A DNA stretch of 64,000 nt from Rhizobium sp. NFR03 (lineage in GTDB: Bacteria > Pseudomonadota > Alphaproteobacteria > Rhizobiales > Rhizobiaceae): positions 806,001 through 870,000 of the forward strand of contig NZ_FOGR01000002.1 of assembly GCF_900111275.1 (NCBI RefSeq), in the 5' to 3' direction. Shown here piece after piece: positions 1 to 64,000 of this stretch; position 1 is the first letter of the stretch; every line of letters begins with the position of its first letter. The position numbers and the translations under genes were made by a program. The notes below the pieces were generated by a model. It searched no databases, was not told where the DNA came from, and was given only the letters and a program-made list of their open reading frames with translations.

Positions 1-19
1 CATATGCAGGACCTCCGCA

Positions 20-1501
20 ATGGATCAGGACGAAACGGTTTCGCACCAGAAGGGACGGTCACGCTTTACAGATGTGAGCCAGCCGGCGCGGCAGGCTGCG
101 GCATCTCAGCGCCGTCACGATGGTCCGTCGGAATCCCGTGTGCATGACCTCGGCAGCTCAGAGCGTGACAGGCAGCCCCGGGATCTCCACGCGCTGGCCT
201 TCTTCGATCCCCTCACGGGCCTCGGCAATGCGAACCGGCTGCGGGAGAAGGTACGCGAAATCGCGCTGGAGCGCGCCGCGGATCCGGCACCGTTCACGAT
301 CGGTCTCGCCAATCTCGACGGCTTCAAGCCGCTCAACGATCTCTTCGGACACGATGCCGGCAACGAGATCCTCAGCCAGGTCGCGCGCAGGCTTGAAGCT
401 TGCATGCCCGATGGCTCGACCGTCATCCGCATGGGAAACGACGAGTTCGCCTTGGTGCTGCCGCTCGTCTTCGAGCGCAAAGGCGCGGAGAAGATCGGCC
501 ATATGCTGAAAGAGGTGCTGCAGGCTCCGTTCGACCTGGCCGAGCGCACGGTGCGTCTTTCCGCGTCTTTCGGCTTTGCCGTCTATCCTTTTGCCGGAGA
601 GGCCTATGACGATCTTATGAAGAGCGCGGATACCGCGCTCTATCGTTCCAAGCGTCGCGGCCGCGGGCAGATCACGGTTTACTCGCGGGAGATCGCGCAG
701 GAAATGCGGCGTGCGACGCTCCTGGAGCAGGCTCTACGCAACGCGATTATCGCCGACGAGATCGACGTGCATTTCCAGCCGATCGTCAGTCTGGAGACCG
801 ACATGGTGGTCGGGTTCGAGGCGCTGGCGCGCTGGTGCGACAGCGATCTCGGCTATGTCTCGCCGGCCGACTTCGTGCCGCTTGCCGAAGAACGAGGCTT
901 CATCGATGCCCTGTCGGAAACGCTTTTGCGAAAGGCAGCCGAGGCGGCGCTTCTGTGGCCGAAGGAACTTTTCCTCTCGTTCAACCTCTCCTCCGCCCAG
1001 TTGATGGACCTTGCGACGAGCAGCACGGTCCTCGCCATCATCCGTCGTGTCGGCCTCGATCCGCGCCGCCTGGAGCTTGAGATCACCGAGACGGCGATGA
1101 TGCGCGACGCCGACATGGCGCAGAAGATCGTCAAGGAACTGCGCGATGCCGGTATACGTATCTCGCTCGATGATTTCGGCACCGGCCAGTCCAGTCTCGG
1201 CCGGTTGCGCGACTTCACCTTTGACAAGGTGAAGATCGACCGTTCCTTTGTCTGCCGCATCGTCAACGATCGCGCCTCCGAGCACATCGTCAAGGCGATC
1301 GTGACCATGTGCGACGGTCTGGGGCTTGAGGTCGTGGCTGAAGGCATCGAGGATTTCGCCGAAGCGCTGATGCTCAAGGGCCTCGGCTGCGGCATGGGGC
1401 AGGGGTATTTCTATGGAAAGCCCGCCGATGCCACGGCAACACTGAGGTATCTCCGGGATCGCTACCGGGACATGGAAACGAAACGTCCCGTCGCGATCTG
1501 A
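20..1501 (+). CDS. GGDEF/EAL protein, probable c-di-GMP phosphodiesterase
   Basis: Soluble two-domain c-di-GMP protein: GGDEF domain at about residues 58-222, EAL domain at about 235-485, with only a polar 55-residue N terminus and no membrane segment or sensor domain. The GGDEF signature is degenerate (MGNDEF, residues 138-143; Asn replaces the second Gly) and no RxxD inhibitory site precedes it. The EAL half keeps the usual catalytic and metal residues: E267 in FEAL, NLSSAQL, EITET, DDFG, KIDR, EGIE. I infer a phosphodiesterase with an inactive or regulatory GGDEF half. No Shine-Dalgarno is visible before this ATG and the frame stays open to the window edge, so the real N terminus may lie outside. 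It converges on the PRC-barrel gene across a terminator hairpin. Confidence 0.9.
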   Translation: MDQDETVSHQKGRSRFTDVSQPARQAAASQRRHDGPSESRVHDLGSSERDRQPRDLHALAFFDPLTGLGNANRLREKVREIALERAADPAPFTIGLANLDGFKPLNDLFGHDAGNEILSQVARRLEACMPDGSTVIRMGNDEFALVLPLVFERKGAEKIGHMLKEVLQAPFDLAERTVRLSASFGFAVYPFAGEAYDDLMKSADTALYRSKRRGRGQITVYSREIAQEMRRATLLEQALRNAIIADEIDVHFQPIVSLETDMVVGFEALARWCDSDLGYVSPADFVPLAEERGFIDALSETLLRKAAEAALLWPKELFLSFNLSSAQLMDLATSSTVLAIIRRVGLDPRRLELEITETAMMRDADMAQKIVKELRDAGIRISLDDFGTGQSSLGRLRDFTFDKVKIDRSFVCRIVNDRASEHIVKAIVTMCDGLGLEVVAEGIEDFAEALMLKGLGCGMGQGYFYGKPADATATLRYLRDRYRDMETKRPVAI

Positions 1502-1541
1502 TCACGCGCACTAATAACGCGCACATGCGCGCACAAACGAA

Positions 1542-1567
1542 AACGGCGGTGCTTTCGCACCGCCGTT
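1542..1567 (-). terminator. Intrinsic terminator between convergent genes
   Basis: Perfect 10-bp stem AACGGCGGTG (1542-1551) / CACCGCCGTT (1558-1567) with a 6-nt loop. On the minus strand it is followed by GTTTTCGTTTG, so it best serves the leftward PRC-barrel gene. It could also stop transcripts of the rightward GGDEF/EAL gene. Confidence 0.85.
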
Positions 1568-1588
1568 CTGTAAACCGCGTGGAGCAGA

Positions 1589-2224
1589 TTACGGGTTCGT
1601 CGTCGCCGGCTGGCCGGCAGGCGCTGCACCACCGGCAGGCGCCATGGTGTTGTTGCCGGCGGGTGCCATGCTGTTGTTGGCAGGCGTCGTCGATGAGGTC
1701 GTCGAGCCATCGACCGGCGTTGCCGAATTCTGTTCGGCGACCTGTGCGGCCTTCGTCTTGAACTCCGGTGCGGACTTGAGCGTGTCGGCCGTTTCGGTGG
1801 TCGTCAGCTTCAGATCGTCGGAGTTCGGGACTTCGGCAACGGTAACCTTGTCGAGCGGTACGGCGACGTTCTTTTCGCCGATGCCCAGGAAACCACCGAC
1901 GCCGATCACGGCTGCTTCGACGGAGCCATCCTTGGAGAAGATCACATCGTTGATTTCACCGATGCTTTCATCCGAAGAATTGTAGACCGACTGGCCTAGA
2001 TAGGTGCTGGCCGCGATCTGGTCGGGACCCTGCTCGGTGATGTAGCCACCTGCTGCTGCCTGATCGCCAGACGGGGCAGTCGTTGCTGCGGGCGCCTGGT
2101 CGGTTGCCATGGGCGCGGCCGGTGCCGGCTTGGCGGCGTCCTGTGCGGAAGCAAAGGGTGCGAAAGCGGCGATGCCTGCAAAGAGGGCGCCGGCAGCGAC
2201 GGAAGTAACGAGCTTGTTGGTCAT
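1589..2224 (-). CDS. Exported PRC-barrel domain protein
   Basis: 211-residue exported protein. Residues 1-28 are a clear Sec signal peptide (MTNKLVTS, a hydrophobic run, FASAQ). A Pro/Ala-rich linker follows, then one PRC-barrel domain at about residues 78-150 (motifs GQSVYNSSDESIGEINDVI and VIGVGGFLGIGEKNVAVP), then a low-complexity Ala/Pro/Asn/Met tail. PRC-barrel proteins of this exported type are common in rhizobia, but their biochemical role is not established. The start is fixed by an AGGAAGG ribosome site 8 bases upstream; the frame is open further upstream but that part has no coding character. Monocistronic, between two terminators. Confidence 0.85.
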   Translation of the reverse strand: MTNKLVTSVAAGALFAGIAAFAPFASAQDAAKPAPAAPMATDQAPAATTAPSGDQAAAGGYITEQGPDQIAASTYLGQSVYNSSDESIGEINDVIFSKDGSVEAAVIGVGGFLGIGEKNVAVPLDKVTVAEVPNSDDLKLTTTETADTLKSAPEFKTKAAQVAEQNSATPVDGSTTSSTTPANNSMAPAGNNTMAPAGGAAPAGQPATTNP

Positions 2225-2336
2225 GATGTAACCTTCCTTTTCAGTTTCTTCTCGGATCGTGGCGCGGGGTTCAAACACGCCGCACCGGTGATGCTGAGAG
2301 AACGGCCTGTCCCGGAAAGTGGTTCCGAAAAAAAAC

Positions 2337-2367
2337 GGCCTGCGGAAAGCGGAACTTTCTGCAGGCC
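2337..2367 (-). terminator. Intrinsic terminator of the galactose operon
   Basis: Thirteen-base arms GGCCTGCGGAAAG (2337-2349) and CTTTCTGCAGGCC (2355-2367) pair with one wobble around a 5-nt loop. On the minus strand they are followed by eight T residues (2328-2335). It lies just after the stop of the dehydratase gene and ends the leftward operon. Confidence 0.92.
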
Positions 2368-2408
2368 ACGCGGTAAGTACGGACGGACCAAATAATTCGG
2401 GCGCTCGG

Positions 2409-4136
2409 TCAGTGGCTCTCGCGAAAAACCTCGCTGCCGCTTCCGCCGACCAGAAAATCGAGATCCGCGCCCTTGTCGGCCTGCAGAACCGTGTCCTGGT
2501 AAAGCTTGTAGTAGCCACGCGTCCACTTCGGCTCCGGCGGCACCCAGGCGGCCATGCGCGACGCGAATTCGGCCTCCGATATCATCAGGTTCAGTTCGCC
2601 CTTCAGCGTGTCGAGCCGTATCCGGTCCCCCGTCTTGACGATGGCGAGCGGCCCGCCGGCATTGGCCTCGGGGCTCACATGCAGCACCACGGTGCCAAAG
2701 GCGGTGCCGGACATGCGGGCATCCGAGATGCGCACCATGTCGCGCACACCCTTTTCCACCAGCCGCCTCGGGATCGGCATGTTGCCGACCTCCGCCATGC
2801 CGGGATAACCCTTGGGACCACAGCCCTTCAGCACGAGGATCGTGTCCTCGGTCACATCGAGGTCTGGATCGTCGATCTGCGCCTTCATGTCCTCGATCGT
2901 CTCGAACACGTGCGCCGGCCCCTCGTGCACCAGCAAGTGCTCGCTGGCGGCCGAAGGCTTGATCACGGCGCCGTTGGGCGAGAGGTTGCCGCGCAGGATG
3001 CGGATGCCGCCGGCCTTGCGGAGCGGGTTGTCGAGCGGCCGGATGACGTCGTCGTTGAAGACTTCGGCATCCTTGTAATAGTCCGAGATGGGACAGCCGT
3101 AGACGGTGGGCGCGTCGGCATGCAGCATGTCCTGAATGCGGTTCATCACGGCCGGCAGGCCGCCTGCATAGGCAAGATCCTCGATGAGGTACTGGCCGGA
3201 GGGCATGCAGTTGACGATGCAGGGAACCTGCGCGCCGACACGGTCGAAGTCGTCGAGCGTCAGATCGACGCCGGCGCGTCCGGCAATGGCGAGCAGGTGC
3301 ACGACGGCATTGGTCGATCCGCCGACGGCGGCATTGGCGACGATGCCGTTCTCGAAGTTCTTCTTCGTGAGGATCTTCGACAGCCGCAGATCCTCATGCA
3401 CCATATCGACGATCCGCTTGCCGGTCATATGACTGAGCGCCATGCGACGCGCATCGACAGCGGGGAGCGCCGCGTTTAGCGGCAGCGACAGGCCCATGGC
3501 CTCCACCACGGATGCCATGGTCGTCGCCGTGCCCATGGTCATGCAGACGCCGGGCGAGCGCGACATGCCGCTTTCCGCCGCCATGAACTCTGCCAGGCTC
3601 ATCTTGCCGGCGCGCACATCCTCGGAAAACTTCCAGACGTCGGTACCGGAGCCGATGTCCTTACCGCGCCACTTGCCGTTCAGCATCGGTCCGGAGGAGA
3701 CGACGATGGTCGGCAGATCGACCGATGCCGCGCCCATCAGCTGGCCCGGCGTGGTCTTGTCGCAGCCGCCGAGCAGCACGACGCCGTCGATGCCATAGGC
3801 GCGGATGGCCTCCTCGACGTCCATGGCGAGCAGGTTGCGAAACAGCATCGCCGTCGGGCGCATCTGGGTTTCGCCGAGCGAGGAGACCGGAAACTCGACC
3901 GGGAAGCCGCCGGCCTCCCAGACGCCGCGCTTCACGCCTTCGGCGAGAATGCGCAGATGGCTGTTGCAGGGCGTCAGTTCCGACCAGGTGTTGCAGATGC
4001 CGATGATCGGCCGGCCGTCAAAGGCATGGTCCGGAAAGCCCTGATTCTTCATCCACGAGCGGTGAATGAAACCGTCCTTGTCGGTGCCGCCGTACCAGTG
4101 GCGGCTTCTCAGTTCCCGTTTCTTTTCGTCGCTCAT
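2409..4136 (-). CDS. IlvD/Edd-family sugar-acid dehydratase (galactonate/arabinonate type)
   Basis: 575-residue Fe-S dehydratase that removes water from an aldonate to give a 2-keto-3-deoxy acid. Cysteines expected to bind the cluster are at C57 (TPCN), C125 (GGCDK) and C198 (GVCMT). This spacing equals that of the Rhizobium leguminosarum L-arabinonate dehydratase, a [2Fe-2S] enzyme reported to accept D-galactonate. In this operon the expected substrate is D-galactonate, giving 2-dehydro-3-deoxy-galactonate. Sinorhizobium uses an ilvD-type gene in the same pathway, so a role in branched-chain amino acid synthesis is unlikely. The start is set by GGGAGG eight bases upstream. It is the last gene of the operon, 120 nt after the lactonase, and may have its own promoter. 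Confidence 0.9.
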   Translation of the reverse strand: MSDEKKRELRSRHWYGGTDKDGFIHRSWMKNQGFPDHAFDGRPIIGICNTWSELTPCNSHLRILAEGVKRGVWEAGGFPVEFPVSSLGETQMRPTAMLFRNLLAMDVEEAIRAYGIDGVVLLGGCDKTTPGQLMGAASVDLPTIVVSSGPMLNGKWRGKDIGSGTDVWKFSEDVRAGKMSLAEFMAAESGMSRSPGVCMTMGTATTMASVVEAMGLSLPLNAALPAVDARRMALSHMTGKRIVDMVHEDLRLSKILTKKNFENGIVANAAVGGSTNAVVHLLAIAGRAGVDLTLDDFDRVGAQVPCIVNCMPSGQYLIEDLAYAGGLPAVMNRIQDMLHADAPTVYGCPISDYYKDAEVFNDDVIRPLDNPLRKAGGIRILRGNLSPNGAVIKPSAASEHLLVHEGPAHVFETIEDMKAQIDDPDLDVTEDTILVLKGCGPKGYPGMAEVGNMPIPRRLVEKGVRDMVRISDARMSGTAFGTVVLHVSPEANAGGPLAIVKTGDRIRLDTLKGELNLMISEAEFASRMAAWVPPEPKWTRGYYKLYQDTVLQADKGADLDFLVGGSGSEVFRESH

Positions 4137-4178
4137 GGTGCCCTCCCTTTGGCGCGGCACCTCCGCCGCACTCCAATT

Positions 4179-4207
4179 GTCATACTTTTTGTTGTCTCGA
4201 CTGTAAA
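4179..4207 (-). promoter_or_regulatory. Candidate internal promoter for the dehydratase gene
   Basis: On the minus strand TTTACA (4207-4202), a 17-nt spacer and TATGAC (4184-4179) form a sigma70-like promoter 43 nt before the dehydratase ATG, in the longest gap of the operon. Seen by eye only. Confidence 0.4.
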
Positions 4208-4256
4208 TCTCCGATGACGCTTTCCAGTGGTCCCCGCACGCGCAGGGGCGTCGCTG

Positions 4257-5129
4257 TCAAAGCACGTAGACGGGCTCGAAACGGCCTTTGACGTCGATGT
4301 CGAGCAGGAAGGTCTTGCCGGCATCCGGGTCCTTGGAGCGCCCTGCTTCGTCCAGTCCCTGCCATGCGGATGTAAAGAGCAGCCGGTCGGCGCTGCGTCC
4401 AACGAAGGCGGGGCAGCTTGGCTGCGCCACCGGTACGGTGTGCCGTGCAAGGCGCTTGCCTTCGGGCGAGTAGACGTCGATGGCGGAGGCGCCCCAGCGG
4501 GCGACCCAGATCAGCCCCTCGGCATCGCATACCGCGCCGTCGAACCCGCCTTCGCTTTCCGGTTCCTCCACCATCAGCACAGGCTCGCCTGTCGGCAGGC
4601 CCGTTGCAGGATCGAGCGCCACCCGCATGAAACGGTTGACGCCCGTGTCGGAGAAATAGCCGGTGCTGCCGTCCGGCGAGAAGCAGATGCCGTTCGGGAT
4701 CGTGATGTCACCGGCAATGCGTGTCACCTTGCCCTTGGCCACATGGTAGATCGCGCCGGCGTTCTTCTCCGCGCTCCGGCCCATCGTGCTGATCCAGAGG
4801 GCGCCCGAGGCGTGCACACGCCCGTCATTCGTGCGGTTGCCCGGCTTGTCCACGATGTCTGCATATGTCTCGAACGCGCCTGTCTCGGCATCGCGCAGGA
4901 AAAGGCCCTGATCGCTCGCGATCAGCTGGCGCTCACCGTCCACCAGCGCCATGACGCTGGCGAGGAAGTTCAGCGGCTGAACGCTCTTGGCCTGGCTGTC
5001 GAGATGCAGCCCGTGCAGTTCGCGCCCGACGATGTTGAACCACCAGACGGTGCCGGTGGAGGGATCGTAGACCGGGCCTTCGCCGAGTTCCGACGGGTTG
5101 TCGCTGACGATCTTTGCAGACGCGCTCAT
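4257..5129 (-). CDS. SMP-30/gluconolactonase-family sugar lactonase
   Basis: 290-residue six-bladed beta-propeller lactonase of the SMP-30/regucalcin family, expected to hydrolyse galactono-lactone to galactonate in the cytoplasm. Family hallmarks are LGEGPVYD near the N terminus (metal-binding Glu), the RTNDGRVHASGALWIST segment, and PNGICFSPDGSTGYFSDT (metal-binding Asn and Asp). Its ATG overlaps the aldolase stop codon (ATGA), so the two are translationally coupled. Sequence alone cannot separate galactono- from arabino- or glucono-lactone; the kinase/aldolase pair next door argues for galactose. Confidence 0.88.
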   Translation of the reverse strand: MSASAKIVSDNPSELGEGPVYDPSTGTVWWFNIVGRELHGLHLDSQAKSVQPLNFLASVMALVDGERQLIASDQGLFLRDAETGAFETYADIVDKPGNRTNDGRVHASGALWISTMGRSAEKNAGAIYHVAKGKVTRIAGDITIPNGICFSPDGSTGYFSDTGVNRFMRVALDPATGLPTGEPVLMVEEPESEGGFDGAVCDAEGLIWVARWGASAIDVYSPEGKRLARHTVPVAQPSCPAFVGRSADRLLFTSAWQGLDEAGRSKDPDAGKTFLLDIDVKGRFEPVYVL

Positions 5130-5779
5130 GCGGACGCTCCAGAACCCGATGTTCCATAAACGGCGTCATAGGCCTTGGTCGTGATGCGCGCCCGCGCACC
5201 GATCTCGCTCGCGCTCATACCGACCTTGTAGATGCTGGATCCGAGACCGAAGCTCCTGATGCCGATCTTGGCATATTCCTCGAAATTGGCCTCGGACACC
5301 CCGCCGACGGCCGCAATCTCCAGATCGGTCGGCAGAACGGCGCGGATGGCCGAGATGCCGGAGGCGCCGAGCACGCTGGCTGGAAAGAACTTGAGCCCCG
5401 TGGCGCCGGCGGCAGCCGCTGCCAGCGCTTCGGTCGGCGTGAAGACGCCGGGCATGGTCACCATTCCCTTCGACGCGGCATGCGCGATGACGTCCACATC
5501 GACATTCGGGCTGACGAACAGCCGGCCGCCTGTCTGCTCCAGCCGCTCGACCTGGTCCTTGGTCAGAACGGTGCCAGCGCCGATCAGGCAGTTTTCCGGG
5601 GCCGTCTTCACGGCGATCTCGATGGAGCGGAACGGATCCGGCGAGTTCAGCGGAATTTCGATGGCCGTGAATTCGGCCTCGACCAGTGCCGTGATCGCGG
5701 CTTCCGTCTCCTCGGGCTTCAACCCGCGCAGAATGGCGATCAGCGGATACTTCATCTTCGGAAAGGGAACGCGTGTCAT
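5126..5779 (-). CDS. dgoA: 2-dehydro-3-deoxy-6-phosphogalactonate aldolase
   Basis: 217-residue class I aldolase of the KDPG/KDPGal family. It cleaves 2-dehydro-3-deoxy-6-phosphogalactonate to pyruvate and glyceraldehyde-3-phosphate, the last step of the De Ley-Doudoroff pathway. It shows the family start PLIAILRG, the catalytic Glu in AIEIPLNS (E41) and the Schiff-base lysine in GLKFFPAS (K130). It lies 60 nt after the kinase gene and overlaps the lactonase by 4 nt. A second Met (MKYPLIA) lies nine residues in, but has no ribosome site. The KDPG (glucose) aldolase is an alternative, less likely beside a KDGal kinase. Confidence 0.9.
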   Translation of the reverse strand: MTRVPFPKMKYPLIAILRGLKPEETEAAITALVEAEFTAIEIPLNSPDPFRSIEIAVKTAPENCLIGAGTVLTKDQVERLEQTGGRLFVSPNVDVDVIAHAASKGMVTMPGVFTPTEALAAAAAGATGLKFFPASVLGASGISAIRAVLPTDLEIAAVGGVSEANFEEYAKIGIRSFGLGSSIYKVGMSASEIGARARITTKAYDAVYGTSGSGASA

Positions 5780-5839
5780 GATTTCGTCTTTCTGGAAAAC
5801 GGGAAAATTGGGCTTGAAAGAAGCAATGATGCAGGGGAC

Positions 5840-6760
5840 TCAGGCTGGCCAGAGCGCTCTGGCCGCAGCCGCCAGTCCATCGCGAACGGCTTTGTCGGCA
5901 TCGACAAGCTCGCTGCCAAGCCCGGCGGCCGTGAGTGCATGGGTGTACAGCCCGGCAAGGGGTCCGGACGCGACAAGGCTGACCGGAGCATGACGGTCGG
6001 AGGTCATGGTCGCAGCACCCGCGATCTCCAGACCGATCATCAGTCCGGATAGCCGTGCCTTTGCGTCCGTCGAGCCATGCCCGTGCAGCAACTGTCCGGA
6101 GCGAACGGTGAACAGGAGGTTGGTCGCCATGGCAGGATTTTCCATGGCCTCGGCCACGGCAGCCACGAAGGCGGGATGCGCGCCGTCGAAGGGTTCGGCA
6201 TCCGCCACCGCATGGCTGAGAATCGACTGCCGCGACACGACGTCGAACAATTCGCCGCTCATGAAGGTCGAGAACCGCTCCACCTTGCCGTCCGCCACCC
6301 GCACCCATTTGCTGTGCGTACCGGGCATGCAGACCAGCCGCGTGCCGGCGAGCGCACCAACGCTGCCAAGCAGTTGCGTTTCCTCGCCGCGCATCACGTC
6401 GGGCGCGGCCGCATCGCGCTGGGCGAGGCCCGGAAGAATGCGGATATCGCGTTTCTCGCCGGGAACGACGACGGCGTGCCGGACGATCTCGGAGAGGGCT
6501 GCCGGCGTATCGAGGTAGCCTGCTTCCACCCAGCCCTGCCGCGCGCCGGCCATCCCGCAGATGACGACCGGCAGCGTGGCGCTGGCGCCCATGGCCTCCA
6601 GATGCGTTTCCAGAACGGCCGAGAACCCGGTCTTTGCCGCCGTCGTCATGCCTTCGGCGCTGCGGCGCTCCGCAAGGGCGTTACCCGTTTCGCCGATGAG
6701 CCAGATCCGGAAACTCGACGTTCCCCAGTCTGCTGCCGCATAGCTGGCCGTTTTCGTCAC
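5840..6760 (-). CDS. dgoK: 2-dehydro-3-deoxygalactonokinase
   Basis: 306-residue sugar-acid kinase that phosphorylates 2-dehydro-3-deoxygalactonate with ATP. The N terminus AADWGTSSFRIWLI and the CMPGTHSKWVRV segment are typical of DgoK. The start is a GTG that shares bases with the TGA stop of the dehydrogenase gene (GTGA), preceded by GGAGGTGTCTT. An upstream in-frame ATG would overlap the preceding gene by more than 150 nt and is rejected. The length is normal for the family. With the aldolase it identifies the pathway as galactose/galactonate catabolism. Confidence 0.92.
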   Translation of the reverse strand: MTKTASYAAADWGTSSFRIWLIGETGNALAERRSAEGMTTAAKTGFSAVLETHLEAMGASATLPVVICGMAGARQGWVEAGYLDTPAALSEIVRHAVVVPGEKRDIRILPGLAQRDAAAPDVMRGEETQLLGSVGALAGTRLVCMPGTHSKWVRVADGKVERFSTFMSGELFDVVSRQSILSHAVADAEPFDGAHPAFVAAVAEAMENPAMATNLLFTVRSGQLLHGHGSTDAKARLSGLMIGLEIAGAATMTSDRHAPVSLVASGPLAGLYTHALTAAGLGSELVDADKAVRDGLAAAARALWPA

Positions 6761-7527
6761 AAGACACCTCCGTCGATGATCATCGTCTGCGCCGTCATCC
6801 GCGCCGAACAGTCGGAGGCGAGGAAGAGGCAGGGGCCGACAAGATCGTCGGCATAAAGCGTTTCGGGAATGCATTGCCGCCGGCGCATCGCTTCGATGCT
6901 TTTGTCCGTTAGCCACAATGCCTTTTGCCGCTCGGTCACCACCATCCCCGGCAAAAGCGCGTTGACCCGCACGCCAGAGGGCCCGAGCGCGCCGGCGAGC
7001 GACTTCGTCAAGCCGACGATCCCCGCCTTGGCGGTCGCGTAGGCCGGGACGTCGCCCATGTTCAGGAGATAGGCGATCGAGGAGAAGTTGACGATTGCGC
7101 CGCCAGCGCCGGCGGCGAGATAAGGCGCTGCCGCCTGGCTCATGAAGAAGACGGGCTTCAGGTTGATGCCGAGGTTTTCATCCCAGTCGGCTTCGGTGAT
7201 CGCGCCGAAAACCTGCCTGTCGTCGCGGGCCGCATTGTTGACGAGCACCTTCAGGCCGCCCAGCGCGGCCGCCGCGTGATCGACAAGCGCTGGAATGCCG
7301 GCGACGTCGCGCAGGTCAGCCTCGATGAAGAGCGGAGCATGTGGCCCAATGTATTTTAGACGATGCGAAACTTCTTTGGCGGTATCTGCGTTAATGTCGA
7401 TATACGCAACCCGCGCTCCCTGGCGTACGAAACCTTCGACCAGGGCCGCACCGATGCCAGAGGCTCCGCCAGTGATAAGAACGCCACGATCTGCGAGATC
7501 CGGAAACGTTGCAGAAGGGCCGGGCAT
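6757..7527 (-). CDS. galD: SDR-family dehydrogenase, probable galactose dehydrogenase
   Basis: 256-residue classical short-chain dehydrogenase: TGGASGIG cofactor loop at residues 19-26, LVNNAA, catalytic Ser in NFSSIAY, and the YATAK active site. Length and context match the GalD protein assigned to galactose oxidation in Sinorhizobium meliloti. The expected reaction is D-galactose plus NAD(P) to galactono-lactone. It is the first gene of the leftward operon; its start faces the IclR gene across a 185-nt region with two inverted repeats. The SDR fold is certain; substrate is inferred from the neighbours. Confidence 0.85.
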   Translation of the reverse strand: MPGPSATFPDLADRGVLITGGASGIGAALVEGFVRQGARVAYIDINADTAKEVSHRLKYIGPHAPLFIEADLRDVAGIPALVDHAAAALGGLKVLVNNAARDDRQVFGAITEADWDENLGINLKPVFFMSQAAAPYLAAGAGGAIVNFSSIAYLLNMGDVPAYATAKAGIVGLTKSLAGALGPSGVRVNALLPGMVVTERQKALWLTDKSIEAMRRRQCIPETLYADDLVGPCLFLASDCSARMTAQTMIIDGGVL

Positions 7528-7568
7528 GCTGTCGACGCCCTCCCTGAGGCAGAGACTTCACATTTATG

Positions 7569-7583
7569 TTCCAATATTTGGAA
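7569..7583. promoter_or_regulatory. Palindromic candidate IclR operator 1
   Basis: Inverted repeat TTCCAA-TAT-TTGGAA lies between the divergent dehydrogenase and IclR genes, 42 nt before the dehydrogenase start. IclR-family regulators bind short palindromes with TTCC/GGAA ends, so it is a good candidate operator. It also follows directly after an ATG in the IclR frame, which argues that this ATG is not the regulator start. Confidence 0.6.
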
Positions 7584-7595
7584 CGGTCGTTTAGT

Positions 7596-7615
7596 ATGTG
7601 GAATATCGGCCACAT
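7596..7615. promoter_or_regulatory. Candidate IclR operator 2
   Basis: Second inverted repeat ATGTGG (7596-7601) / CCACAT (7610-7615) with an 8-nt spacer, 12 nt from operator 1 in the same divergent promoter region. Possibly a second regulator dimer site. Confidence 0.4.
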
Positions 7616-7712
7616 CCCGGTCGGGTGTCAAGGCGGAAAGCTGCGTAGCACAAGGCCGTCATCTTCATGGCAGGGGTGCGATGCGAGATATCAGACCGCC
7701 GGCAGGTCGGCG

Positions 7713-8588
7713 GTGAAAGACGGCAGAGTGGCGACATCGACCAGAAACGGCAATACGGCAGACCATTCGGGCGATCGCGTGGCGCAGTCGGCCGCTTCGG
7801 ACACGGGAACGCTGGGAAAGGCGATGGCCGTCCTCGAACTTGTCGTCAAGGCCGACATCCCGTTGCGATTTACCGATATTCACGCGCTCTCTGGCCAGCC
7901 ACGCGGAACGCTCCATCGGCATCTTTCGCATCTGGTCGATGAGGGCCTGCTCTTCCAGCGTGCGGACCTCGCCTACGAGCCTGGTCTTCGCCTCCTGTCG
8001 TTTGCGCACCGGGCATGGTCGCGCAACGACCTGCGACGCATCGCCCGGCCGCATCTGGACCGTCTTCATGCGGAAACCGGCGAGACCGTTCATCTGGGCG
8101 TCCTCCGCAATACCGAGATCGTCTATCTCGACAAGGTGGAAAGCCGCCAGACGGTCAGGATGGAGAGCCAGATCGGCCGGGTTTCGCCGGCCTATTGTAC
8201 GGGATTGGGTAAGGCTGCCTTGTCCGTTCTGCCGCCTGCGCGACTGGAGGCCAGCCTTGCGCGCATTTCCTATCATCCCTTCACGGCCAATACGCACCGC
8301 TCGCAAACAGCTTTGGTCGCCGACCTCGACCGCATCCGGCAACGGGGCTATGCGATCGATGCGGAGGAGCACGAGGCGGAAATCCGTTGCGTCGCCGCGC
8401 CGGTCGCCACAGGCGACACGGTGTCCGAGAGCCGTGGGATCGTCGGCGGCATCTCCGTCACAGGACCGGCTTATCGTGTGACGCTCTGCCAGCTGGAGGC
8501 TTGGTCGGAACGCGTCAGAGATGCCGCGAATGCCATTTCACGCGATGCGGCTGTCGGTCTCTGTCCCGTCTCTACGCCCGATGCGTAA
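7713..8588 (+). CDS. IclR-family transcriptional regulator of the galactose operon
   Basis: IclR-type regulator: winged helix-turn-helix in the segment from GTLGKAMAVLELV to THRHLSHLVDEGLL, then the ligand-binding domain (GETVHLGVL, YLDKVES, AYCTGLGKAALS, GYAIDAEEHEAEIRCVAAP, ISVTGPAYRV). It is divergent from galD-dgoK-dgoA, so it is the likely local regulator of galactose catabolism. The start is uncertain. I chose the GTG at 7713 (291 residues, GGCAGG ribosome site); the GTG at 7728 is also possible. The ATG at 7566 would place 50 unusual residues over the operator palindromes. Activator or repressor cannot be decided here. Confidence 0.85.
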   Translation: MKDGRVATSTRNGNTADHSGDRVAQSAASDTGTLGKAMAVLELVVKADIPLRFTDIHALSGQPRGTLHRHLSHLVDEGLLFQRADLAYEPGLRLLSFAHRAWSRNDLRRIARPHLDRLHAETGETVHLGVLRNTEIVYLDKVESRQTVRMESQIGRVSPAYCTGLGKAALSVLPPARLEASLARISYHPFTANTHRSQTALVADLDRIRQRGYAIDAEEHEAEIRCVAAPVATGDTVSESRGIVGGISVTGPAYRVTLCQLEAWSERVRDAANAISRDAAVGLCPVSTPDA

Positions 8589-8738
8589 GGCGAATATCCG
8601 AACATCGACGTTGTGTATGTATCAGACCAATTGCTAAGTGGCGCTGGACGTCGTGCAGACTTTATTTATAGTGAAGCGGTAGCGGATCTGGCAAAAAAGC
8701 CCACCGGAATCGTTTCAGGTGGTGGAACTCGGTGCATA

Positions 8739-8749
8739 CAACAATGTTG
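8739..8749. promoter_or_regulatory. Dyad before the first LuxR gene
   Basis: CAACA-A-TGTTG dyad flanked on both sides by TGCA, 41 nt before the LuxR start. Its size and placement resemble a lux-box-like site, so autoregulation is possible. Confidence 0.35.
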
Positions 8750-8789
8750 GAGTGCACTGTCAGAATCATAATCATTCAGAGGAATATTC

Positions 8790-9521
8790 ATGGGTCCGAG
8801 GAGGGTCTCGCCCGAAATCGTCGTTTCCGGCAATAGCTGGACGATCGGCGAGCTGGAGGGGGAAAGCGATGTCCGCAACATATTCGAGAGCATCTGCGAG
8901 CATTATGCTTTTCAGGGCTTCGCTGTCCTGTCTCTGCCATCCCGATCTGTCTCGTCGCTTTTCAAGCTTGTGAAGATGACGAGTTGGCCGATGGATATCG
9001 TCAAGCAGTATGACGCGTTCGGCTTGTTGAAGGCAAGTCCGGTTTTCGAGCAGCTGCGCAACAGCACCGTGCCATTTACGATCGACAACACGTCGCCACT
9101 GGCTTTTTCCAGTTCGGTCAACATCGCCAAAGGCCTGTTCGCCCGTGCGGGCTTCGGGCGGATGGTCTTCGTTCCGGTTCACGATGCCGATGGGCGCCGG
9201 AGCGCCGTCGCATTTGGAGGCGACCGATCCGAACTCAGCCGCGAGGAATTGAACGTGGTGACCTTTGTGGCCGGGCATGCCTTCAATCGACTGAGCGAGA
9301 TCTGGTCGGCATCGCGGCGTGCGCCAGGCTCCTTGTCTCGTCGCGAAATCGAATGCCTGCGTCTGGCCGCGGCTGGCAAGACGACCGTCGAAATGGCGCG
9401 CCTGTTGAGCCTGTCCGAATATACCGTCAATCACTACCTCAACCGTGCAACGCGCAAGCTGGACTCGGTCAATCGCGTCCAGACGATCGCCAAGGCCCTG
9501 CGGGCTGGATTGATCGCGTGA
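8790..9521 (+). CDS. LuxR-type regulator, first of a tandem pair
   Basis: 243-residue LuxR-family regulator. The N-terminal half resembles an autoinducer-binding domain (WPMDIVKQYD, then SPVF). The C-terminal GerE-type helix-turn-helix runs from LSRREIECLRLAAAGKT through SEYTVNHYLNRATRKL. The start has AGAGGAAT upstream. No luxI-type synthase is in the window, so it may be a solo receptor. A very similar second LuxR gene follows 97 nt later on the same strand. Motility regulators VisN/VisR of rhizobia are also adjacent LuxR pairs, but no flagellar genes are nearby, so I do not assign those names. Confidence 0.85.
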   Translation: MGPRRVSPEIVVSGNSWTIGELEGESDVRNIFESICEHYAFQGFAVLSLPSRSVSSLFKLVKMTSWPMDIVKQYDAFGLLKASPVFEQLRNSTVPFTIDNTSPLAFSSSVNIAKGLFARAGFGRMVFVPVHDADGRRSAVAFGGDRSELSREELNVVTFVAGHAFNRLSEIWSASRRAPGSLSRREIECLRLAAAGKTTVEMARLLSLSEYTVNHYLNRATRKLDSVNRVQTIAKALRAGLIA

Positions 9522-9618
9522 ACCAAACGCCGTTGCAGGCCGCGGGGACGATGCGCGCGACGGAGCCGGTAGCGGCGTACGCGAGCGACATCCGGCGGCA
9601 GGCGGATGGAGATGATCC

Positions 9619-10392
9619 ATGCCGGACGTGAGGCTCAAGACCCTGACTATGAACATGCCAGACGCCGGCCGCGCGGGCGATGCGGCCGAAAACGAGATCG
9701 CCGAGATTGCGCGGCTGAACAGTTGCGACGACGTCATCGCGCACATGACTCGCATCACGTCTGCTCGCGGCTTTCCCTTTTTCCTCCTCTGTACGCTGCC
9801 GACAGTCGATCAGACGAAATATTCGGAGATTTTGATCCTCTCGAACGTGCCCGATAGTATCGTGCAGCGGTATGACGACAGCGGCTCGGTCCGCGAAAAC
9901 AAGGCCTTTGCCACCTTGCGCACGACGACGACCCCGTTTCGGATGACCGTGGACGACTGTCGTAAGGGTGCGGGCGGGGCATTTGCGCCCGAGCGCGAGA
10001 CGCTCATGGAAGAGATGGATTTTTACGAGGCCATTTTTTTCCCCGTCCATGATGCCGCCGGCGGCCGGGCCGTGTTCATCTTCCTCAGCCGCAATGTCGA
10101 TCTGGCCATCGATGTCATGACCGATCTGCACATGGTCTGTCTGCGCGTCTACAATCGTCTTGTCAGCATTGGCGGCATGGGCGGGGAGCAGGCAAAGGTC
10201 GATCTGTCCGATCGCGAGATCCAGTGCCTGAACTGGACCGCCGCCGGCAAGACAAGTTCGGAAATCGCCGATATTCTTGGTCTCTCCGAACATACGGTCA
10301 ATCACTACCTCAATCATGTGGCCAAGAAGCTCGATGCCGTGAACCGCGTTCAGGCTGTCGTCAAAGCGATGCGGCTCGGCCTGATCAGCTGA
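9619..10392 (+). CDS. LuxR-type regulator, second of a tandem pair
   Basis: 257-residue paralogue of the preceding regulator: same domain order, with the helix-turn-helix in LSDREIQCLNWTAAGKT through SEHTVNHYLNHVAKKL and the same C-terminal ending (RVQ, then GLIS against GLIA). The sensor half has diverged more: it lacks the Trp-Pro and the Asp-Pro/Ser-Pro positions typical of acyl-homoserine-lactone binding. The ATG is preceded by GGAGATGATCC. Probably co-transcribed with the first gene; the two may form heterodimers, by analogy with VisN/VisR. Confidence 0.85.
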   Translation: MPDVRLKTLTMNMPDAGRAGDAAENEIAEIARLNSCDDVIAHMTRITSARGFPFFLLCTLPTVDQTKYSEILILSNVPDSIVQRYDDSGSVRENKAFATLRTTTTPFRMTVDDCRKGAGGAFAPERETLMEEMDFYEAIFFPVHDAAGGRAVFIFLSRNVDLAIDVMTDLHMVCLRVYNRLVSIGGMGGEQAKVDLSDREIQCLNWTAAGKTSSEIADILGLSEHTVNHYLNHVAKKLDAVNRVQAVVKAMRLGLIS

Positions 10393-10806
10393 TCTTGCGT
10401 TTGCCAGCGTCTGAATAAGATGCAGATCATGAAAGTTTGCTCGCGAAATGAGCAGTCGCTCTCGATCATCGGATAGACAGCCCTGAAAATGCAGGTTTGT
10501 CGAACTGGCACGCTTCCTGCATCTCTACAGGCAAGGTCCAGAGGGGACCACTCTATAAGAACTGCGCCCCAGAAGGTCGCGAACAAGGCCGTCTTCTGCT
10601 GACGTGATCCCGGATGAACGGACACGGACGCAGAAGGCGGCCTTTGTTATTTTCAGCATCGTGGCAATCATCGTGGTCCAGCAGCACCGTGCCGCATGCC
10701 TTTGCCTGTCTTTTCCCGCGGCCCTCCATTGGCGAAGCGACCCGGCTCGATTATCTAACCCCAAGGAGATGCGCTGCTTGCGCGTCGTCGCGTAGGGAAA
10801 ACGAGC
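10393..10806. other. Intergenic region between the LuxR pair and mrp
   Basis: 414 nt without a convincing gene. It holds a GGTCC/GGACC repeat at 10535-10549 and a long inverted repeat at 10582-10648 (listed separately). A 63-codon frame starting from GTG at 10604 is hydrophobic in part, but lies over the hairpin, has no ribosome site and is not called. Confidence 0.6.
10582..10648 (+). other. Long imperfect inverted repeat (hairpin)
   Basis: AACAAGGCCGTCTTCTGC (10582-10599) pairs with GCAGAAGGCGGCCTTTGTT (10630-10648) over about 18 bp, with one bulged base and one wobble, around a 30-nt loop. TTATTTTC follows on the plus strand. It could be the terminator of the LuxR pair, an attenuator in the mrp leader, or part of a small RNA. 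Confidence 0.6.
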
Positions 10807-12009
10807 ATGGCCGCTGATCACGTCGAGGTAAGCAAGGATAAGGTGCTCGATGCCTTGAGAGCCGTGCGCGGCCCTGAGCTGGAAGGCAACATCGTCGATC
10901 TCGGCCTGGTCTCCGACGTGTTCATCTCGGACGCCAAAGTCTATTTCTCGATCACCGTGCCGGCCGAACGCGCCCGCGAACTCGATCCCTTGCGCGCTGC
11001 TGCCGAGCGCGTGGTCAAGGATATCCCCGGCGTGAAGGGCGCGATGGTCGCGCTGACCGCCGACCGCAAGGCCGGCGCGCCAGCGCCGCGTGCCCCCGCA
11101 CAACCAGCCCCCGCAAAACCAGCCCAAGCGTCGGCCGGCTCCGGACGCACAGCCGGCCCGGCGCCACATGCCCACCCCGCGCCGCGCGGCCCTGTCAAAG
11201 CCGGCATTCCCGGTGTCGGCGCCATCATCGCGGTTGCCTCGGGCAAGGGCGGCGTCGGCAAGTCCACGACGTCCGCGAACCTCGCCCTCGCACTCCATGC
11301 GAACGGTCTCCGCGTCGGTATCCTCGACGCCGATATCTATGGCCCGTCCATGCCGCGACTCCTGAAGATCTCCGGCCGTCCCGAGCAGATCGGCGGCAAG
11401 ATGATCAGGCCGATGGAAAATTACGGCCTCAAGGTCATGTCGATGGGCTTTCTGGTGGACGAGGAGGTCGCGATGATCTGGCGCGGTCCGATGATCCAGT
11501 CGGCGCTGCTGCAGATGCTGCGCGAGGTCGCCTGGGGCGAACTCGACGTTCTCGTGGTCGACATGCCGCCCGGCACGGGTGACGCGCAGCTGACGATGGC
11601 GCAGCAGGTGCCGCTTGCCGGCGCCGTCATCGTCTCGACGCCGCAGGACCTCGCGCTGATCGACGCCCGCAAGGGGCTGGCCATGTTCCGCAAGGTCGAG
11701 GTGCCCGTGCTCGGCATCGTCGAGAACATGAGCTACTTCATCGCGCCCGACACCGGCGCGCGCTACGACATCTTCGGCCATGGCGGCGCGCGCAACGAGG
11801 CGGAGCGCATCGGCGTGCCGTTCCTCGGCGAGGTGCCGCTGACCATTGCCATCCGAGAAACGTCCGATGCGGGAACGCCGCTGGTTGCCCTGGAGCCGGA
11901 CGGCCCGGTCGCCGCCGTTTACCGTGAGATCGCCACCAAAGTCTGGGAGCAGGTGTCGGCAGCCAAGGCGGATACCTCGCGCGAGATGCCGTCGATCGTC
12001 TTCGAGTAG
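10807..12009 (+). CDS. mrp: Mrp/ApbC-family P-loop Fe-S carrier ATPase
   Basis: 400-residue Mrp/NBP35-type ATPase that helps deliver Fe-S clusters. A MIP18/DUF59 domain occupies residues 7-85 (RGPELEGNIVDLGLV). A Pro/Ala-rich linker follows to about 130, then the deviant Walker A SGKGGVGKS at 145-153, the ADIYGPSMPR switch and DMPPGTGDAQLT. The C-terminal segment reads NMSYFIAPDTG; in E. coli Mrp and NBP35 proteins a CxxC cluster-binding pair lies here and is absent in this protein. Length and domain order are otherwise normal. The SD before this ATG is weak (GTAGGGAAAACGAGC). Confidence 0.92.
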   Translation: MAADHVEVSKDKVLDALRAVRGPELEGNIVDLGLVSDVFISDAKVYFSITVPAERARELDPLRAAAERVVKDIPGVKGAMVALTADRKAGAPAPRAPAQPAPAKPAQASAGSGRTAGPAPHAHPAPRGPVKAGIPGVGAIIAVASGKGGVGKSTTSANLALALHANGLRVGILDADIYGPSMPRLLKISGRPEQIGGKMIRPMENYGLKVMSMGFLVDEEVAMIWRGPMIQSALLQMLREVAWGELDVLVVDMPPGTGDAQLTMAQQVPLAGAVIVSTPQDLALIDARKGLAMFRKVEVPVLGIVENMSYFIAPDTGARYDIFGHGGARNEAERIGVPFLGEVPLTIAIRETSDAGTPLVALEPDGPVAAVYREIATKVWEQVSAAKADTSREMPSIVFE

Positions 12010-12368
12010 AGCAGCGCTCCAGCAGCGTCCGAGCATGGGCCGCGCACCGATGCCGATTGACATTCGCGCCGCCGCGGCTGTTAAGTCCTGTGGCTGAAGG
12101 ATGGCGCGGGGACCGGATGACGGTTGATTTTGTAAGAGCCTTGCGTCATATGCCTGTCCGCACGCCGGTCGGTCGCGACCCCGTTGCGGATGGTCCGTCT
12201 CCGAGACGAAAGGTCCAGCCGCGGTTCCGGGGTCTAGTGTCCGCTCATCGCATGTCCGCTCGTCAGGGTTTAAAGTTCAGCCGTTCCTTCCGCCGTTCAC
12301 TCCCAGGGATATATCCGCGAAACCACTGTGACCTTGCGTCACCACGGCCGCGGAACGAGGTTCACACC
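12010..12368. other. Intergenic region before corA
   Basis: 359 nt between mrp and the CorA gene. The CorA frame is open upstream, but the translation has no family character. I see only a short CGTCT-CCG-AGACG hairpin at 12196-12208. No riboswitch class is recognised. Confidence 0.5.
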
Positions 12369-13346
12369 ATGATCACTGTCTATGACGCCCGGGGCGAGGC
12401 GATGGTCATCGATGCCGCCTCTCCGGCAGCCGCCATGCCCGAGGATATCGTCTGGATCGACATGCTGCGTCCGGATCGCGCCGAGGATCACCTGATCGAG
12501 CGCTTTCTCCAGATCGAGATTCCCACCCGCGACGACCTCAAGGATATCGAGCCGTCGAGCCGCATGTATACGACGCCGGACGCCGTGTTCATGACCGCCT
12601 CGCTCGTCTGCCGCGCCGATAGCGGCCATCCCGATATTACCGATGTCGCCTTCGTGCTCGCGCGCGACAAGCTGATCACCGTGCGCTACGACGAACCCAA
12701 GGCCTTCGACCTCTTCCGCGCCGGCCTGCCGCGCATCGTCGGCGGCTGCTCCAACGGCGCGATGATGCTTGCCCGCCTGTTCGAGACCATCTCCGACCGC
12801 ACGGCGGAGATTCTGGAGCACGCCGTCGCCAGCCTCGACAATCTTTCCCAGCAGGTCTTCGGCGATCGCACCCAGAACAAGCGCCGTCCGCCGCATTATC
12901 TGGAAGCACGGCTTCTCGATGTCGCCTCGCATCACCGGCTGGTGGCCAAGACCCGCGACAGTCTGGCCTCGCTTTCCCGCGTGCTGACGTTCCTCTACAC
13001 CGTGCCCGCTTTGCAAGAGACGCGCGAAGCCAGGGAGCTTTGCCGCACCGTTACCCGAGATGTGCAGTCGCTGTCGGAACACGCCTCCTTCATCTTCGGC
13101 AACATCACCTTCCTGCTTGATGCCTCGCTCGGCCTGATCAGCGTCGAGCAGAACGCGATCATCAAGATCTTCTCCATTGCGTCCGTGGTTTTCCTGCCGC
13201 CGACGCTGGTCGCCTCGCTCTACGGCATGAACTTCGAGATCATGCCGGAGCTTCACTGGACCTATGGCTATCCGATGGCGCTTATTGCCATGGTGGTCTC
13301 GGCCATCGTCCCGTTCTATATCTTCCGCTGGAAAGGCTGGCTCTGA
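12369..13346 (+). CDS. corA: CorA-family divalent metal transporter
   Basis: 325-residue CorA-type channel for Mg2+ (possibly Co2+ or Ni2+). A cytoplasmic alpha/beta domain and long helices are followed by two C-terminal membrane segments. The first ends at the signature YGMNFEIMPE and the second is the MALIAMVVSAIVPFYIF segment before the basic C terminus. The start at MITVYDARG has GAGG nine bases upstream; the 104 codons further upstream are rejected. It lies 18 nt before kup on the same strand, so the two cation transporters are probably co-transcribed. A second, ZntB-like CorA protein is encoded at 60999-61991. Confidence 0.92.
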   Translation: MITVYDARGEAMVIDAASPAAAMPEDIVWIDMLRPDRAEDHLIERFLQIEIPTRDDLKDIEPSSRMYTTPDAVFMTASLVCRADSGHPDITDVAFVLARDKLITVRYDEPKAFDLFRAGLPRIVGGCSNGAMMLARLFETISDRTAEILEHAVASLDNLSQQVFGDRTQNKRRPPHYLEARLLDVASHHRLVAKTRDSLASLSRVLTFLYTVPALQETREARELCRTVTRDVQSLSEHASFIFGNITFLLDASLGLISVEQNAIIKIFSIASVVFLPPTLVASLYGMNFEIMPELHWTYGYPMALIAMVVSAIVPFYIFRWKGWL

Positions 13347-13364
13347 CGAGCCGGATCATCTCTC

Positions 13365-15329
13365 ATGGCGCACAATGATATCAAGGCTCCCGAGAGTCCG
13401 GAAACGGCGGGTGGCGGGCAGGCTCAGGAGCATGGCCACGACCACGCCGACAGCCATGGCCATGGCGGCAAAAAGGGCTATCTCGGCCTCGCCATCGGCT
13501 CGATCGGCGTCGTCTATGGCGATATCGGCACGAGCCCGCTCTATGCCTTCCGCGAGGCGCTGCGCCCGGTGGCCGTGGATGGCGTGACGCGTGGGGAAAT
13601 CATCGGTCTGGTATCGCTGATGATCTGGACGCTGACGATCATCGTCACGCTGAAATACGTCATCTTCCTGCTGCGCGCCGACAATAACGGGGAGGGCGGC
13701 ACCTTGTCGCTGCTGGCGCTCCTCATGAAGTTCACGCGCGGGCACTCCACCTATCTCTTCTTCATGGGCATTGCCGGAGCCGCCCTGTTCATGGGCGATG
13801 CGATCATCGCGCCGGCGCTTTCCGTCCTCTCGGCCGTCGAGGGCCTGAAGCTCGTCGCGCCGTCCTTCAGCGATTATGTCGTGCCGATCTCCGTGGTCAT
13901 CCTGCTCGCGCTCTTCGCGGTCCAGTCGCGCGGCACGGAGGCCGTGTCGAAATTCTTCGGGCCGATCATGCTTGTCTGGTTCGTCGTGCTCGCCGTCATC
14001 GGCTTCAGCCATATCCACGACGATTACGGCATCCTCGCCGCGTTCAATCCCTACCACGCGGTGCGTTTTCTCATCCATGCAGGCTTCGTCGGCATCGTCG
14101 TTCTCGGCGCTGTGTTTCTGACCGTTACAGGCGCCGAGGCCCTCTATGCCGATCTCGGCCATTTCGGCCGCCGACCGATACAGGGCGCGTGGATGTGCCT
14201 CGTCTTCCCGTCGCTGGCGCTGAATTATCTGGGCCAGGGCGCGATGGTGCTGAAGCACCCGGAAGCCATGTCCGATCCCTTCTACCTGATGTTCCCGGAA
14301 TGGGCGCTGCTGCCGATCGTCATCCTTGCGACGGCCGCCACCATCATCGCGGCTCAGGCCGTCATCACCGGCGCCTTCTCGCTGACCCGGCAGGCCATCA
14401 ACCTTGGCTTCCTGCCGCGCATGGCGATCCTCCACACCTCGGAAACAAATACCGGGCAGATCTACGTGCCGAACGTCAACATCATCCTGATGTTCGGCGT
14501 CATGGCGCTGGTCTTCATCTTCGGCTCGTCGGAATCGCTCGCCACCGCCTATGGCATTTCGGTCACGGGCGCGATGGTGGTGGATACGCTGCTCGCCTTC
14601 CAGTTCGTCCGCATGCGCTGGCGTTGGCCTCTGGCGCTCGCCATCGGCCTGCTGACGCCCCTGCTGGCGCTGGAATCGGTCTTCCTCGGCGCGAACCTTC
14701 TGAAGATCCACGATGGAGGTTACGTCCCGGTCATGATCGCCGCCAGCTTCGTGCTGGTCATGTGGACATGGCGGCGCGGCACCAGGATCCTGCAGGACAA
14801 GACGCACCACACCAACATTCCGCTCGCCGCCTTCATCAAATCCATCGAGCGCAAGAGCGAGCATGCGCCCGTGGAGGTGCCCGGTACCGCGATCTTCCTC
14901 ACGAGCGATCCGGAATCCGCACCCGCCGCCCTTCTGCACAACATCAAGCACAACCACGTCCTGCACGCGCAGAACTTCATCCTGACCATCCGCACGACGA
15001 ACACGCCTGTTGTCTCCAAGGAGCACCGCGTCAGCGCGACGAAGTTGTCCGATCGCTTCAGCCTGCTCGAAATGCGCTTCGGCTTCATGGAAACCCAGAA
15101 CGTCTCCCAGACGCTCGGTCTTTTCCGCAAGAGCGGCCTGAAGTTCGACATCATGTCGACCTCCTTCTATCTCGGACGCCGCAAGCTGGTGCCGGACGCC
15201 CAATCCGGCATGCCCGAATGGCAGGATCGCCTTTTCATCGCCATGGCCAACGCCGCCATCGACCCCTCCGACTACTTCCGCCTGCCCACGAATCGCGTGG
15301 TGGAGCTGGGTTCGCATGTGATCATCTGA
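13365..15329 (+). CDS. kup: Kup-family low-affinity potassium uptake protein
   Basis: 654-residue KUP/HAK potassium-proton symporter of the inner membrane. It shows the family start signature [14 protein letters not shown], the [19 protein letters not shown] segment, about twelve membrane segments up to residue 450, and a soluble C-terminal domain. It is slightly longer than E. coli Kup (622). The extra N terminus is rich in His and Asp ([14 protein letters not shown]), a feature more usual in metal-handling proteins. It follows corA by 18 nt. The ribosome site is weak. Confidence 0.95.
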
Positions 15330-15339
15330 GGGTTTCGGG

Positions 15340-15359
15340 GAGAGCGAAGAAAGCTCTTC
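15340..15359 (+). terminator. Weak candidate terminator after kup
   Basis: GAGAGC (15340-15345) can pair with GCTCTTC (15353-15359) with one bulged base; a pyrimidine-rich stretch follows. It lies between two convergent genes. Confidence 0.35.
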
Positions 15360-15393
15360 TCTGCCTTCCTTCTCTCCTTCCCCGATCAAACCT

Positions 15394-16314
15394 TCACGAC
15401 CACCCGTCGTGAAATTCTGCCTGGCGGGTCCGGACCCAGCTTTCGACATCGGTCGGCCGGAATGTTTCCAGACCCGGCTCGGGCGTGAAAGGCCGCGCGA
15501 GAATGGTGTCCGCTTCGTCGGGATGTGCAGCGAAATAGCGGAACTTCGAGGCGATGCGCCGCCCGGTTCCTGCTCCCATCGCCGCATCGATCTCGCGCTC
15601 GAACGCGTCCAGCGGCTGGCCGCGATACCGGATCGCGCGTCCGAGCCCGGCGCTGATGCGGGCTGCGAGTTCATCTCCCGTCAGGCTTTCCCGTCCGGCG
15701 ATGCGGTGATCGCCGCCCATCTCGTCCTGTTCGAGAAGCGTCAGCGCGGCCTCCGCGCAGTCCTCGGCGGAGGTCCAGGCGATGCGCTGCGATGCCGGAA
15801 TCGGCGGTGCGAACACGCTATCCACCATCATCTCCCTGCGTGCCGATGGCTTCAGGAGGTTGTCGAGATACAGGGTTGGACGCAGAACCGTGAAAGGCAG
15901 GCCGGATCTGTAAGCCGCATCCTCGATCATCTGGTTGGCCACGAAACTCGGTTCCTCGCAAGCGAGGGGCCGGCTGGCGCTGGCCAGCTTGAGGATGAAG
16001 GATTTGACGCCTGCCGCCCTGAATGCGGAGAGCGCATTCTGCGCCTGCGCCGTCATGGCTTCCGCAGGCCCGCTCGGCACCTGAAGCACGGCATGGTCGA
16101 TGCCGCTGCTTGCATCGGCAAGAGAGGCGGCATCGTCAAGATCACCTTCCGCCAAGGCGATGCCGGGTAGGTCGAGCGCCGCCGCGCGCGTTCGGTCGCG
16201 CACCGGGGCTCGGACCCTGAGCCCGCGCGCCAGCGCGGCCCGCACCACGGCGCCGCCCTGCACGCCGCCGGCGAGAAAGACGAGGATGGGTTTCGATCTG
16301 TCGATCCGTGTCAT
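15394..16314 (-). CDS. NmrA-like NAD(P)-binding protein
   Basis: 306-residue atypical SDR of the NmrA/HSCARG type. It has a glycine-rich nucleotide loop in LVFLAGGVQGGAVV, followed by RVRAPVRD, typical of the cofactor-ribose-binding strand, and GDLDDAASLADA. The classical SDR YxxxK site is missing, as usual for redox-sensing or quinone-reductase-like members. The ATG is preceded by AAGGAG at good spacing. It is monocistronic and convergent with kup. The physiological role cannot be told from sequence. Confidence 0.8.
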   Translation of the reverse strand: MTRIDRSKPILVFLAGGVQGGAVVRAALARGLRVRAPVRDRTRAAALDLPGIALAEGDLDDAASLADASSGIDHAVLQVPSGPAEAMTAQAQNALSAFRAAGVKSFILKLASASRPLACEEPSFVANQMIEDAAYRSGLPFTVLRPTLYLDNLLKPSARREMMVDSVFAPPIPASQRIAWTSAEDCAEAALTLLEQDEMGGDHRIAGRESLTGDELAARISAGLGRAIRYRGQPLDAFEREIDAAMGAGTGRRIASKFRYFAAHPDEADTILARPFTPEPGLETFRPTDVESWVRTRQAEFHDGWS

Positions 16315-16489
16315 GGAATTGCTCCTTCAGAACGGCCTGTCGGAGCGGCGTCGTCCACGGCACCGAACAGACCCAAAAGCACGACGCGCGTGCGGGACTG
16401 TCGGGGATCGCATCGGCACGATGCGAAGAGAGCTTTCCCGAGATCGGAAAAGGGCTTGGGCCTACCCAGACCAAGCCTGCCGTTTTGAC

Positions 16490-16517
16490 GGGCTCAGTAG
16501 AGCCCAGGGGCTGAGCC
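16490..16517 (+). other. Pair of mutually exclusive hairpins
   Basis: GGGCTC (16490-16495) and GAGCCC (16500-16505) close a tetraloop. The overlapping GGCTCAG (16491-16497) can instead pair with CTGAGCC (16511-16517). The two pairings exclude each other, as in an attenuator. Confidence 0.4.
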
Positions 16518-16662
16518 GGGTCAAGCGGGCGGCGGACGATTTGCGCCTGACGGCGAGCCGGACGGCGGCGTTGCGGTGGCGGGCGATGATCCGGGTTTTG
16601 AGGGGCTGCGAAAGAAGGCTTGCCTCCACCACCACCCGCATCCGTCCCCCGGCATTTACCCC

Positions 16663-16678
16663 GCATTAAGGTTAATGC
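16663..16678. promoter_or_regulatory. Palindrome before the cell wall hydrolase
   Basis: GCATTAA-GG-TTAATGC, a perfect 7-bp inverted repeat, lies 164 nt before the hydrolase start. Candidate operator; the binding protein is unknown. Confidence 0.4.
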
Positions 16679-16841
16679 TTCATTGTCATCCATAGAGCAG
16701 GCGCCTGGCACCGCTTCGGATGGATCGCGCCGGACCTGCATTTTCGTTGGATGTTCGCGGAGAAACGCGTTCCGGCCGATCCTCTCGGCCGGGCAAGCGA
16801 TCTTGCGCGTGTGCGTCACCTGGGTGTGCGTGGAGTTGCCT

Positions 16842-18035
16842 GTGCGTCAGAAAGTTCGTTCGAAAGGCCGTTCTCCGGCATCCGCCTCGCCAAGCCCTTC
16901 ACGGCGCTGGTCCACACCGCTTCTCCTCGCCCTCGGCCTCTTCGTCGGTTTTCCCAGCGTTTCGGCGCATGCCGACCTCGCGACATTCATCTCCGGCATC
17001 AACCGGGGTGGCGAGCGGTGGCGGATGCACATGACCGCATCGCCGGCCGGCTCCCTGCACGAAGCGGAAATGGTTTTCAACGATCCGATCACCACCGCGG
17101 CGCTTGGCGACGGCGCGGGCATGACGCTGCCGGATGGCGGCATGGTCTCGCTCGCGGCCGCCGACAAGCAGTCCGATCCGCGCACCGATGAGGAACGCGT
17201 CAACCGCAAGGACAAGAAGGGCCGAATCGTCACGGTCGTTCCTGTCACACCGCCGAAGGATTTCTCCGCCGGCTCGATCCTGCAGCGCACCAGCGCGCTG
17301 ACGGTTCCCGTCTTCGACACGCAGGAGCGCATGGTCTTCGCCCGTCCGAAGATCCGCGGCCAGGAAATCGTGATTGCCACCGCGTTCTACAAGAAAACAC
17401 CGCCGAAGCGTGACGAAACGATGTCGCCAATGATTGCGAGCCTCGTCACCAACAACCGCGCCGATATTCTCGCGACCGCCTATGCGCCGGCCGAACCCGA
17501 TTATGCCCGCGAGTCGCCCTTCGATTCGATCCTGAAGGACGATGCGGGCAACGGGCGCTTCATCCCCGATATCTCGCCCGAAGACCACGCCTGGGCCGCA
17601 AATCCGCTGCCGGCAGATGCCTTTAGCGAAGCCGAGCAAAAATGCCTGACGTCCGGGATCTATTTCGAATCACGTGGAGAATCGGTGAAGGGCCAGGCCG
17701 CCGTCGCACAGGTCATCCTCAACCGCGTGCGAAATCCGACCTATCCCGGCTCCATCTGCGGCGTCGTCTACCAGAACAAGAACCTCTACAATCGCTGCCA
17801 GTTCTCGTTTGCCTGCGACCGCATTCCGGACATCGTCTGGTCGCCGGCGCACTGGCAGATCGCCAAGGAAATCGCGCTGGCGGTCACTGCCGGAAAGATC
17901 TGGCTGCCGGAAGTGGGCTCCGCTACGCACTACCACGCGACCTATGTCCGCCCCGACTGGGGCCCGACGATGAAGCGGCTGACCCAGATTGGCAAGCACA
18001 TCTTCTACCGCACCTATGGCGGCGGCTGGAGCTGA
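16842..18035 (+). CDS. SleB-type cell wall hydrolase
   Basis: Exported peptidoglycan hydrolase of the SleB family (Hydrolase_2). The C-terminal domain shows GIYFESRGESVKGQAAVAQV with the catalytic Glu, then LNRVRNPTYPGSICGVVYQ and FACDRIPD. The N terminus is basic, followed by the hydrophobic run LLLALGLFVGFPSVSAHA, a signal peptide or anchor. The middle (about residues 50-260) is a variable region. The start is the GTG at 16842 with GGAG six bases upstream (397 residues); the frame is open upstream without ribosome site or domain. The likely substrate is the peptidoglycan glycan strand. Confidence 0.88.
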   Translation: MRQKVRSKGRSPASASPSPSRRWSTPLLLALGLFVGFPSVSAHADLATFISGINRGGERWRMHMTASPAGSLHEAEMVFNDPITTAALGDGAGMTLPDGGMVSLAAADKQSDPRTDEERVNRKDKKGRIVTVVPVTPPKDFSAGSILQRTSALTVPVFDTQERMVFARPKIRGQEIVIATAFYKKTPPKRDETMSPMIASLVTNNRADILATAYAPAEPDYARESPFDSILKDDAGNGRFIPDISPEDHAWAANPLPADAFSEAEQKCLTSGIYFESRGESVKGQAAVAQVILNRVRNPTYPGSICGVVYQNKNLYNRCQFSFACDRIPDIVWSPAHWQIAKEIALAVTAGKIWLPEVGSATHYHATYVRPDWGPTMKRLTQIGKHIFYRTYGGGWS

Positions 18036-18371
18036 CTGCGCATAGGGAGAATCGCCCGCCGCGCCACAGCGCCCGGAGCGGCGTCCGGGCAAGCTGCGCT
18101 CGTCCGCGCGTTCCCCGTATTGCCCGTGCCGGATGCCAATACCGGCAACAGCTGGGGACAGATTCCGCCGGACGGGAATATTTCGATCACAACTCGTTGA
18201 TTTGTCAGCCGAATATTGTCGCTCGCCAGGGCATGTCTTCGCCTTGACTATGCGCGACGCCAAAACTATGGTGCGGCCGACTTCAAACGGGCCAGAGTGG
18301 CTTCAAATCGGGCCTTTGTGTGGCCGTCCCCATGGTTTATGACGGGGGTCGGAGACGCGAGGGGAGGGGCC
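18036..18371. other. Intergenic region before the atp operon
   Basis: 336 nt. A GCCCGGA/TCCGGGC hairpin at 18071-18090 follows the hydrolase but lacks a T-tract. A strong promoter lies at 18243-18272. No gene is seen. Confidence 0.6.
18243..18272 (+). promoter_or_regulatory. Promoter of the atp (F0) operon
   Basis: CTTGAC (18243-18248), 17 nt, CTATGG (18266-18271): an excellent match to the rhizobial housekeeping promoter (CTTGAC-N17-CTATAT), equivalent to TTGACT-N17-TATGGT. It lies about 100 nt before atpI. Confidence 0.75.
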
Positions 18372-18752
18372 ATGACGGACGACCGGAACGAAGGTCTGGA
18401 GGAGCGGCGCAAACGCCTCGATGCTCAACTGTCGGAACGGCGCGGCAATGAAAGTCGCGACGCGGCGGACGAGGCGAGGGCTGCCGGAAACCGCAAGGGC
18501 TATCAAGTCGCGATCAAGCTTTCGAGCGAATTCGTGGCGGCCGTCATTGTCGGGGCGCTTCTGGGCTATCTTCTGGATACTTTTGCGGGTACAGCGCCCT
18601 GGGGGATGATCGTGCTTCTCCTCCTCGGTTTCTGCGCCGGCGTGCTGAACGTCATGCGATCTGCGGGCATGGTGGCTTCGCCCCATCCGGCCGATCGTGT
18701 CGGCGAGAGACAGGGCGATGTCGGCGACGACAACAAGGGTGGCGGCGCCTGA
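18372..18752 (+). CDS. atpI: ATP synthase accessory protein AtpI
   Basis: 126-residue small membrane protein of the AtpI family, at the head of the F0 operon. A charged N terminus (residues 1-50) is followed by two membrane segments, FVAAVIVGALLGYLLDTF and WGMIVLLLLGFCAGVLNVM, and a hydrophilic tail. AtpI proteins assist c-ring assembly and may take part in Mg2+ supply. The start is set by GGGGAGGGG directly upstream; an earlier in-frame ATG at 18339 lacks one. It is 58 nt before atpB. Confidence 0.9.
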   Translation: MTDDRNEGLEERRKRLDAQLSERRGNESRDAADEARAAGNRKGYQVAIKLSSEFVAAVIVGALLGYLLDTFAGTAPWGMIVLLLLGFCAGVLNVMRSAGMVASPHPADRVGERQGDVGDDNKGGGA

Positions 18753-18810
18753 CAAGGTGCGGCAACGGGAAACAACCGCTTCAAGCGGCTGAGAGTGAGA
18801 GAGAACGACA

Positions 18811-19572
18811 GTGGCAGGCGATAAGGTAGATCCGACCCACCAGTTTATGATCAACGAGATCGTCCCGATCCATATCGGCGGCCTGAATCTCTCCTTCACC
18901 AACGCATCCCTGTTCATGGTCGCGACGCTGGTCGTTGCCATCGGCTTCCTCTACTTCACCACCACGCCGCGCTCGGTCGTTCCCGGCCGTATGCAGTCGG
19001 TGTCGGAGCTGTCCTACGAATTCATCGCCTCCATGCTGCGCGAAGGCGCCGGCAGCCACGGCATGCACTTCTTCCCGATGGTCTTCTCGCTGTTCATGTT
19101 CATCCTGACGGCGAACCTCCTCGGCATGGTGCCTTACTTCTTCACCATCACCAGTCAGATCATCGTGACCTTCGCGCTCGCGCTCTTCGTCATCGGCACG
19201 GTCCTGGTCTATGGCTTCTACAAGCATGGCTTCGGCTTCCTGAAGGTGTTCGTCCCCTCGGGCGTTCCCGGCATCCTGCTGCCGCTGGTCGTCGCCATCG
19301 AAATCATCTCGTTCCTGTCGCGCCCCATCAGCCTCTCGGTCCGTCTCTTCGCCAACATGCTGGCGGGTCACATCACGCTGAAGGTTTTTGCAGGTTTCGT
19401 CGCATCGCTCGGCACCATGGGTGCGCTCGGCATCGGCGGCGCCATCCTGCCTCTCATCATGACCGTGGCGCTCACGGGTCTCGAATTCCTCGTCGCCTTC
19501 CTTCAGGCCTACGTCTTCGCGGTACTGACCTGCATGTACCTGAACGACGCGGTCCATCCGGGCGGTCACTGA
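18811..19572 (+). CDS. atpB: F0 ATP synthase subunit a
   Basis: 253-residue membrane subunit a, which carries the proton half-channels against the c-ring. Family signatures are [14 protein letters not shown], with the essential arginine, and the C-terminal helix [24 protein letters not shown]. The start codon is GTG (GTG GCA GGC GAT), with a purine-rich GAGAGAGAACGACA before it. Part of atpI-B-E-F'-F. Confidence 0.97.
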
Positions 19573-19651
19573 GGAATAAGTCACGCAGGCCGGCAATCGA
19601 TCGTCGCGCCTGCCAAGAAAAGCCGCAACAACCCTTCTCAAGGAGATCAAC

Positions 19652-19879
19652 ATGGAAGCGGAAGCAGCAAAGTACATCGGCGCGGGTCTGGCATGCCTCG
19701 GCATGGCCGGCACGGCTCTCGGCCTCGGCAACATCTTCGGCAGCTACCTCTCGGGCGCGCTTCGCAACCCGTCGGCAGCCGACAGCCAGTTCGGCCGCCT
19801 CGTATTCGGCTTCGCCGTTACGGAAGCTCTGGGCATCTTCTCGCTGCTCGTAGCTCTGCTCCTCCTGTTCGCCGTCTAA
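19652..19879 (+). CDS. atpE: F0 ATP synthase subunit c
   Basis: 75-residue c-ring subunit: two helices joined by a polar loop (ALRNPSAAD), with the proton-binding Glu in AVTEALGIF on helix 2. Translation is well primed (CAAGGAGATC before the ATG), as expected for the subunit needed in about ten or more copies. The region downstream, before atpF', carries a threefold hairpin repeat that may protect or attenuate the message. Confidence 0.98.
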   Translation: MEAEAAKYIGAGLACLGMAGTALGLGNIFGSYLSGALRNPSAADSQFGRLVFGFAVTEALGIFSLLVALLLLFAV

Positions 19880-19897
19880 GACGGTCGAGCTCGCCGG

Positions 19898-20008
19898 GCC
19901 GCGACGACGTCGTGGCCCGTTATGCTCTGAACAGTGCCGCGACGACGTCGTGGCCCGTTATGCTTTGACAGTGCCGCGATCCGTCGCGGCCCGTCATCCT
20001 TTTACAGT
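19898..20008 (+). repeat. Threefold tandem hairpin repeat between atpE and atpF'
   Basis: Three consecutive units of 38, 37 and 36 nt (19898-19935, 19936-19972, 19973-20008), each starting GCCGCGA and ending ACAGT. Each forms a hairpin: units 1 and 2 as GCCGCGAC/GTCGTGGC with a 3-nt loop, unit 3 as GCCGCGA/TCGCGGC with a TCCG loop. The arms are kept while the loop and one pair differ (G-T in units 1 and 2, G-C in unit 3). Confidence 0.9.
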
Positions 20009-20077
20009 GCCGCCATTCTCCTTCGCGTATAGAAGGGGACATCAGCTTGGCCTTTTGAGTTGCCCCTGGAGATGAGC

Positions 20078-20686
20078 ATGTTCGTGACCGCGGCCTATGC
20101 CCAGTCAACCACACCTCCCGAGGGCGAGACACCCCATGCCGCGCCTGGCGACGTGCACACCGAGACCGGTGTCGCATCGGAAGGCGCCCACGGCTCCGGC
20201 GTGTTTCCGCCTTTCGACCAATCGACATTCGCATCGCAGCTCGTGTGGCTGGCGATCACGTTCGGCCTGTTCTATCTGCTGATGCAGAAGGTGATCATGC
20301 CGCGGATCGCTGCTATCCTTGGCGAGCGTCATGATGCCATCGCCCGCGATCTCGACGCGGCATCGCGCTCCAAAGCCGATGCCGACGCCGCTATCGCGTC
20401 CTACGAGCAGGAACTGGCTGCCGCCCGCGCCAAGGGTAACGCCATCGCCGCCAGCGCCCGCGAAGCGGCCAAGGTGAAGGCTGCTGCCGACCGCGCCGCC
20501 ATCGAAGCTGCTCTCAACGACAAGATCGTCGCTGCCGAAAGCCGCATAGCGGACATCAAGGCCAGCGCGCTTGCCGATGTCGGCGCTATCGCCGAGGAAA
20601 CCGCGTCCACCGTCGTCGAGCAGCTGCTTGGCCGCGACGTGCCACGCACCGAAATCGCATCCGCCGTCAAGGCTGCGGCAGAGTAA
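20078..20686 (+). CDS. atpF': F0 ATP synthase subunit b'
   Basis: 202-residue b' subunit of the peripheral stalk. The N terminus MFVTAAYAQ is typical for rhizobial b'. A His/Gly-rich stretch is followed by a membrane helix ([18 protein letters not shown]) and a long alanine-rich coiled coil. Photosynthetic bacteria and alphaproteobacteria have separate b and b' genes, and both are here. Of several in-frame starts (TTG 20060, ATG 20072, ATG 20078) only 20078 has a GGAG at correct spacing. Atp genes follow at 12 nt. Confidence 0.95.
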
Positions 20687-20698
20687 GGGAGAAGACAG

Positions 20699-21190
20699 AT
20701 GGATTTGACCTCTCTGGCAACATTCTGGGCGACCGTCGGCCTCGTCCTTTTCCTCGCTCTCATCGTGTACCTCAAGGTACCCGGCATGATGGGCAAGCAG
20801 CTTGACGAGCGTGCGGCGCGCATTCGCAACGAGCTCGCTGAAGCCAAGCGTCTTCGGGAAGAAGCACAGGCCCTGCTGGTGGAATACCAGAAGAAGCGCA
20901 AGGAAGCCGAAGCGGAAGCCGCCAATATTGTGGCTGCCGCCGAGCGTGAAGCCGAAGCGCTGACGGCCGATGCCAAGCTGAAGACGGAAGAATTCGTCGC
21001 CCGCCGCACCACGCTGTCGGAGCAGAAGATCCGCCAGGCCGAAACCGACGCCATCAACGCAGTCCGCGCCACGGCGGTCGATATCGCGATTGCCGCTGCA
21101 GAACACGTCATCGAAGCCAAGGCCGACGCGCCGACCCAGCAGGCCCTCTTCGCCAGCTCCGTCAGCGAGGTCAAGACGCGGCTGAACTAA
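20699..21190 (+). CDS. atpF: F0 ATP synthase subunit b
   Basis: 163-residue b subunit: N-terminal membrane helix (FWATVGLVLFLALIVYLKV), then a charged coiled coil that reaches to F1. It starts 12 nt after atpF' with AAGGGAGAAG as ribosome site. It is the last gene of the F0 operon and is followed by an intrinsic terminator; the F1 genes are not in the window, as usual for rhizobia, where F0 and F1 are in separate operons. Confidence 0.97.
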   Translation: MDLTSLATFWATVGLVLFLALIVYLKVPGMMGKQLDERAARIRNELAEAKRLREEAQALLVEYQKKRKEAEAEAANIVAAAEREAEALTADAKLKTEEFVARRTTLSEQKIRQAETDAINAVRATAVDIAIAAAEHVIEAKADAPTQQALFASSVSEVKTRLN

Positions 21191-21298
21191 GCGCAATCTG
21201 CACCGGATGCCTTGTGCTTTGGCATCGGGAGGCCTCGGTGCCCGAATGTCGGACACGCCGCAAAGACGAGCGGACAGGGACGGCAAGGAAACGATCGA

Positions 21299-21326
21299 AA
21301 GGCTGGCCCATGGTGCCGGCCTTTTT
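21299..21326 (+). terminator. Intrinsic terminator of the F0 operon
   Basis: AAGGCTGGC (21299-21307) pairs with GCCGGCCTT (21315-21323), one wobble, 7-nt loop, followed by further T residues. Confidence 0.9.
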
Positions 21327-21450
21327 CGTTTGCCAGACCAGCAAGACTTCGAGGCTATCCCTCACCCTGAGCTTCTCCTCCGCTTGCGGAACGAGGGGAC
21401 GTGCCCTGCATGGCGTTTTGATTTTGATGTGTGGCGGAAGCAGTGCCTAA

Positions 21451-21530
21451 GGGTCCCTTCTCCCCGTGCGCAGGGAGAGGTGGCAGTCGCCGGAGGAGGG
21501 GTTGCTGCCCACGTTGACGCCTTCCTCGTA
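21451..21530. repeat. Possible dispersed intergenic palindromic element
   Basis: The stretch with CTTCTCCCCGTGCGCAGGG followed by GAGGTGGC and GGAGGAGGGG resembles the TTCTCCCC...GGGGAGAAGG...GATGAGGGG elements spread between genes in Rhizobium and Agrobacterium. Only one copy is in the window, so repetition could not be tested. Confidence 0.35.
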
Positions 21531-21553
21531 CCCCGTTCCACAATCCACAACCG

Positions 21554-22168
21554 TCACCGCGTCGCGACGATCCCCACGGCAGCGCCGATCATCAACCCGC
21601 CTGCTGCCCGGTTGACACGACGGATGACCTTGGTGGTTCGCAGCAGTCGGCGTGCTCGAATGGCGAGAAGAACATGGCCACCGATCACCACGGCCTCGAC
21701 GGCAAGAATGATCGCTGCGAGTTCGAGAAGTGTCGTTGTCGTGAATGTCGTGCCGACGACATTCGGCAGAAGCGCGATGTAGAAGAGCGGCATTTTCGGA
21801 TTGCCAAGGTTCAGCGCAATGCCCGTGCAGAAGACGCCGAGGAGGCTGCCCCGGTCGGAGAGCGCCTGCATTTCGGGAAGGACAGGCACCGCTGTCCAAA
21901 GGCGTATTCCCATCCAGACGAGATAGGCAGCGCCCGCGAAACGAAGGGCGGTCATCAGTGTGCCCATCTCCGAGGCAAGCACCGAGAGGCCGAAGGCGGC
22001 CAGCGACAGGAAAACGAGAATACCGAAGACGGTGCCGGCGCCATAGGCAAGACCGGAGGCGGGGCCATGGGAGATCGTGCGCAGCACGATCGTCATATTG
22101 TCCGGCCCGGGACTTGCGGCGAAGACGAAGAAGGTCAGGGCGAAGGCAAGAAGCGTCACAGCATCCAT
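21554..22168 (-). CDS. LysE/RhtB-family amino acid exporter
   Basis: 204-residue inner-membrane exporter with about six hydrophobic segments. The family signature near the N terminus is ASPGPDNMTIVLRTI, with the Gly/Ala-rich GLAYGAGTVFGI after it. LNLGNPKMPLFYIALLP is the second conserved block. LysE/RhtB proteins export basic or neutral amino acids or homoserine lactones; the substrate here is unknown. The start has CAGGAGAAC at good spacing. It is monocistronic and convergent with the atp operon. Confidence 0.88.
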   Translation of the reverse strand: MDAVTLLAFALTFFVFAASPGPDNMTIVLRTISHGPASGLAYGAGTVFGILVFLSLAAFGLSVLASEMGTLMTALRFAGAAYLVWMGIRLWTAVPVLPEMQALSDRGSLLGVFCTGIALNLGNPKMPLFYIALLPNVVGTTFTTTTLLELAAIILAVEAVVIGGHVLLAIRARRLLRTTKVIRRVNRAAGGLMIGAAVGIVATR

Positions 22169-22764
22169 GTGGTTCTCCTGCGGCGCGGGGAGCCGATGAG
22201 ATCCAGCCTACAATGTCTTTCCGAGCGGTTCCAGCAGAAGATGAGGCGTCGCTCATGGACTCCTGCGAACGTCGCTCTCTCGGCACGCTCGCATGGTTTG
22301 TCCGGTTGAACGGCGGCACGGTCTGTCGCGCGGTCGACACAGGCTGTTGTGCACCACAGCAACGGAGGAAATATGAGGTCCTGTTGCAGGATGTCTTGAA
22401 CCGGGTTCACCCAAAATCTTGCTTGGTGCTCCGGGTGTTGGAGGCTGCGTCGGGCACCAATCATAACGTGCCGCTTCAAGCCGAGCCTCAGGCAGCATGG
22501 AGCCGCTGATGTTGCAGGTGATGCTAGTAATTGGGCGGTCTGCCGAGATCGGAAGCCCCGAGGCGGGGTCCTGCGGTCACGGCGCCCGAGTCTTCGATCA
22601 TGTCGGCGCTCTGCCGCACGACCATGTCCATCTGCCCGGCGGCGGACGTGACCTCGGCAAGCGCCGCCGACTGCCTGCCGGAGACAGCCACGAGGTCCGG
22701 CACCGGCGCGGATCGGGCTGGGGATCTGCCCGGATGCATCGGAGGAGACTGGGCAAAGGCTGCT
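22169..22764. other. Gene-poor region with a receptor remnant
   Basis: 596 nt between the LysE gene and rnhB, with no intact gene. A piece of a chemotaxis receptor is recognisable at about 22580-22700 on the minus strand. The rest shows no family similarity by eye. Confidence 0.6.
22580..22700 (-). pseudogene. Remnant of a methyl-accepting chemotaxis protein
   Basis: The minus-strand translation reads VAVSGRQSAALAEV, then QMDMVVRQSADMIEDS. This follows the conserved receptor pattern IAxxSxxQSxGLxEVxxAVxQMDxxTQQNAAMVEES near the C-terminal end of the signalling domain. Neither the hairpin tip nor any sensor or membrane part is present, and the reading frame spans only 71 codons. I read it as the decayed tail of a lost receptor gene. 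Confidence 0.6.
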
Positions 22765-23460
22765 TCAGCGTATCACAGAGATCTCGGCCGAAGCGATGTC
22801 CGTCTCGGCTTCATCGCTCCGCAACGGGCGAAACGTCATACGGTGAAGCCGGCAGGGGCCGTGAAGGATGATGGCGCTGCGGTGATGCGCGGTGGCGTAG
22901 CCGGCATGCATGGCAAAGCCGTAGCCGGGAAAGACGCCGTCCGCCCGTGTCATCATCCTGTCGCGGGCGACCTTGGCGACGATGGAGGCTGCGGCGATGG
23001 ACAGGGAGCGGGCGTCGCCCTTGATGACGGCGCGGCCTTCGCAGGCGAGCCCGGGCGGCACGTCCCGGCCGTCCGCAAGAACGAGGGCCGGCCGCCGGTT
23101 AAGGCCGCAGACCGCGCGCCGCATCGCGTCCAGGCTTGCCTTGCGAATATCCGTGCCGTCGATGCGGCCCGCGCCCGACGATGCGATGGAGACAGTCGCG
23201 GTCGCAAGGATTTCGGCAAACAGCACTTCGCGTCGCTGCGCCGTCAGCTGCTTGCTGTCGTTCAAACCCTCAGGGATGCGCTTCGGGTCGAGAATGACGG
23301 CGGCTGCGACCACAGGACCGGCAAGCGGGCCTCGTCCGGCCTCGTCCGTGCCGGCAACAGGCCAAAGGCCTTCCCGCCGTGCCGCGTCTTCCAGACTGAA
23401 ATCAGGTGTCAGACGGATATCGAAGAGAAGCGGGGAATCGGTCGTGATGCGGCGTGCCAT
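22765..23460 (-). CDS. rnhB: Ribonuclease HII
   Basis: 231-residue RNase HII, which cleaves RNA in RNA-DNA hybrids and starts ribonucleotide removal. It has [19 protein letters not shown] with the catalytic Asp-Glu pair, LNDSKQL, the third acidic site in ALVLADG, and [21 protein letters not shown]. The start at MARRITTDS is chosen by family length; the preceding twelve codons look non-coding. The ribosome site is weak. It follows the radical SAM gene on the same strand, 181 nt later. Confidence 0.95.
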
Positions 23461-23641
23461 GGTGGGAAACTCGCACGAGAGACCGATTCCCCGCAAGACC
23501 CCCAGGCGGATGCGGCGGCGCCAGGGGGCATAGGGCAGGTGGCTTTGCGGAAACCGCCTGCCTCGAGTGACCGCATGTTACGAGGGACATGCGGCCCCAT
23601 TCATCATCCGGCATCAAGCCGGAGGGAAAGATCGGTTAGGC

Positions 23642-24799
23642 TCAGAGCAGGGAAAGCTGGACGCCTGTCCCGAGCGGGGGAACGAAGATGTCGCAGTTCA
23701 ACGCCCGCCGGTTGGTGTTCAGCTCAAGACGCTTGGCGGCAAGCTCGAAGCGGCGGCCGATCTGCCAGGCATAGGGACCGGCGCCCTTCATCCGCTTGGT
23801 GAAGTCGGCATCGTAGTCCTTGCCGTCGCGCATCGAGCGCACGAGCGACATGACGTGCCGGTAGCGGTCGGGATAATGTTGCAGCAGCCAGTCGCGGAAG
23901 AGGGGGCTCACCTCCAGCGGCAGGCGCAGGATGACATAGCTCGCCTCCGTCGCGCCGGCCGCCTTGGCTGAATCCAGCACGCGCTCGATCTCGTGGTCGT
24001 TCAGCGCCGGGATGACGGGCGCCATCAGCACGCTGGTGGGAATACCGGCCTCCGACAGCTTGCGGATCGCGTCCAGCCGCTTTTCCGGCGTCGAGGCACG
24101 AGGCTCCATCAGTCGCGCCAGCTTGCGGTCGAGCGTCGTGACCGACAGGCCGACGCGCGCCAGGCCTTTCTCTGCCATGGGGGCGAGAATGTCGATGTCA
24201 CGGATGACCATCGCCGATTTGGTGACGATCATGACCGGGTGATCCGCCGCCTTCAGCACCTCGAGAATCTGGCGCATGATCCGCCACTCCTTCTCGATTG
24301 GCTGATAGGGATCCGTATTCGTCCCGATGGCGATCGGCTTCACCTTGTAGCCGGGCTTGGCCAGTTCGCGCTCCAGCAGCTTGGCCGCATCGGGCTTGGC
24401 AAACAGCCGCGCCTCGAAATCCAGTCCTGCGGACAGGCCCATGTAGGCATGCGTCGGTCGCGCGAAACAGTAGATGCAGCCATGCTCGCAGCCACGGTAG
24501 GGATTGACCGAACGGTCGAAGGGAATGTCGGGCGAATCGTTGCGCGCGATGATCGTGCGCGGCTTTTCCACCTGCACCTCCGTCTTGAACGGCGGCAGGT
24601 CTTCCAGAGAATTCCAGCCATCATCCTCGGTGCTGCGCGTCACAGGCTCGAACCTTCCCGAGGTATTGATCCCGGCGCCGCGCCCGCGACGGCGATCCAC
24701 CTCGATGCGAAGGCCGCTCTCGACCATCAGCGCGTCGGCAACATCGGCCCGATTGCCGGGCGCGAATGCGCCCTGCCTTACATGGGACAGATCGTTCAT
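23642..24799 (-). CDS. Radical SAM protein of the PA0069/SplB-like family
   Basis: 385-residue radical SAM enzyme. The [4Fe-4S]/SAM motif is CEHGCIYC (CxxxCxxC), preceded by NPYRGC. Further family marks are GTNTDPYQPIEK and VMIVTKS. It belongs to the group annotated as DNA repair photolyase (COG1533), related to spore photoproduct lyase, though its substrate is not established. The N terminus is charged (RRRGRGAGINTSGRFEP). The gene is preceded by a promoter overlapped by a LexA-type operator, which suggests SOS control. The rnhB gene follows on the same strand. Confidence 0.88.
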   Translation of the reverse strand: MNDLSHVRQGAFAPGNRADVADALMVESGLRIEVDRRRGRGAGINTSGRFEPVTRSTEDDGWNSLEDLPPFKTEVQVEKPRTIIARNDSPDIPFDRSVNPYRGCEHGCIYCFARPTHAYMGLSAGLDFEARLFAKPDAAKLLERELAKPGYKVKPIAIGTNTDPYQPIEKEWRIMRQILEVLKAADHPVMIVTKSAMVIRDIDILAPMAEKGLARVGLSVTTLDRKLARLMEPRASTPEKRLDAIRKLSEAGIPTSVLMAPVIPALNDHEIERVLDSAKAAGATEASYVILRLPLEVSPLFRDWLLQHYPDRYRHVMSLVRSMRDGKDYDADFTKRMKGAGPYAWQIGRRFELAAKRLELNTNRRALNCDIFVPPLGTGVQLSLL

Positions 24800-24870
24800 G
24801 GGACACTCCGGGGAACATGGACGATCTGGCTTTACCCAATCGTCATGTCGTCTCTCTTCCGTTAGTGCTA

Positions 24871-24899
24871 ACCATAAAATGAGAACAATGCAAGAACAA
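24871..24899 (-). promoter_or_regulatory. Promoter with LexA box for the radical SAM gene
   Basis: GAAC-N7-GAAC (24883-24897) is an exact alphaproteobacterial LexA box. On the minus strand a promoter TTGTTC (24899-24894), 17 nt, TATGGT (24876-24871) overlaps it, so a bound LexA would cover the -35 element and spacer. It lies 84 nt before the radical SAM start. Confidence 0.7.
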
Positions 24900-25031
24900 A
24901 TACACTGTCGACCGCATCGGGATCCTTTCGGCTGGGTCGGGTAGCGCGCGGATTCATCATGAATGACAGGATACTTGCCTGATCTTGGCAGGATTTATGG
25001 CATTCCGATGTGCAATGCGGTAGGACCGGCC

Positions 25032-25544
25032 ATGCTCACGATCCTGATGGAAACCCGCGATAGCGAGACGAGGCTGGCACAATCGCTGGCCGCGCTGGTG
25101 GCCGGCGCCGTGGAGGGGCTTGTCAGCGACGTGATCATCCTCGATCACGGCTCGCAGGATGCCTCCGGCCGCGTTGCCGACGCGGCAGGTGCGCGGTTCC
25201 TCACAAGCTGGGATATGGCGGATGTCATCGGGTCGGCGCGGGGCGAGTGGCTCCTGTTGATCGAGCCGGGCGCCCGGCCGCTCGGGCGCTGGGTGGATGA
25301 GATCGCCGAGCACATGGCCATCGGCGGCGGTCCTGCCTGCTTCTCCGCCTCCCGCCGGCACCGAAGGCCGCTTCTGGCACGTCTCGCATCGCGCCGCCCG
25401 CCGCTTGAGCTGGGCTTCCTGATCAAGCGCGCTCAGGTCACCGGTATGACGAGACCGGGCATGACGCTCGCCGATTTCGTGTCCCGCCGCGGCGTGCACC
25501 GCCTGTCTAGCGAGCTTATGCCCGCCTGGGCTTCAGGTCGTTAA
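25032..25544 (+). CDS. Small glycosyltransferase-2-like protein
   Basis: 170-residue protein resembling a shortened GT2 domain: SDVIILDHGSQDASGRVADAAGARFL follows the usual strand-helix pattern around the nucleotide-binding Asp, and SARGEWLLLIEPGARPL resembles the segment leading to the DxD site, though a clear DxD is missing. It is much shorter than a full GT2 enzyme (about 250 residues or more), so catalytic activity is doubtful. The start MLTILMETRD has TAGGA nearby; a Met eight codons earlier is possible. It is divergent from the radical SAM gene and convergent with moaB. Confidence 0.7.
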   Translation: MLTILMETRDSETRLAQSLAALVAGAVEGLVSDVIILDHGSQDASGRVADAAGARFLTSWDMADVIGSARGEWLLLIEPGARPLGRWVDEIAEHMAIGGGPACFSASRRHRRPLLARLASRRPPLELGFLIKRAQVTGMTRPGMTLADFVSRRGVHRLSSELMPAWASGR

Positions 25545-25573
25545 GGGTTTCAAGAAAGGCCCTCACCACGCTC

Positions 25574-26110
25574 TCAGCGCTTCAGGTGTTCGTCCAGCCG
25601 TGGCATGATCTCCACGAAATTGCAGGGGCGGTGGCGCAGGTCGAGTTGCTGGCTGAGGATTCCGTCCCATGCATCGCGGCAGGCTCCGGGCGAGCCCGGC
25701 AGGACGAAAACGAAGGTTGCGTTCAACACGCCGCCGGTGGCACGCGACTGGATGGTCGAGGTGCCGATCTTCTCATAGGAAAGACGATGGAAGATGGCGG
25801 AGAAGCCGTCCATCTTCTTTTCGAACAGCGGCTCCAGCGCCTCCGGCGTTACGTCCCGCCCGGTAAAGCCCGTGCCGCCGGTGGTGATGATAACGTCGAT
25901 GTCGGGGTCGAGGCTCCAGGCCGTGACCTGCCCGGCAATGGCGGCACGGTCGTCGGCCACGATGCCGCGCGCCGCCAGCACATGGCCGGCCTGCGTCAGT
26001 CGCGCCACCAGCGTGTCGCCGGATGTGTCCGTCTCCGGCGTGCGGGTGTCGGAAACGGTGAGCACCGCGATGGAAACGGGCACGAAGCTGCGTGTCGTGT
26101 CGATCGTCAT
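25574..26110 (-). CDS. moaB: Molybdenum cofactor biosynthesis protein B
   Basis: 178-residue MoaB/Mog-fold protein, which binds molybdopterin and activates it by adenylation in many bacteria. It shows IAVLTVSDTRTPETDTSGD, then DVIITTGGTGFTGRDVTPEAL with the TGGTG loop, and FVLPGSPGACRDAWDGIL. Its ATG overlaps the ispE stop codon (ATGA), so it is the last gene of a TPR-ispE-moaB unit. Functional separation of MoaB from MogA is not possible by eye. Confidence 0.93.
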   Translation of the reverse strand: MTIDTTRSFVPVSIAVLTVSDTRTPETDTSGDTLVARLTQAGHVLAARGIVADDRAAIAGQVTAWSLDPDIDVIITTGGTGFTGRDVTPEALEPLFEKKMDGFSAIFHRLSYEKIGTSTIQSRATGGVLNATFVFVLPGSPGACRDAWDGILSQQLDLRHRPCNFVEIMPRLDEHLKR

Positions 26111-27111
26111 AGGGTCTTCGTCCTCTCGGTGTCGGGAACCCCGCAATGGCTCCCCAATGTATTGCAAGGCAGAAGATACCAGTCGGGATGGGAAGCACGG
26201 ATGTCCGCGGCCGCCCGGTCGCGCGCCTCGACGTCGCAGAAGAGCCCGAAGCAGGTTGCACCGGAGCCGGACATGCGGCTGAGAGCCGCGCCGGCCTCCG
26301 AAAGGGCTGCCCGTGCCAGTCCGATAACCGGCGCAAGCGAGAGCGCCGGCGGTTCCAGATCGTTGCGTGCCGCGGCGATGGCCGCGATCCAGTCTTCCGG
26401 GGAAGCCAGCCGTTCGGGAAGCATCAATGGCGGGTTGGTCTTGTCGCTGAGCGCGCGAAACACGGCGGGCGTGGAGACCGCAGCACCGGGATTGACCAGC
26501 AAGGCCGGAAAGGCGGGAAGGCCGACGACAGGCGTGATCGCCTCGCCGATACCGCGCGCAACCAGCGGCCGGCCGGTCAGGCACATCGGCAAATCCGCCC
26601 CGAGCGAAAGGCCGAGTGCGGCCAGATCGAGATCCGCAGGGGCATCCGGCGCCAGGCTCCAGAGGCGCAAAAGCCCGGTAAGGGCCGCGGCAGCATCCGC
26701 CGATCCGCCGCCGATGCCGGAGGCGACGGGCAGGTTCTTCGTCAGATGCAGGGCGACCGGTCCGCACGGCAGGCCGAGCATGGTCAGGCGCGTGCGCAGC
26801 AGGTCTCGCGCTTTGAGGACCAGATTGGCGTCTCTGCCATCCGCATCGACAGGCACATCGCCAGCAAACGGCCCGGAGACGGAAAAGCCGTCGGCCTCCG
26901 CCGGGGTCACCGACAGCAGATCTCCGGCATCCGCAAACGTCACGAGGCTTTCCAGCAGGTGGTGGCCGTCGGCACGCTGGCCGACGACATGCAGTGCAAG
27001 ATTGATCTTCGCCGGCGCGGTGAGCACCAGTGGGACGGCAGCGCCCGCCGCCGCCGGCAGACGGGCGGAAGCCGAACTTGCGACGGCCGGCAGGACGAGA
27101 GCGTCAGGCAC
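26107..27111 (-). CDS. ispE: 4-diphosphocytidyl-2-C-methyl-D-erythritol kinase
   Basis: 334-residue GHMP kinase of the MEP isoprenoid pathway. It shows the start TAPAKINLALHV, the ATP-binding PVASGIGGGSADAAAAL, and MSGSGATCFGLF. The start is a GTG just 9 nt after the TPR gene. It adds about 25 residues before the family start and has no clear ribosome site, so translation may depend on the gene upstream. It overlaps moaB by 4 nt. The isoprenoid product links it with the polyprenyl synthase encoded at 29185-30201. Confidence 0.93.
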   Translation of the reverse strand: MPDALVLPAVASSASARLPAAAGAAVPLVLTAPAKINLALHVVGQRADGHHLLESLVTFADAGDLLSVTPAEADGFSVSGPFAGDVPVDADGRDANLVLKARDLLRTRLTMLGLPCGPVALHLTKNLPVASGIGGGSADAAAALTGLLRLWSLAPDAPADLDLAALGLSLGADLPMCLTGRPLVARGIGEAITPVVGLPAFPALLVNPGAAVSTPAVFRALSDKTNPPLMLPERLASPEDWIAAIAAARNDLEPPALSLAPVIGLARAALSEAGAALSRMSGSGATCFGLFCDVEARDRAAADIRASHPDWYLLPCNTLGSHCGVPDTERTKTL

Positions 27112-27120
27112 GGGCCGGCG

Positions 27121-28959
27121 TCAGGACTTCTTGCCGGGCACAGCCACTTCCGGCGGCTTCGGCTTGCCCTCGGCTTCGGCGGCGGCAGGAACCTTCGTTT
27201 CCACCGGCGGCAGGCCGTTTTCGATCTTCGCCTTGATCTTCGGGATCTCTTCTTCCTCGGGCTTCAGCTCCAGCGTCTGGTTCCACTGGAACACCGCCTC
27301 CAGCTTGCGGCCGACGCGCCAGTAGGCGTCGCCCAGATGGTCGTTGATCGTGGGATCGCCGGCCATCAGTTCGGCGGCGCGTTCGAGTTCGGCCACGGCC
27401 TCGTCGAACTGCCCCAGGCGGAAATAGGCCCAGCCGAGCGAATCGACGATGTAGCCGTCGTCCGGCTTCAGATCGACGGCGCGGCGGATCATGTTCAGCC
27501 CCTCGTCGAGGTTCATGTTCTTGTCCACCCAGGAATAGCCGAGATAGTTCAGCACCTGCGGCTGATCCGGGTTCAGCTCCAGAGCCTTCTTGAAGCTCGG
27601 CTCGGCCTTCTCCCATTCCTTCAGGCGCTCATAGGCGATGCCGCGCTGAAAGTAGATCGACCAGTCGCTGCGCTTGGGCATCGGTCCCAGGATCTCGATG
27701 GCCTTGTCGTAGGTTACGGCCATCTCCTTGTAATCCTTGGCGTCCGAAAGCACGCTGCCATAGGCGACATAGCTGCGGATGTCCTTGGGATCGAGGTCGA
27801 TCAGTTCGCGCAGGTGTTTCTTCGCCTCATCCACCTTGCCCACTTCGGCAAGCGCCAGTCCCAGCTGCATTTCCGACAGGCGGCGCATCGGCGAGCCCTG
27901 CGGCACCTGTTGGTAAAGCGCGATGGCGCGTTCCGGCTTCTTCAGCGTCTCGGCAATGCCACCGAGCATGACGAGAATGTCGGCGCTATCGGGATCGAGT
28001 GCGCGAGCCGTCTGCAGATAGAGCGAGACGATATCTTCAGCACCCTCGCGGTTGAGCGCGGCACCGACCGAGAACAGCACGGCGGCCGCACCCTGGCTGG
28101 CGTTGCGAACCTGCTGCTCCTGCGGCTTGCCATCCTCGATGCTCTTGCGAAGGGCGTCGAGCGGCGCATAGTTGTTGACGAAGCTCTGCCCGAGCGAAAT
28201 CGTGTCCAGCGCCTTCTGCTTGTTGCCATCGGTTGCTTCCAGCCGCGCGAGCGCGATCACCGAGCGGATGAAGGTGTCGGGCGCCGCGCCGCCGCCGTTA
28301 CGATCCGTCACCGCCTCGTTGAATTTGGTGCGGGCCGTCTGCTTGTCGCCGGCAGCAAGCGCGATGGCGCCCTGCTGGTAGTTCTTGAAGATGGCGAACC
28401 AGTCGGGTCCCTTCATCTCCTGAATCATGGCGATGGCATCCTTGGGCTTGCCCTGACCGGCTTTCGCCCAGGCCAGCAGCAGGCCGTTCATCATCCGGTC
28501 CAGATCGTTCGGCCCGGTATATTTCAGGATCTTTTCCGCGTTGCGGAATTCCTTTTTACGGATGGCATCGATGCCGCGCACGACCGTGGTGATCCGCTCG
28601 ACCGACGCATCGTCTTTCAATTGCGTCGCGATCTTCACGCCCTCGGCGAAGTCGCCGTTCATCAGCGAGGTGATCATCAGCCGCTGCTTGACGTCGATAT
28701 TGTCGGGCTCGAACTCCAGCGCCGTGCGGTAAAGCTTGGTCGCGGTCTCCAGATCGTGATCCACGTCGGCGGTGCGGGCCGCGAGGAAAGAGCCGGAAAA
28801 GCTATTCACGGAGTTCACGTCGAACGGCTTGGCGGTTTCGGCTTCTGCCTTTGCCGCCGGGGCCGTGGTTTCCTGTGCGAAAGCCGGGCCGGAAACGATG
28901 CCCGCAAGCGTCAGAAACGCCACGCTGGTGAGCATCCGAAGAATATGTTTTTGCCGCAT
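27121..28959 (-). CDS. Exported tetratricopeptide repeat protein
   Basis: 612-residue protein with a signal peptide (MRQKHILRMLTSVAFLTLAGIVSGPAFA) and many TPR units. The clearest are DLETATKLYRTALEFEPDNID, KPERAIALYQQVPQ, EWEKAEPSFKKALELNPDQPQ, LDEGLNMIRRAVDLKPDDGY and FDEAVAELERAAELMAGDP. The C-terminal tail is Lys/Pro-rich. It is probably a periplasmic scaffold protein; the partner is unknown. It is the first gene of the TPR-ispE-moaB unit. Confidence 0.88.
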   Translation of the reverse strand: MRQKHILRMLTSVAFLTLAGIVSGPAFAQETTAPAAKAEAETAKPFDVNSVNSFSGSFLAARTADVDHDLETATKLYRTALEFEPDNIDVKQRLMITSLMNGDFAEGVKIATQLKDDASVERITTVVRGIDAIRKKEFRNAEKILKYTGPNDLDRMMNGLLLAWAKAGQGKPKDAIAMIQEMKGPDWFAIFKNYQQGAIALAAGDKQTARTKFNEAVTDRNGGGAAPDTFIRSVIALARLEATDGNKQKALDTISLGQSFVNNYAPLDALRKSIEDGKPQEQQVRNASQGAAAVLFSVGAALNREGAEDIVSLYLQTARALDPDSADILVMLGGIAETLKKPERAIALYQQVPQGSPMRRLSEMQLGLALAEVGKVDEAKKHLRELIDLDPKDIRSYVAYGSVLSDAKDYKEMAVTYDKAIEILGPMPKRSDWSIYFQRGIAYERLKEWEKAEPSFKKALELNPDQPQVLNYLGYSWVDKNMNLDEGLNMIRRAVDLKPDDGYIVDSLGWAYFRLGQFDEAVAELERAAELMAGDPTINDHLGDAYWRVGRKLEAVFQWNQTLELKPEEEEIPKIKAKIENGLPPVETKVPAAAEAEGKPKPPEVAVPGKKS

Positions 28960-29184
28960 GACAAGCCTTTCGTTTCGGATGCGCCGCGCAAGCGCCTAAC
29001 CGGAATCAGTTCTGTATTGATAACGCATACCGCGCAGAACCGGAATTGCGTCCAGCTGACTTCACCTTTCGCCGAAAGGATCACCCATGGTTGAGGCAGG
29101 CTTGGCAAGACAGAATGGCTTTTTTGGCGCAAGCCGCCACAAAACTTGGGTGCTCTGTCGTGATCCGGCAATCCTGCGCCAGCG

Positions 29185-30201
29185 TCAGTTCACCCGGTCG
29201 ATGCAGAAGTCGATAACCTCCAGCAGCGCGTCCTTCCACGGCGAAGCAGGCAGGGGCGCCAGCGCATCGCGCGCGATCATGCCGTAGTGCTTGGCGCGGG
29301 CGATCGTGTCGGTCAGCCCGCCATAGCGCGTGATGAGCCCCATGGCGTGTTCCAGATTCTCGTCTGTGGCATTGCCGCCCTCGATCGCGTCCTTCCAGAA
29401 GCTGCGCTCCTCCGCCGTTCCGCGGCGGTAGGACAGGATGACCGGCAGGGTGATCTTGCCCTCGCGGAAATCGTCACCGACATTCTTCCCAAGATCGACC
29501 GACTTGCCGCCATAATCCAGAACGTCGTCCACCAGCTGGAAGGCGAGGCCGAGATTCATACCGTAGGATTTCAGCGCGTTGCGGGCGGAGCGATCCGTCT
29601 TTGCGACGATAGGTCCGACTTCGGCCGCCGCCGCAAAGAGCGCGGCCGTTTTCGCGCGGATGACGGAGAGATAGTCGTCCTCCGTCGTTTCCATGTTCTT
29701 GGCGACCGAAAGCTGCAGCACCTCGCCCTCGGCGATGACGGAGGCGGCGGTCGAGAGAACGTCGAGCGCATCGAGCGAGCCGACCTCGACCATCATCCGG
29801 AAGGCCTGGCCGAGCAGGAAGTCGCCGACGAGCACGCTCGCCTGATTGCCCCAGATCATCCGCGCCGTGGACTTGCCGCGCCTGAGGTCGCTCTCGTCCA
29901 CCACGTCGTCGTGGAGCAGCGTCGCCGTGTGCATGAACTCGACGCTGGTCGCCAGCTTCACATGCGCATCGCCCTTGAAGTCGAACATGGCGGCGGATGC
30001 GAGCGTCAGCATGGGCCGAAGCCGCTTGCCGCCCGAGGAGATCAGATGGTTGGCAACCTCGGGAATCATTTCCACATCCGACCCGGCCTTTGCCAGGATC
30101 AGCTGGTTCACCCGCTCCATGTCGGCTTTGGTCAGATCGACCAGCGGCTGCACCGAGGCCTGTTTGTTCTTGCCGTCTTCCAGCGGTATCACGACGCCCA
30201 A
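29185..30201 (-). CDS. ispB: Trans-polyprenyl diphosphate synthase (octaprenyl or longer)
   Basis: 338-residue prenyl chain synthase that makes the quinone side chain. The two aspartate-rich motifs are LLHDDVVDESDLRRG and LVDDVLDYGG; GGKRLRP near the N terminus binds diphosphate. The start is TTG with AGGAG eight bases upstream; the GTG three codons later is too far from it. Product length (C40 or C50) cannot be read from sequence; rhizobia usually make ubiquinone-10. It supplies UbiA encoded at 48369-49328. Confidence 0.92.
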   Translation of the reverse strand: MGVVIPLEDGKNKQASVQPLVDLTKADMERVNQLILAKAGSDVEMIPEVANHLISSGGKRLRPMLTLASAAMFDFKGDAHVKLATSVEFMHTATLLHDDVVDESDLRRGKSTARMIWGNQASVLVGDFLLGQAFRMMVEVGSLDALDVLSTAASVIAEGEVLQLSVAKNMETTEDDYLSVIRAKTAALFAAAAEVGPIVAKTDRSARNALKSYGMNLGLAFQLVDDVLDYGGKSVDLGKNVGDDFREGKITLPVILSYRRGTAEERSFWKDAIEGGNATDENLEHAMGLITRYGGLTDTIARAKHYGMIARDALAPLPASPWKDALLEVIDFCIDRVN

Positions 30202-30310
30202 GGCGAAGCACTCCTGTTCAAGCTACTCCTCTGAGAATAGAAAGGGGTGGCTTTCGCGGCAAGTGGCGATTTGTCCCAAGCCACTGACGAATGGGGAAAA
30301 AGCGAGACAG

Positions 30311-30535
30311 ATGAAAGAATTGATCCGTACCAACGATGCCGTCGTGCTCTCTTTCGCCGAAAGTCTGATGCGCGACGCCGGCATCATCTGCTTTATTGCC
30401 GATCAGGGCATGAGCATTCTCGATGGTTCGCTCGGCCTTCTGCCGCGCCGCCTGATGGTGCAGGGCGAGCGTGCCGACGAGGCCCGTCGCATCCTGTCGG
30501 ATGCCGGCCTCGCGGCGGAACTGCGCGACCAGTGA
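30311..30535 (+). CDS. DUF2007-family small protein
   Basis: 74-residue protein of the DUF2007 type (putative signal-transducing protein). It has the pattern MKELIRTNDAVVLSFAESLMRDAGI, then a central glycine turn (MSILDGSLGLLPRRLMV) and a last helix DEARRILSDAGL. The fold resembles a small ferredoxin-like domain; its ligand is unknown. It is divergent from the polyprenyl synthase gene and 15 nt before the methyltransferase, with which it is probably co-transcribed. Confidence 0.85.
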   Translation: MKELIRTNDAVVLSFAESLMRDAGIICFIADQGMSILDGSLGLLPRRLMVQGERADEARRILSDAGLAAELRDQ

Positions 30536-30550
30536 CGGGCAGACGCGGAC

Positions 30551-31354
30551 ATGACGCCTGAGAAGACCATGGACCTCGATTCAGCCGGCGAGACCATCGA
30601 CAGCTTCCATCGCGGGCGCTTCCACCTCGTCCAGCCGCTCGGTCGCGGCCATCGCGCCGGTATGGATGCCATGCTGCTGGCCGCGCTGGTCCCGGACACG
30701 GACCGAGCGGTGGTGAGCGTTGCCGATCTCGGCGCCGGCGCCGGCGCGGCCGGCATGGCGGTGGCGGCCCGCGTGCCCTCCGCACAGGTCCTGCTGGTGG
30801 AGCGCGCGCCGGAAATGGCGACGTTCGCCCGCCGTAGCATCGCTCTTGCCCAGAACGCCGCATTTGCGGATCGCCTCGATGTGCTGGAGGCAGATGTCGC
30901 GCTGACCGGCCGCGCCCGGATCGCCGCCGGCCTGCCGAGCGACGTCTTCGATCATGTCGTCATGAACCCGCCCTTCAACAACGGCGCCGACCGAAAGACG
31001 CCAGACCCCCTGAAGGCTGAGGCGCATGCCATGAACGACGGGCTTTTCGAGGCGTGGATCCGCACTGCCGGCGCGATCCTGCGTCCCGGAGGCCAAATGT
31101 CCCTCATCGCGCGTCCGGAATCGATCGGCGAGATCGTGGCCGCCTGCGGTCGCCGTTTCGGAGGGCTGGAAATCACGCCGGTTTTGCCCAGAGCCGGCGA
31201 AAACGCGGTTCGCATTCTCGTGACCGGCATCAAGCAGTCCCGCGCGCGCCTTGCGCTCCGCGCGCCGCTGATCATGCACGGGGAGGGTGCCCACGCCTTT
31301 CTGCCCGCAGTCGACGACCTCAACAATGGCCGCGCCTTCTACGCCCGCCGCTGA
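30551..31354 (+). CDS. TrmN6-like tRNA (adenine-N6) methyltransferase
   Basis: 267-residue class I SAM-dependent methyltransferase. VADLGAGAGAAGMAVAARV is the SAM loop, and VVMNPPFN the catalytic NPPF motif of N6-adenine enzymes. The family acts on tRNA1(Val) adenine 37 in E. coli. It begins with FHRGRFHLVQPLGRGHRAGMDAMLL, typical of the alphaproteobacterial group (YfiC-like). It lies 15 nt after the DUF2007 gene; the S49 peptidase follows at 88 nt. Confidence 0.85.
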   Translation: MTPEKTMDLDSAGETIDSFHRGRFHLVQPLGRGHRAGMDAMLLAALVPDTDRAVVSVADLGAGAGAAGMAVAARVPSAQVLLVERAPEMATFARRSIALAQNAAFADRLDVLEADVALTGRARIAAGLPSDVFDHVVMNPPFNNGADRKTPDPLKAEAHAMNDGLFEAWIRTAGAILRPGGQMSLIARPESIGEIVAACGRRFGGLEITPVLPRAGENAVRILVTGIKQSRARLALRAPLIMHGEGAHAFLPAVDDLNNGRAFYARR

Positions 31355-31442
31355 ATTTCCCGTGATGCAACGGTCATGCCATTGCGTCGGCAGGGGCAAT
31401 TCCTACATGCGGCAGAGATATTTCGAGGAAAAGGAGACGGAC

Positions 31443-32309
31443 TTGGCCGGTTTCATGAAGAGGTTGCTGCCGAAGCGCTTTCGCAAGCAGGGCGTGACGA
31501 TCCCCGTCGTCCGGCTGCATGGCGCCATCATGGCAGGCGGCAGCGCGTTCCGGCCGATGCTGAATATTGCAGCTGTCGCCCCCCTTCTCGAACGCGCCTT
31601 CGCCGACAAGGAGGCCCCGGCCATCGCCATCGCCATCAACTCGCCGGGCGGCTCGCCCGTCCAGTCGCGGCTGATCTATCAGCGCATCCGTGACCTCGCC
31701 GTGGAAAAAAACAAGCGCGTCCTCGTCTTCGTGGAAGATGTCGCGGCGTCCGGCGGCTACATGATCGCTCTCGCCGGCGATGAAATCATCGCCGATCCCA
31801 CCTCGATCGTCGGCTCCATCGGCGTCGTCTCCGGCGGCTTCGGCTTTACCGAACTGCTGGAAAAGGTCGGCATCGAACGCCGTATCTACACAGCCGGCGA
31901 AAACAAGGTGATGCTCGATCCGTTCCAGCCCGAGAAGGAAAAGGACGTCACCTATCTGAAAAGCCTCCAGCAGGAAATCCACGGCGTCTTCACCGGCATG
32001 GTGAAGGCTCGCCGCGGGCATCTGCTGACCGATGACGCCGAGATCTTCTCCGGCCTGTTCTGGACCGGAGAACGCGCCCGCGCCCTTGGCCTCGTCGATG
32101 GTCTTGGCGACATGCGCGGCGAACTCAAGCGACGTTACGGCGAGAAGACGGAACTGCGTCTCGTCAGCGCGTCGCGCGGCCTGCTCGGACGCCGACAGCC
32201 GGGTGTGGGTCTTGCGACGGGGATCGGAAGCGGTCTCGCTCTTTCTGCCGTCGCCGGTCTTGCCGAAGCGGCAGAGGAAAAGGCATTATGGGGCCGGTTC
32301 GGCCTGTAA
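31443..32309 (+). CDS. sppA: S49-family peptidase (SppA/SohB-like)
   Basis: 288-residue single-domain S49 serine peptidase, as found in signal peptide peptidases of alphaproteobacteria. AIAIAINSPGGSPVQS and EDVAASGGYMIALAGDEI (Ser nucleophile region) are the family blocks, then ADPTSIVGSIGVVSGGF. There is no N-terminal membrane segment; a small hydrophobic run lies near the C terminus. The start is TTG at 31443 with AAGGAG five bases before it; an ATG three codons later is badly spaced. An ATG at 31373 would add 23 residues without a family match. Confidence 0.87.
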   Translation: MAGFMKRLLPKRFRKQGVTIPVVRLHGAIMAGGSAFRPMLNIAAVAPLLERAFADKEAPAIAIAINSPGGSPVQSRLIYQRIRDLAVEKNKRVLVFVEDVAASGGYMIALAGDEIIADPTSIVGSIGVVSGGFGFTELLEKVGIERRIYTAGENKVMLDPFQPEKEKDVTYLKSLQQEIHGVFTGMVKARRGHLLTDDAEIFSGLFWTGERARALGLVDGLGDMRGELKRRYGEKTELRLVSASRGLLGRRQPGVGLATGIGSGLALSAVAGLAEAAEEKALWGRFGL

Positions 32310-32406
32310 GAGGGGCCGTATCCCCGCGTCGCCCCGATCGGCCGAAGCGGGGTCCCGGTTTCTTCCTCTTCTCACGTTCGGACCTCGTCTCCCTCTGGAA
32401 CCCAAG

Positions 32407-32592
32407 ATGCCGCAACTCATCCTCCTCCTGATCGTCGCCGCCATCGCCTGGTTCGGCTACCGCAAGTTCGTGCTCGACGCCGAACGCCTCGCCCGCCAGC
32501 GCGAACGCGTCCGTAAGCAGCAGGAGACAGGGTCGCAAGGCACGCTGGTGAAGGACCCGGCCACCGGGGAATACCGGCTCAAGCAGGATTGA
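32407..32592 (+). CDS. Small single-pass membrane protein
   Basis: 61-residue protein: N-terminal membrane helix (LILLLIVAAIAWFGYRKFVL), then a basic amphipathic helix (ERLARQRERVRKQQ) and a short tail with VKDPATGEYRLKQD. It looks like a conserved small rhizobial protein, and the codon pattern is coding. It may be a small scaffolding or regulatory membrane protein; no function is known to me. It lies 97 nt after the S49 peptidase gene. Confidence 0.7.
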   Translation: MPQLILLLIVAAIAWFGYRKFVLDAERLARQRERVRKQQETGSQGTLVKDPATGEYRLKQD

Positions 32593-32759
32593 TGCAATCA
32601 AGCCTGATGGTGTTGTGAAGGCTGTCCGCAGGCATGTAGCCTTCGCTCACCCGCTACAGAGCATTTCCAGCCGGAGCGGCTCGCTTCGGCATCGGACAAT
32701 GAGGTAAAACAGGAATCTATATCGCCGTGCATCATATATGACGCAGCTCGTATGAAGCC

Positions 32760-33077
32760 CTACAGCGCACGGCGCTGTATGCGCGCCTGCCAATCGGAGC
32801 CAGCGTAGCCGACGGCAAGAATGAGGATATCCATCGCATCATCATCCACAACGAAGCAGACGGTTGCCTTGTCGGTTGCAGGGATTGCGCGAAGGCCTCT
32901 CATGACGTCGTTGCGAACGCTGCCGATCTTCGGAAAGTCGCAAAGCTGTTCGATGAAACGCACAATCTCGATGATCTTGCGGTTGGCGACGTCAGGGCCC
33001 GCATAGTCTTGGATGAGGCGATGGATTTCTCGAAGATCCGCCTCGAACGCCGGATGGCGCGTGATTTTGTACCGCAT
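32760..33077 (-). CDS. parE: ParE/RelE-superfamily toxin
   Basis: 105-residue toxin of the ParE group: KITRHPAFEADLREIHRLI at the start, the central LCDFPKIGSVRNDVMRGLRAIP, and AVGYAGSDWQARI at the C terminus. ParE toxins poison DNA gyrase; the RelE-type catalytic residues of mRNA interferases are not evident. It starts one base after the antitoxin stop codon, so it is translationally coupled to it. The module lies between core genes. Confidence 0.87.
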   Translation of the reverse strand: MRYKITRHPAFEADLREIHRLIQDYAGPDVANRKIIEIVRFIEQLCDFPKIGSVRNDVMRGLRAIPATDKATVCFVVDDDAMDILILAVGYAGSDWQARIQRRAL

Positions 33078-33078
33078 T

Positions 33079-33357
33079 CTAGCGTCCGCGGTCTTCGGCG
33101 CTCTTTCTCGTTATTCGTTCGATCATGGCGTCACCATCCCAGGCAACCCACTGGTCCCGCGGCAGCGCCATCCGCCGGCGCAGTTCGTCGGCCATTCCGG
33201 TCAGCGGGTCGTCCGTTTTGCTCTCGTGGTTGCGCATCATGTCCTCGATGCCTGCTGCCACCACGCTGTCGAGCGAGGTGTAACGGCCTTCCTCCACCAG
33301 CCGCTCGGCATAGTGCAGAACATGGTCCGGCAGGCTGATGGTCGTCTTCACATTCAT
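33079..33357 (-). CDS. parD: ParD-type antitoxin
   Basis: 92-residue antitoxin with an N-terminal ribbon-helix-helix (MNVKTTISLPDHVLHYAERLVEEGRY), then an acidic/basic tail (ITRKSAEDRGR) that would wrap the toxin. It is likely to autorepress the operon. The start has GGAGACACCG directly upstream; an extra ten codons further upstream lack a ribosome site. It is the first gene of the pair, read opposite to glyQ. Confidence 0.88.
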   Translation of the reverse strand: MNVKTTISLPDHVLHYAERLVEEGRYTSLDSVVAAGIEDMMRNHESKTDDPLTGMADELRRRMALPRDQWVAWDGDAMIERITRKSAEDRGR

Positions 33358-33467
33358 CGGTGTCTCCATCGCAAATCCCGCGGCCATGATAGCTTAAAGA
33401 TTGACCCCTGTCGCCGCCCGTGGCACTCGTCCGGTCTCCATAATACGTCACCGGTGATTGAACTGCG

Positions 33468-34448
33468 ATGTCTGCCATGACCGATTTGCCTGACCTGCCC
33501 GACCACATGAACCCGAAGCGCTCGTTCCAGGCTCTGATCCTGACCTTGCACGCCTACTGGGCCGACAAGGGGTGCGCCGTGCTGCAACCCTACGACATGG
33601 AAGTGGGAGCAGGCACGTTCCATCCGGCGACCACGCTGCGGGCGCTGGGGCCGAAGCCCTGGCGGGCTGCCTATGTGCAGCCCTCGCGCCGCCCGACGGA
33701 CGGCCGTTATGGCGAAAACCCGAACCGGTTGCAGCATTACTACCAGTATCAGGTCATCCTGAAGCCGAACCCGTCGAACCTGCAGGAGCTCTATCTCGGC
33801 TCGCTCGCCGCCATCGGTCTCGATCCGCTGCTGCATGACATCCGCTTTGTCGAGGACGACTGGGAAAGCCCGACCCTTGGCGCTTGGGGCCTCGGCTGGG
33901 AGTGCTGGTGCGACGGCATGGAGGTCTCGCAGTTCACGTACTTCCAGCAGGTCTGCGGCATCGAATGTTCGCCCGTGTCCGGCGAGCTCACCTACGGCCT
34001 TGAGCGGCTGGCCATGTATGTTCAGGGCGTGGACAATGTCTACGATCTCAACTTCAACGGTCGCGAAGGTGTTGAAAAGATCAGCTATGGCGATGTCTTC
34101 CTGCAAGCCGAACAGGAATATTCACGGCACAATTTCGAATATGCCAACACCACGATGCTGCACCAGCATTTCATCGATGCGGAAGCCGAATGCCAGGCTC
34201 TGCTGAAGGCCGGTGCGCCGGGTGATGGCGCCAACGTCGCGCTGCACAAATGCGTTTTTCCGGCCTACGACCAGTGCATCAAGGCGAGCCACGTCTTCAA
34301 TCTGCTCGACGCCCGCGGCGTCATCTCGGTAACGGAGCGGCAGAGCTATATCCTGCGGGTGCGTACGCTGGCCAAGGCCTGCGGCGAAGCCTTCCTGATG
34401 ACGGATGCCGGCGGCGTCAACCTCGTGGCTGCGTCAGCCGCTGCCTGA
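33468..34448 (+). CDS. glyQ: Glycyl-tRNA synthetase alpha subunit
   Basis: 326-residue catalytic subunit of the heterotetrameric glycyl-tRNA synthetase (class II). It has [59 protein letters not shown] and [12 protein letters not shown]. Its partner glyS is encoded 4.7 kb downstream; the genes between them are a small membrane protein, lemA, aroA and a DUF2207 protein. In many bacteria glyQ and glyS are adjacent. Confidence 0.97.
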
Positions 34449-34452
34449 ACGT

Positions 34453-34608
34453 TCAGTCCTGCCAGGAACGGATGGGGCGGTGGATGTTGAGCGGCGCGCT
34501 GTCGAGCATGCGCGGCGTGAAGCGATTGCGTTCGCCGCGCAGTGCGATGAGATGGCTGATGCCGGTGAGCATCACGGCGGACAGGGCGATGATAGCGAGA
34601 AGCGTCAT
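34453..34608 (-). CDS. Small membrane protein (51 residues)
   Basis: 51-residue hypothetical protein: one N-terminal membrane helix (MTLLAIIALSAVMLTGISHLIAL) then a basic, proline-containing tail. It is read opposite to glyQ and ends 5 nt from it. A strong ribosome site AAGGAGACC lies six bases before the ATG, which argues that it is real. A GGAAGC-ATTC-GCTTCC hairpin lies in its leader (34631-34646). Function unknown. Confidence 0.6.
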   Translation of the reverse strand: MTLLAIIALSAVMLTGISHLIALRGERNRFTPRMLDSAPLNIHRPIRSWQD

Positions 34609-35127
34609 AATCACGGTCTCCTTGTCTTGAGGAAGCATTCGCTTCCGAATGAGGTTTGTCACGCCGTCATTGCCGACAGGACAGTGCCGATGCATCGCAA
34701 CCGCGCCGCATCCATGACACCCGGCAGCGCAAGCACGCTGCAACGTCGGTCTTTTGCCGGATGAGCGGCTCCCTCGATCAGGGTGTTCCGCATCGTCCAT
34801 GGAATGGAAGGTGACGTCCGCCGCCGATGTGCAGGCGCGTCGTCATCGTGAAATCCACTATGGCAGGTTAAGCCGGATCGAGGCTGACGCCAATCCCGAC
34901 AAATCATGAGTCATTTCCGGTGAAAGGACCCGTCAAGAGCCTCGTCCGGGCCTGCAAGGCAGTGGGCAGCGGGGTAAAAGCGCGCTATGGAGATGCGGGC
35001 AGCTCGCGGGGCTGGCGACGGCTGACGGGGCATATGTCCCGTTCGGCCTGTCTGTCGGGCATGGGCCGGCATGTTCTGTGTATTTCGTCGCGTGCATTCG
35101 ATGCGCGGCATCTGGGGAGAGATGAAA
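34609..35127. other. Intergenic region before lemA
   Basis: 519 nt between the 51-residue small gene and lemA. Apart from the leader hairpin at 34631-34646 I see no gene, repeat or recognisable RNA. It must contain the promoters of both genes. Confidence 0.5.
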
Positions 35128-35679
35128 ATGATTGCAGGTCTCGTCATTCTGGCCGTCGTCGCCGGCTATCTCGTCCTGGTCTATAACGGGCTGGTCAAGG
35201 CGCGGAACGTGAAGGAAGAGGCCTGGTCGGGTATCGACGTGCAGCTGAAGCGCCGCGCCGACCTGATCCCCAACCTGTTGGAAACCGTCAAGGGCTATGC
35301 GGCGCACGAGCGCGGCACGCTGGAGGAGATCGTCAACCTGCGCAACCGCGCGCAAGCCGTGCCGGCTGGCGATGTTGCCGGGCGCGCGCAGGCGGAAGGC
35401 ATGCTCGGTCAGGCGCTTGGCAAGCTGTTCGCACTGGCGGAAGCCTATCCCGACCTCAAGGCCAACCAGAATTTCTCCGAGTTGCAGGCCTCGATAGAGG
35501 GCACGGAAGACGAAATCCAGATGTCGCGCCGCTACTATAACGGCGCAGCACGCGACCTGAACGTGAAGGTCGAGAGTTTTCCGTCAAACCTCGTCGCCGG
35601 TCCGCTCGGTTTTTCCAAGGCGCCGTATTTCGAGATCACCAGCGAGGCCGACCGCGCGGTCCCGACGATCAAGTTCTGA
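35128..35679 (+). CDS. lemA: LemA-family protein
   Basis: 183-residue LemA protein: N-terminal membrane helix (MIAGLVILAVVAGYLVLVYNGLV), then a long helical bundle with KARNVKEEAWSGIDVQLKRRADLIPNL, the family hallmark, and SRRYYNGAARDLNVKVESFPSNLVA. LemA proteins are often paired with DUF2207 proteins; here that partner is 1.5 kb downstream, beyond aroA. Of two close starts (35122, 35128) the second has the better spacing to GGAG. Confidence 0.92.
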   Translation: MIAGLVILAVVAGYLVLVYNGLVKARNVKEEAWSGIDVQLKRRADLIPNLLETVKGYAAHERGTLEEIVNLRNRAQAVPAGDVAGRAQAEGMLGQALGKLFALAEAYPDLKANQNFSELQASIEGTEDEIQMSRRYYNGAARDLNVKVESFPSNLVAGPLGFSKAPYFEITSEADRAVPTIKF

Positions 35680-35754
35680 GCCTGCGCACCGGAGGCGTCG
35701 CCCCGGGACCGTCCCCATCAGGCACGGCGCGCAAAGATCACAAGAGACATTCGC

Positions 35755-37059
35755 ATGAGCAATGCCCATAAAAGCCCGATCCAAAAATCCGTGACGATCA
35801 CGCCGCCGGCGCATCCGCTCAGCGGTGCCGTCAGCCCGCCCGGCTCGAAATCGATCACCAACCGGGCCCTGCTTCTCGCGGGTCTTGCCCGGGGCACCAG
35901 CCGGTTGACCGGCGCGCTGCGCAGCGACGATACGCGCTACATGGCCGAAGCGCTCCGCGCGATGGGCGTCGAGGTGCGCGAACCCGATCCGACCACCTTC
36001 GTCGTCACCGGCACGGGCCGTCTGCTGGCGCCGTCAGCACCGCTCTTCCTCGGCAATGCCGGCACCGCCACCCGCTTCCTCACGGCCGCCGCGGCGCTGG
36101 TCGATGGCACCGTGGTCGTCGATGGCGACCAGCACATGCGCAAGCGGCCCATCGCGCCTCTGGTCGAGGCGCTGCGCGCGCTCGGCGTCGAACTGTCTGC
36201 CGATACCGGCTGCCCGCCCGTCACCGTCACCGGTACGGGCCGCATTCCGGGACGCCGCGTCGAGATCGATGCCGGCCTCTCCAGCCAATATGTGTCGGCA
36301 CTGCTGATGGCCGCTGCCGGTGCCGTGCCGGGCGACATCGAAAGCAGCGAGCCGCTCGAAATCGCGCTGGCCGGCGACGAGATCGGCGCGCGCGGCTATA
36401 TCGACCTGACGCTCTCGGCCATGCGCGCCTTCGGGGCGCGCGTCGAGCAGGTCTCGTCCTCCGTCTGGCACGTCTGGCCAACGGGCTACACCGCAGCCGA
36501 CGTCCGCATCGAGCCCGACGCCTCTGCCGCCACCTATCTCTGGGCGATGGAAAAGCTGACGGGCGGCCGCATCGATCTCGGCGTCCCCACGGCGGAATTC
36601 TCGCAGCCGGATGCCCGCGCCCACGACGTCATCGCGCAGTTTCCGCATCTCCCCGCCGTCATCGACGGGTCGCAGATGCAGGACGCGGTGCCGACGCTCG
36701 CCGTGCTCGCCGCCTTCAACGAAACGCCCGTGCGCTTCACCGGCATCGCCAACCTGCGCGTCAAGGAATGCGACCGTGTTCGCGCGCTCTCGCTCGGCCT
36801 GACGAACATCCGCGCCGGGCTTGCCGCCGAGGAGGGCGACGATCTGCTGGTTGCATCGGATCCCGGACTTGCCGGGCAGACCCTGCCGGCCGAGATCGAC
36901 ACCTTCGCCGATCACCGGATCGCCATGAGCTTCGCGCTTGCCGGCCTGAAGATCGGGGGCATCGCCATTCTCGATCCCGATTGCGTCGGCAAGACCTATC
37001 CGGATTACTGGGACGCGCTCGCCTCGCTCGGCGTCGATATGACCGTGCGGTCGGCTTGA
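35755..37059 (+). CDS. aroA: 3-phosphoshikimate 1-carboxyvinyltransferase (EPSP synthase)
   Basis: 434-residue EPSP synthase of the shikimate pathway, joining phosphoenolpyruvate to shikimate-3-phosphate. It has PPGSKSITNRALLLAGLARG, GDQHMRKRPIAPL, the NLRVKECDRVRALS block with the catalytic Glu, and DHRIAMSFALAGL. The PEP-site loop reads GNAGTATRFL: class I enzymes such as E. coli have GNAGTAMRPL and class II have GNAATGCRL, so Phe replaces the class I proline. It is not in the usual aroA-cmk-rpsA setting but between lemA and its DUF2207 partner, so it may be a second or a displaced copy. Confidence 0.93.
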   Translation: MSNAHKSPIQKSVTITPPAHPLSGAVSPPGSKSITNRALLLAGLARGTSRLTGALRSDDTRYMAEALRAMGVEVREPDPTTFVVTGTGRLLAPSAPLFLGNAGTATRFLTAAAALVDGTVVVDGDQHMRKRPIAPLVEALRALGVELSADTGCPPVTVTGTGRIPGRRVEIDAGLSSQYVSALLMAAAGAVPGDIESSEPLEIALAGDEIGARGYIDLTLSAMRAFGARVEQVSSSVWHVWPTGYTAADVRIEPDASAATYLWAMEKLTGGRIDLGVPTAEFSQPDARAHDVIAQFPHLPAVIDGSQMQDAVPTLAVLAAFNETPVRFTGIANLRVKECDRVRALSLGLTNIRAGLAAEEGDDLLVASDPGLAGQTLPAEIDTFADHRIAMSFALAGLKIGGIAILDPDCVGKTYPDYWDALASLGVDMTVRSA

Positions 37060-37135
37060 TCCGATGAAGCGCTCGGGGATCACGAACTGGCAGGGCTCGC
37101 TGGCAAGAACGGCGCAGATGGAAGGAGCATCGCGC

Positions 37136-39085
37136 ATGTCGCGGCTGATCGCGGTTCTCATGACCCTCTTTCTCCTGGCGGGCCTGACCGCCGGTCTCGC
37201 GAAAGCCGAAGAGCGCATTCTCTCCTACGATTCTCAGATCGAGGTTGCCGAGGACGGCACGCTGACCGTGACCGAGACGATCCGCGCGGTGGCCGAGGGC
37301 GACCTGATCAAGCGCGGCATCTATCGTGATTTTCCGCTGACCTTCACCGATAATGACGGACGGACGCACCGTGTCGGCTTCAATCTGGTCTCCGTCGAGC
37401 GCGATGGCGAACCGGAGCCGTCGCGCACCGAAAACATTGATGGCGGCATTCGCATCTATACCGGTGACAAGGATGTGTTTCTGTCGGAAGGCGTCCACAC
37501 TTTCGCGTTCACCTACACGACCGATCGCCAGATCCGCTTCTTCGAGGATCATGACGAGCTGTACTGGGGCGTCACGGGAACCGGCTGGGCCTTCCCCATC
37601 GACGTGGCGAGCGCAACCGTGCTCCTGCCGGGCGGCGCGCGGCCGCAGGCGCTGAATGTCTTCACCGGCGCCTATGGCTCCGAGGAGAAGTTTGCGCGCG
37701 GCTCTCCCGCCGGCAACGGCGCGACGTTCCGCACAACGCGACCGCTCGGGCCCCAGGAAGGTCTGACCATCGTCATGAGCCTGAAGAAAGGCGTGATCGC
37801 GCCGCCGAGCGAGGCGCAGATGCGGGCGGTCTGGTGGCAGGAGAACATGGCCGCCATCCTCGCCGGCGTCGGGCTCCTCGTCGTCGCGGTCTATTACGGC
37901 TGGATCTGGCGGCGCGCCGGGCGCGATCCGGATGGCGGCGTCGTCGTGCCGCGATGGGACCCGCCGGAAAACGCCTCGCCCGCGCTCGTCAACTATATCG
38001 ACAATCGCGGCTTTGCCGATGGCGGATGGACCGCGATATCGGCCGCAGCGCTGAACCTCGCCGTCACCGGCCGCGTCGTGCTGGAAGACCTGCAAAACGC
38101 GCTCGTCATCGCCGCCACCGGCAAGAAGCCCAAAACCGACAAGCTGGCCACGGGCAAGCTGCCCATCGGCGAAGCCGCGCTGATGCGCGCTGTCGAGGAT
38201 GCCGATGGCCGGCTGGTCATCGACCGCGACAACGGCCCCGCCGTCCAGAAGGCGGGCGAAGCCTTTCGCAAGGCGATGGAAAGCGAGCACCGCGGTAAAT
38301 ACTACAAGGCCAATATCGGCTCCATCATCGCCGGCATAGCGCTGTCCATCGCCTTCATCCTGGCGATCCTCGTGCTGGGAACGCTCGATGAAGCCGGTGC
38401 GGCCATCGTCATCGTGCCCGTCGTCATCGCCGTGTTCGTCGCCATCTTCATCGCCGTCTTCGGCCGGTCCATTCGCCGCAGATCAGGCCTTGCAGGCCGC
38501 ATAGCGGGTATCGTCGCTCTGGCCGTCTTCGGTTTCGTCGGGGTCACCGTCTTCGGCGGCCTCATCGCCTCCATCGCTTTCGAGGCCGTGGAAACGCATC
38601 AGCTGCCGCTGCTCGCCGGCATTGGCGGCATCGTGCTCGTCAACCTCGTTTTCCTCTTTCTCATGGGCGCGCCCACCCCCGTCGGCGCGAAGATGTCGGC
38701 GCATATCGCAGGCCTGCGGCAGTATCTGACGCTCGCCGAGCAGGAGCGGATGAACATGGCGGGTGCTCCCACCATGTCACCGAAGCATTATGAAACACTG
38801 CTGCCTTACGCCGTGGCGCTGGGTGTGGAAAAGCCCTGGTCGAAGACCTTCGACACATGGCTCGCCACAGCCGCAGCGGGAGCTGCCGCCTACACCCCCG
38901 CATGGTATTCCGGTACCGGCGGATATGGCGGGTTCGGCGACCGCATGGGTGGCTTTGCCGGCTCCATGGCCGGCGCCATGCAGTCGTCCCTCCCGCCACC
39001 GCCCAAGAGTTCCAGTTCGGGCTTTTCCTCCGGCGGCGGCTTTTCGGGCGGCGGCGGCGGCGGGGGCGGCGGCGGTGGCTGGTAG
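37136..39085 (+). CDS. DUF2207 membrane protein, LemA partner
   Basis: 649-residue predicted membrane protein: signal peptide (MSRLIAVLMTLFLLAGLTAGLAKA), an exported beta-rich DUF2207 domain (about 25-230), a membrane helix (AAILAGVGLLVVAVYYGWIW), a soluble part, further hydrophobic segments around 400-530, and a C-terminal Ser/Gly run ending in a long polyglycine and GGW. This architecture is typical for LemA-associated DUF2207 proteins. The start has AAGGAG nine bases upstream. The function is unknown; envelope stress or surface roles have been suggested for the pair. Confidence 0.88.
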   Translation: MSRLIAVLMTLFLLAGLTAGLAKAEERILSYDSQIEVAEDGTLTVTETIRAVAEGDLIKRGIYRDFPLTFTDNDGRTHRVGFNLVSVERDGEPEPSRTENIDGGIRIYTGDKDVFLSEGVHTFAFTYTTDRQIRFFEDHDELYWGVTGTGWAFPIDVASATVLLPGGARPQALNVFTGAYGSEEKFARGSPAGNGATFRTTRPLGPQEGLTIVMSLKKGVIAPPSEAQMRAVWWQENMAAILAGVGLLVVAVYYGWIWRRAGRDPDGGVVVPRWDPPENASPALVNYIDNRGFADGGWTAISAAALNLAVTGRVVLEDLQNALVIAATGKKPKTDKLATGKLPIGEAALMRAVEDADGRLVIDRDNGPAVQKAGEAFRKAMESEHRGKYYKANIGSIIAGIALSIAFILAILVLGTLDEAGAAIVIVPVVIAVFVAIFIAVFGRSIRRRSGLAGRIAGIVALAVFGFVGVTVFGGLIASIAFEAVETHQLPLLAGIGGIVLVNLVFLFLMGAPTPVGAKMSAHIAGLRQYLTLAEQERMNMAGAPTMSPKHYETLLPYAVALGVEKPWSKTFDTWLATAAAGAAAYTPAWYSGTGGYGGFGDRMGGFAGSMAGAMQSSLPPPPKSSSSGFSSGGGFSGGGGGGGGGGGW

Positions 39086-39188
39086 CTGCTAAACAAGGCT
39101 GTCAAAGCGCGCCAGCCATGGTGACTTTTCCGGCCGGGATTGCTAAGGCGACGGGCATCCGTTCGCTTTACCGAAAAGTCTGAGTGCC

Positions 39189-41369
39189 ATGCCCGATCTT
39201 CTGCTTGAACTCCGCTCCGAGGAAATCCCTGCCGGCATGCAGCGCAAGGCTGCCGGCGACCTCAAGAAGCTGTTGACGGACGCGATGGTCGAGGCGGGCC
39301 TGACCTATGAGGGCGCCCGCGAATACTGGACGCCGCGCCGCCTTACGCTCGACATTCGCGGCGTCACCGCCCGCTCCGCCGATGTGCGCGAGGAAAAAAA
39401 GGGCCCGCGCACCGACGCGAACGAAAAGGCCATCGAAGGCTTTCTGCGCGCGGCGGGCCTTGCCTCCATCAGCGACGCGCATGTCCATTCCGATCCGAAG
39501 AAGGGCGATTTCTACGTCGCACATCTGGTAAAGCCCGGCCGCGCCGCCGAGGAGATCGTCGCCGATGTGATGCCCGGTATCATCCGCAATTTCCCATGGC
39601 CGCGCTCCATGCGCTCGGGCGTCGCCTCCACCCGTCCCGGCGCGTTGCGCTGGGTGCGGCCGCTGCAATCCATCGTCTGCACCTTCGGCCCTGAAAACGA
39701 GGAAACACAGGTCATCGCCTTCGAGGTGGATGGTCTGGTCGCCGGCAACGTCACCTATGGCCATCGCTTCCACGCACCGGACCCGATCACGGTCCGCCGC
39801 TTTGCCGACTATATCGAGAAGCTCGAAAAGGCGAAGGTCGTGCTGGACGCCGAACGGCGCAAGGAGATCATCGCCGCCGATGCCGGCAATCTCGCCTTTG
39901 CCAGCGGACTGGAGCTGGTCGAGGACGCGGCCCTGCTCGAGGAGGTCGCAGGCCTTGTCGAATGGCCGGTCGTTCTCATGGGCACCTTCGACGAGGGCGA
40001 CCTCTCGATTCCCTCCGAAATCATTCGCCTCACCATCAAGACCAACCAGAAGTGCTTCGTCACCCGCCGCCCGGGGGAGGAGACCCTTTCCAACCACTTC
40101 ATCCTCGTCTCCAACATCGAGGCAAAGGATGGCGGCAAGGAGATCGTGCACGGCAACGGCAAAGTCGTCCGCGCCCGTCTGTCCGACGCCCGCCATTTCT
40201 GGACCCGCGACCAGAGCGACCTGCCGGATCTCGAAACATTGCGCGCATCGGCCGAAAAATTCGACCTCGCTCTCGCAAAGCCGCTCGACCAGCGGATGGC
40301 GAAGCTCGATGCGCTGAACGTCACGTTCCACGCCAAGCTCGGCACCGAGGGCGAGCGCGTGCAGCGTATCCGCGCACTCGCTGCCGATCTCTGCGCCGTT
40401 ACCGGCGCCGACCTCCAGCTGGTGGATCGCGCCGTCGTGCTCTCCAAAGCCGACCTGCGCACCGAAGCCGTCGGCGAGTTCCCCGAGCTTCAGGGCATCA
40501 TGGGCCGCAAATACGCGCTGTTGCAGGGCGAGCCGGAGGCCGTGGCGACCGCCATTGCCGAGCATCGCAAGCCGCAAGGCCCGACCGATGTCGTGCCGAC
40601 CGACCCTGTTTCGCTGACCGTGGCGCTCGCCGACAAGCTGGATACGCTTATCGGCTTCTGGGCCATCGATGAGAAGCCGACGGGTTCGAAGGATCCGTTT
40701 GCGCTGCGTCGCGCGGCTCTGGGTGTCAACCGGATGCTTCTTGAACGGAAGATCCGTACAGCGCTGATCTCGGTCTTCACGACGCACGGCCCGCGTGTCG
40801 TCGCAGATATCAAGTCGGGTGAATCCCGCACCTTTCGTGAAGAGCAGGCATCCGATCTCCTCTCCTTCTTCCACGACCGCCTGAAGGTCTATCTGCGCGA
40901 TCTCGGCGCGCGCCATGACCTGATTGAAGCTGTTCTGACACCCGATGCCGACGACCTCCTGATGGTCGCCCGGCGTGTCGAGGCGCTGACCGCGTTCATT
41001 ACGTCGGAGGAGGGGCTGAATCTGCTCGCCGGCACCAAGCGCGCGACGCAGCTTCTGGCGGCGGAAGAGAAGAAGGGTGCCGTCATCACCGATATGGTGG
41101 ACCCTGCTCTGTTTGCCCTGCCGGCGGAAGGCGAGCTTTACGCCGCTGTCAGCACCGCGACGTCGGAAGCGGCGGAAGCCGTGGCGCGCGAGGACTTCCG
41201 GTCCGCGATGGAAGCGCTCTCGACGCTCCGCGCCCCCATCGACCACTTCTTCGCCGATGTCCTCGTCAATGACGAAAACCCGGCGATCCGGGCAAATCGT
41301 CTTGCGCTGCTCGGCCGCATCCGCGCCGCCACCGGCACGGTCGCCGACTTCTCGCGCATCGCCGGATGA
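39189..41369 (+). CDS. glyS: Glycyl-tRNA synthetase beta subunit
   Basis: 726-residue beta subunit that recognises tRNA(Gly) and carries the anticodon-binding part. It opens with [22 protein letters not shown], then [10 protein letters not shown] and [12 protein letters not shown]; the last 100 residues match the DALR-type anticodon domain ([22 protein letters not shown]). Length is normal. Its TGA overlaps the ATG of the DUF523 gene. Confidence 0.97.
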
Positions 41370-41881
41370 GCGCAGACATGGGCGCTGCGGGCAAAATTCT
41401 CGTCAGCGCCTGCCTCATGGGCCATGCCGTCCGCTATGACGGCAAAGCGAAGCCCTTGCACCATGCCTGCCTCGATCGCTGGCAGGCGGAGGGACGGCTC
41501 GTGACGATCTGTCCGGAAATGTCCGCCGGGATGCCTGTGCCGCGTCCGCCCGCCGAGATCGCCGAAGGGCGCAGCGGCGCCGACGTGCTGTCGGGCAGGG
41601 CCCGCGTCATCGAGGCGACGGGCGGCGATGTGACGGATGGTTTCCGGCAGGCAGCGGAAAATGCGCTGAGGCTCGCGCTGGAAACCGGCTGCACGCATGC
41701 GCTGCTGATCGATGGCAGTCCATCCTGCGGCTCCCGCAGGATTTATGATGGGGGCTTTTCCGGACGCAAGCAGGACGGTGAGGGCGTTGCGGCAGCCATT
41801 CTCCGCCGCCACGGCATTCGCGTCTTCGCCGATCATGAGATCGAGGCGCTGGCTGCGGAGATCGACGGGCGCCCGATATAA
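41366..41881 (+). CDS. DUF523-family protein
   Basis: 171-residue DUF523 protein: [17 protein letters not shown] at the start, [17 protein letters not shown], and [18 protein letters not shown] near the C terminus. Members have three conserved Cys-containing blocks that could hold a cluster; some relatives act on thiouracil (desulfidases). It overlaps glyS by 4 nt (ATGA) and is therefore translationally coupled. It ends at a strong terminator. Confidence 0.88.
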
Positions 41882-41900
41882 CGCGCATGACCCGCACAAA

Positions 41901-41937
41901 AAAATTGCGCCCCTGCTTCTCTCAGGGACGCAATTTT
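41901..41937 (+). terminator. Terminator at the end of the glyS operon
   Basis: AAAATTGCGCCCCTG (41901-41915) and CAGGGACGCAATTTT (41923-41937) form a long stem with one mismatch and a 7-nt loop. A-rich and T-rich ends make it bidirectional; it lies between convergent genes. Confidence 0.93.
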
Positions 41938-42005
41938 CCGCCTTTAGGTAAGGCACTTGCCCGTCAGGCCTGGAGGCCGGAGAGGGCAGGGACTGGAAGT
42001 CGCGA

Positions 42006-42587
42006 TCAGTTTAGCCGAAGCTGAAGGGTTTGCCCATCAAAATCGTGTGAAGGCGATTCGTTCGCGACGGGAGCCGGATCGGCGACCGGTGAAGAGGTCA
42101 CCGAAGCCGATGCAATGGAGACGGCTGTTGCCGCGCTGAGGGCGGCTGTCGTCATCGCCGCATCCACCGCCACGTTCATGCTGGTTTCCGCCGAGGCACC
42201 ACCCCCGGCTTCACCGTCCGCCGTCGCCTGCAGGACGAGGGGAGGCGTTGCCGGCTGACCGAGTGCGATCCGGATGTCCTCGTCGGACGCCTTGCTGATG
42301 AACGTCACCGGGGAGCCACCGAGCCAGGCTTCCGCCCGTACGAGCTTCATTTCACCATGGATGTCCCTGACCTCGATCCGGTCCGTGCCGGGCGCGATAT
42401 CGGGCACGACATAGGTCACTGCGCGCACATCCGGCTTGAGTGCCGGGCAAGCCGCGCACGTCAGCATCGTCACGCTTGGCGTCGCGGCCGGCGGCGTGCG
42501 GACATATTCCAGCGAGGCGGCAGAGGCTGGAAGAGGGATCAGGGCCGGGATGGCCAAGGCGATGCCGGCCAGCAGGAATCCGCGCAT
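42006..42587 (-). CDS. Exported HPE1-like protein
   Basis: 193-residue exported protein with a signal peptide (MRGFLLAGIALAIPALIPLPASA). The mature part has a conserved CAAC pair (VTMLTCAACPALKPD), then TYVVPDIAPGTDRIEVRDIHGEMKLVRAEAWLGGSPVTFISK. This matches, as far as I remember the family, rhizobial proteins annotated as plant virulence effector HPE1-like. The C-terminal third is Ala/Ser/Val-rich and of low complexity. The start has AGGGAGA nearby. Role unknown. The CxxC pair suggests a disulfide or metal in the periplasm. Confidence 0.75.
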   Translation of the reverse strand: MRGFLLAGIALAIPALIPLPASAASLEYVRTPPAATPSVTMLTCAACPALKPDVRAVTYVVPDIAPGTDRIEVRDIHGEMKLVRAEAWLGGSPVTFISKASDEDIRIALGQPATPPLVLQATADGEAGGGASAETSMNVAVDAAMTTAALSAATAVSIASASVTSSPVADPAPVANESPSHDFDGQTLQLRLN

Positions 42588-42737
42588 AGTAGTCTCCCTT
42601 GACGTTTGGGGGCACACTATCCCGCCACCGTTACGGTCCCGTCAGGAGAACTGGTAAAGTTTGAATGAACCGCATGAAAAGTGCGTTCGGGGTTACGCCA
42701 AAAGAGCCATCGCCGGTCAGCAACGGCACGCCCTCGA

Positions 42738-44006
42738 TCAGGCGTTACGGCCGATCGCACGCCATCCGATGTCGCGCCGGCAGAAGCCGTTCTCCCAGGA
42801 AACCTTATCGACGGCGGCATAGGCGGCATCGCGGGCGGCTTCCACCGTTTCACCGATGGCGGTGACGTTCAGAACGCGCCCGCCGGTTGCCACCAACGCG
42901 CCGTTCTTCAGCGCGGTGCCGGCATGAAACACCTTCATCGTGGCATCTTCCGGCGGAAGCGCGGCGATCGGCGTGCTCTTGTCATAGGCGGCGGGATAGC
43001 CCTTGGAGGCCATCACCACGCTCAGCGCCGTCTCGTCGCGCCATTCGGCCTCAAGGCCGGCCAGCTCGCCGGTCGCGGATGCCAGGAGCAGCGGAAGCAG
43101 GTCGCTCTTCAGCCGCATCATCAGCACCTGGCACTCGGGATCGCCGAAGCGCACATTGTATTCGATCAGTTCCGGTCCCTTTTCGGTGATCATCAGGCCG
43201 GCAAAGAGCACGCCTTCGAAGGGGTGCCCGCTCTCGGCCATGCCGGCGAGCGTCGGCTCGATGATCTCGCGCATCGTGCGCTCCACCATCTCGGCGCTCA
43301 TCACGGGGGCGGGGGAGTAGGCGCCCATGCCGCCGGTGTTCGGGCCGGTATCGCCTTCGCCGACACGCTTGTGATCCTGCGCGGAGCCGAGCGGCAGCGC
43401 TGTTTTGCCGTCGCAGAGGCAGAAGAAGCTCGCTTCCTCGCCATCGAGAAAGGCCTCGACCACGACTTCGGCACCCGCTGCACCGAAGGCGCCGGAGAAG
43501 CAGTCCTGCACGGCAGCCACGGCTTCCTCGACCGTCATGGCCACCGTCACGCCCTTGCCGGCCGCAAGCCCGTCCGCCTTGATGACGATCGGTGCGCCCT
43601 GTTCGTGGATATAGGCCATGGCAGGGCCGGCTTCGGTGAAGCGGCGATAGGCGCCGGTCGGAATGTCGTAGCGGGCGCAGATATCCTTGGTGAAACCCTT
43701 GGAGCCCTCGAGCTGAGCTGCCGCCTGCGAAGGGCCGAAAACGAGGATGTTTTCCGCGCGCAGCATATCGGCAAGACCCGCGACCAGCGGCGCCTCGGGG
43801 CCGACGACCACGAATTCGATGCCGGCGCTGAGGCAGAAGGACAGCACGGCCTCATGGTTCTCGACGTCGATCTCGATCAGCGTGGCGACATCCGCAATGC
43901 CGGGATTCCCGGGTGCGGCGAAAAGCTGGGTGAGGCGCGGCGACTGGGCAAGCTTCCAAGCCAGGGCATGTTCACGCCCGCCTGAACCGATCAGCAATAC
44001 CTTCAT
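42738..44006 (-). CDS. purD: Phosphoribosylamine-glycine ligase
   Basis: 422-residue GARS enzyme, second step of purine synthesis: ATP-dependent joining of glycine to phosphoribosylamine. It has [36 protein letters not shown], the ATP-grasp core [16 protein letters not shown], and [13 protein letters not shown]. Start: AAGGA lies upstream of the ATG; seven extra codons further upstream are rejected. Monocistronic; the HPE1-like gene follows on the same strand after 150 nt. Confidence 0.97.
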
Positions 44007-44150
44007 CGTGTCTCGTCCTTGAAGCAACTAGGGAAGCAACCGTTCTGTTGCGGTTAAGGCTGCACTCCTTCCGGGTCAAGGAAAAACGCCTGTTATACCG
44101 TGCCGGTTCGGCTTGTCGGCAGGGAATGTACGGCAGGAATGCTGCCGCCT

Positions 44151-46547
44151 TTACAACAGCCGTCGCGTTCCCCGCTTGCGCGGGCCGATCATCGCGGAAT
44201 GTTCTTCCTGCGGGGCCGCTGCCGTCTCACCCAGCCGGTGCAGCGCCCAGATGCCGAGTTCGTCGAGCGCCAGCGGCCTGGAGATGAGGTAGCCCTGAAA
44301 GAAGTCGCAGCCGGCGCGGGTGAGGAATTCAACCTTCCGGTCGCTGTCGATGCCCTCGCCGATGACCACCATGCCGCGCGCATGGCAGAGCGCGATCAGC
44401 GCTGTCAGGGCGGGCGAGAGATCCGGCGTCGCCATGGTTTCCACGATGGCCCGGTCGAGCTTGATCGTGTCGGCGGTATATTCGATGATCTGCTGCACGG
44501 AGGTATAGCCCGCGCCGAAGTCGTCGATGGAGATGCGGAAACCACGGCTGCGCAGCGCCTCGATATTGCGATGCAGCTGGTCGCCGAGTTTCACGGCATA
44601 GGTCTCGGTCAGCTCGATCTCGATCCGGCCCGGCGCGATGCCGTGGCGGGCGGCTTCCCGCGTGAAATGATCGCCGATGCTGCGGGAATGCAGCTCGGCG
44701 GAGGAGATGTTGATGGCCAGCACCGCCTGCGACCCGAACATGTCGCGGATCTTGCCGTAGTCGCCCATGGCACGCGAAACGACCCACCAGTCGATCTTGG
44801 TGAACTGGCCGGAGCTTTCCGCGATCGGCACGAACTCGTCCGGCGTCACCCGGCCGAGCGTCGGCGATGTCCAGCGCAGAAGCGCTTCGCAGCCGGTGAC
44901 GCTGCCGGCCTGATCGACGATCGGCATGTAGACGAGGTGGAACTGCTCGTCGGGATCGAGCACGCGCAGCTCTTCCTGGATCTGGCGAACCCGGTCTCGC
45001 TTGTCCTGCAGCTCGCGCGAGAAACGGGATGACCGGTTCTTGCCGCTGGTTTTGGCCTGATACATTGCCGCGTCGGCATTGGAAATCAGCGCTGCAACGC
45101 TTTCCGCGTCTTGTGGGCAGATCGCGACACCGATGCTGGCCGTCACGGGATAGATCTTCCCCTGAACCTCGAACCCTTGCGTAAACAATGCGAGGATGGC
45201 GTCGCAGGCCTCCCGGATCGCGCCGGTGCCCGGCTCCGCCTGGACGAGCACGGCGAACTCGTCGCCCGACAGGCGTGCAAGGATGGGCTTCGGCAATGCG
45301 CGCTGCTGCATGATGGGCGCCACGGCATCACGAACCCGCGTGGCGAAAACGCGCAGCAGTTCGTCGCCGACCTCGTGCCCATGCTTGTCGTTCACGAACT
45401 TGAAGTGGTCGATATCGATGAAGAGAAGAGCGGCGCTGCCGCGCCCGGCGACGGCATCCTGCACGATCCGCCCGGCCAGCACGTTGAACCGGCTCCGGTT
45501 GAGCATGCCCGTCAGCGCGTCGGTCCACGACGCTTCCTGCACACGGCGGAGCGCGCTCGACGACTGGTCGTGCAACTTCTTGATATTCCCCGTCAACCGC
45601 CCGATTTCGCCGTCGCCGCCAGCCTCGACGATATGCTCGGTCCGCTCGTCCATGACGGCGGTCACCTGCTGGTCGAGGGCGGCGATGGGATCGGTGATGA
45701 AACGGCGGATGAGCGTGATCATGAGGCCGATGGAAACGACGCTCATGCCCACCGTGCCCGCGCCCAGCACCAGTGTCAGCTGCCACATGGCGTCCGACGC
45801 ATAGGCCTCGGGAACGCGCAGCGTCAGGTGCAGTTTCGGAATGAGCGGGACGGAGGCCGACAGTTCGCCCGGCAACGCCATGGCCGGCGCTTCGGCTGTA
45901 AAAACGGGTTCCGTGCCATATTCGGTTTCCAGCGACTGAAGCATCGCCAGAAATTGATTGGGCTCGATAGCCACTTGAACCAGCAGCGCCCGGTTCTTGT
46001 TGCTCGGCAGCGCCCGGCTGAAGGTCGTGGGGTCTATGAATTCGGAATAGACGATGAGAGGCCTGCTCGTGCCCTCATGCAGGTACGTCCAGTTTCGCAG
46101 GATTTCGCCTTCGAAGAGCGCTTGCGCCAGCTTCATCTGCGCCGGACTGGCTTCGGCGAAGGGGTCGCTGCTGTTCTCGAAATAATAGCCGAGCGAGAGG
46201 TCCGGCTGGAGAATCGAGACCGAGATATAGGCCCGCATGTCGTCCGACTGCGAGCGAATGGACTCCTGAATGCGCAGTGACAGCGCATTGTTGCGGTAGC
46301 TGGCATCCGGCTCGGATATAAAGAGCCGGACCGCGTTACCCTCCAGCAGGGAGTAAAGGAAGCTGCGGCTCTGGTTGGCGTCTGCGCGGAACAGCGCCTC
46401 GGCATGGTCGAGCTGCTGGAAGATTCGCGCCCGTTCGAGCGACAGCAGTGCCCTGCTTTCCACAAGGTACACGAGGCTCGCCGCCAGGAGATATCCGGCA
46501 AGCACGATGGGAAAGATCAGGAAGACCGCGCGCTTGCCGAGGGTCAC
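44151..46547 (-). CDS. Membrane GGDEF/EAL protein, MbaA-like
   Basis: 798-residue inner-membrane c-di-GMP enzyme. A membrane helix (VFLIFPIVLAGYLLAASLVYLV) is followed by a periplasmic sensor of about 230 residues, a second helix (TLVLGAGTVGMSVVSIGLMITLI), a HAMP-like linker, GGDEF (RLSGDEFAVLV) and EAL (CEALLRW, ELTETYA, DDFGAGYTS, KLDRAIV). Both catalytic domains look intact. It starts at a GTG that overlaps the stop codon of a PotD-like binding protein (GTGA), so the two are coupled. Architecture, length and partner match Vibrio cholerae MbaA, whose GGDEF domain also reads SGDEF. Confidence 0.9.
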   Translation of the reverse strand: MTLGKRAVFLIFPIVLAGYLLAASLVYLVESRALLSLERARIFQQLDHAEALFRADANQSRSFLYSLLEGNAVRLFISEPDASYRNNALSLRIQESIRSQSDDMRAYISVSILQPDLSLGYYFENSSDPFAEASPAQMKLAQALFEGEILRNWTYLHEGTSRPLIVYSEFIDPTTFSRALPSNKNRALLVQVAIEPNQFLAMLQSLETEYGTEPVFTAEAPAMALPGELSASVPLIPKLHLTLRVPEAYASDAMWQLTLVLGAGTVGMSVVSIGLMITLIRRFITDPIAALDQQVTAVMDERTEHIVEAGGDGEIGRLTGNIKKLHDQSSSALRRVQEASWTDALTGMLNRSRFNVLAGRIVQDAVAGRGSAALLFIDIDHFKFVNDKHGHEVGDELLRVFATRVRDAVAPIMQQRALPKPILARLSGDEFAVLVQAEPGTGAIREACDAILALFTQGFEVQGKIYPVTASIGVAICPQDAESVAALISNADAAMYQAKTSGKNRSSRFSRELQDKRDRVRQIQEELRVLDPDEQFHLVYMPIVDQAGSVTGCEALLRWTSPTLGRVTPDEFVPIAESSGQFTKIDWWVVSRAMGDYGKIRDMFGSQAVLAINISSAELHSRSIGDHFTREAARHGIAPGRIEIELTETYAVKLGDQLHRNIEALRSRGFRISIDDFGAGYTSVQQIIEYTADTIKLDRAIVETMATPDLSPALTALIALCHARGMVVIGEGIDSDRKVEFLTRAGCDFFQGYLISRPLALDELGIWALHRLGETAAAPQEEHSAMIGPRKRGTRRLL

Positions 46548-47587
46548 TGGAAGTTCGCCATCGCGCTGATGATCCGTCGTCGGGTCTGGATCGAGGAAAC
46601 CGAAAGCTCCATCTGGTACTGGCTCCTGTTCAGGATGTCTTCCGGCGTATAGATGGCGGGGTCGTTTTTCATTGCCTCGGGAATGAGTGCGAGGGCTGCC
46701 GTGCTGGCGGTGGGCATGCCGAGCGTCTGCGCGTTCCTGGCGGCGCTTTTGGCCGAAAGGATATGGTCGAGCAGCTTCATCGCCTGCGCCTTGCGCGGGG
46801 AGGCCGATGTCACCGCAAGGCAATCGAGCCAGGAGAGCGTGCCTTCCTGCGGCACGGCATAACGCCAGACGCCCGGCGTGCCCGCCTTCTCGTTCAGAAC
46901 CTTCTGATCGCCGCTATAGGCCAGCGCCATGTGGATGTCGCGCCCGTAGTCCGGATTGTCGATGGAGGTGATGACGTAGGTATAGGTCAGCACGGACGGC
47001 GCTTGCGCCTTCATCAGCTCGAAGGCCTGCTTCAGTGTCTCGCTGTCATTGGCATTGACCGATTTTCCGAGCAGAACCAGCGGCGCGATAAAGGCCTCGT
47101 TGTGATCGTCATACATCGCGATGTGCTTTTTCAGCGCAGGTGCCGGTTGCATGAGATCCTTCCATGAGGTCGGTGTGGTTGTCACCTTGTCGGAACGATA
47201 AACGATGCCCATGGTTCCCCAGAGGTATGGCGCGCCATATCCGCCGCAACGCGATGTCCAATGGGCTGCGTAATCCTTCAGCGACGGCACGCTGTCTACG
47301 CCCAGCGGCGCGAGAATGCCGCGCTTTCCGAAGAGGGCGCTGCCGTTCTCGCCAACAACGGTCAGGTCGATATTGCTGTCGGGATCGGCGAGGATCTCAT
47401 CGCGGGCATCGCCGCTGTCGAAATAGATCTGTCGCACCTCGACGCCGGTCGAGGCCGTCCAGTCGTCCAGAATCGCCTGGTCGATATAGGCTTCCCAGAT
47501 CAGCAGGTTCAGTGTTTCCGCCCGCGCCAGCGTCGTGCAGCTGAAAAGTCCCAGCAACAGTGCCGTCGCTGCAAGTCCCTGTTGCAT
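46544..47587 (-). CDS. PotD/NspS-like periplasmic polyamine-binding protein
   Basis: 347-residue periplasmic solute-binding protein with signal peptide (residues 1-23, ending LARA). LNLLIWEAYIDQAILDDWTA and VRQIYFDSGDARDEILA are typical of the spermidine/putrescine-binding family; GGYGAPYLWGTMGIVYRSDKV forms the second lobe. No permease or ATPase genes are near it. Instead its stop codon overlaps the start of a membrane GGDEF/EAL gene, as in the NspS-MbaA norspermidine sensor of Vibrio. I infer that it senses polyamines and controls that enzyme rather than transport. The ribosome site is GGAAGGGAAG. Confidence 0.88.
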   Translation of the reverse strand: MQQGLAATALLLGLFSCTTLARAETLNLLIWEAYIDQAILDDWTASTGVEVRQIYFDSGDARDEILADPDSNIDLTVVGENGSALFGKRGILAPLGVDSVPSLKDYAAHWTSRCGGYGAPYLWGTMGIVYRSDKVTTTPTSWKDLMQPAPALKKHIAMYDDHNEAFIAPLVLLGKSVNANDSETLKQAFELMKAQAPSVLTYTYVITSIDNPDYGRDIHMALAYSGDQKVLNEKAGTPGVWRYAVPQEGTLSWLDCLAVTSASPRKAQAMKLLDHILSAKSAARNAQTLGMPTASTAALALIPEAMKNDPAIYTPEDILNRSQYQMELSVSSIQTRRRIISAMANFQ

Positions 47588-47622
47588 CCGACTTCCCTTC
47601 CATCGTCGCGAGACAGAATAAA

Positions 47623-47648
47623 CCGTAAAACTTGCGGAATCTTTACGG
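47623..47648. promoter_or_regulatory. Dyad upstream of the NspS-like gene
   Basis: CCGTAAA (47623-47629) / TTTACGG (47642-47648), perfect 7-bp arms 12 nt apart, 36 nt before the binding-protein ATG. Candidate operator in the divergent promoter region. Confidence 0.4.
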
Positions 47649-47853
47649 CGTTATACCGGTAAACCTGAGGGCGTCGAGAAACGAAGAGGAGTGCCGCGGT
47701 CCTTACGAAAAGACCTTGCGAAAGCGGTCCATCCCAAGGCACGGTGTTTCCGATATCCGATGTTGGCGGCAACGGCCAATGCACGATATCGACACATCGC
47801 ACAGTGCCGGCCCACCGATTCGCTGGGAAGGTGGCGCCATAGGAGACATCGTC

Positions 47854-48282
47854 GTGAATTACCTTCTGATCAAATCCCTCCACGTCGCCACCATGGTCGC
47901 CTGGATGGGCGGCATGGTTCTCCTGTCGGCGATCCATCTCTGGCTGGCGCGGACGCAGTGTCCGCGCACCGACCGCGAGACCGCGGTCATCGCCGCCGTC
48001 AAGCGCTGGGACGGTAGCGTGACCTCGCCTGCCATGGGCCTGACCTGGCTGTTCGGCATCGTCGCGGCGTGGCAGGGCGCATGGTTCAGCGCACCGTGGC
48101 TGCATGCAAAGCTGCTTCTGGTCATCCTTCTCTCGGCGCTCCACGGCATGCTTTCGGGCGCGCTACGCCGCGCCGCCGCCGATCCTGATCGCCTACCGCC
48201 TGCCTTTGCCCGCCACGCAGGTGCCATCGTGCTCGTGACCATGCTGGTCATCGTGCTGCTGGTCATCGTCAAGCCGTTTTGA
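47854..48282 (+). CDS. CopD/HemJ-superfamily membrane protein
   Basis: 142-residue integral membrane protein with about four helices: NYLLIKSLHVATMVAWMGGMVLL, WLFGIVAAWQGAWF, KLLLVILLSALHGML, and AIVLVTMLVIVLLVIVKPF. The first helix matches the HemJ/CopD pattern (KxLHxxxxxxWMxGM, with a candidate heme-binding His), and the size is that of HemJ (protoporphyrinogen oxidase). The second half of the HemJ signature (YLPRLFVYH) is not present, so the enzyme role is uncertain. The start is GTG at 47854 with AGGAGAC upstream; upstream ATGs lack a ribosome site. Confidence 0.7.
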   Translation: MNYLLIKSLHVATMVAWMGGMVLLSAIHLWLARTQCPRTDRETAVIAAVKRWDGSVTSPAMGLTWLFGIVAAWQGAWFSAPWLHAKLLLVILLSALHGMLSGALRRAAADPDRLPPAFARHAGAIVLVTMLVIVLLVIVKPF

Positions 48283-48291
48283 ACGCTTCGT

Positions 48292-48336
48292 TCAAGCCGG
48301 CTTGATTGTCCCGTCCGGCCCATCAAGCCGGCTTGA
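48292..48336. promoter_or_regulatory. Twin perfect palindromes before ubiA
   Basis: TCAAGCCGGCTTGA occurs twice (48292-48305 and 48323-48336); each copy is a perfect 14-bp palindrome, and the centres are 31 bp apart, about three helical turns. A related copy TCAAGCCGTTTTGA covers the end of the preceding gene (48269-48282). It could be a twin operator or, in RNA, a 14-bp stem. Confidence 0.7.
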
Positions 48337-48368
48337 CCGGGTAGGAACGAGACGGCAAACAGGATGGC

Positions 48369-49328
48369 ATGAACACACTGCCTTCCGATAGCGGGCGCGT
48401 CTTCGATGCGCCTTCGACCAACTGGGTCTACCGCATCCTGCCGCGGCCGCTCTGGCCTTATGCGCAGCTTGCCCGTTGGGACCGGCCGATCGGCTGGCAG
48501 CTGCTGATGTGGCCCTGCTTCTGGTCAGCAGCGCTGGCGTCCAATGCGGCGGCCCTGGAGGGCGCGGCTTCGGTCAGCCGCCTCGTTCTGCATCTGGCGC
48601 TGTTTCTCATCGGGTCGATTGCGATGCGTGGCGCCGGCTGCACCTATAATGATATTGTCGACGAGAAGATCGACATGGCCGTGGCCCGCACGCGCTCGCG
48701 ACCCCTGCCGTCCGGCCGGGTCTCGCGCCGCAATGCGAAGCTCTTCATGGGTTTGCAGGCTTTGGTCGGCCTCGTGGTGCTGCTGCAGTTCAATCTCTTC
48801 TCGATCGTGCTGGGCATCCTGTCGCTCGGCTTCGTCGCCATCTATCCCTTCGCCAAACGTTTTACCGACTGGCCGCAGTTCTTCCTCGGCATGGCCTTCT
48901 CATGGGGTGCGGTCATGGGGTGGGCGGCGGAGTTCGGCAGCCTCTCGGCCGCGCCGGTCGTGCTCTACCTCGCCGCCATCGCATGGACGGTCGGCTACGA
49001 CACCATCTATGCCTATCAGGACCGGGAAGACGACGAGCTCGTCGGCGTCCGCTCGACCGCGCGCCGCTTCGGAGAGCGCCCCAGGCCCTGGCTGGTCGCG
49101 CTCTACGGCCTTGCCGTGTTCCTGCTGGTTCTGTCTTTCGCGCTCGCGGGCGCGGGTGCGCTCGCCTATGTCGCGCTTGGCGCTGCCGCCGTCATGCTCT
49201 TCTACCAGATCCTCGTCCTCGACATTCACGATGCGGGACAATGCCTGACCCTTTTCCGCTTCAACGGCATGGTCGGCCTCATCGTGTTTGCAGGACTGGC
49301 GGCGGCCTTTCTCGTGCGACTGATGTAG
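48369..49328 (+). CDS. ubiA: 4-hydroxybenzoate polyprenyltransferase
   Basis: 319-residue inner-membrane prenyltransferase of ubiquinone synthesis, attaching the polyprenyl tail to 4-hydroxybenzoate. The two Asp-rich motifs are NDIVDEKIDMAVARTRSRPLPSG and YDTIYAYQDREDD; seven or more membrane helices are visible. The ATG is preceded by AGGA. A pair of palindromes lies 33-77 nt upstream. The polyprenyl donor is made by the synthase encoded at 29185-30201. Confidence 0.95.
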   Translation: MNTLPSDSGRVFDAPSTNWVYRILPRPLWPYAQLARWDRPIGWQLLMWPCFWSAALASNAAALEGAASVSRLVLHLALFLIGSIAMRGAGCTYNDIVDEKIDMAVARTRSRPLPSGRVSRRNAKLFMGLQALVGLVVLLQFNLFSIVLGILSLGFVAIYPFAKRFTDWPQFFLGMAFSWGAVMGWAAEFGSLSAAPVVLYLAAIAWTVGYDTIYAYQDREDDELVGVRSTARRFGERPRPWLVALYGLAVFLLVLSFALAGAGALAYVALGAAAVMLFYQILVLDIHDAGQCLTLFRFNGMVGLIVFAGLAAAFLVRLM

Positions 49329-49355
49329 CGATCTCGTTCGCCGGGAGACCCCCGT

Positions 49356-49520
49356 TCAGGCGGCTGGCCAGTCGTTTGCAGGGTCCGGCACGACCTCGTC
49401 CTCGCCATCGTCGCTATCCACCCGGTTCTGGTCCGCGTCCTTCAGCAATTTTTCGCGCTCGGCATCGGTCTTCGGCGCCGTGGAGGCATCGTCTGTCGTG
49501 GTCACTTTGTCGGGCGTCAT
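49356..49520 (-). CDS. Small acidic hypothetical protein (54 residues)
   Basis: 54-residue, strongly acidic protein (TDAEREKLLKDADQN, then SDDGEDEVVPDPANDWPAA) with a Thr/Asp-rich N terminus. It has a good ribosome site (AAGGACGATGCC before the ATG). It is convergent with ubiA and separated from DUF6101 by a terminator. No family recognised; composition suggests a disordered protein. Confidence 0.55.
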   Translation of the reverse strand: MTPDKVTTTDDASTAPKTDAEREKLLKDADQNRVDSDDGEDEVVPDPANDWPAA

Positions 49521-49616
49521 GGCATCGTCCTTGTTGTCTCTGCAAACAGGCAACAGGAACGGCGGCTTGATTGTTCCTTTTTCACGCCTCGCGAAACGAG
49601 ATGTCTCGACAAACAA

Positions 49617-49644
49617 AAAGCCGGCCGCAGGGACGGCCGACTTT
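49617..49644 (-). terminator. Terminator of the DUF6101 gene
   Basis: AAAGCCGGCCG (49617-49627) and CGGCCGACTTT (49634-49644) pair around a 6-nt loop; on the minus strand the one odd pair is a wobble and CTTTTTGTTTG follows. Confidence 0.85.
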
Positions 49645-49670
49645 CTGCACTGGAGGAGGGGCGGGAGAGA

Positions 49671-50237
49671 TCAGCGGCGCGCGATGATCTCGGATCCGTC
49701 GATCTTCATCATCACGCCGAGGCTGCCGGTTGTCCGGCGCATCAGGAAGCGCGGGCGGCGCTTGGCGTGAAGCGAATGGCGGCGGCGTGGCACGATGGCA
49801 TGGGTCTTCACGTCGCCGATATGGTTGTCGAGCGGCCGGGCGACCCCGTCGGCTTCCACCATCAGCATGGGAATGCGGTAGGCTTCCGACCAGGCGCGCC
49901 AGTCTGCGGCGATGTCCGACAGATCATGTGCGACGAGCAGGGGAACGCACAGGTCCGGATCGTCGTGATGCAGTTCCAGCGTCACCGTAACCTCGCCGTC
50001 GCCATGATCGATAGCGCGGGCGGCAACGCCCTTGAAGGCCCGTGCCGGCAGCGCGATGGAGAGCGGCAGGCCGCTCGACGGCAAAACCTTACGCATCACT
50101 GCGCCGCGCTCGTCGAGGCTGATCGTCACATTGCTCCGCGAGCCCGGCAGTGCGTAGCTGGCATGTTGCGGGAAACGCTTCGGATCGAGCCGGAGTGCGG
50201 TATCGACCCATGCAGGTTGAGAAACGGTTTTCAGCAT
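49671..50237 (-). CDS. DUF6101-family protein
   Basis: 188-residue protein that I associate with the DUF6101 family of rhizobia. It opens with DTALRLDPKRFPQHASYALPG, and has GDGEVTVTLELHHDDPDLCVPLLVA and a basic tail RRRHSLHAKRRPRFLMRR, then MMKIDGSEIIARR. No enzyme motif or signal peptide is visible. The central part looks like two small beta domains. Ribosome site AAGGGCG upstream of the ATG. It is divergent from the DUF1217 gene and has its own terminator. Function unknown. Confidence 0.8.
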   Translation of the reverse strand: MLKTVSQPAWVDTALRLDPKRFPQHASYALPGSRSNVTISLDERGAVMRKVLPSSGLPLSIALPARAFKGVAARAIDHGDGEVTVTLELHHDDPDLCVPLLVAHDLSDIAADWRAWSEAYRIPMLMVEADGVARPLDNHIGDVKTHAIVPRRRHSLHAKRRPRFLMRRTTGSLGVMMKIDGSEIIARR

Positions 50238-50569
50238 GTCATTTCGCCCTTGTTTTACCTTTGAGAGCCGGTTTCCGGTCTTTTCTCATCGAGACGTTTT
50301 CGTCTTCTATGGAGGTCAACATAGGCGGCGGCTGTTTGAGACCGCTTAAAATTCGCGGTTAAAAAACTTTGCATTCCCCGATGGTTAGCAAAAGCCGACG
50401 CATTACGGTTTAGAACACGTCAACGCCCGCTCTCGCATTTTTCACAAAAAGCCTCGCGCAAGCAGCAACGGTCATGGTGAAGCGACATGGCCGCAGCTTG
50501 CCGGCGCGTGCCCTTCGGCGCGCCCCCAAGCCTGCGGCAGCGGCAGACGTCAAGGCAACGGGGCGGCAA
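50238..50569. other. Divergent intergenic region before the DUF1217 gene
   Basis: 332 nt between DUF6101 and the DUF1217 gene. There is an A/T-rich stretch with TTAAAATTCGCGGTTAA around 50347-50365, a possible promoter region. No gene is called; the DUF1217 frame is open from 50474, but the translation before 50570 is basic and low-complexity. Confidence 0.5.
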
Positions 50570-53029
50570 ATGGCATCGACCTATCTCGATTATAATCTCG
50601 TCGTTCGGGACATGAAGGAGAGCATCAACCGCGTCTCCCAGCAGAAGGTCGTTGAGCGCGATACCGAGTATTACAAGGAGAATATCGGCAAGGTCACGAC
50701 CGTCGATGCCTTCCTGGATGACTACCGGCTCTATTCCTATGCCATGAAGGCGCACGGCCTGGAGGACATGACCTACGCCAAGGCGTTCATGCGCAAGGTG
50801 CTGGAAAGCGACCTCAACGACGATAACAGTTATGCCAACAAGCTGAGCGACGACCGCTATCGCAATTTCGCGATGGCCTTCAGCTTCGACAAGTCGACCA
50901 CGGCGGCCCAGACCGGTGCACAGGAAGATGCGCTGATCGGTCTCTACAACGCGAATATCGCCAATGCCGATAGCGTGATGAACACCGAGGTGAACTATTT
51001 CAACGCAATGACGGCCGGCGGCAATATCGCGACCGTCGATGAGTTCCTTCAGAACGATCGCTTGCGCGAGTATGCCTTCCCGCTTTTCGGGCTTCAGCCC
51101 GACAATTTCGACTTCACACAGGTGCGCCAGGCCCTGACGAGCGACATCAGCGACCCCTCAAGCTACGTCAACACGCTGCAGCAGACCTCCGGCGATGCGC
51201 TTTCCGGACGTGGCGCGGAGATCGAGGCGGAGATCGCCAAGTATAACGAGCGTACCAAAGCCTCTCGAGAGATCGCGTCGCTGACGAACAGTCTGTTCCA
51301 GCCCGGCGCCGATCAGGCCGCGATCCAGGCGAAGGTCGCCGAGCAGGAGGCGATCTACAACGCGCTCGATGCGCAGCTTCTGCCGTTCGCCCAGACGACT
51401 GCCAAGGTTTCCGCCTTGAACTCGGAATTGTCGCAGCTGGAATATGCGGGATCGGTCGCGACCAATCTGAAGGCGATGGCGACGGCGTTTAAATTCAATG
51501 CCGACGGAACGGCGCCGGCCTCGACGCCGCTTATCAGCGACGCCGACAAGGCGTCGATGCGCGAGCTTTACTTCGCCTCCGCACCGCGCCTTACGGGCAC
51601 CGGCGCGTTGATCAACAAGGATTACTTCGAGGCGCACGTCAACAATTTCACGAATGCGACGGACCTTCTTGCCGACAGCCGCATGCGCTCCTTCATCATC
51701 ACGGCCTATGGCATTCCGCGAGCAACGGGAACCAGCGTCCTGAAGGCCATCATCACCAGCGACCTTAACGATCCCGCGAGCTATGCCAACACGACCGGCG
51801 GGGAGAACAACAAGGCATACAAGGCTCTGGCCGCCGGCTTCAATTTCCAACCGGACGGAACGCTGGCTGACGGTGACGTGCCCCAGACGGCGGCCCAGAG
51901 AAATGAAGCCTCTTCGAACTATATGAACCGCTACAATGACGCGGCGGATGCGGCGGACGAGTCCCTGATCTCTGCTTACAAGGCGCTGATCGGTAAGGTC
52001 GATACCATCGACAAGCTCCTCGCCGATTCCAGGGGCTTGCAGGTTGTGCTGTCAGCCTTCGGTCTTGAGAACGAAGGCAAGTCTGCGCGCGAGTTGCGCA
52101 TGATCATGACGAGCGACGTGAACGACCCGAAGAGCTACGTGAACACGCTGAAGGACGACCGCTACGTCCAACTGACCAACGCCTTCAACTTCAAGGCCGA
52201 CGGCAAGATCGGCGCGCCGAAGCTTGCGCAGTCGCAGTCCGAAATCCTGCAGATCTCCAAGGCTTATGTGCTCGCCAAGAGCCAGTTCGGCACCGAGAAG
52301 GACAAGACCGACGCGACGGAGGAAGCCAAATATTACGCAGCGGAGATGGAGAAGATCGCGACCCTCGACGATCTCCTGAAAAATACGCGAATGACCGACT
52401 TCATTCTGGTCGCGACCGGCATCGATCCGAAGACGGTGCCGAAGGATGAGCTGAAGAAGGTGTTCACGTCGGACCTTTCCGATCCCGAGAGCTTCATCAA
52501 CACGCAGGCCGATACCCGCTACCGCGAACTCGTTGCGTCCTTCAACTTCGATGCGACCGGCAAGACGGTTCGTCCGCAGGAAAACCAGATCCAGACCCGC
52601 CGCGGTCTTCTGGAAACGCAGGACCTCTACTACAACCAGACGCTGGAAGAGCAGACGGGCGAGGACAATGCGGGCGTCCGCCTCGCGCTCTACTTTCGCC
52701 GCATGGCATCCGGTATCGGCTCCGTCTACGACATTCTCGCCGACAACGCGCTGATGCAGGTGGTGCGAACGGCCTTCAGCATCCCGGAGGAAATGAGCAG
52801 CGCCGACGTCGATGTGCAGGCGGAATACATCAAGCGCGTTCTTGAAATTCAGGATCTGCACGATCCGGAAAAGCTGGAAAAGCTGATGAAGCGATTTACC
52901 GCGCTCTACGACGTGGAGAACAACACGGACACGTCGCCGGCCCTGGCGATCTTCAACGCTTCGGCTGGAAGCAGCGGCATCAGCAGCGAATCGCTGCTCG
53001 CGATCTCGCAATTGCGCATGGGCGGCTGA
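50570..53029 (+). CDS. Multi-repeat DUF1217 protein
   Basis: 819-residue helical protein built from about six DUF1217-like repeats, near residues 41-110, 152-205, 360-430, 475-548, 605-690 and 730-800. Each has VxTVDxxLxDxRL, a helix ending in AFGL or similar, then the signature TSDxNDPxSYVNT (seen as SDLNDDNSYAN, SDISDPSSYVNT, SDLNDPASYANT, SDVNDPKSYVNT, SDLSDPESFINT). Repeat 6 is the most diverged. DUF1217 proteins are often encoded in rhizobial flagellar clusters, but no flagellar gene is near. No signal peptide. Start MASTYLDYN; GGGGCGGC upstream. Confidence 0.85.
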   Translation: MASTYLDYNLVVRDMKESINRVSQQKVVERDTEYYKENIGKVTTVDAFLDDYRLYSYAMKAHGLEDMTYAKAFMRKVLESDLNDDNSYANKLSDDRYRNFAMAFSFDKSTTAAQTGAQEDALIGLYNANIANADSVMNTEVNYFNAMTAGGNIATVDEFLQNDRLREYAFPLFGLQPDNFDFTQVRQALTSDISDPSSYVNTLQQTSGDALSGRGAEIEAEIAKYNERTKASREIASLTNSLFQPGADQAAIQAKVAEQEAIYNALDAQLLPFAQTTAKVSALNSELSQLEYAGSVATNLKAMATAFKFNADGTAPASTPLISDADKASMRELYFASAPRLTGTGALINKDYFEAHVNNFTNATDLLADSRMRSFIITAYGIPRATGTSVLKAIITSDLNDPASYANTTGGENNKAYKALAAGFNFQPDGTLADGDVPQTAAQRNEASSNYMNRYNDAADAADESLISAYKALIGKVDTIDKLLADSRGLQVVLSAFGLENEGKSARELRMIMTSDVNDPKSYVNTLKDDRYVQLTNAFNFKADGKIGAPKLAQSQSEILQISKAYVLAKSQFGTEKDKTDATEEAKYYAAEMEKIATLDDLLKNTRMTDFILVATGIDPKTVPKDELKKVFTSDLSDPESFINTQADTRYRELVASFNFDATGKTVRPQENQIQTRRGLLETQDLYYNQTLEEQTGEDNAGVRLALYFRRMASGIGSVYDILADNALMQVVRTAFSIPEEMSSADVDVQAEYIKRVLEIQDLHDPEKLEKLMKRFTALYDVENNTDTSPALAIFNASAGSSGISSESLLAISQLRMGG

Positions 53030-53048
53030 GAGGGGCCAGACATGAACG

Positions 53049-54482
53049 TCAAGGCCTGATCTGCAGCACCTTGTCCGGGTTCATGATGCCGGCCGGGTCG
53101 AAGGCGTGCTTGATCCGCTGCATCAGGTCGATCTCGATGCCATGGCGCACCTCCGCCAGTTCGTCCCGCTTCAGCTGTCCGATGCCATGCTCGGCGGAGA
53201 TGGAGCCTCCATGGGCAAGCACGATGCCGTGCACGATCGCGTTCATCTCCCGCCAGCGTTCCAGAAAGGCCTGTTTGTCCGCGCCCACGGGCTGGGAAAT
53301 GTTGTAGTGGATGTTGCCGTCGCCCATATGGCCGAAGGAGCAGATCCGCGCGCCGGGGATCGCCGCTATCACGGCTGAATCGGCCTCTGCCATGAAGGCG
53401 GGAATGCTCGCGATCGGCACCGACACGTCATGCTTGATCGAACCGCCCTCCGGCCGCTGCGCCAGCGACAGGCTCTCGCGCATGTGCCAGAGCGCCTTTC
53501 GCTGCGCCTCGCTCGAAGCGACGATCGCATCGTCCACCAGCCCGTTTTCCAGTGCACCGGACAGCAGCGCCTCCATCGTGCGCTGCGCGCTTTCGGCGCT
53601 GTCGGAGCTGGAAATGTCGATCAGCACGTACCAGGGATGAACCGTCGCCATCGGGTCCGTGACGCCGGGAATGTTGCGGACCGAGAAATCGATGCCGATG
53701 CGCGGCATCAGTTCGAAGCCGGTCAATGTCTGCCCGCAGAGCGTGGATGCCCGCGTAAACAGCGCCAGAGCATCCTCGACCGTGCGAAGGCCTGCAAGCG
53801 CCACCTCGTGGCCAAGCGGCTTGGGAAACAGCCGCAGCACGGCGCCGGTGATGACGCCGAGCGTTCCCTCCGCTCCAATGAAGAGGTCGCGCAGATCGTA
53901 GCCTGTATTGTCCTTCTTCAGGCGGCGCAGCCCGTCCCAGATCTCGCCGGTCGGCAGCACCGCTTCGAGGCCGAGGCACAGCTGGCGCATGTTGCCATAG
54001 GCGAGCACTGCGGTTCCCCCCGCATTCGTCGAGAGATTGCCGCCGATCCGGCAGGAACCCTCCGAGCCGAGCGACAGCGGAAACAGCCGGTCCACCCGGT
54101 CGGCCGCCATCTGGATATCGGCGAGAATGCAACCGGCATCCGCCACGATGACATTGCCCACGGGATCGACGTCGCGGATGCGGTTCATCCGCTCGAGCGA
54201 CAGGAGAATGTCGGCAGCACCGGTGCGCGGGATCTGCCCGGCCACATGGCCGGTATTGCCCGCCTGCGGCACGATCGCGACGCCGGTTTCGCTGGCAAGC
54301 TTCAGGATCGCCGAGATTTCCGCCACGCTGCCGGGCTTCAGCACCGCCGGCGTCGTGCCGCGATAGAGCCCGCGCGTTTCCACGAGATAGCGATCCTCGA
54401 CGGCAGCCCCGACCTCCGCATGCCCGCCGACGAGATCGACGAAACGCTGGACAAGATCGGGTGAGGGGACGGTATTCGTCAT
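53049..54482 (-). CDS. FAD-dependent D-2-hydroxyacid dehydrogenase
   Basis: 477-residue flavoprotein of the FAD-binding-4 type (D-2-hydroxyglutarate dehydrogenase / D-lactate dehydrogenase group). The FAD half has VAIVPQAGNTGHVAGQIP, GSEGSCRIGGNLSTNAGGT and LFIGAEGTLGVITGAVL; the C-terminal half has FGHMGDGNIHYNIS and the ending SAEHGIGQLKRDELAE, with the His residues that bind metal and substrate. 2-hydroxyglutarate is the most likely substrate. A GTG three codons earlier is an alternative start. It follows the Sua5 gene by 30 nt and is probably in one operon with it. Confidence 0.9.
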   Translation of the reverse strand: MTNTVPSPDLVQRFVDLVGGHAEVGAAVEDRYLVETRGLYRGTTPAVLKPGSVAEISAILKLASETGVAIVPQAGNTGHVAGQIPRTGAADILLSLERMNRIRDVDPVGNVIVADAGCILADIQMAADRVDRLFPLSLGSEGSCRIGGNLSTNAGGTAVLAYGNMRQLCLGLEAVLPTGEIWDGLRRLKKDNTGYDLRDLFIGAEGTLGVITGAVLRLFPKPLGHEVALAGLRTVEDALALFTRASTLCGQTLTGFELMPRIGIDFSVRNIPGVTDPMATVHPWYVLIDISSSDSAESAQRTMEALLSGALENGLVDDAIVASSEAQRKALWHMRESLSLAQRPEGGSIKHDVSVPIASIPAFMAEADSAVIAAIPGARICSFGHMGDGNIHYNISQPVGADKQAFLERWREMNAIVHGIVLAHGGSISAEHGIGQLKRDELAEVRHGIEIDLMQRIKHAFDPAGIMNPDKVLQIRP

Positions 54483-54512
54483 GTCGGGCACTTTCGAAAG
54501 GGGTGTGTCATC

Positions 54513-55484
54513 TCAGCGGGGGGCCGCAGCGCGCTCCAGCCGGTCGCGAATGGCCTCGCCGAGGCCTTGGCTTGGAATGGCGGAAAAGGCGATCGTCCGG
54601 GCGCCCGTAGCGTCCGCCTGCTTCATATAGGAAAAGAGGTGCGCTGCTGCTTCCCGAAGATTGCCGGACGGGCTGAGATCGAGCACGATCAGCGCGTTCT
54701 CCTCGCCCGCAAGGGGCACGCCGCCAAAGCGGATCAGGGCTTCGCCCGGCCGAACATCGCTTGCATCCAGCCGGACAGTGGCACCGGGCGCGTAGTGCGA
54801 GGCGAGCATGCCGGGCGCCTCCAAAGTGGCACCGGCTGAATCCTGCCGCAAAAGCCGCTGACCGGCGACGGCCTCGATGTCGGCCGCTTCCAGTCCGCCC
54901 GGACGCAGCAGGCGTAACCGGCCGTTCTCCACCTTCACGATGGTCGATTCCAGCCCGATGCCCGCCGGTCCCGCGTCGAGAATGAGATCGATGGCGGAGC
55001 CGAGATCATCCGCCACATGCGCCGCCGTCGTCGGGCTGATGCGCCCCGAGGTGTTGGCGCTGGGCGCTGCCAGCGGCTTGCCATAGGCGGCGATGACCTC
55101 GCGCGCGAAGCCGGCCGGCATCCGCAGGCCGAGCGTGTCGAGCCCGGCCGTGGCCAGCGCATGCACGTCGCCGCCGGGCGCACGCGTCACAACAAGCGTC
55201 AGCGGCCCCGGCCAGAAAGCCTCCGCCAGACGGCGCGATACCGGATCGAGCAGGCCGTGGCGCGCAGCCATCTCCATATCGGACACATGTGAAATGAGCG
55301 GATTGAAGCGTGGCCGGCCCTTGACCTCATAGATCGAGGCGATGGCATCGGCGCGCGTCGCATCGGCCGCGAGCCCGTAGACCGTTTCCGTCGGCAGCGC
55401 GATGGGCCGCCCTCGGCCCAGCACGTCCACCGCACGCTCCAGTGCGCGCACCCGGTCAAGGGTCGTGTCGATGATCTCTGCCAT
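54513..55484 (-). CDS. tsaC: L-threonylcarbamoyladenylate synthase (Sua5 type)
   Basis: 323-residue Sua5-type enzyme, first step of the universal tRNA modification t6A: threonine, bicarbonate and ATP give threonylcarbamoyl-AMP. The YrdC domain shows PTETVYGLAADATRADAIASIYEVKGRPRFNPLISH and, later, SANTSGRISPT; the C-terminal Sua5 domain follows a linker (LEAPGMLASHYAPGA). Length matches the long (Sua5) rather than short (TsaC) form. It is first in a two-gene unit with the flavoprotein gene. Confidence 0.93.
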   Translation of the reverse strand: MAEIIDTTLDRVRALERAVDVLGRGRPIALPTETVYGLAADATRADAIASIYEVKGRPRFNPLISHVSDMEMAARHGLLDPVSRRLAEAFWPGPLTLVVTRAPGGDVHALATAGLDTLGLRMPAGFAREVIAAYGKPLAAPSANTSGRISPTTAAHVADDLGSAIDLILDAGPAGIGLESTIVKVENGRLRLLRPGGLEAADIEAVAGQRLLRQDSAGATLEAPGMLASHYAPGATVRLDASDVRPGEALIRFGGVPLAGEENALIVLDLSPSGNLREAAAHLFSYMKQADATGARTIAFSAIPSQGLGEAIRDRLERAAAPR

Positions 55485-55551
55485 GCCGTCTCGCGCTTCC
55501 GTCCGATGAGGTGGACGTCTTAGACCAAAACGGGAGTGGCTGCAAAACGTC

Positions 55552-56160
55552 TCAGAGCGCGCGGATGATCGTTCGCAGCGCGTCGTTGCGGGCGCCCAGC
55601 ATCAGCACGTTCTTCAGGGCCGTCTTCGGGTCCTGCGTGCGGAACAGGAGCCCGCCGTCGCGAATGGTCCGGTTGATCACGAGCTTGCCCCGCTCGCGGT
55701 CGAAGTCCATCGCGACGGCGAAGTACATGCGCGAATATCCGCGGCGAACATCATCGAAGAAATGTTCGTCCTTGCCGATCTCGCAGAAGAAGTTGGCCAT
55801 GTAGAACGACCAGCGGACATCGTCGTAATCCGCGAATTTGGTGCGCGCCGCCGTCACATGACAGTAGCCGAGATGCGGGCTGTCATCGAGCGTGCGGTGG
55901 AAGATCATCCTGGGAAAGCGGATCGACGCGTGAAAGCCGTTGATGCGGTCGTAGGCGAGCGTGCCTGCGGCCTCCAGCTTGCGGCCCGTCCGGTCTGCCA
56001 CTTCCTTGTGCGTCAGGTAGCGCCGCGCGGCACGCGCCTCGGACGACGAACGGTTGATCCGGCCGGTGCGGAGGTAGTCCGTGTACACGCCCCCGCGTGG
56101 TTCCTTGGGAGCCTTGGCATCATCGAAGTAGCGCAGGTTGGCCATGGTCTGGTCCAGCAT
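55552..56160 (-). CDS. Conserved hypothetical protein
   Basis: 202-residue protein that I do not recognise with certainty. It is soluble, with no signal peptide or cysteine motif. Segments such as YFDDAKAPKEPRGGVYTDYLRTGRI, HVTAARTKFADYDDVRWSFYMANFFCEIG and HFFDDVRRGYSRMYFAVAMDFDRERGKLVINRTIRDGG look like a compact, conserved fold; it resembles uncharacterised rhizobial proteins. A ribosome site GGAAGATC precedes the ATG. It is the divergent neighbour of the riboswitch-gbcAB locus, 645 nt away. Confidence 0.75.
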   Translation of the reverse strand: MLDQTMANLRYFDDAKAPKEPRGGVYTDYLRTGRINRSSSEARAARRYLTHKEVADRTGRKLEAAGTLAYDRINGFHASIRFPRMIFHRTLDDSPHLGYCHVTAARTKFADYDDVRWSFYMANFFCEIGKDEHFFDDVRRGYSRMYFAVAMDFDRERGKLVINRTIRDGGLLFRTQDPKTALKNVLMLGARNDALRTIIRAL

Positions 56161-56349
56161 GGATGATCTTCCTTTTCATCGGGTTTACGGGCCCGCCATG
56201 GCGCGAGGCTTGCGTCATGGAGGCATTCGCGAGGCCTTTGGACCACGGACAAGCAGCCTGCGATGTCGCAAACGGGCAGCCGCTTGCGTTGCGGCAGTCT
56301 GACCGGAAAATCGACATCTGCTGAAAATTCACGCATCCTCTTGTTTATC

Positions 56350-56376
56350 TTGACGGATCAGTACGCGCGCCGTCAA
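56350..56376. promoter_or_regulatory. Dyad upstream of the riboswitch
   Basis: TTGACGG (56350-56356) and CCGTCAA (56370-56376), perfect 7-bp arms 13 nt apart. The left arm is also a good -35 (CTTGACG). Candidate operator of the gbcAB transcription unit. Confidence 0.45.
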
Positions 56377-56454
56377 AAATACCCCGCCGGCATGCGTGTC
56401 GTCTTTCTCAAATCGCGTGTCGCTTCTTGGCCTCTGAAATCGGCCGACGCGGCG

Positions 56455-56622
56455 TTAGATAGAGAGGCTCAAGGCGCCGGTTTCAAAGGGATCCGGACAA
56501 ATTGGGAAGCCGGTCGAAACCCGGCGCTGCGCCCGCAACGGTGGTGGAGCATGAAGCCGGCGGATCCTTGTCACGGATCGGCATGGCCCAGCCCCTGAGC
56601 CCGGACACCTGTCTTGGCGATA
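56455..56622 (+). promoter_or_regulatory. Cobalamin riboswitch
   Basis: The aptamer hallmarks are in order: GGGAAGCCGGTCGAAACCC (from 56504), the core GCTGCGCCCGCAACGGT (56526-56542; consensus CTGCCCCCGCAACTGT), a variable stem part, and the B12 box AGCCCGGACACCTGTC (56598-56613; consensus AGCCAGGAGACCTGCC, 13 of 16 match). It lies about 190 nt before gbcA, on the same strand. Boundaries are approximate. No B12 gene is next to it. Confidence 0.88.
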
Positions 56623-56711
56623 ATGTGACGGACTTTGATGTGAATGTCTTGGTGCGGCGGGTTGCCGGGTGTGAGCGAAATGCCGTCCCCGGCCATACCA
56701 GCCCTGTAGAT

Positions 56712-56793
56712 GCCCCCTTGCGGGGTTTCGGGATGGCGACCTCTTGAAGGGGTCCGTGGTATATGCGACCTCTTGGCGAGGTCCGTGGGATAA
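56712..56793 (+). repeat. Tandem hairpin repeats before gbcA
   Basis: Two 29-nt units, 56736-56764 and 56765-56793, share 24 of 29 positions; each reads GCGACCTCTTG, four variable bases, GGTCCGTGG, then an A/T-rich end, and forms a GACC/GGTC hairpin. A more diverged, 24-nt unit (56712-56735) precedes them (CCCC-TTGC-GGGG followed by TTTCGGGATG). The last unit ends at the gbcA ribosome site. Confidence 0.75.
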
Positions 56794-56805
56794 AGGAACG
56801 GGAAC

Positions 56806-58050
56806 ATGGATTTTCGCAGCGAAGTGCTCCGCACGCTCCGGAACCGGCGCGAGACCCACAGCCTCGAGCAGGCATTCTACACGGATCCCGATCTCTACAA
56901 GCTCGACCTGGAGGAGATCTGGTACAAGGACTGGCTGTTCATCGGCCATGACTGCGAGATCCCGAAGGCCGGCAACTATTTCACCGTTCAGATCGGCGAT
57001 TATCCCGTTGTCGTCACCCGTGATCGTCAGGGCGCGATCCATGCCCTTCACAATGCCTGCCGCCACCGCGGCTCGCGCGTCTGCACCCAGGCCAAGGGGG
57101 CGTCCGCCAAGCTCGTCTGTCCCTATCACCAGTGGACCTATGAACTCGACGGCAAGCTGATGTTCGCCCGTCAGATGGGCGAGGACTTCGACAAGTCCGC
57201 CCACGGGCTGAAGCCCGTCGCCTGCCAGACCATTGCCGGCTACATCTTCATCAGCCTGGCGGCCGAACCGCTGGACTTTGCGCCCGTGCGCGACATGGTC
57301 ACCTCCTACCTCGCGCCGCACAATCTCAAGGACACGAAGGTCGCTTTCGAAAGCACCATCGTGGAGAAGGGCAACTGGAAGCTCGTCTGGGAAAACAACC
57401 GCGAGTGCTACCACTGCGCCAGCAACCACCCGGAGCTTTGCCGCACCTATCCCGAGGCACCGTCTGCCACGGGCGTGCAGGGCGCGAAGGACGATCCGGT
57501 CATCTCCGAGCACTGGAGCCGCTGCGAAGCCTCAGGTCTGCCGAGCGAATTCCGCATCGATCCGACGGGCCAGTTCCGCGTCGCGCGCATGCCGCTCATT
57601 CAGGATGCCGAGAGCTACACCATGTCGGGCGCCCGCGCCGTCAAGCGCCGCCTGTCGGACGCTGTGCCCCAGAGCCATATCGGTACGCTGCTGATGTTCC
57701 ATTACCCCAGCACCTGGAACCATGTGCTTGCCGACCACGCCATCACCTTCCGCGTGCTGCCGCTCGGCCCCGAGCTGACGCAGGTCACAACCAAGTGGCT
57801 GGTCCACAAGGATGCGGTCGAGGGGGTCGATTACAACCTCGAGGAACTGACGCATGTCTGGACCGAGACCAACGATCAGGACCGCCAGATCGTCGAGGAA
57901 AACGCCTTCGGCATCCGCTCGCCGGTCTATGAGCCCGGTCCTTATTCGCCCGAGCACGAAGGCGGCGTCATGCAGTTCGTCGAGTGGTACACGAATTTCA
58001 TGCAGGACCGCCTGACGGGCGTCCACGCGCCGCTCGTGCGCGTGGCTTGA
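56806..58050 (+). CDS. gbcA: Rieske oxygenase, probable glycine betaine demethylase subunit A
   Basis: 414-residue Rieske-type oxygenase. The [2Fe-2S] site is CRH (C85, H87) plus CPYH (C105, H108); the mononuclear iron site includes the NNRECYHCASNHPEL segment with His-x4-His. The pattern and length match GbcA, which converts glycine betaine to dimethylglycine plus formaldehyde, with GbcB as reductase; gbcB follows by 1 nt. The start has AAAGGAACGGGAAC upstream. It is controlled, by position, by a cobalamin riboswitch. A related choline- or stachydrine-type demethylase is possible. Confidence 0.88.
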   Translation: MDFRSEVLRTLRNRRETHSLEQAFYTDPDLYKLDLEEIWYKDWLFIGHDCEIPKAGNYFTVQIGDYPVVVTRDRQGAIHALHNACRHRGSRVCTQAKGASAKLVCPYHQWTYELDGKLMFARQMGEDFDKSAHGLKPVACQTIAGYIFISLAAEPLDFAPVRDMVTSYLAPHNLKDTKVAFESTIVEKGNWKLVWENNRECYHCASNHPELCRTYPEAPSATGVQGAKDDPVISEHWSRCEASGLPSEFRIDPTGQFRVARMPLIQDAESYTMSGARAVKRRLSDAVPQSHIGTLLMFHYPSTWNHVLADHAITFRVLPLGPELTQVTTKWLVHKDAVEGVDYNLEELTHVWTETNDQDRQIVEENAFGIRSPVYEPGPYSPEHEGGVMQFVEWYTNFMQDRLTGVHAPLVRVA

Positions 58051-58051
58051 G

Positions 58052-59194
58052 ATGAGCGACGGCATGGTTCAGGAAACGGCTATCATATCGCCGTTCCGTC
58101 ACTTCGACGAACTCCAGCCCTGGAACGATCGTCAGCATCTCCTCGAATGCATCGCGGCGACGGTCGAGGCGCCGGATGTCATGACGTTCGTGTTCAAGTC
58201 GGATCGCGACGGCTGGTTCCGCTACCTGCCGGGCCAGTTCGTCACGCTCGAAATACCGGTGACGGCCGACGATCCGGTCATGCGGACCTATACGCTATCG
58301 TCAACACCTTCGCGCCCGTTCTCCATCGCCGTCACCGTCAAGGCGCAGGCGACCTCGATCGGTACCCGCTGGATGTTCGAGAACCTGCGGCCGGGCATGA
58401 CGCTGAAGGCGTTCGGTCCGCTCGGTGACTTCTCCTTCGTGCGCTATCCCGGCGAGAAGTACCTGTTCGTCTCGGCGGGTTCCGGCATCACGCCGATGAT
58501 GTCGATGACGCGCTGGTTTTCCGATTGCGCGCCGCAGACCGATGTCGCCTTCGTCTCCTGCGCCCGCCGTCCGGACGATCTGCTCTTCCGGGCGGAGCTG
58601 GAGATGCTTGGCGCCGGCATGCCCAACCTGTCGCTCGGCTTCGTCGTTGAGGGTCACGAACCCCGCCATGGCTGGCACGGCCTGCGCGGTCGCATCGACG
58701 CTGCGAAGGTGGCGCTGCTGACGCCCGATTTCATGAGCCGGACGGTGTTCTGCTGCGGCCCGGAGCCCTTCATGCGCGGCGTGCGTGAGATGTTGCAGGC
58801 ATCCGGCTTCGACATGGCGCGCTACCACGAGGAAAGCTTCCAGCCCGCCGCGGCGCCGAATGTCGATGAGCTCGCCGTTCGCGCCGGTGCTGGCGATGCT
58901 GCCGGCGATGCCGATACCGATCAGCCGATCGTCGCGCCCACCGTCACCTTCACCATGGCCGGAAAGGAAGCGAAATGCGTTCCCGGCCAGACCGTGCTCC
59001 AGACCGCCCGCGCCGCCGGCGTGCGCATCGGCGCGGCCTGCGAAGGCGGCCTCTGCGGCACCTGCCGTGTCATGAAGATCTCGGGCGAGGTCGAAATGAA
59101 CCACAATGGCGGCATCCTCGACGAGGAAGTCGAGGAAGGCTACATCCTCGCCTGCTGCTCGCGTCCGTTGACGGATGTGCAGATCGAGGCCTGA
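58052..59194 (+). CDS. gbcB: Ferredoxin reductase partner of the Rieske oxygenase
   Basis: 380-residue reductase: FAD domain (MRTYTLSSTP), NAD domain (LFVSAGSGITPMMSMTRW, then FCCGPEPFMRGV) and C-terminal plant-type [2Fe-2S] ferredoxin (CEGGLCGTCRVMKISG and the last Cys in ILACCSRPL). It passes electrons from NAD(P)H to GbcA. A 40-residue Ala/Asp-rich linker (AGAGDAAGDADTDQP) joins the last two domains. It starts one base after the gbcA stop codon, so the pair is translationally linked. Confidence 0.9.
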   Translation: MSDGMVQETAIISPFRHFDELQPWNDRQHLLECIAATVEAPDVMTFVFKSDRDGWFRYLPGQFVTLEIPVTADDPVMRTYTLSSTPSRPFSIAVTVKAQATSIGTRWMFENLRPGMTLKAFGPLGDFSFVRYPGEKYLFVSAGSGITPMMSMTRWFSDCAPQTDVAFVSCARRPDDLLFRAELEMLGAGMPNLSLGFVVEGHEPRHGWHGLRGRIDAAKVALLTPDFMSRTVFCCGPEPFMRGVREMLQASGFDMARYHEESFQPAAAPNVDELAVRAGAGDAAGDADTDQPIVAPTVTFTMAGKEAKCVPGQTVLQTARAAGVRIGAACEGGLCGTCRVMKISGEVEMNHNGGILDEEVEEGYILACCSRPLTDVQIEA

Positions 59195-59227
59195 GCGACG
59201 GGGCTGCCGGCTTCCCGGCGGCCGTTC

Positions 59228-60310
59228 TCACCGTGATGCGATCCGCGCCCCGCGCACGGCAATCGAGGATGTCGTCATGCTATCCACGCCACGCGGGGCC
59301 TGCGTGCCGATGCAGATCGGGCGTGAGCCGCTCGACGCCACGAGCGTGATGATGGGCGGTCCGAGCGTGGGCGCAGCGGGAGCGGGCTCCGGCGGCAGGG
59401 GCTTTTCCGGCAGCAGTTCGCCTTTCGCCCATTCCACCTTCAGTTTCGCAGCGTTTATCGGCGCCACGTTGACGTCGATGTCGGGCAGGGTTCCGCCGAC
59501 CCGGTAGGGACAGCGCCGCTTGTTGCAGTTGGCGCCCGACGAAAATTGCCAGAGCGCATAGGTATCCCAGTTGCCCATGGGAAAGACGTTGCGGATGCCG
59601 GGCTTGTAGCGGGCATACCAGAGCGGCAGGCGGGAGAGGGTCGGATAGAGCCTGCGATTGTCGGCGATATGCCGTGCCGTGGAGTGATTGGTGTAGAGCA
59701 TCGGATAGCGGCCCGTCCGCGTCTTGATATGCTGCGCGAAGATTTCGCCATCTTCCAGCGACATGAAGTTTTGGGGATCGATGCCCTCGATGTCGAGCAC
59801 CATCAGCTCGTCGGCGGCAGGTTCGGCATAGTCGAGGAAGTGGTTGGCCTGCTCGATGGGGTTGCCCGGCCGCGCGAGGTGATAGGCGCCCCACAGCAGC
59901 CCGCTCGCCCGCGCCACCATACGCCGGGTCTGGTACAGCTCGCGGCTGACCGCATATTTCCGCCACATCGTCTTGCAGTGGGCGAACGTATCGCCCTTGT
60001 GGTCACCCGTGCAGGAAAAGCTTTCCGGCAGCCCGTCCGAGGCCTTCGAGACGAAGCCTGCAATCCGCTTGTCCTTGAGCATGTCCTGCCAGTCGACGAT
60101 ATTCAGTTCATAGGCATCGATGACCAGCGCCGGCTCCGGCGTTTTCCACGGCTCCAGATCGATGGCAAGGACCGGCTGCGGCGAGAACGCGGCACCAAGC
60201 GCCATCAGGATACCCAACGCCGCGGCCGTGCACCGCCCGGAAGGGGAATGCCCGAAACGGAAGTCGGTGAACGTGCCGGCAATGGTTGTGGCGATGTTTC
60301 GCATGCGCAT
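59228..60310 (-). CDS. GH25-family lysozyme
   Basis: 360-residue exported muramidase. A basic N terminus is followed by a membrane/signal segment (AAALGILMALGAAFSPQPVLA). The GH25 core runs from VIDAYELNIVDWQDM through KASDG, ELMVLDIEGIDPQ (catalytic Asp-x-Glu), PMLYTNHSTARH, LPLWYARYKPG, YALWQFSSGANC and DVNV. The C-terminal tail is Pro-rich and may be cleaved or cell-wall attached. Its start lies 19 nt from a CtrA-type site shared with the BA14K gene. Likely role: peptidoglycan remodelling. Confidence 0.9.
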   Translation of the reverse strand: MRMRNIATTIAGTFTDFRFGHSPSGRCTAAALGILMALGAAFSPQPVLAIDLEPWKTPEPALVIDAYELNIVDWQDMLKDKRIAGFVSKASDGLPESFSCTGDHKGDTFAHCKTMWRKYAVSRELYQTRRMVARASGLLWGAYHLARPGNPIEQANHFLDYAEPAADELMVLDIEGIDPQNFMSLEDGEIFAQHIKTRTGRYPMLYTNHSTARHIADNRRLYPTLSRLPLWYARYKPGIRNVFPMGNWDTYALWQFSSGANCNKRRCPYRVGGTLPDIDVNVAPINAAKLKVEWAKGELLPEKPLPPEPAPAAPTLGPPIITLVASSGSRPICIGTQAPRGVDSMTTSSIAVRGARIASR

Positions 60311-60328
60311 GATGCTGCGCTCACATGG

Positions 60329-60343
60329 TTAACGCGGCGTTAA
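60329..60343. promoter_or_regulatory. CtrA-type site between GH25 and BA14K genes
   Basis: TTAA-CGCGGCG-TTAA: the exact spacing of the full alphaproteobacterial CtrA box (TTAA-N7-TTAA), also a perfect palindrome (TTAACGC-G-GCGTTAA). It lies 19 nt before the lysozyme start and 124 nt before the BA14K start. Confidence 0.6.
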
Positions 60344-60466
60344 TTTTCTCGGTCCGCGTTGCCCGTCGTCCGCAGCCGCGGGAACCAATACGCCTGCCGC
60401 CCGTTTTCCGACCAGCGGATACCGTGCCCCTCGCGGTCGTTCGATAAAAATTCCACGGAGGAAACA

Positions 60467-60922
60467 ATGGGTCTCTTCAACGCCAAGCTCCTTTCGGCCG
60501 CCGGCCTTTCCGCAGCGCTCTTCGTGACGTCGTTCGTGCCCGTACAGGCCATGGTGCCGATCCCGGTTCAGAAGCCGGTGCAGATCGCCAATGCCGCGGA
60601 GCCCGTACAGTATCGCAACCGCGACCGGGACGACTGGCGCCGTCGCGGTATGCACCGCCGGGGTGACGCCTACTATTACAACGGCCATCGCGGATACCGT
60701 GAACGCCGCCGCGGCTACCGCGAACACAATGGCGTCTGGTTCCCGCTCGCAGCCTTCGCGACCGGCGCCATCATCGGCGGAGCCATCAACAACGACCGCC
60801 CGGTACGCGTCGGCGGCAGCCATGTGGCCTGGTGCCAGAACCGTTACCGCTCGTATCGCGCCTATGACAACACGTACCAGCCCAACAACGGCCCGCGCCG
60901 TCAGTGCAATTCGCCGTATTGA
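60467..60922 (+). CDS. BA14K-family exported protein
   Basis: 151-residue protein with signal peptide (GLFNAKLLSAAGLSAALFVTSFVPVQA). The middle is Arg/Tyr/Gly-rich (RGYRERRRGYREH). A membrane-like segment GVWFPLAAFATGAIIGGAI follows, then the family C terminus HVAWCQNRYRSYRAYDN with two Cys and QPNNGPRRQCNS. BA14K of Brucella is a lectin-like immunoreactive protein. The start has GGAGGAAACA. It is followed by a strong terminator. Confidence 0.92.
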   Translation: MGLFNAKLLSAAGLSAALFVTSFVPVQAMVPIPVQKPVQIANAAEPVQYRNRDRDDWRRRGMHRRGDAYYYNGHRGYRERRRGYREHNGVWFPLAAFATGAIIGGAINNDRPVRVGGSHVAWCQNRYRSYRAYDNTYQPNNGPRRQCNSPY

Positions 60923-60950
60923 TCGATTGAGTTTGCCAGTGTGAATGAGG

Positions 60951-60978
60951 AAAAGGCACCGCTCATACGGTGCCTTTT
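60951..60978 (+). terminator. Terminator between BA14K and CorA/ZntB genes
   Basis: AAAAGGCACCG (60951-60961) and CGGTGCCTTTT (60968-60978), perfect 11-bp stem, 6-nt loop. Bidirectional, between convergent genes. Confidence 0.95.
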
Positions 60979-60998
60979 CTGCGTTGGGATGTCTCCGG

Positions 60999-61991
60999 TT
61001 AGAGTATCCCGATCCGTTTCAGGATCGTCCAGGCGAAGGCCATGGACATCACGATGAAGACGCCGGCGATGAGCGTGCCGTGAACGCCGCCGGCAAGCGG
61101 CAGGTCGCTCGTGTTCATGCCGAAGAAGCCGGTGACGAGGGTTGGTGGCAGCAGGAAGGCAGTCATCAGCGAGAGGATATAAAGGTGGCGGTTGGTCTCC
61201 GAGGAGAGCTTGCTGTCAATCTCCTCGTGTAGAAGTCGCGCCCGTTCCTGCAGCGCGAAGACGTCGCGATCGACTGTCTCCAGCCTGTCGGTCAGGCGTT
61301 CGGCGACGTCGATGAAGCCTGCGGGCACCTCGTCTTCGTCCGACGCGGCGGCGCGCCTGAGAAGAGCCAGCAGTGTTCGCAGATGCCGGTGCAGCCGGAC
61401 GGCGGTGCGGCGCAACGGCGCCAGCCTCGGCTGGTCGTTGTGTCCAGCCTCACCATAAACCTCGTCCTCGATGACGTTCAGTTCTTCCGTCAGCTCCAGC
61501 ACGAGGCCGATCAGGGTCCGCTGGAATTCGATGACCATCATTTCGAACAGGTCGATCGGCCGAAGGCAACGCGGGTTCTTCTCGATCGCCGCCTTCACCC
61601 GGTCGATGCTGCGCAGCGGATGCAGCCGCGTCGTCACGATGACCTTGTCCGTCACCGCGAAATGCAGCCAGCCGATGGTCTTCGTCATCTGGTCGAAGGT
61701 GCGCTCGAAATCGACCAGCGTGCCGTGAACCATGGCCTCGTCGGTGGTGATGGCAGCCTGGGTATCGTGGCTCGACAGGGTAGCCAGCGCGTCCGGCGGC
61801 AGATCGCAGATCTTCTGGATCAAGGCAGGCGTGCGCGCGTCGCTCAGCGCCAGATGGAGCCAGAGCCAGCCATCGCCTTCCGTCAGTGTCTCCAGCGGGG
61901 CATCCGCGGAAATGCGCTCGCCACGGCCCTGTCCCGGACGGAAGCGATAGGCCCAGACAAGACCGGGAATTTCAGGAGAAACAAGATTCAT
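60999..61991 (-). CDS. zntB: CorA/ZntB-family metal transporter
   Basis: 330-residue CorA-superfamily protein. The cytoplasmic part opens with LVWAYRF and has DGWLWLHLALSD; the first membrane helix ends at FFGMNTSDLPLAGG (GMN signature), and the second is GTLIAGVFIVMSMAFAWTIL. GMN followed by TSDLP rather than the MPE of the other CorA is typical of the ZntB group (zinc, proton-coupled). The N-terminal 38 codons upstream of MNLVSPEI are rejected. The ribosome site is weak. Confidence 0.88.
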   Translation of the reverse strand: MNLVSPEIPGLVWAYRFRPGQGRGERISADAPLETLTEGDGWLWLHLALSDARTPALIQKICDLPPDALATLSSHDTQAAITTDEAMVHGTLVDFERTFDQMTKTIGWLHFAVTDKVIVTTRLHPLRSIDRVKAAIEKNPRCLRPIDLFEMMVIEFQRTLIGLVLELTEELNVIEDEVYGEAGHNDQPRLAPLRRTAVRLHRHLRTLLALLRRAAASDEDEVPAGFIDVAERLTDRLETVDRDVFALQERARLLHEEIDSKLSSETNRHLYILSLMTAFLLPPTLVTGFFGMNTSDLPLAGGVHGTLIAGVFIVMSMAFAWTILKRIGIL

Positions 61992-62119
61992 ATGAGAATT
62001 TCCGGTCGTCGGGATCGAGCTGTATCGACCTTCTATGACAGTTTCGTTGCAAGGCAAAACGAAGCCTTGCAGCCCGCCTCGCCGGAAACAGAACGTCGCG
62101 ACCAAACATGCATCTTCGG

Positions 62120-62141
62120 TTGACGTTTACGTAAAAATCAA
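62120..62141. promoter_or_regulatory. Palindrome before the acyl-CoA dehydrogenase
   Basis: A perfect TTTACGTAAA palindrome (62126-62135) sits inside a larger imperfect one with TTGA and TCAA ends, 18 of 22 positions symmetric. It resembles operators of MerR-type regulators of branched-chain amino acid and fatty acid use (LiuR-like), as far as I recall them. It lies 59 nt before the dehydrogenase start. Confidence 0.45.
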
Positions 62142-62200
62142 TAACTTGGCCGGCGGCGCAGGAGAAGACGGGTGGGCGCCGGCAAAGGCAGGAGAACCTT

Positions 62201-63976
62201 ATGTACACATCGCCTGTGGACGACATTCTGTTCACGCTGAAGCATATCGCTGGTCTCGAAGGCGACGCGTCTGTCGATGCGGATATTGTGGAGGCTGTGA
62301 TCTGGGAGGCAGGCCGCTTCTGCGACGCGACGATCGCCCCGGCAGCCGCGCGCGGCGACAGGGAAGGCTCCAAGCTCGCCAATGGCGAGGTCCGTTCGCC
62401 ATCCGGCTGGGCCGAAATCTACCGCTCCTGGGCCGCTGCCGGCTGGAATGGCCTCGCCGCACCGGTGGGTGCGGGCGGGCAGGGCCTGCCGCATCGCCTG
62501 CAGATCGCCGCCATGGAAATCTGGAACGGCGGCTCGATGGCCTTCGCTCTGGCGCCGATGCTGACCGCCGGTGCCGCCGAGGCGCTTGCCGCACACGGTT
62601 CCGATGCCCTGAAGGCCCGCTTCCTGCCGAAGATGGTCTCCGGTGAGTGGACCGGCACCATGAACCTGACGGAACCCCATGCCGGCTCGGATCTGGGAAC
62701 GCTGCGCACGCGCGCGGAGCGTCGCGACGACGGCACCTACCGCATCTTCGGCCAGAAGATCTACATTACCTGGGGCGAACACGACTTCACCGACAATATC
62801 GTCCACCTCGTTCTCGCCCGCCTTGCAGACGCACCGGAGGGTACGCGTGGTATCTCGCTCTTCCTAGTGCCGAAGTTCATCGTCAATGAAGACGGGACGC
62901 TGGGTGCCCGCAACGATCTCTTCTGTCACTCGATCGAGGAAAAGCTGGGCATCCACGCCTCGCCCACCTGCACCATGATTTATGGCGATGGCCGCTTCGG
63001 CGAGGAGCCGGGCGCCGTCGGCTACCTTATTGGCGAGGAGAATCGCGGTCTCGCCTGCATGTTCACCATGATGAACAATGCCCGTCTTGCAGTCGGCGCG
63101 CAGGGTGTCGCCATGGCGGAAGCCGCCACGCAAGGCGCGCTGGCCTATGCGCGGGAGCGTCGTCAGGGCAAGGCCCCCGGTGCGAATCCGGGAGCTGCCA
63201 CAGCCAGCCCGATCATCGATCACCCGGATATCGCCCGCACGCTGCTGACCATGAAGGCGCTCACCCAAGGGTCCCGCGCCATTACCTATCTCTGCGCGGA
63301 GGCGGTCGATCGCGCCCACGAGGCCGAGGGCGACGCAAAGCGCCACTGGCAGGATCGTGCGGCGCTGCTCACCCCCATCGCCAAATCCTTCCCGACCGAT
63401 GTCGGCGTCGAGGTCGCCTCGCTTGGTATTCAGGTCCATGGCGGCATGGGCTTCGTGGAGGAAACGGGTGCGGCCCGACTGCTGCGGGATGCACGCATCG
63501 CGCCGATCTATGAAGGCACGAACGGCATTCAGGCCATCGACCTTGTCACACGCAAGTTGCCACTCGGTAACGGTGCCCATGTCCGCGGACTGATCGATGA
63601 GCTCTCGGCCATCGCGACGGCCGTTCCCGCAGGCGAAGGAGACAAGGCCGCATGGGGCGGGACCGCCGCGCGTCTGGACAAGGCAATTGGCGCTTTGATC
63701 ACCGCCACCGAATGGCTCCAGTCGGAACTTTCGGGCGGACGCCTGACGACGGCCCTTGCCGGCGCTACCGCTTATCAGCGCCTCTTCGGTCTGGTCCTCT
63801 CCGGCGTTCTTCTGGCTAAGGGTGCGGGCGTATCGGTAGACGACGGCCGTCAGGCGCAACGCATCGCGCTTGCCCGTTTCTTCGCCGAAAACCTGCTCGG
63901 AGAAACGGCCTCGCTTGCCGACGCCATCCTCCATGGCGCCGACAGCCTTGAGGCTGCGCGCATCGCGCTGAATTGA
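62201..63976 (+). CDS. Acyl-CoA dehydrogenase (long, DmdC-like type)
   Basis: 591-residue FAD-dependent acyl-CoA dehydrogenase, longer than the usual 380-residue type because of a C-terminal extension. Motifs: TGTMNLTEPHAGSDLG (FAD/substrate), KIYITWGEHD, CMFTMMNNARLAVGAQGVAMAEAA, and YEGTNGIQAIDLV with the probable catalytic Glu. Length and motifs fit the group that includes 3-methylmercaptopropionyl-CoA dehydrogenase and other acyl-CoA dehydrogenases; the substrate is not predictable. The start MYTSPVDDI has AGGAG upstream. A palindrome upstream may be its operator. The next gene begins 8 nt after its stop codon. Confidence 0.92.
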   Translation: MYTSPVDDILFTLKHIAGLEGDASVDADIVEAVIWEAGRFCDATIAPAAARGDREGSKLANGEVRSPSGWAEIYRSWAAAGWNGLAAPVGAGGQGLPHRLQIAAMEIWNGGSMAFALAPMLTAGAAEALAAHGSDALKARFLPKMVSGEWTGTMNLTEPHAGSDLGTLRTRAERRDDGTYRIFGQKIYITWGEHDFTDNIVHLVLARLADAPEGTRGISLFLVPKFIVNEDGTLGARNDLFCHSIEEKLGIHASPTCTMIYGDGRFGEEPGAVGYLIGEENRGLACMFTMMNNARLAVGAQGVAMAEAATQGALAYARERRQGKAPGANPGAATASPIIDHPDIARTLLTMKALTQGSRAITYLCAEAVDRAHEAEGDAKRHWQDRAALLTPIAKSFPTDVGVEVASLGIQVHGGMGFVEETGAARLLRDARIAPIYEGTNGIQAIDLVTRKLPLGNGAHVRGLIDELSAIATAVPAGEGDKAAWGGTAARLDKAIGALITATEWLQSELSGGRLTTALAGATAYQRLFGLVLSGVLLAKGAGVSVDDGRQAQRIALARFFAENLLGETASLADAILHGADSLEAARIALN

Positions 63977-63984
63977 GGCCTGAT

Positions 63985-64000
63985 ATGACCAACGAGACGA
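63985..64000 (+). CDS. Start of a downstream gene, truncated by the window edge
   Basis: ATG ACC AAC GAG ACG with GAGG nine bases before it and only 8 nt after the acyl-CoA dehydrogenase stop codon. By analogy with other loci an enoyl-CoA hydratase gene would be expected here, but five codons do not show it. Confidence 0.45.

Follow-up and report, generated by a model that had tools for sequence, protein, structure and literature searches.

A cobalamin riboswitch upstream of probable glycine betaine demethylase genes in Rhizobium sp. NFR03, and its association with the B12-dependent MtgB family among relatives

The window analyzed here is a continuous 64-kb stretch of DNA (64,000 nucleotides) from Rhizobium sp. 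NFR03. When the whole window was examined with cmscan, only one Rfam match scored above gathering. This match, on the + strand at 56455-56630, is to the cobalamin riboswitch family (RF00174), covers the full length of the model (1-189 of 189), and scores 56.3 bits versus a gathering value of 31.5 (E value of 2.6e-11). The presence of a real cobalamin riboswitch at this location is confirmed. The element is flanked by a divergent gene for a DUF6656 protein (55552-56160, - strand) and by a gene for a Rieske oxygenase that is followed by a reductase gene. The relevant features are as follows.

56455-56630, + strand: aptamer of the cobalamin riboswitch family (RF00174), a weak example of its type; also recovered in a whole-genome search
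56526-56539, + strand: aptamer core GCTGCGCCCGCAAC, given as GCTGCgCCCGCAAC in an alignment of 25 leaders
56597-56609, + strand: B12 box GAGCCCGGACACC, given as GAGCCCGGAcACC in the same alignment
56648-56668, + strand: position of a P13-like hairpin with a GGYGG loop, whose stem of six pairs is disrupted in the window and in five congeners (G001-G005) according to a pairing count
56792-56802, + strand: ribosome-binding-site-like stretch AAAGGAACGGG, read from the sequence
56806-58050, + strand: gbcA-like gene for a Rieske oxygenase, a probable glycine betaine demethylase (Rieske and Ring_hydroxyl_A domains; NF058607 as best NCBIfam match)
58052-59194, + strand: gbcB-like gene for a reductase with FAD, NAD, and 2Fe-2S domains (Pfam; NF058606 match)

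The initial annotation of this region had proposed a cobalamin riboswitch on the same strand as gbcAB, and its coordinates, strand, core motif, and B12 box all proved to be correct. It had also recommended a covariance-model scan, which yielded the match described above, and a search for further B12 riboswitches, which revealed two more in this genome. These precede a cbtA-type cobalt transporter gene and a cobP/U-cobW-cobN gene set, and thus gbcAB is one of only three cobalamin riboswitch targets found by the whole-genome search. Judging from the riboswitch class, cobalamin would be expected to repress gbcAB. The core, which we take to be the P5/L5 region, and the B12 box each carry a deviation: the lower-case G of the core is a C, and the lower-case C of the box is an A, in all 19 aligned leaders of other genera.

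The product of the Rieske gene is a protein of 414 residues with a Rieske domain and a ring-hydroxylating catalytic domain. Its best NCBIfam match is NF058607 (GbcA) at 523.6 bits, which is below the curated equivalog cut-off of 670, and the reductase likewise scores 385 bits for NF058606 against a cut-off of 500. The GbcA cut-off was reached in none of 61 genomes, comprising the window's own and 60 relatives. Nevertheless, the glycine betaine demethylase name is likely to apply because of the gene context of homologues. A Paracoccus orthologue with 69.9% identity has purU, an FAD oxidoreductase gene, folD, ETF genes, fdhA, and a BCCT transporter gene as neighbors. An Agrobacterium homologue with 62.0% identity is surrounded by genes for glycine betaine ABC transporters, and its vicinity also includes fdhA and a short MttB-family annotation. 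Similarly, a betaine transporter gene is located close to a Phaeobacter homologue.

The order of genes surrounding gbcAB (window positions 50474-63976) resembles that of S. meliloti Ak57 (L176). The two regions share an FAD-binding oxidoreductase gene, a threonylcarbamoyl-AMP synthase gene, a divergent small gene, gbcAB, a transporter gene, and an acyl-CoA dehydrogenase gene. In S. meliloti there are also a DUF1217 gene and a GH25 gene, which were matched by position alone to window positions 50474-53029 and 59228-60310.

The pairing of this switch with gbcA is conserved. Of the 79 loci that could be assessed by a motif search, almost all of which come from Rhizobiaceae, 70 have both aptamer motifs within 700 bases upstream and on the gene strand. 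The 79 derive from 80 orthologue-bearing loci in genome contigs, with one (L142) left out because only 41 bases lie upstream. An Rfam scan of relatives' loci with at least 66% identity revealed RF00174 upstream of the orthologue in 10 of 16, and matches before homologues include those of S. meliloti Ak57 (100 bits), Phaeobacter gallaeciensis (119 bits), Gemmobacter fulvus (115 bits), Ruegeria TM1040 (110 bits), and Cereibacter azotoformans (104 bits). No upstream match above gathering was present at loci of Salipiger, Ponticoccus, Roseivivax, Pseudosulfitobacter, and Paracoccus ferrooxidans, at an Agrobacterium plasmid locus, or at the Stc2-type locus of S. meliloti pSymA. In a class-wide sample, 23 of 385 genomes, including the window's own, carry a homologue at an E value of 1e-100 or lower. 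Among the other 22 genomes, an aptamer is directly upstream in 7 of the 20 loci scanned, which come from other alphaproteobacterial families (of 25 loci in total, with L221 from the window's own genome and L240-L243 left out). Thus, the pairing recurs in Rhodobacterales and in other families of the class.

Among 13 leaders without the switch, a scan for residual aptamers gave no RF00174 match at E values of 1 or below (L010, L011, L014, L015, L017, L020, L109, L117, L122, L125, L128, L132, and L137). One of these (L014) fitted a pattern built for gbcA leaders but was rejected, as its leader carries no aptamer above gathering. Two further arrangements are of note. On plasmid pORIO2 of Cereibacter azotoformans (L213, 3683-9197), the riboswitch and gbcAB adjoin metH and a homocysteine S-methyltransferase gene, which is again a link between betaine and methionine. 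The gbcA homologue of genome G519 is preceded by a region with two divergent cobalamin riboswitches (L223, 2839-3362).

A B12-dependent route for the same reaction has been described. Work on Ruegeria pomeroyi (PMC12478193) shows that betaine demethylation there requires MtgC and MtgD, and proposes MtgB (PF06253) as the betaine-demethylating partner. The same study ties a set that includes corrinoid and DUF1638 proteins to this process, and it reports that the MtgBCDE genes of S. meliloti are found together with the cobalamin biosynthesis operon. Of the 80 genome-contig loci, 50 entered searches with PF06253 and with an Ensifer MtgB copy whose neighboring genes encode a corrinoid protein and one with DUF1638. 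Both searches matched the same 52 of 68 genomes, each with at least 80% identity; MtgB is fragmented in two genomes (G075 and G107), which were scored as carrying it.

The presence of the switch and the presence of MtgB are associated. Among 67 genomes, 48 carry both, 6 carry only the switch, 4 carry only MtgB, and 9 carry neither (Fisher p of 5.6e-5, with kinship ignored). This table leaves out G008, whose best gbcA homologue is only 56% identical, and L098, which has no aptamer by motif and also lies outside the residual-aptamer scan, and duplicates (L066-L068, L076, L094, and L099) are counted once under their G handles. Therefore, MtgB is present in 48 of 54 genomes with the switch, and the six exceptions are G000-G005, made up of the window's genome with the five congeners G001-G005. 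The four genomes with MtgB but no switch (the congener G006 plus G117, G120, and G127) count against the explanation that we favor. A second sample of 20 genomes, for which MtgB was scored at 63% identity or higher and two genomes at 54-55% (G413 and G490) were scored as lacking it, comprises 7 with both, none with only the switch, 3 with only MtgB, and 10 with neither (p of 0.003, kinship again ignored). In other words, all 7 genomes with the switch carry MtgB versus 3 of 13 without it. Those three (G180, G246, and G317), from a total of 10 with MtgB, likewise count against our preferred explanation.

When kinship is controlled by using tree-independent pairs, the association runs in the same direction but is borderline. 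For the 67 genomes, 4.0 of 5 pairs (by switch) and 4.8 of 7 pairs (by MtgB) agree, with none opposite and median p values of 0.125 and 0.06, respectively. For all 87 genomes, whose tree produced long-branch warnings, an average of 4.5 of 6 and 5.4 of 8 pairs agree, again with none opposite and median p values of 0.06 and 0.03. If G413 and G490 are scored as carrying MtgB, the 87-genome result becomes 4.4 of 6 pairs with a median p of 0.125. Separately, a second MttB subfamily that is approximately 55% identical to MtgB was encountered 50-64 kb from gbcA in G081, G068, and G009. The loci are L190 (7796-9346), where a LysR regulator gene adjoins, L194 (8089-9642), and L204 (7861-9414).

Our best explanation, to which we assign a probability of about 0.68, is that a cobalamin riboswitch in the leader turns gbcAB expression down once cobalamin is abundant, and thereby governs a choice between the corrinoid-dependent MtgB/MtgC system and GbcAB, with this control probably being reduced or altered in G000-G005. 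GbcAB would convert glycine betaine to dimethylglycine and formaldehyde in a reaction that depends on O2 and iron but not on B12. Most relatives could also carry out this first step with MtgB/MtgC, in which case the methyl group would be delivered to tetrahydrofolate. Cells with sufficient B12, and hence cobalt, would use the corrinoid route, whereas cells with too little would rely on GbcAB, as in the metE/metH arrangement. Because MtgB is absent from G000-G005 while a weak switch is kept, control in these organisms is probably reduced or altered. The initial annotation had likewise set gbcAB against a corrinoid MttB-family route under B12 control. This idea gains support from co-occurrence across the family in two samples, but it does not extend to the window's genome, which has neither a PF06253 match nor an MtgB match.

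Two other explanations would assign the switch a different purpose. It might be that gbcAB belongs to the B12-synthesis regulon, such that the glycine (plus methyl groups) made from betaine would feed the formation of 5-aminolevulinate and of the corrin ring, and that B12 shuts down this supply by feedback. The other two cobalamin riboswitches of the genome do precede cobP/U-cobW-cobN and the cbtA cobalt transporter gene, and a stimulating effect of betaine on industrial B12 production has been reported (PMC8123684). Moreover, the canonical CobN protein, a proxy marker of aerobic B12 synthesis, is also lost in five genomes that lack both the switch and MtgB (G014, G023, G112, G123, and G132), which makes B12 synthesis a confounder. 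CobN was checked in 60 of the 87 genomes, encompassing all 13 without the switch and 36 of 54 with it among the 67, plus 11 of the 20 in the second sample. However, in genomes with only one of MtgB and canonical CobN, the switch tracks MtgB in 10 cases and CobN in 8. The former comprise six without the switch (G015, G022, G035, G104, G478, and G494, where G478 is only 83% complete) and four with it (G034, G036, G111, and G519), whereas the latter are the single clade G000-G005 plus G120 and G127. These disagreements favor the isozyme reading, and we consider the precursor-supply alternative unlikely. Ten genomes (G014, G023, G034, G036, G111, G112, G120, G123, G127, and G132) have no canonical CobN and carry only a divergent homologue, with 38-43% identity over the N-terminal part and an open frame of 1112-1156 residues. 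By coordinates, a cobalamin riboswitch is located near this gene in several of the ten.

Alternatively, the Rieske enzyme might demethylate another methylated amine, such as proline betaine, and the switch would then serve that pathway. The closest solved chains to the oxygenase are 3n0q and 3vca, and we take the latter to be Stc2, the proline betaine demethylase of S. meliloti. Stc2, a relative of the window's enzyme, acts on proline betaine. A homologue on pSymA of S. meliloti 1021, presumably Stc2 itself, is 56.3% identical to the window's protein, which together with the missed GbcA cut-off lends this idea some appeal. Yet S. meliloti records hold both kinds of protein, with a 75.6% identical homologue in Ak57 in addition to that on pSymA, and at the pSymA locus (L217), in contrast to the window's gbcA, no riboswitch scores above gathering. 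Given also the betaine-catabolic neighbors of the Paracoccus and Agrobacterium homologues, a different substrate seems improbable.

The status of the switch in the window's own clade is a separate matter. A search for MttB/MtgB homologues, which the initial annotation had advised, returned none in the window's genome (99.99% complete) by either PF06253 or MtgB, and the same is true for G001-G005. As a result, no corrinoid betaine route of the MttB/MtgB kind is visible there, and the window's genome lacks the B12-dependent counterpart that is expected of the isozyme class. The gbcA aptamers of G000-G005 score only 36.1-61.7 bits versus 86.1-115.8 bits for five leaders of other genera. We considered whether low scores are a genome-wide trait of cobalamin aptamers, but rejected this notion. 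The cobN-side aptamer of the window's genome (39.5 bits) is usual for its kind, with counterparts beside CobN scoring 45.1 (G009), 46.0 (G017), and 49.3 (G035), whereas gbcA aptamers score high in other genera.

A second sign comes from a conserved hairpin downstream of the aptamer that resembles P13 and presumably forms a kissing interaction with L5. The motif was found in 67 of 70 leaders of other genera (missing in L081, L140, and L141), and all six pairs are formed in 66 of these 67. Among 31 distinct hairpins of other genera, 185 of 186 cells are paired, with two-sided changes, compared to a shuffled mean of 171.7 and a maximum of 179. In contrast, only 18 of 30 cells are paired among the five distinct hairpins of G000-G005, and the window's leader lacks the conserved stem, although a shorter stem in another register is possible. 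The weak aptamer, the broken hairpin, and the absence of MtgB suggest relaxed constraint or decay after loss of the partner. Indeed, the aptamer might be a mere relic in this clade, with gbcAB being constitutive or under another regulator, and this prospect falls only somewhat short of even odds while being compatible with our preferred explanation elsewhere. The alignment of 25 leaders offers points in both directions, as most of the stretch between the hairpin and the start codon is absent in L008, but two substitutions in the most conserved blocks are common to all six genomes, as if under some constraint. Furthermore, the aptamers of all six genomes still score above gathering.

How the switch might act on gbcAB was also considered. 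Folding of many leaders yields plausible hairpins for a terminator-type platform or for one that sequesters the ribosome-binding site, but these candidates were rejected because the pairing test was negative. Pairing of the ribosome-binding site with the leader surpassed letter shuffles at p<0.05 in 6 of 68 switch-bearing leaders of other genera, in none of the six from G000-G005, and in 3 of 13 leaders without the switch, and we count this result against our best explanation.

B12-independent isozymes under cobalamin riboswitches are exemplified by metE. Such isozymes are a recognized class of targets (PMC3766115), and on present comparisons the best reading is that the gbcAB leader adds a member to this class. 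As with metE, a cobalamin aptamer precedes a gene whose enzyme would replace a B12-dependent one. Unlike metE-type pairs, however, GbcAB and MtgBC would form a catabolic pair, whose B12-independent member is an O2-dependent Rieske oxygenase. The comparative case for this isozyme logic appears to be fair across the family, but it is absent for the window's own genome. PMC12478193 cites GbcAB glycine betaine monooxygenases from Pseudomonas and Chromohalobacter. The window's genes resemble these in that the top NCBIfam matches agree for both genes, with the oxygenase and reductase genes adjacent in the window, but the pair falls below both curated cut-offs. MtgBCD, as described in the same paper, would perform the same first betaine-catabolic step and includes the family that co-occurs with the switch, but unlike GbcAB it requires a corrinoid.

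We found no report linking a cobalamin riboswitch to a glycine betaine demethylase among titles and the beginnings of abstracts in open-licence PubMed Central, a scope that excludes the supplementary regulon tables of PMC3766115, where gbcA may appear without comment. Likewise, passages of PMC8123684, PMC5948670, PMC3766115, and PMC12478193 do not show a connection between the riboswitch and betaine demethylase genes, and the word 'riboswitch' occurs in PMC12478193 only once, in the reference list.

More broadly, B12-gated GbcAB versus MtgBC might be a widespread alphaproteobacterial cassette that tends to be kept where both routes exist and to decay after the corrinoid route is lost, with the window's clade caught in mid-decay and GbcAB of S. 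meliloti being a candidate for its second betaine system. We regard this generalization as evenly balanced between true and false. According to PMC12478193, an earlier study revealed a second betaine catabolic system in S. meliloti, for which MtgBCD itself is also a candidate beside GbcAB. Betaine is a major osmolyte. If our explanation is true, B12 or cobalt status would set the fate of its methyl groups, formaldehyde versus the folate pool, and a micronutrient would thereby influence how rhizobia and roseobacters are supplied with methionine, how much energy they gain, and how much oxygen they need. Sinorhizobium is used with betaine-containing media for vitamin B12 production (PMC8123684 and PMC5948670), and there the gbcAB genes and their leader could offer both a candidate second betaine route and a regulatory target. 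Ensifer adhaerens is another industrial B12 producer (PMC9157374), for which the gbcAB switch might be a regulatory target as well.
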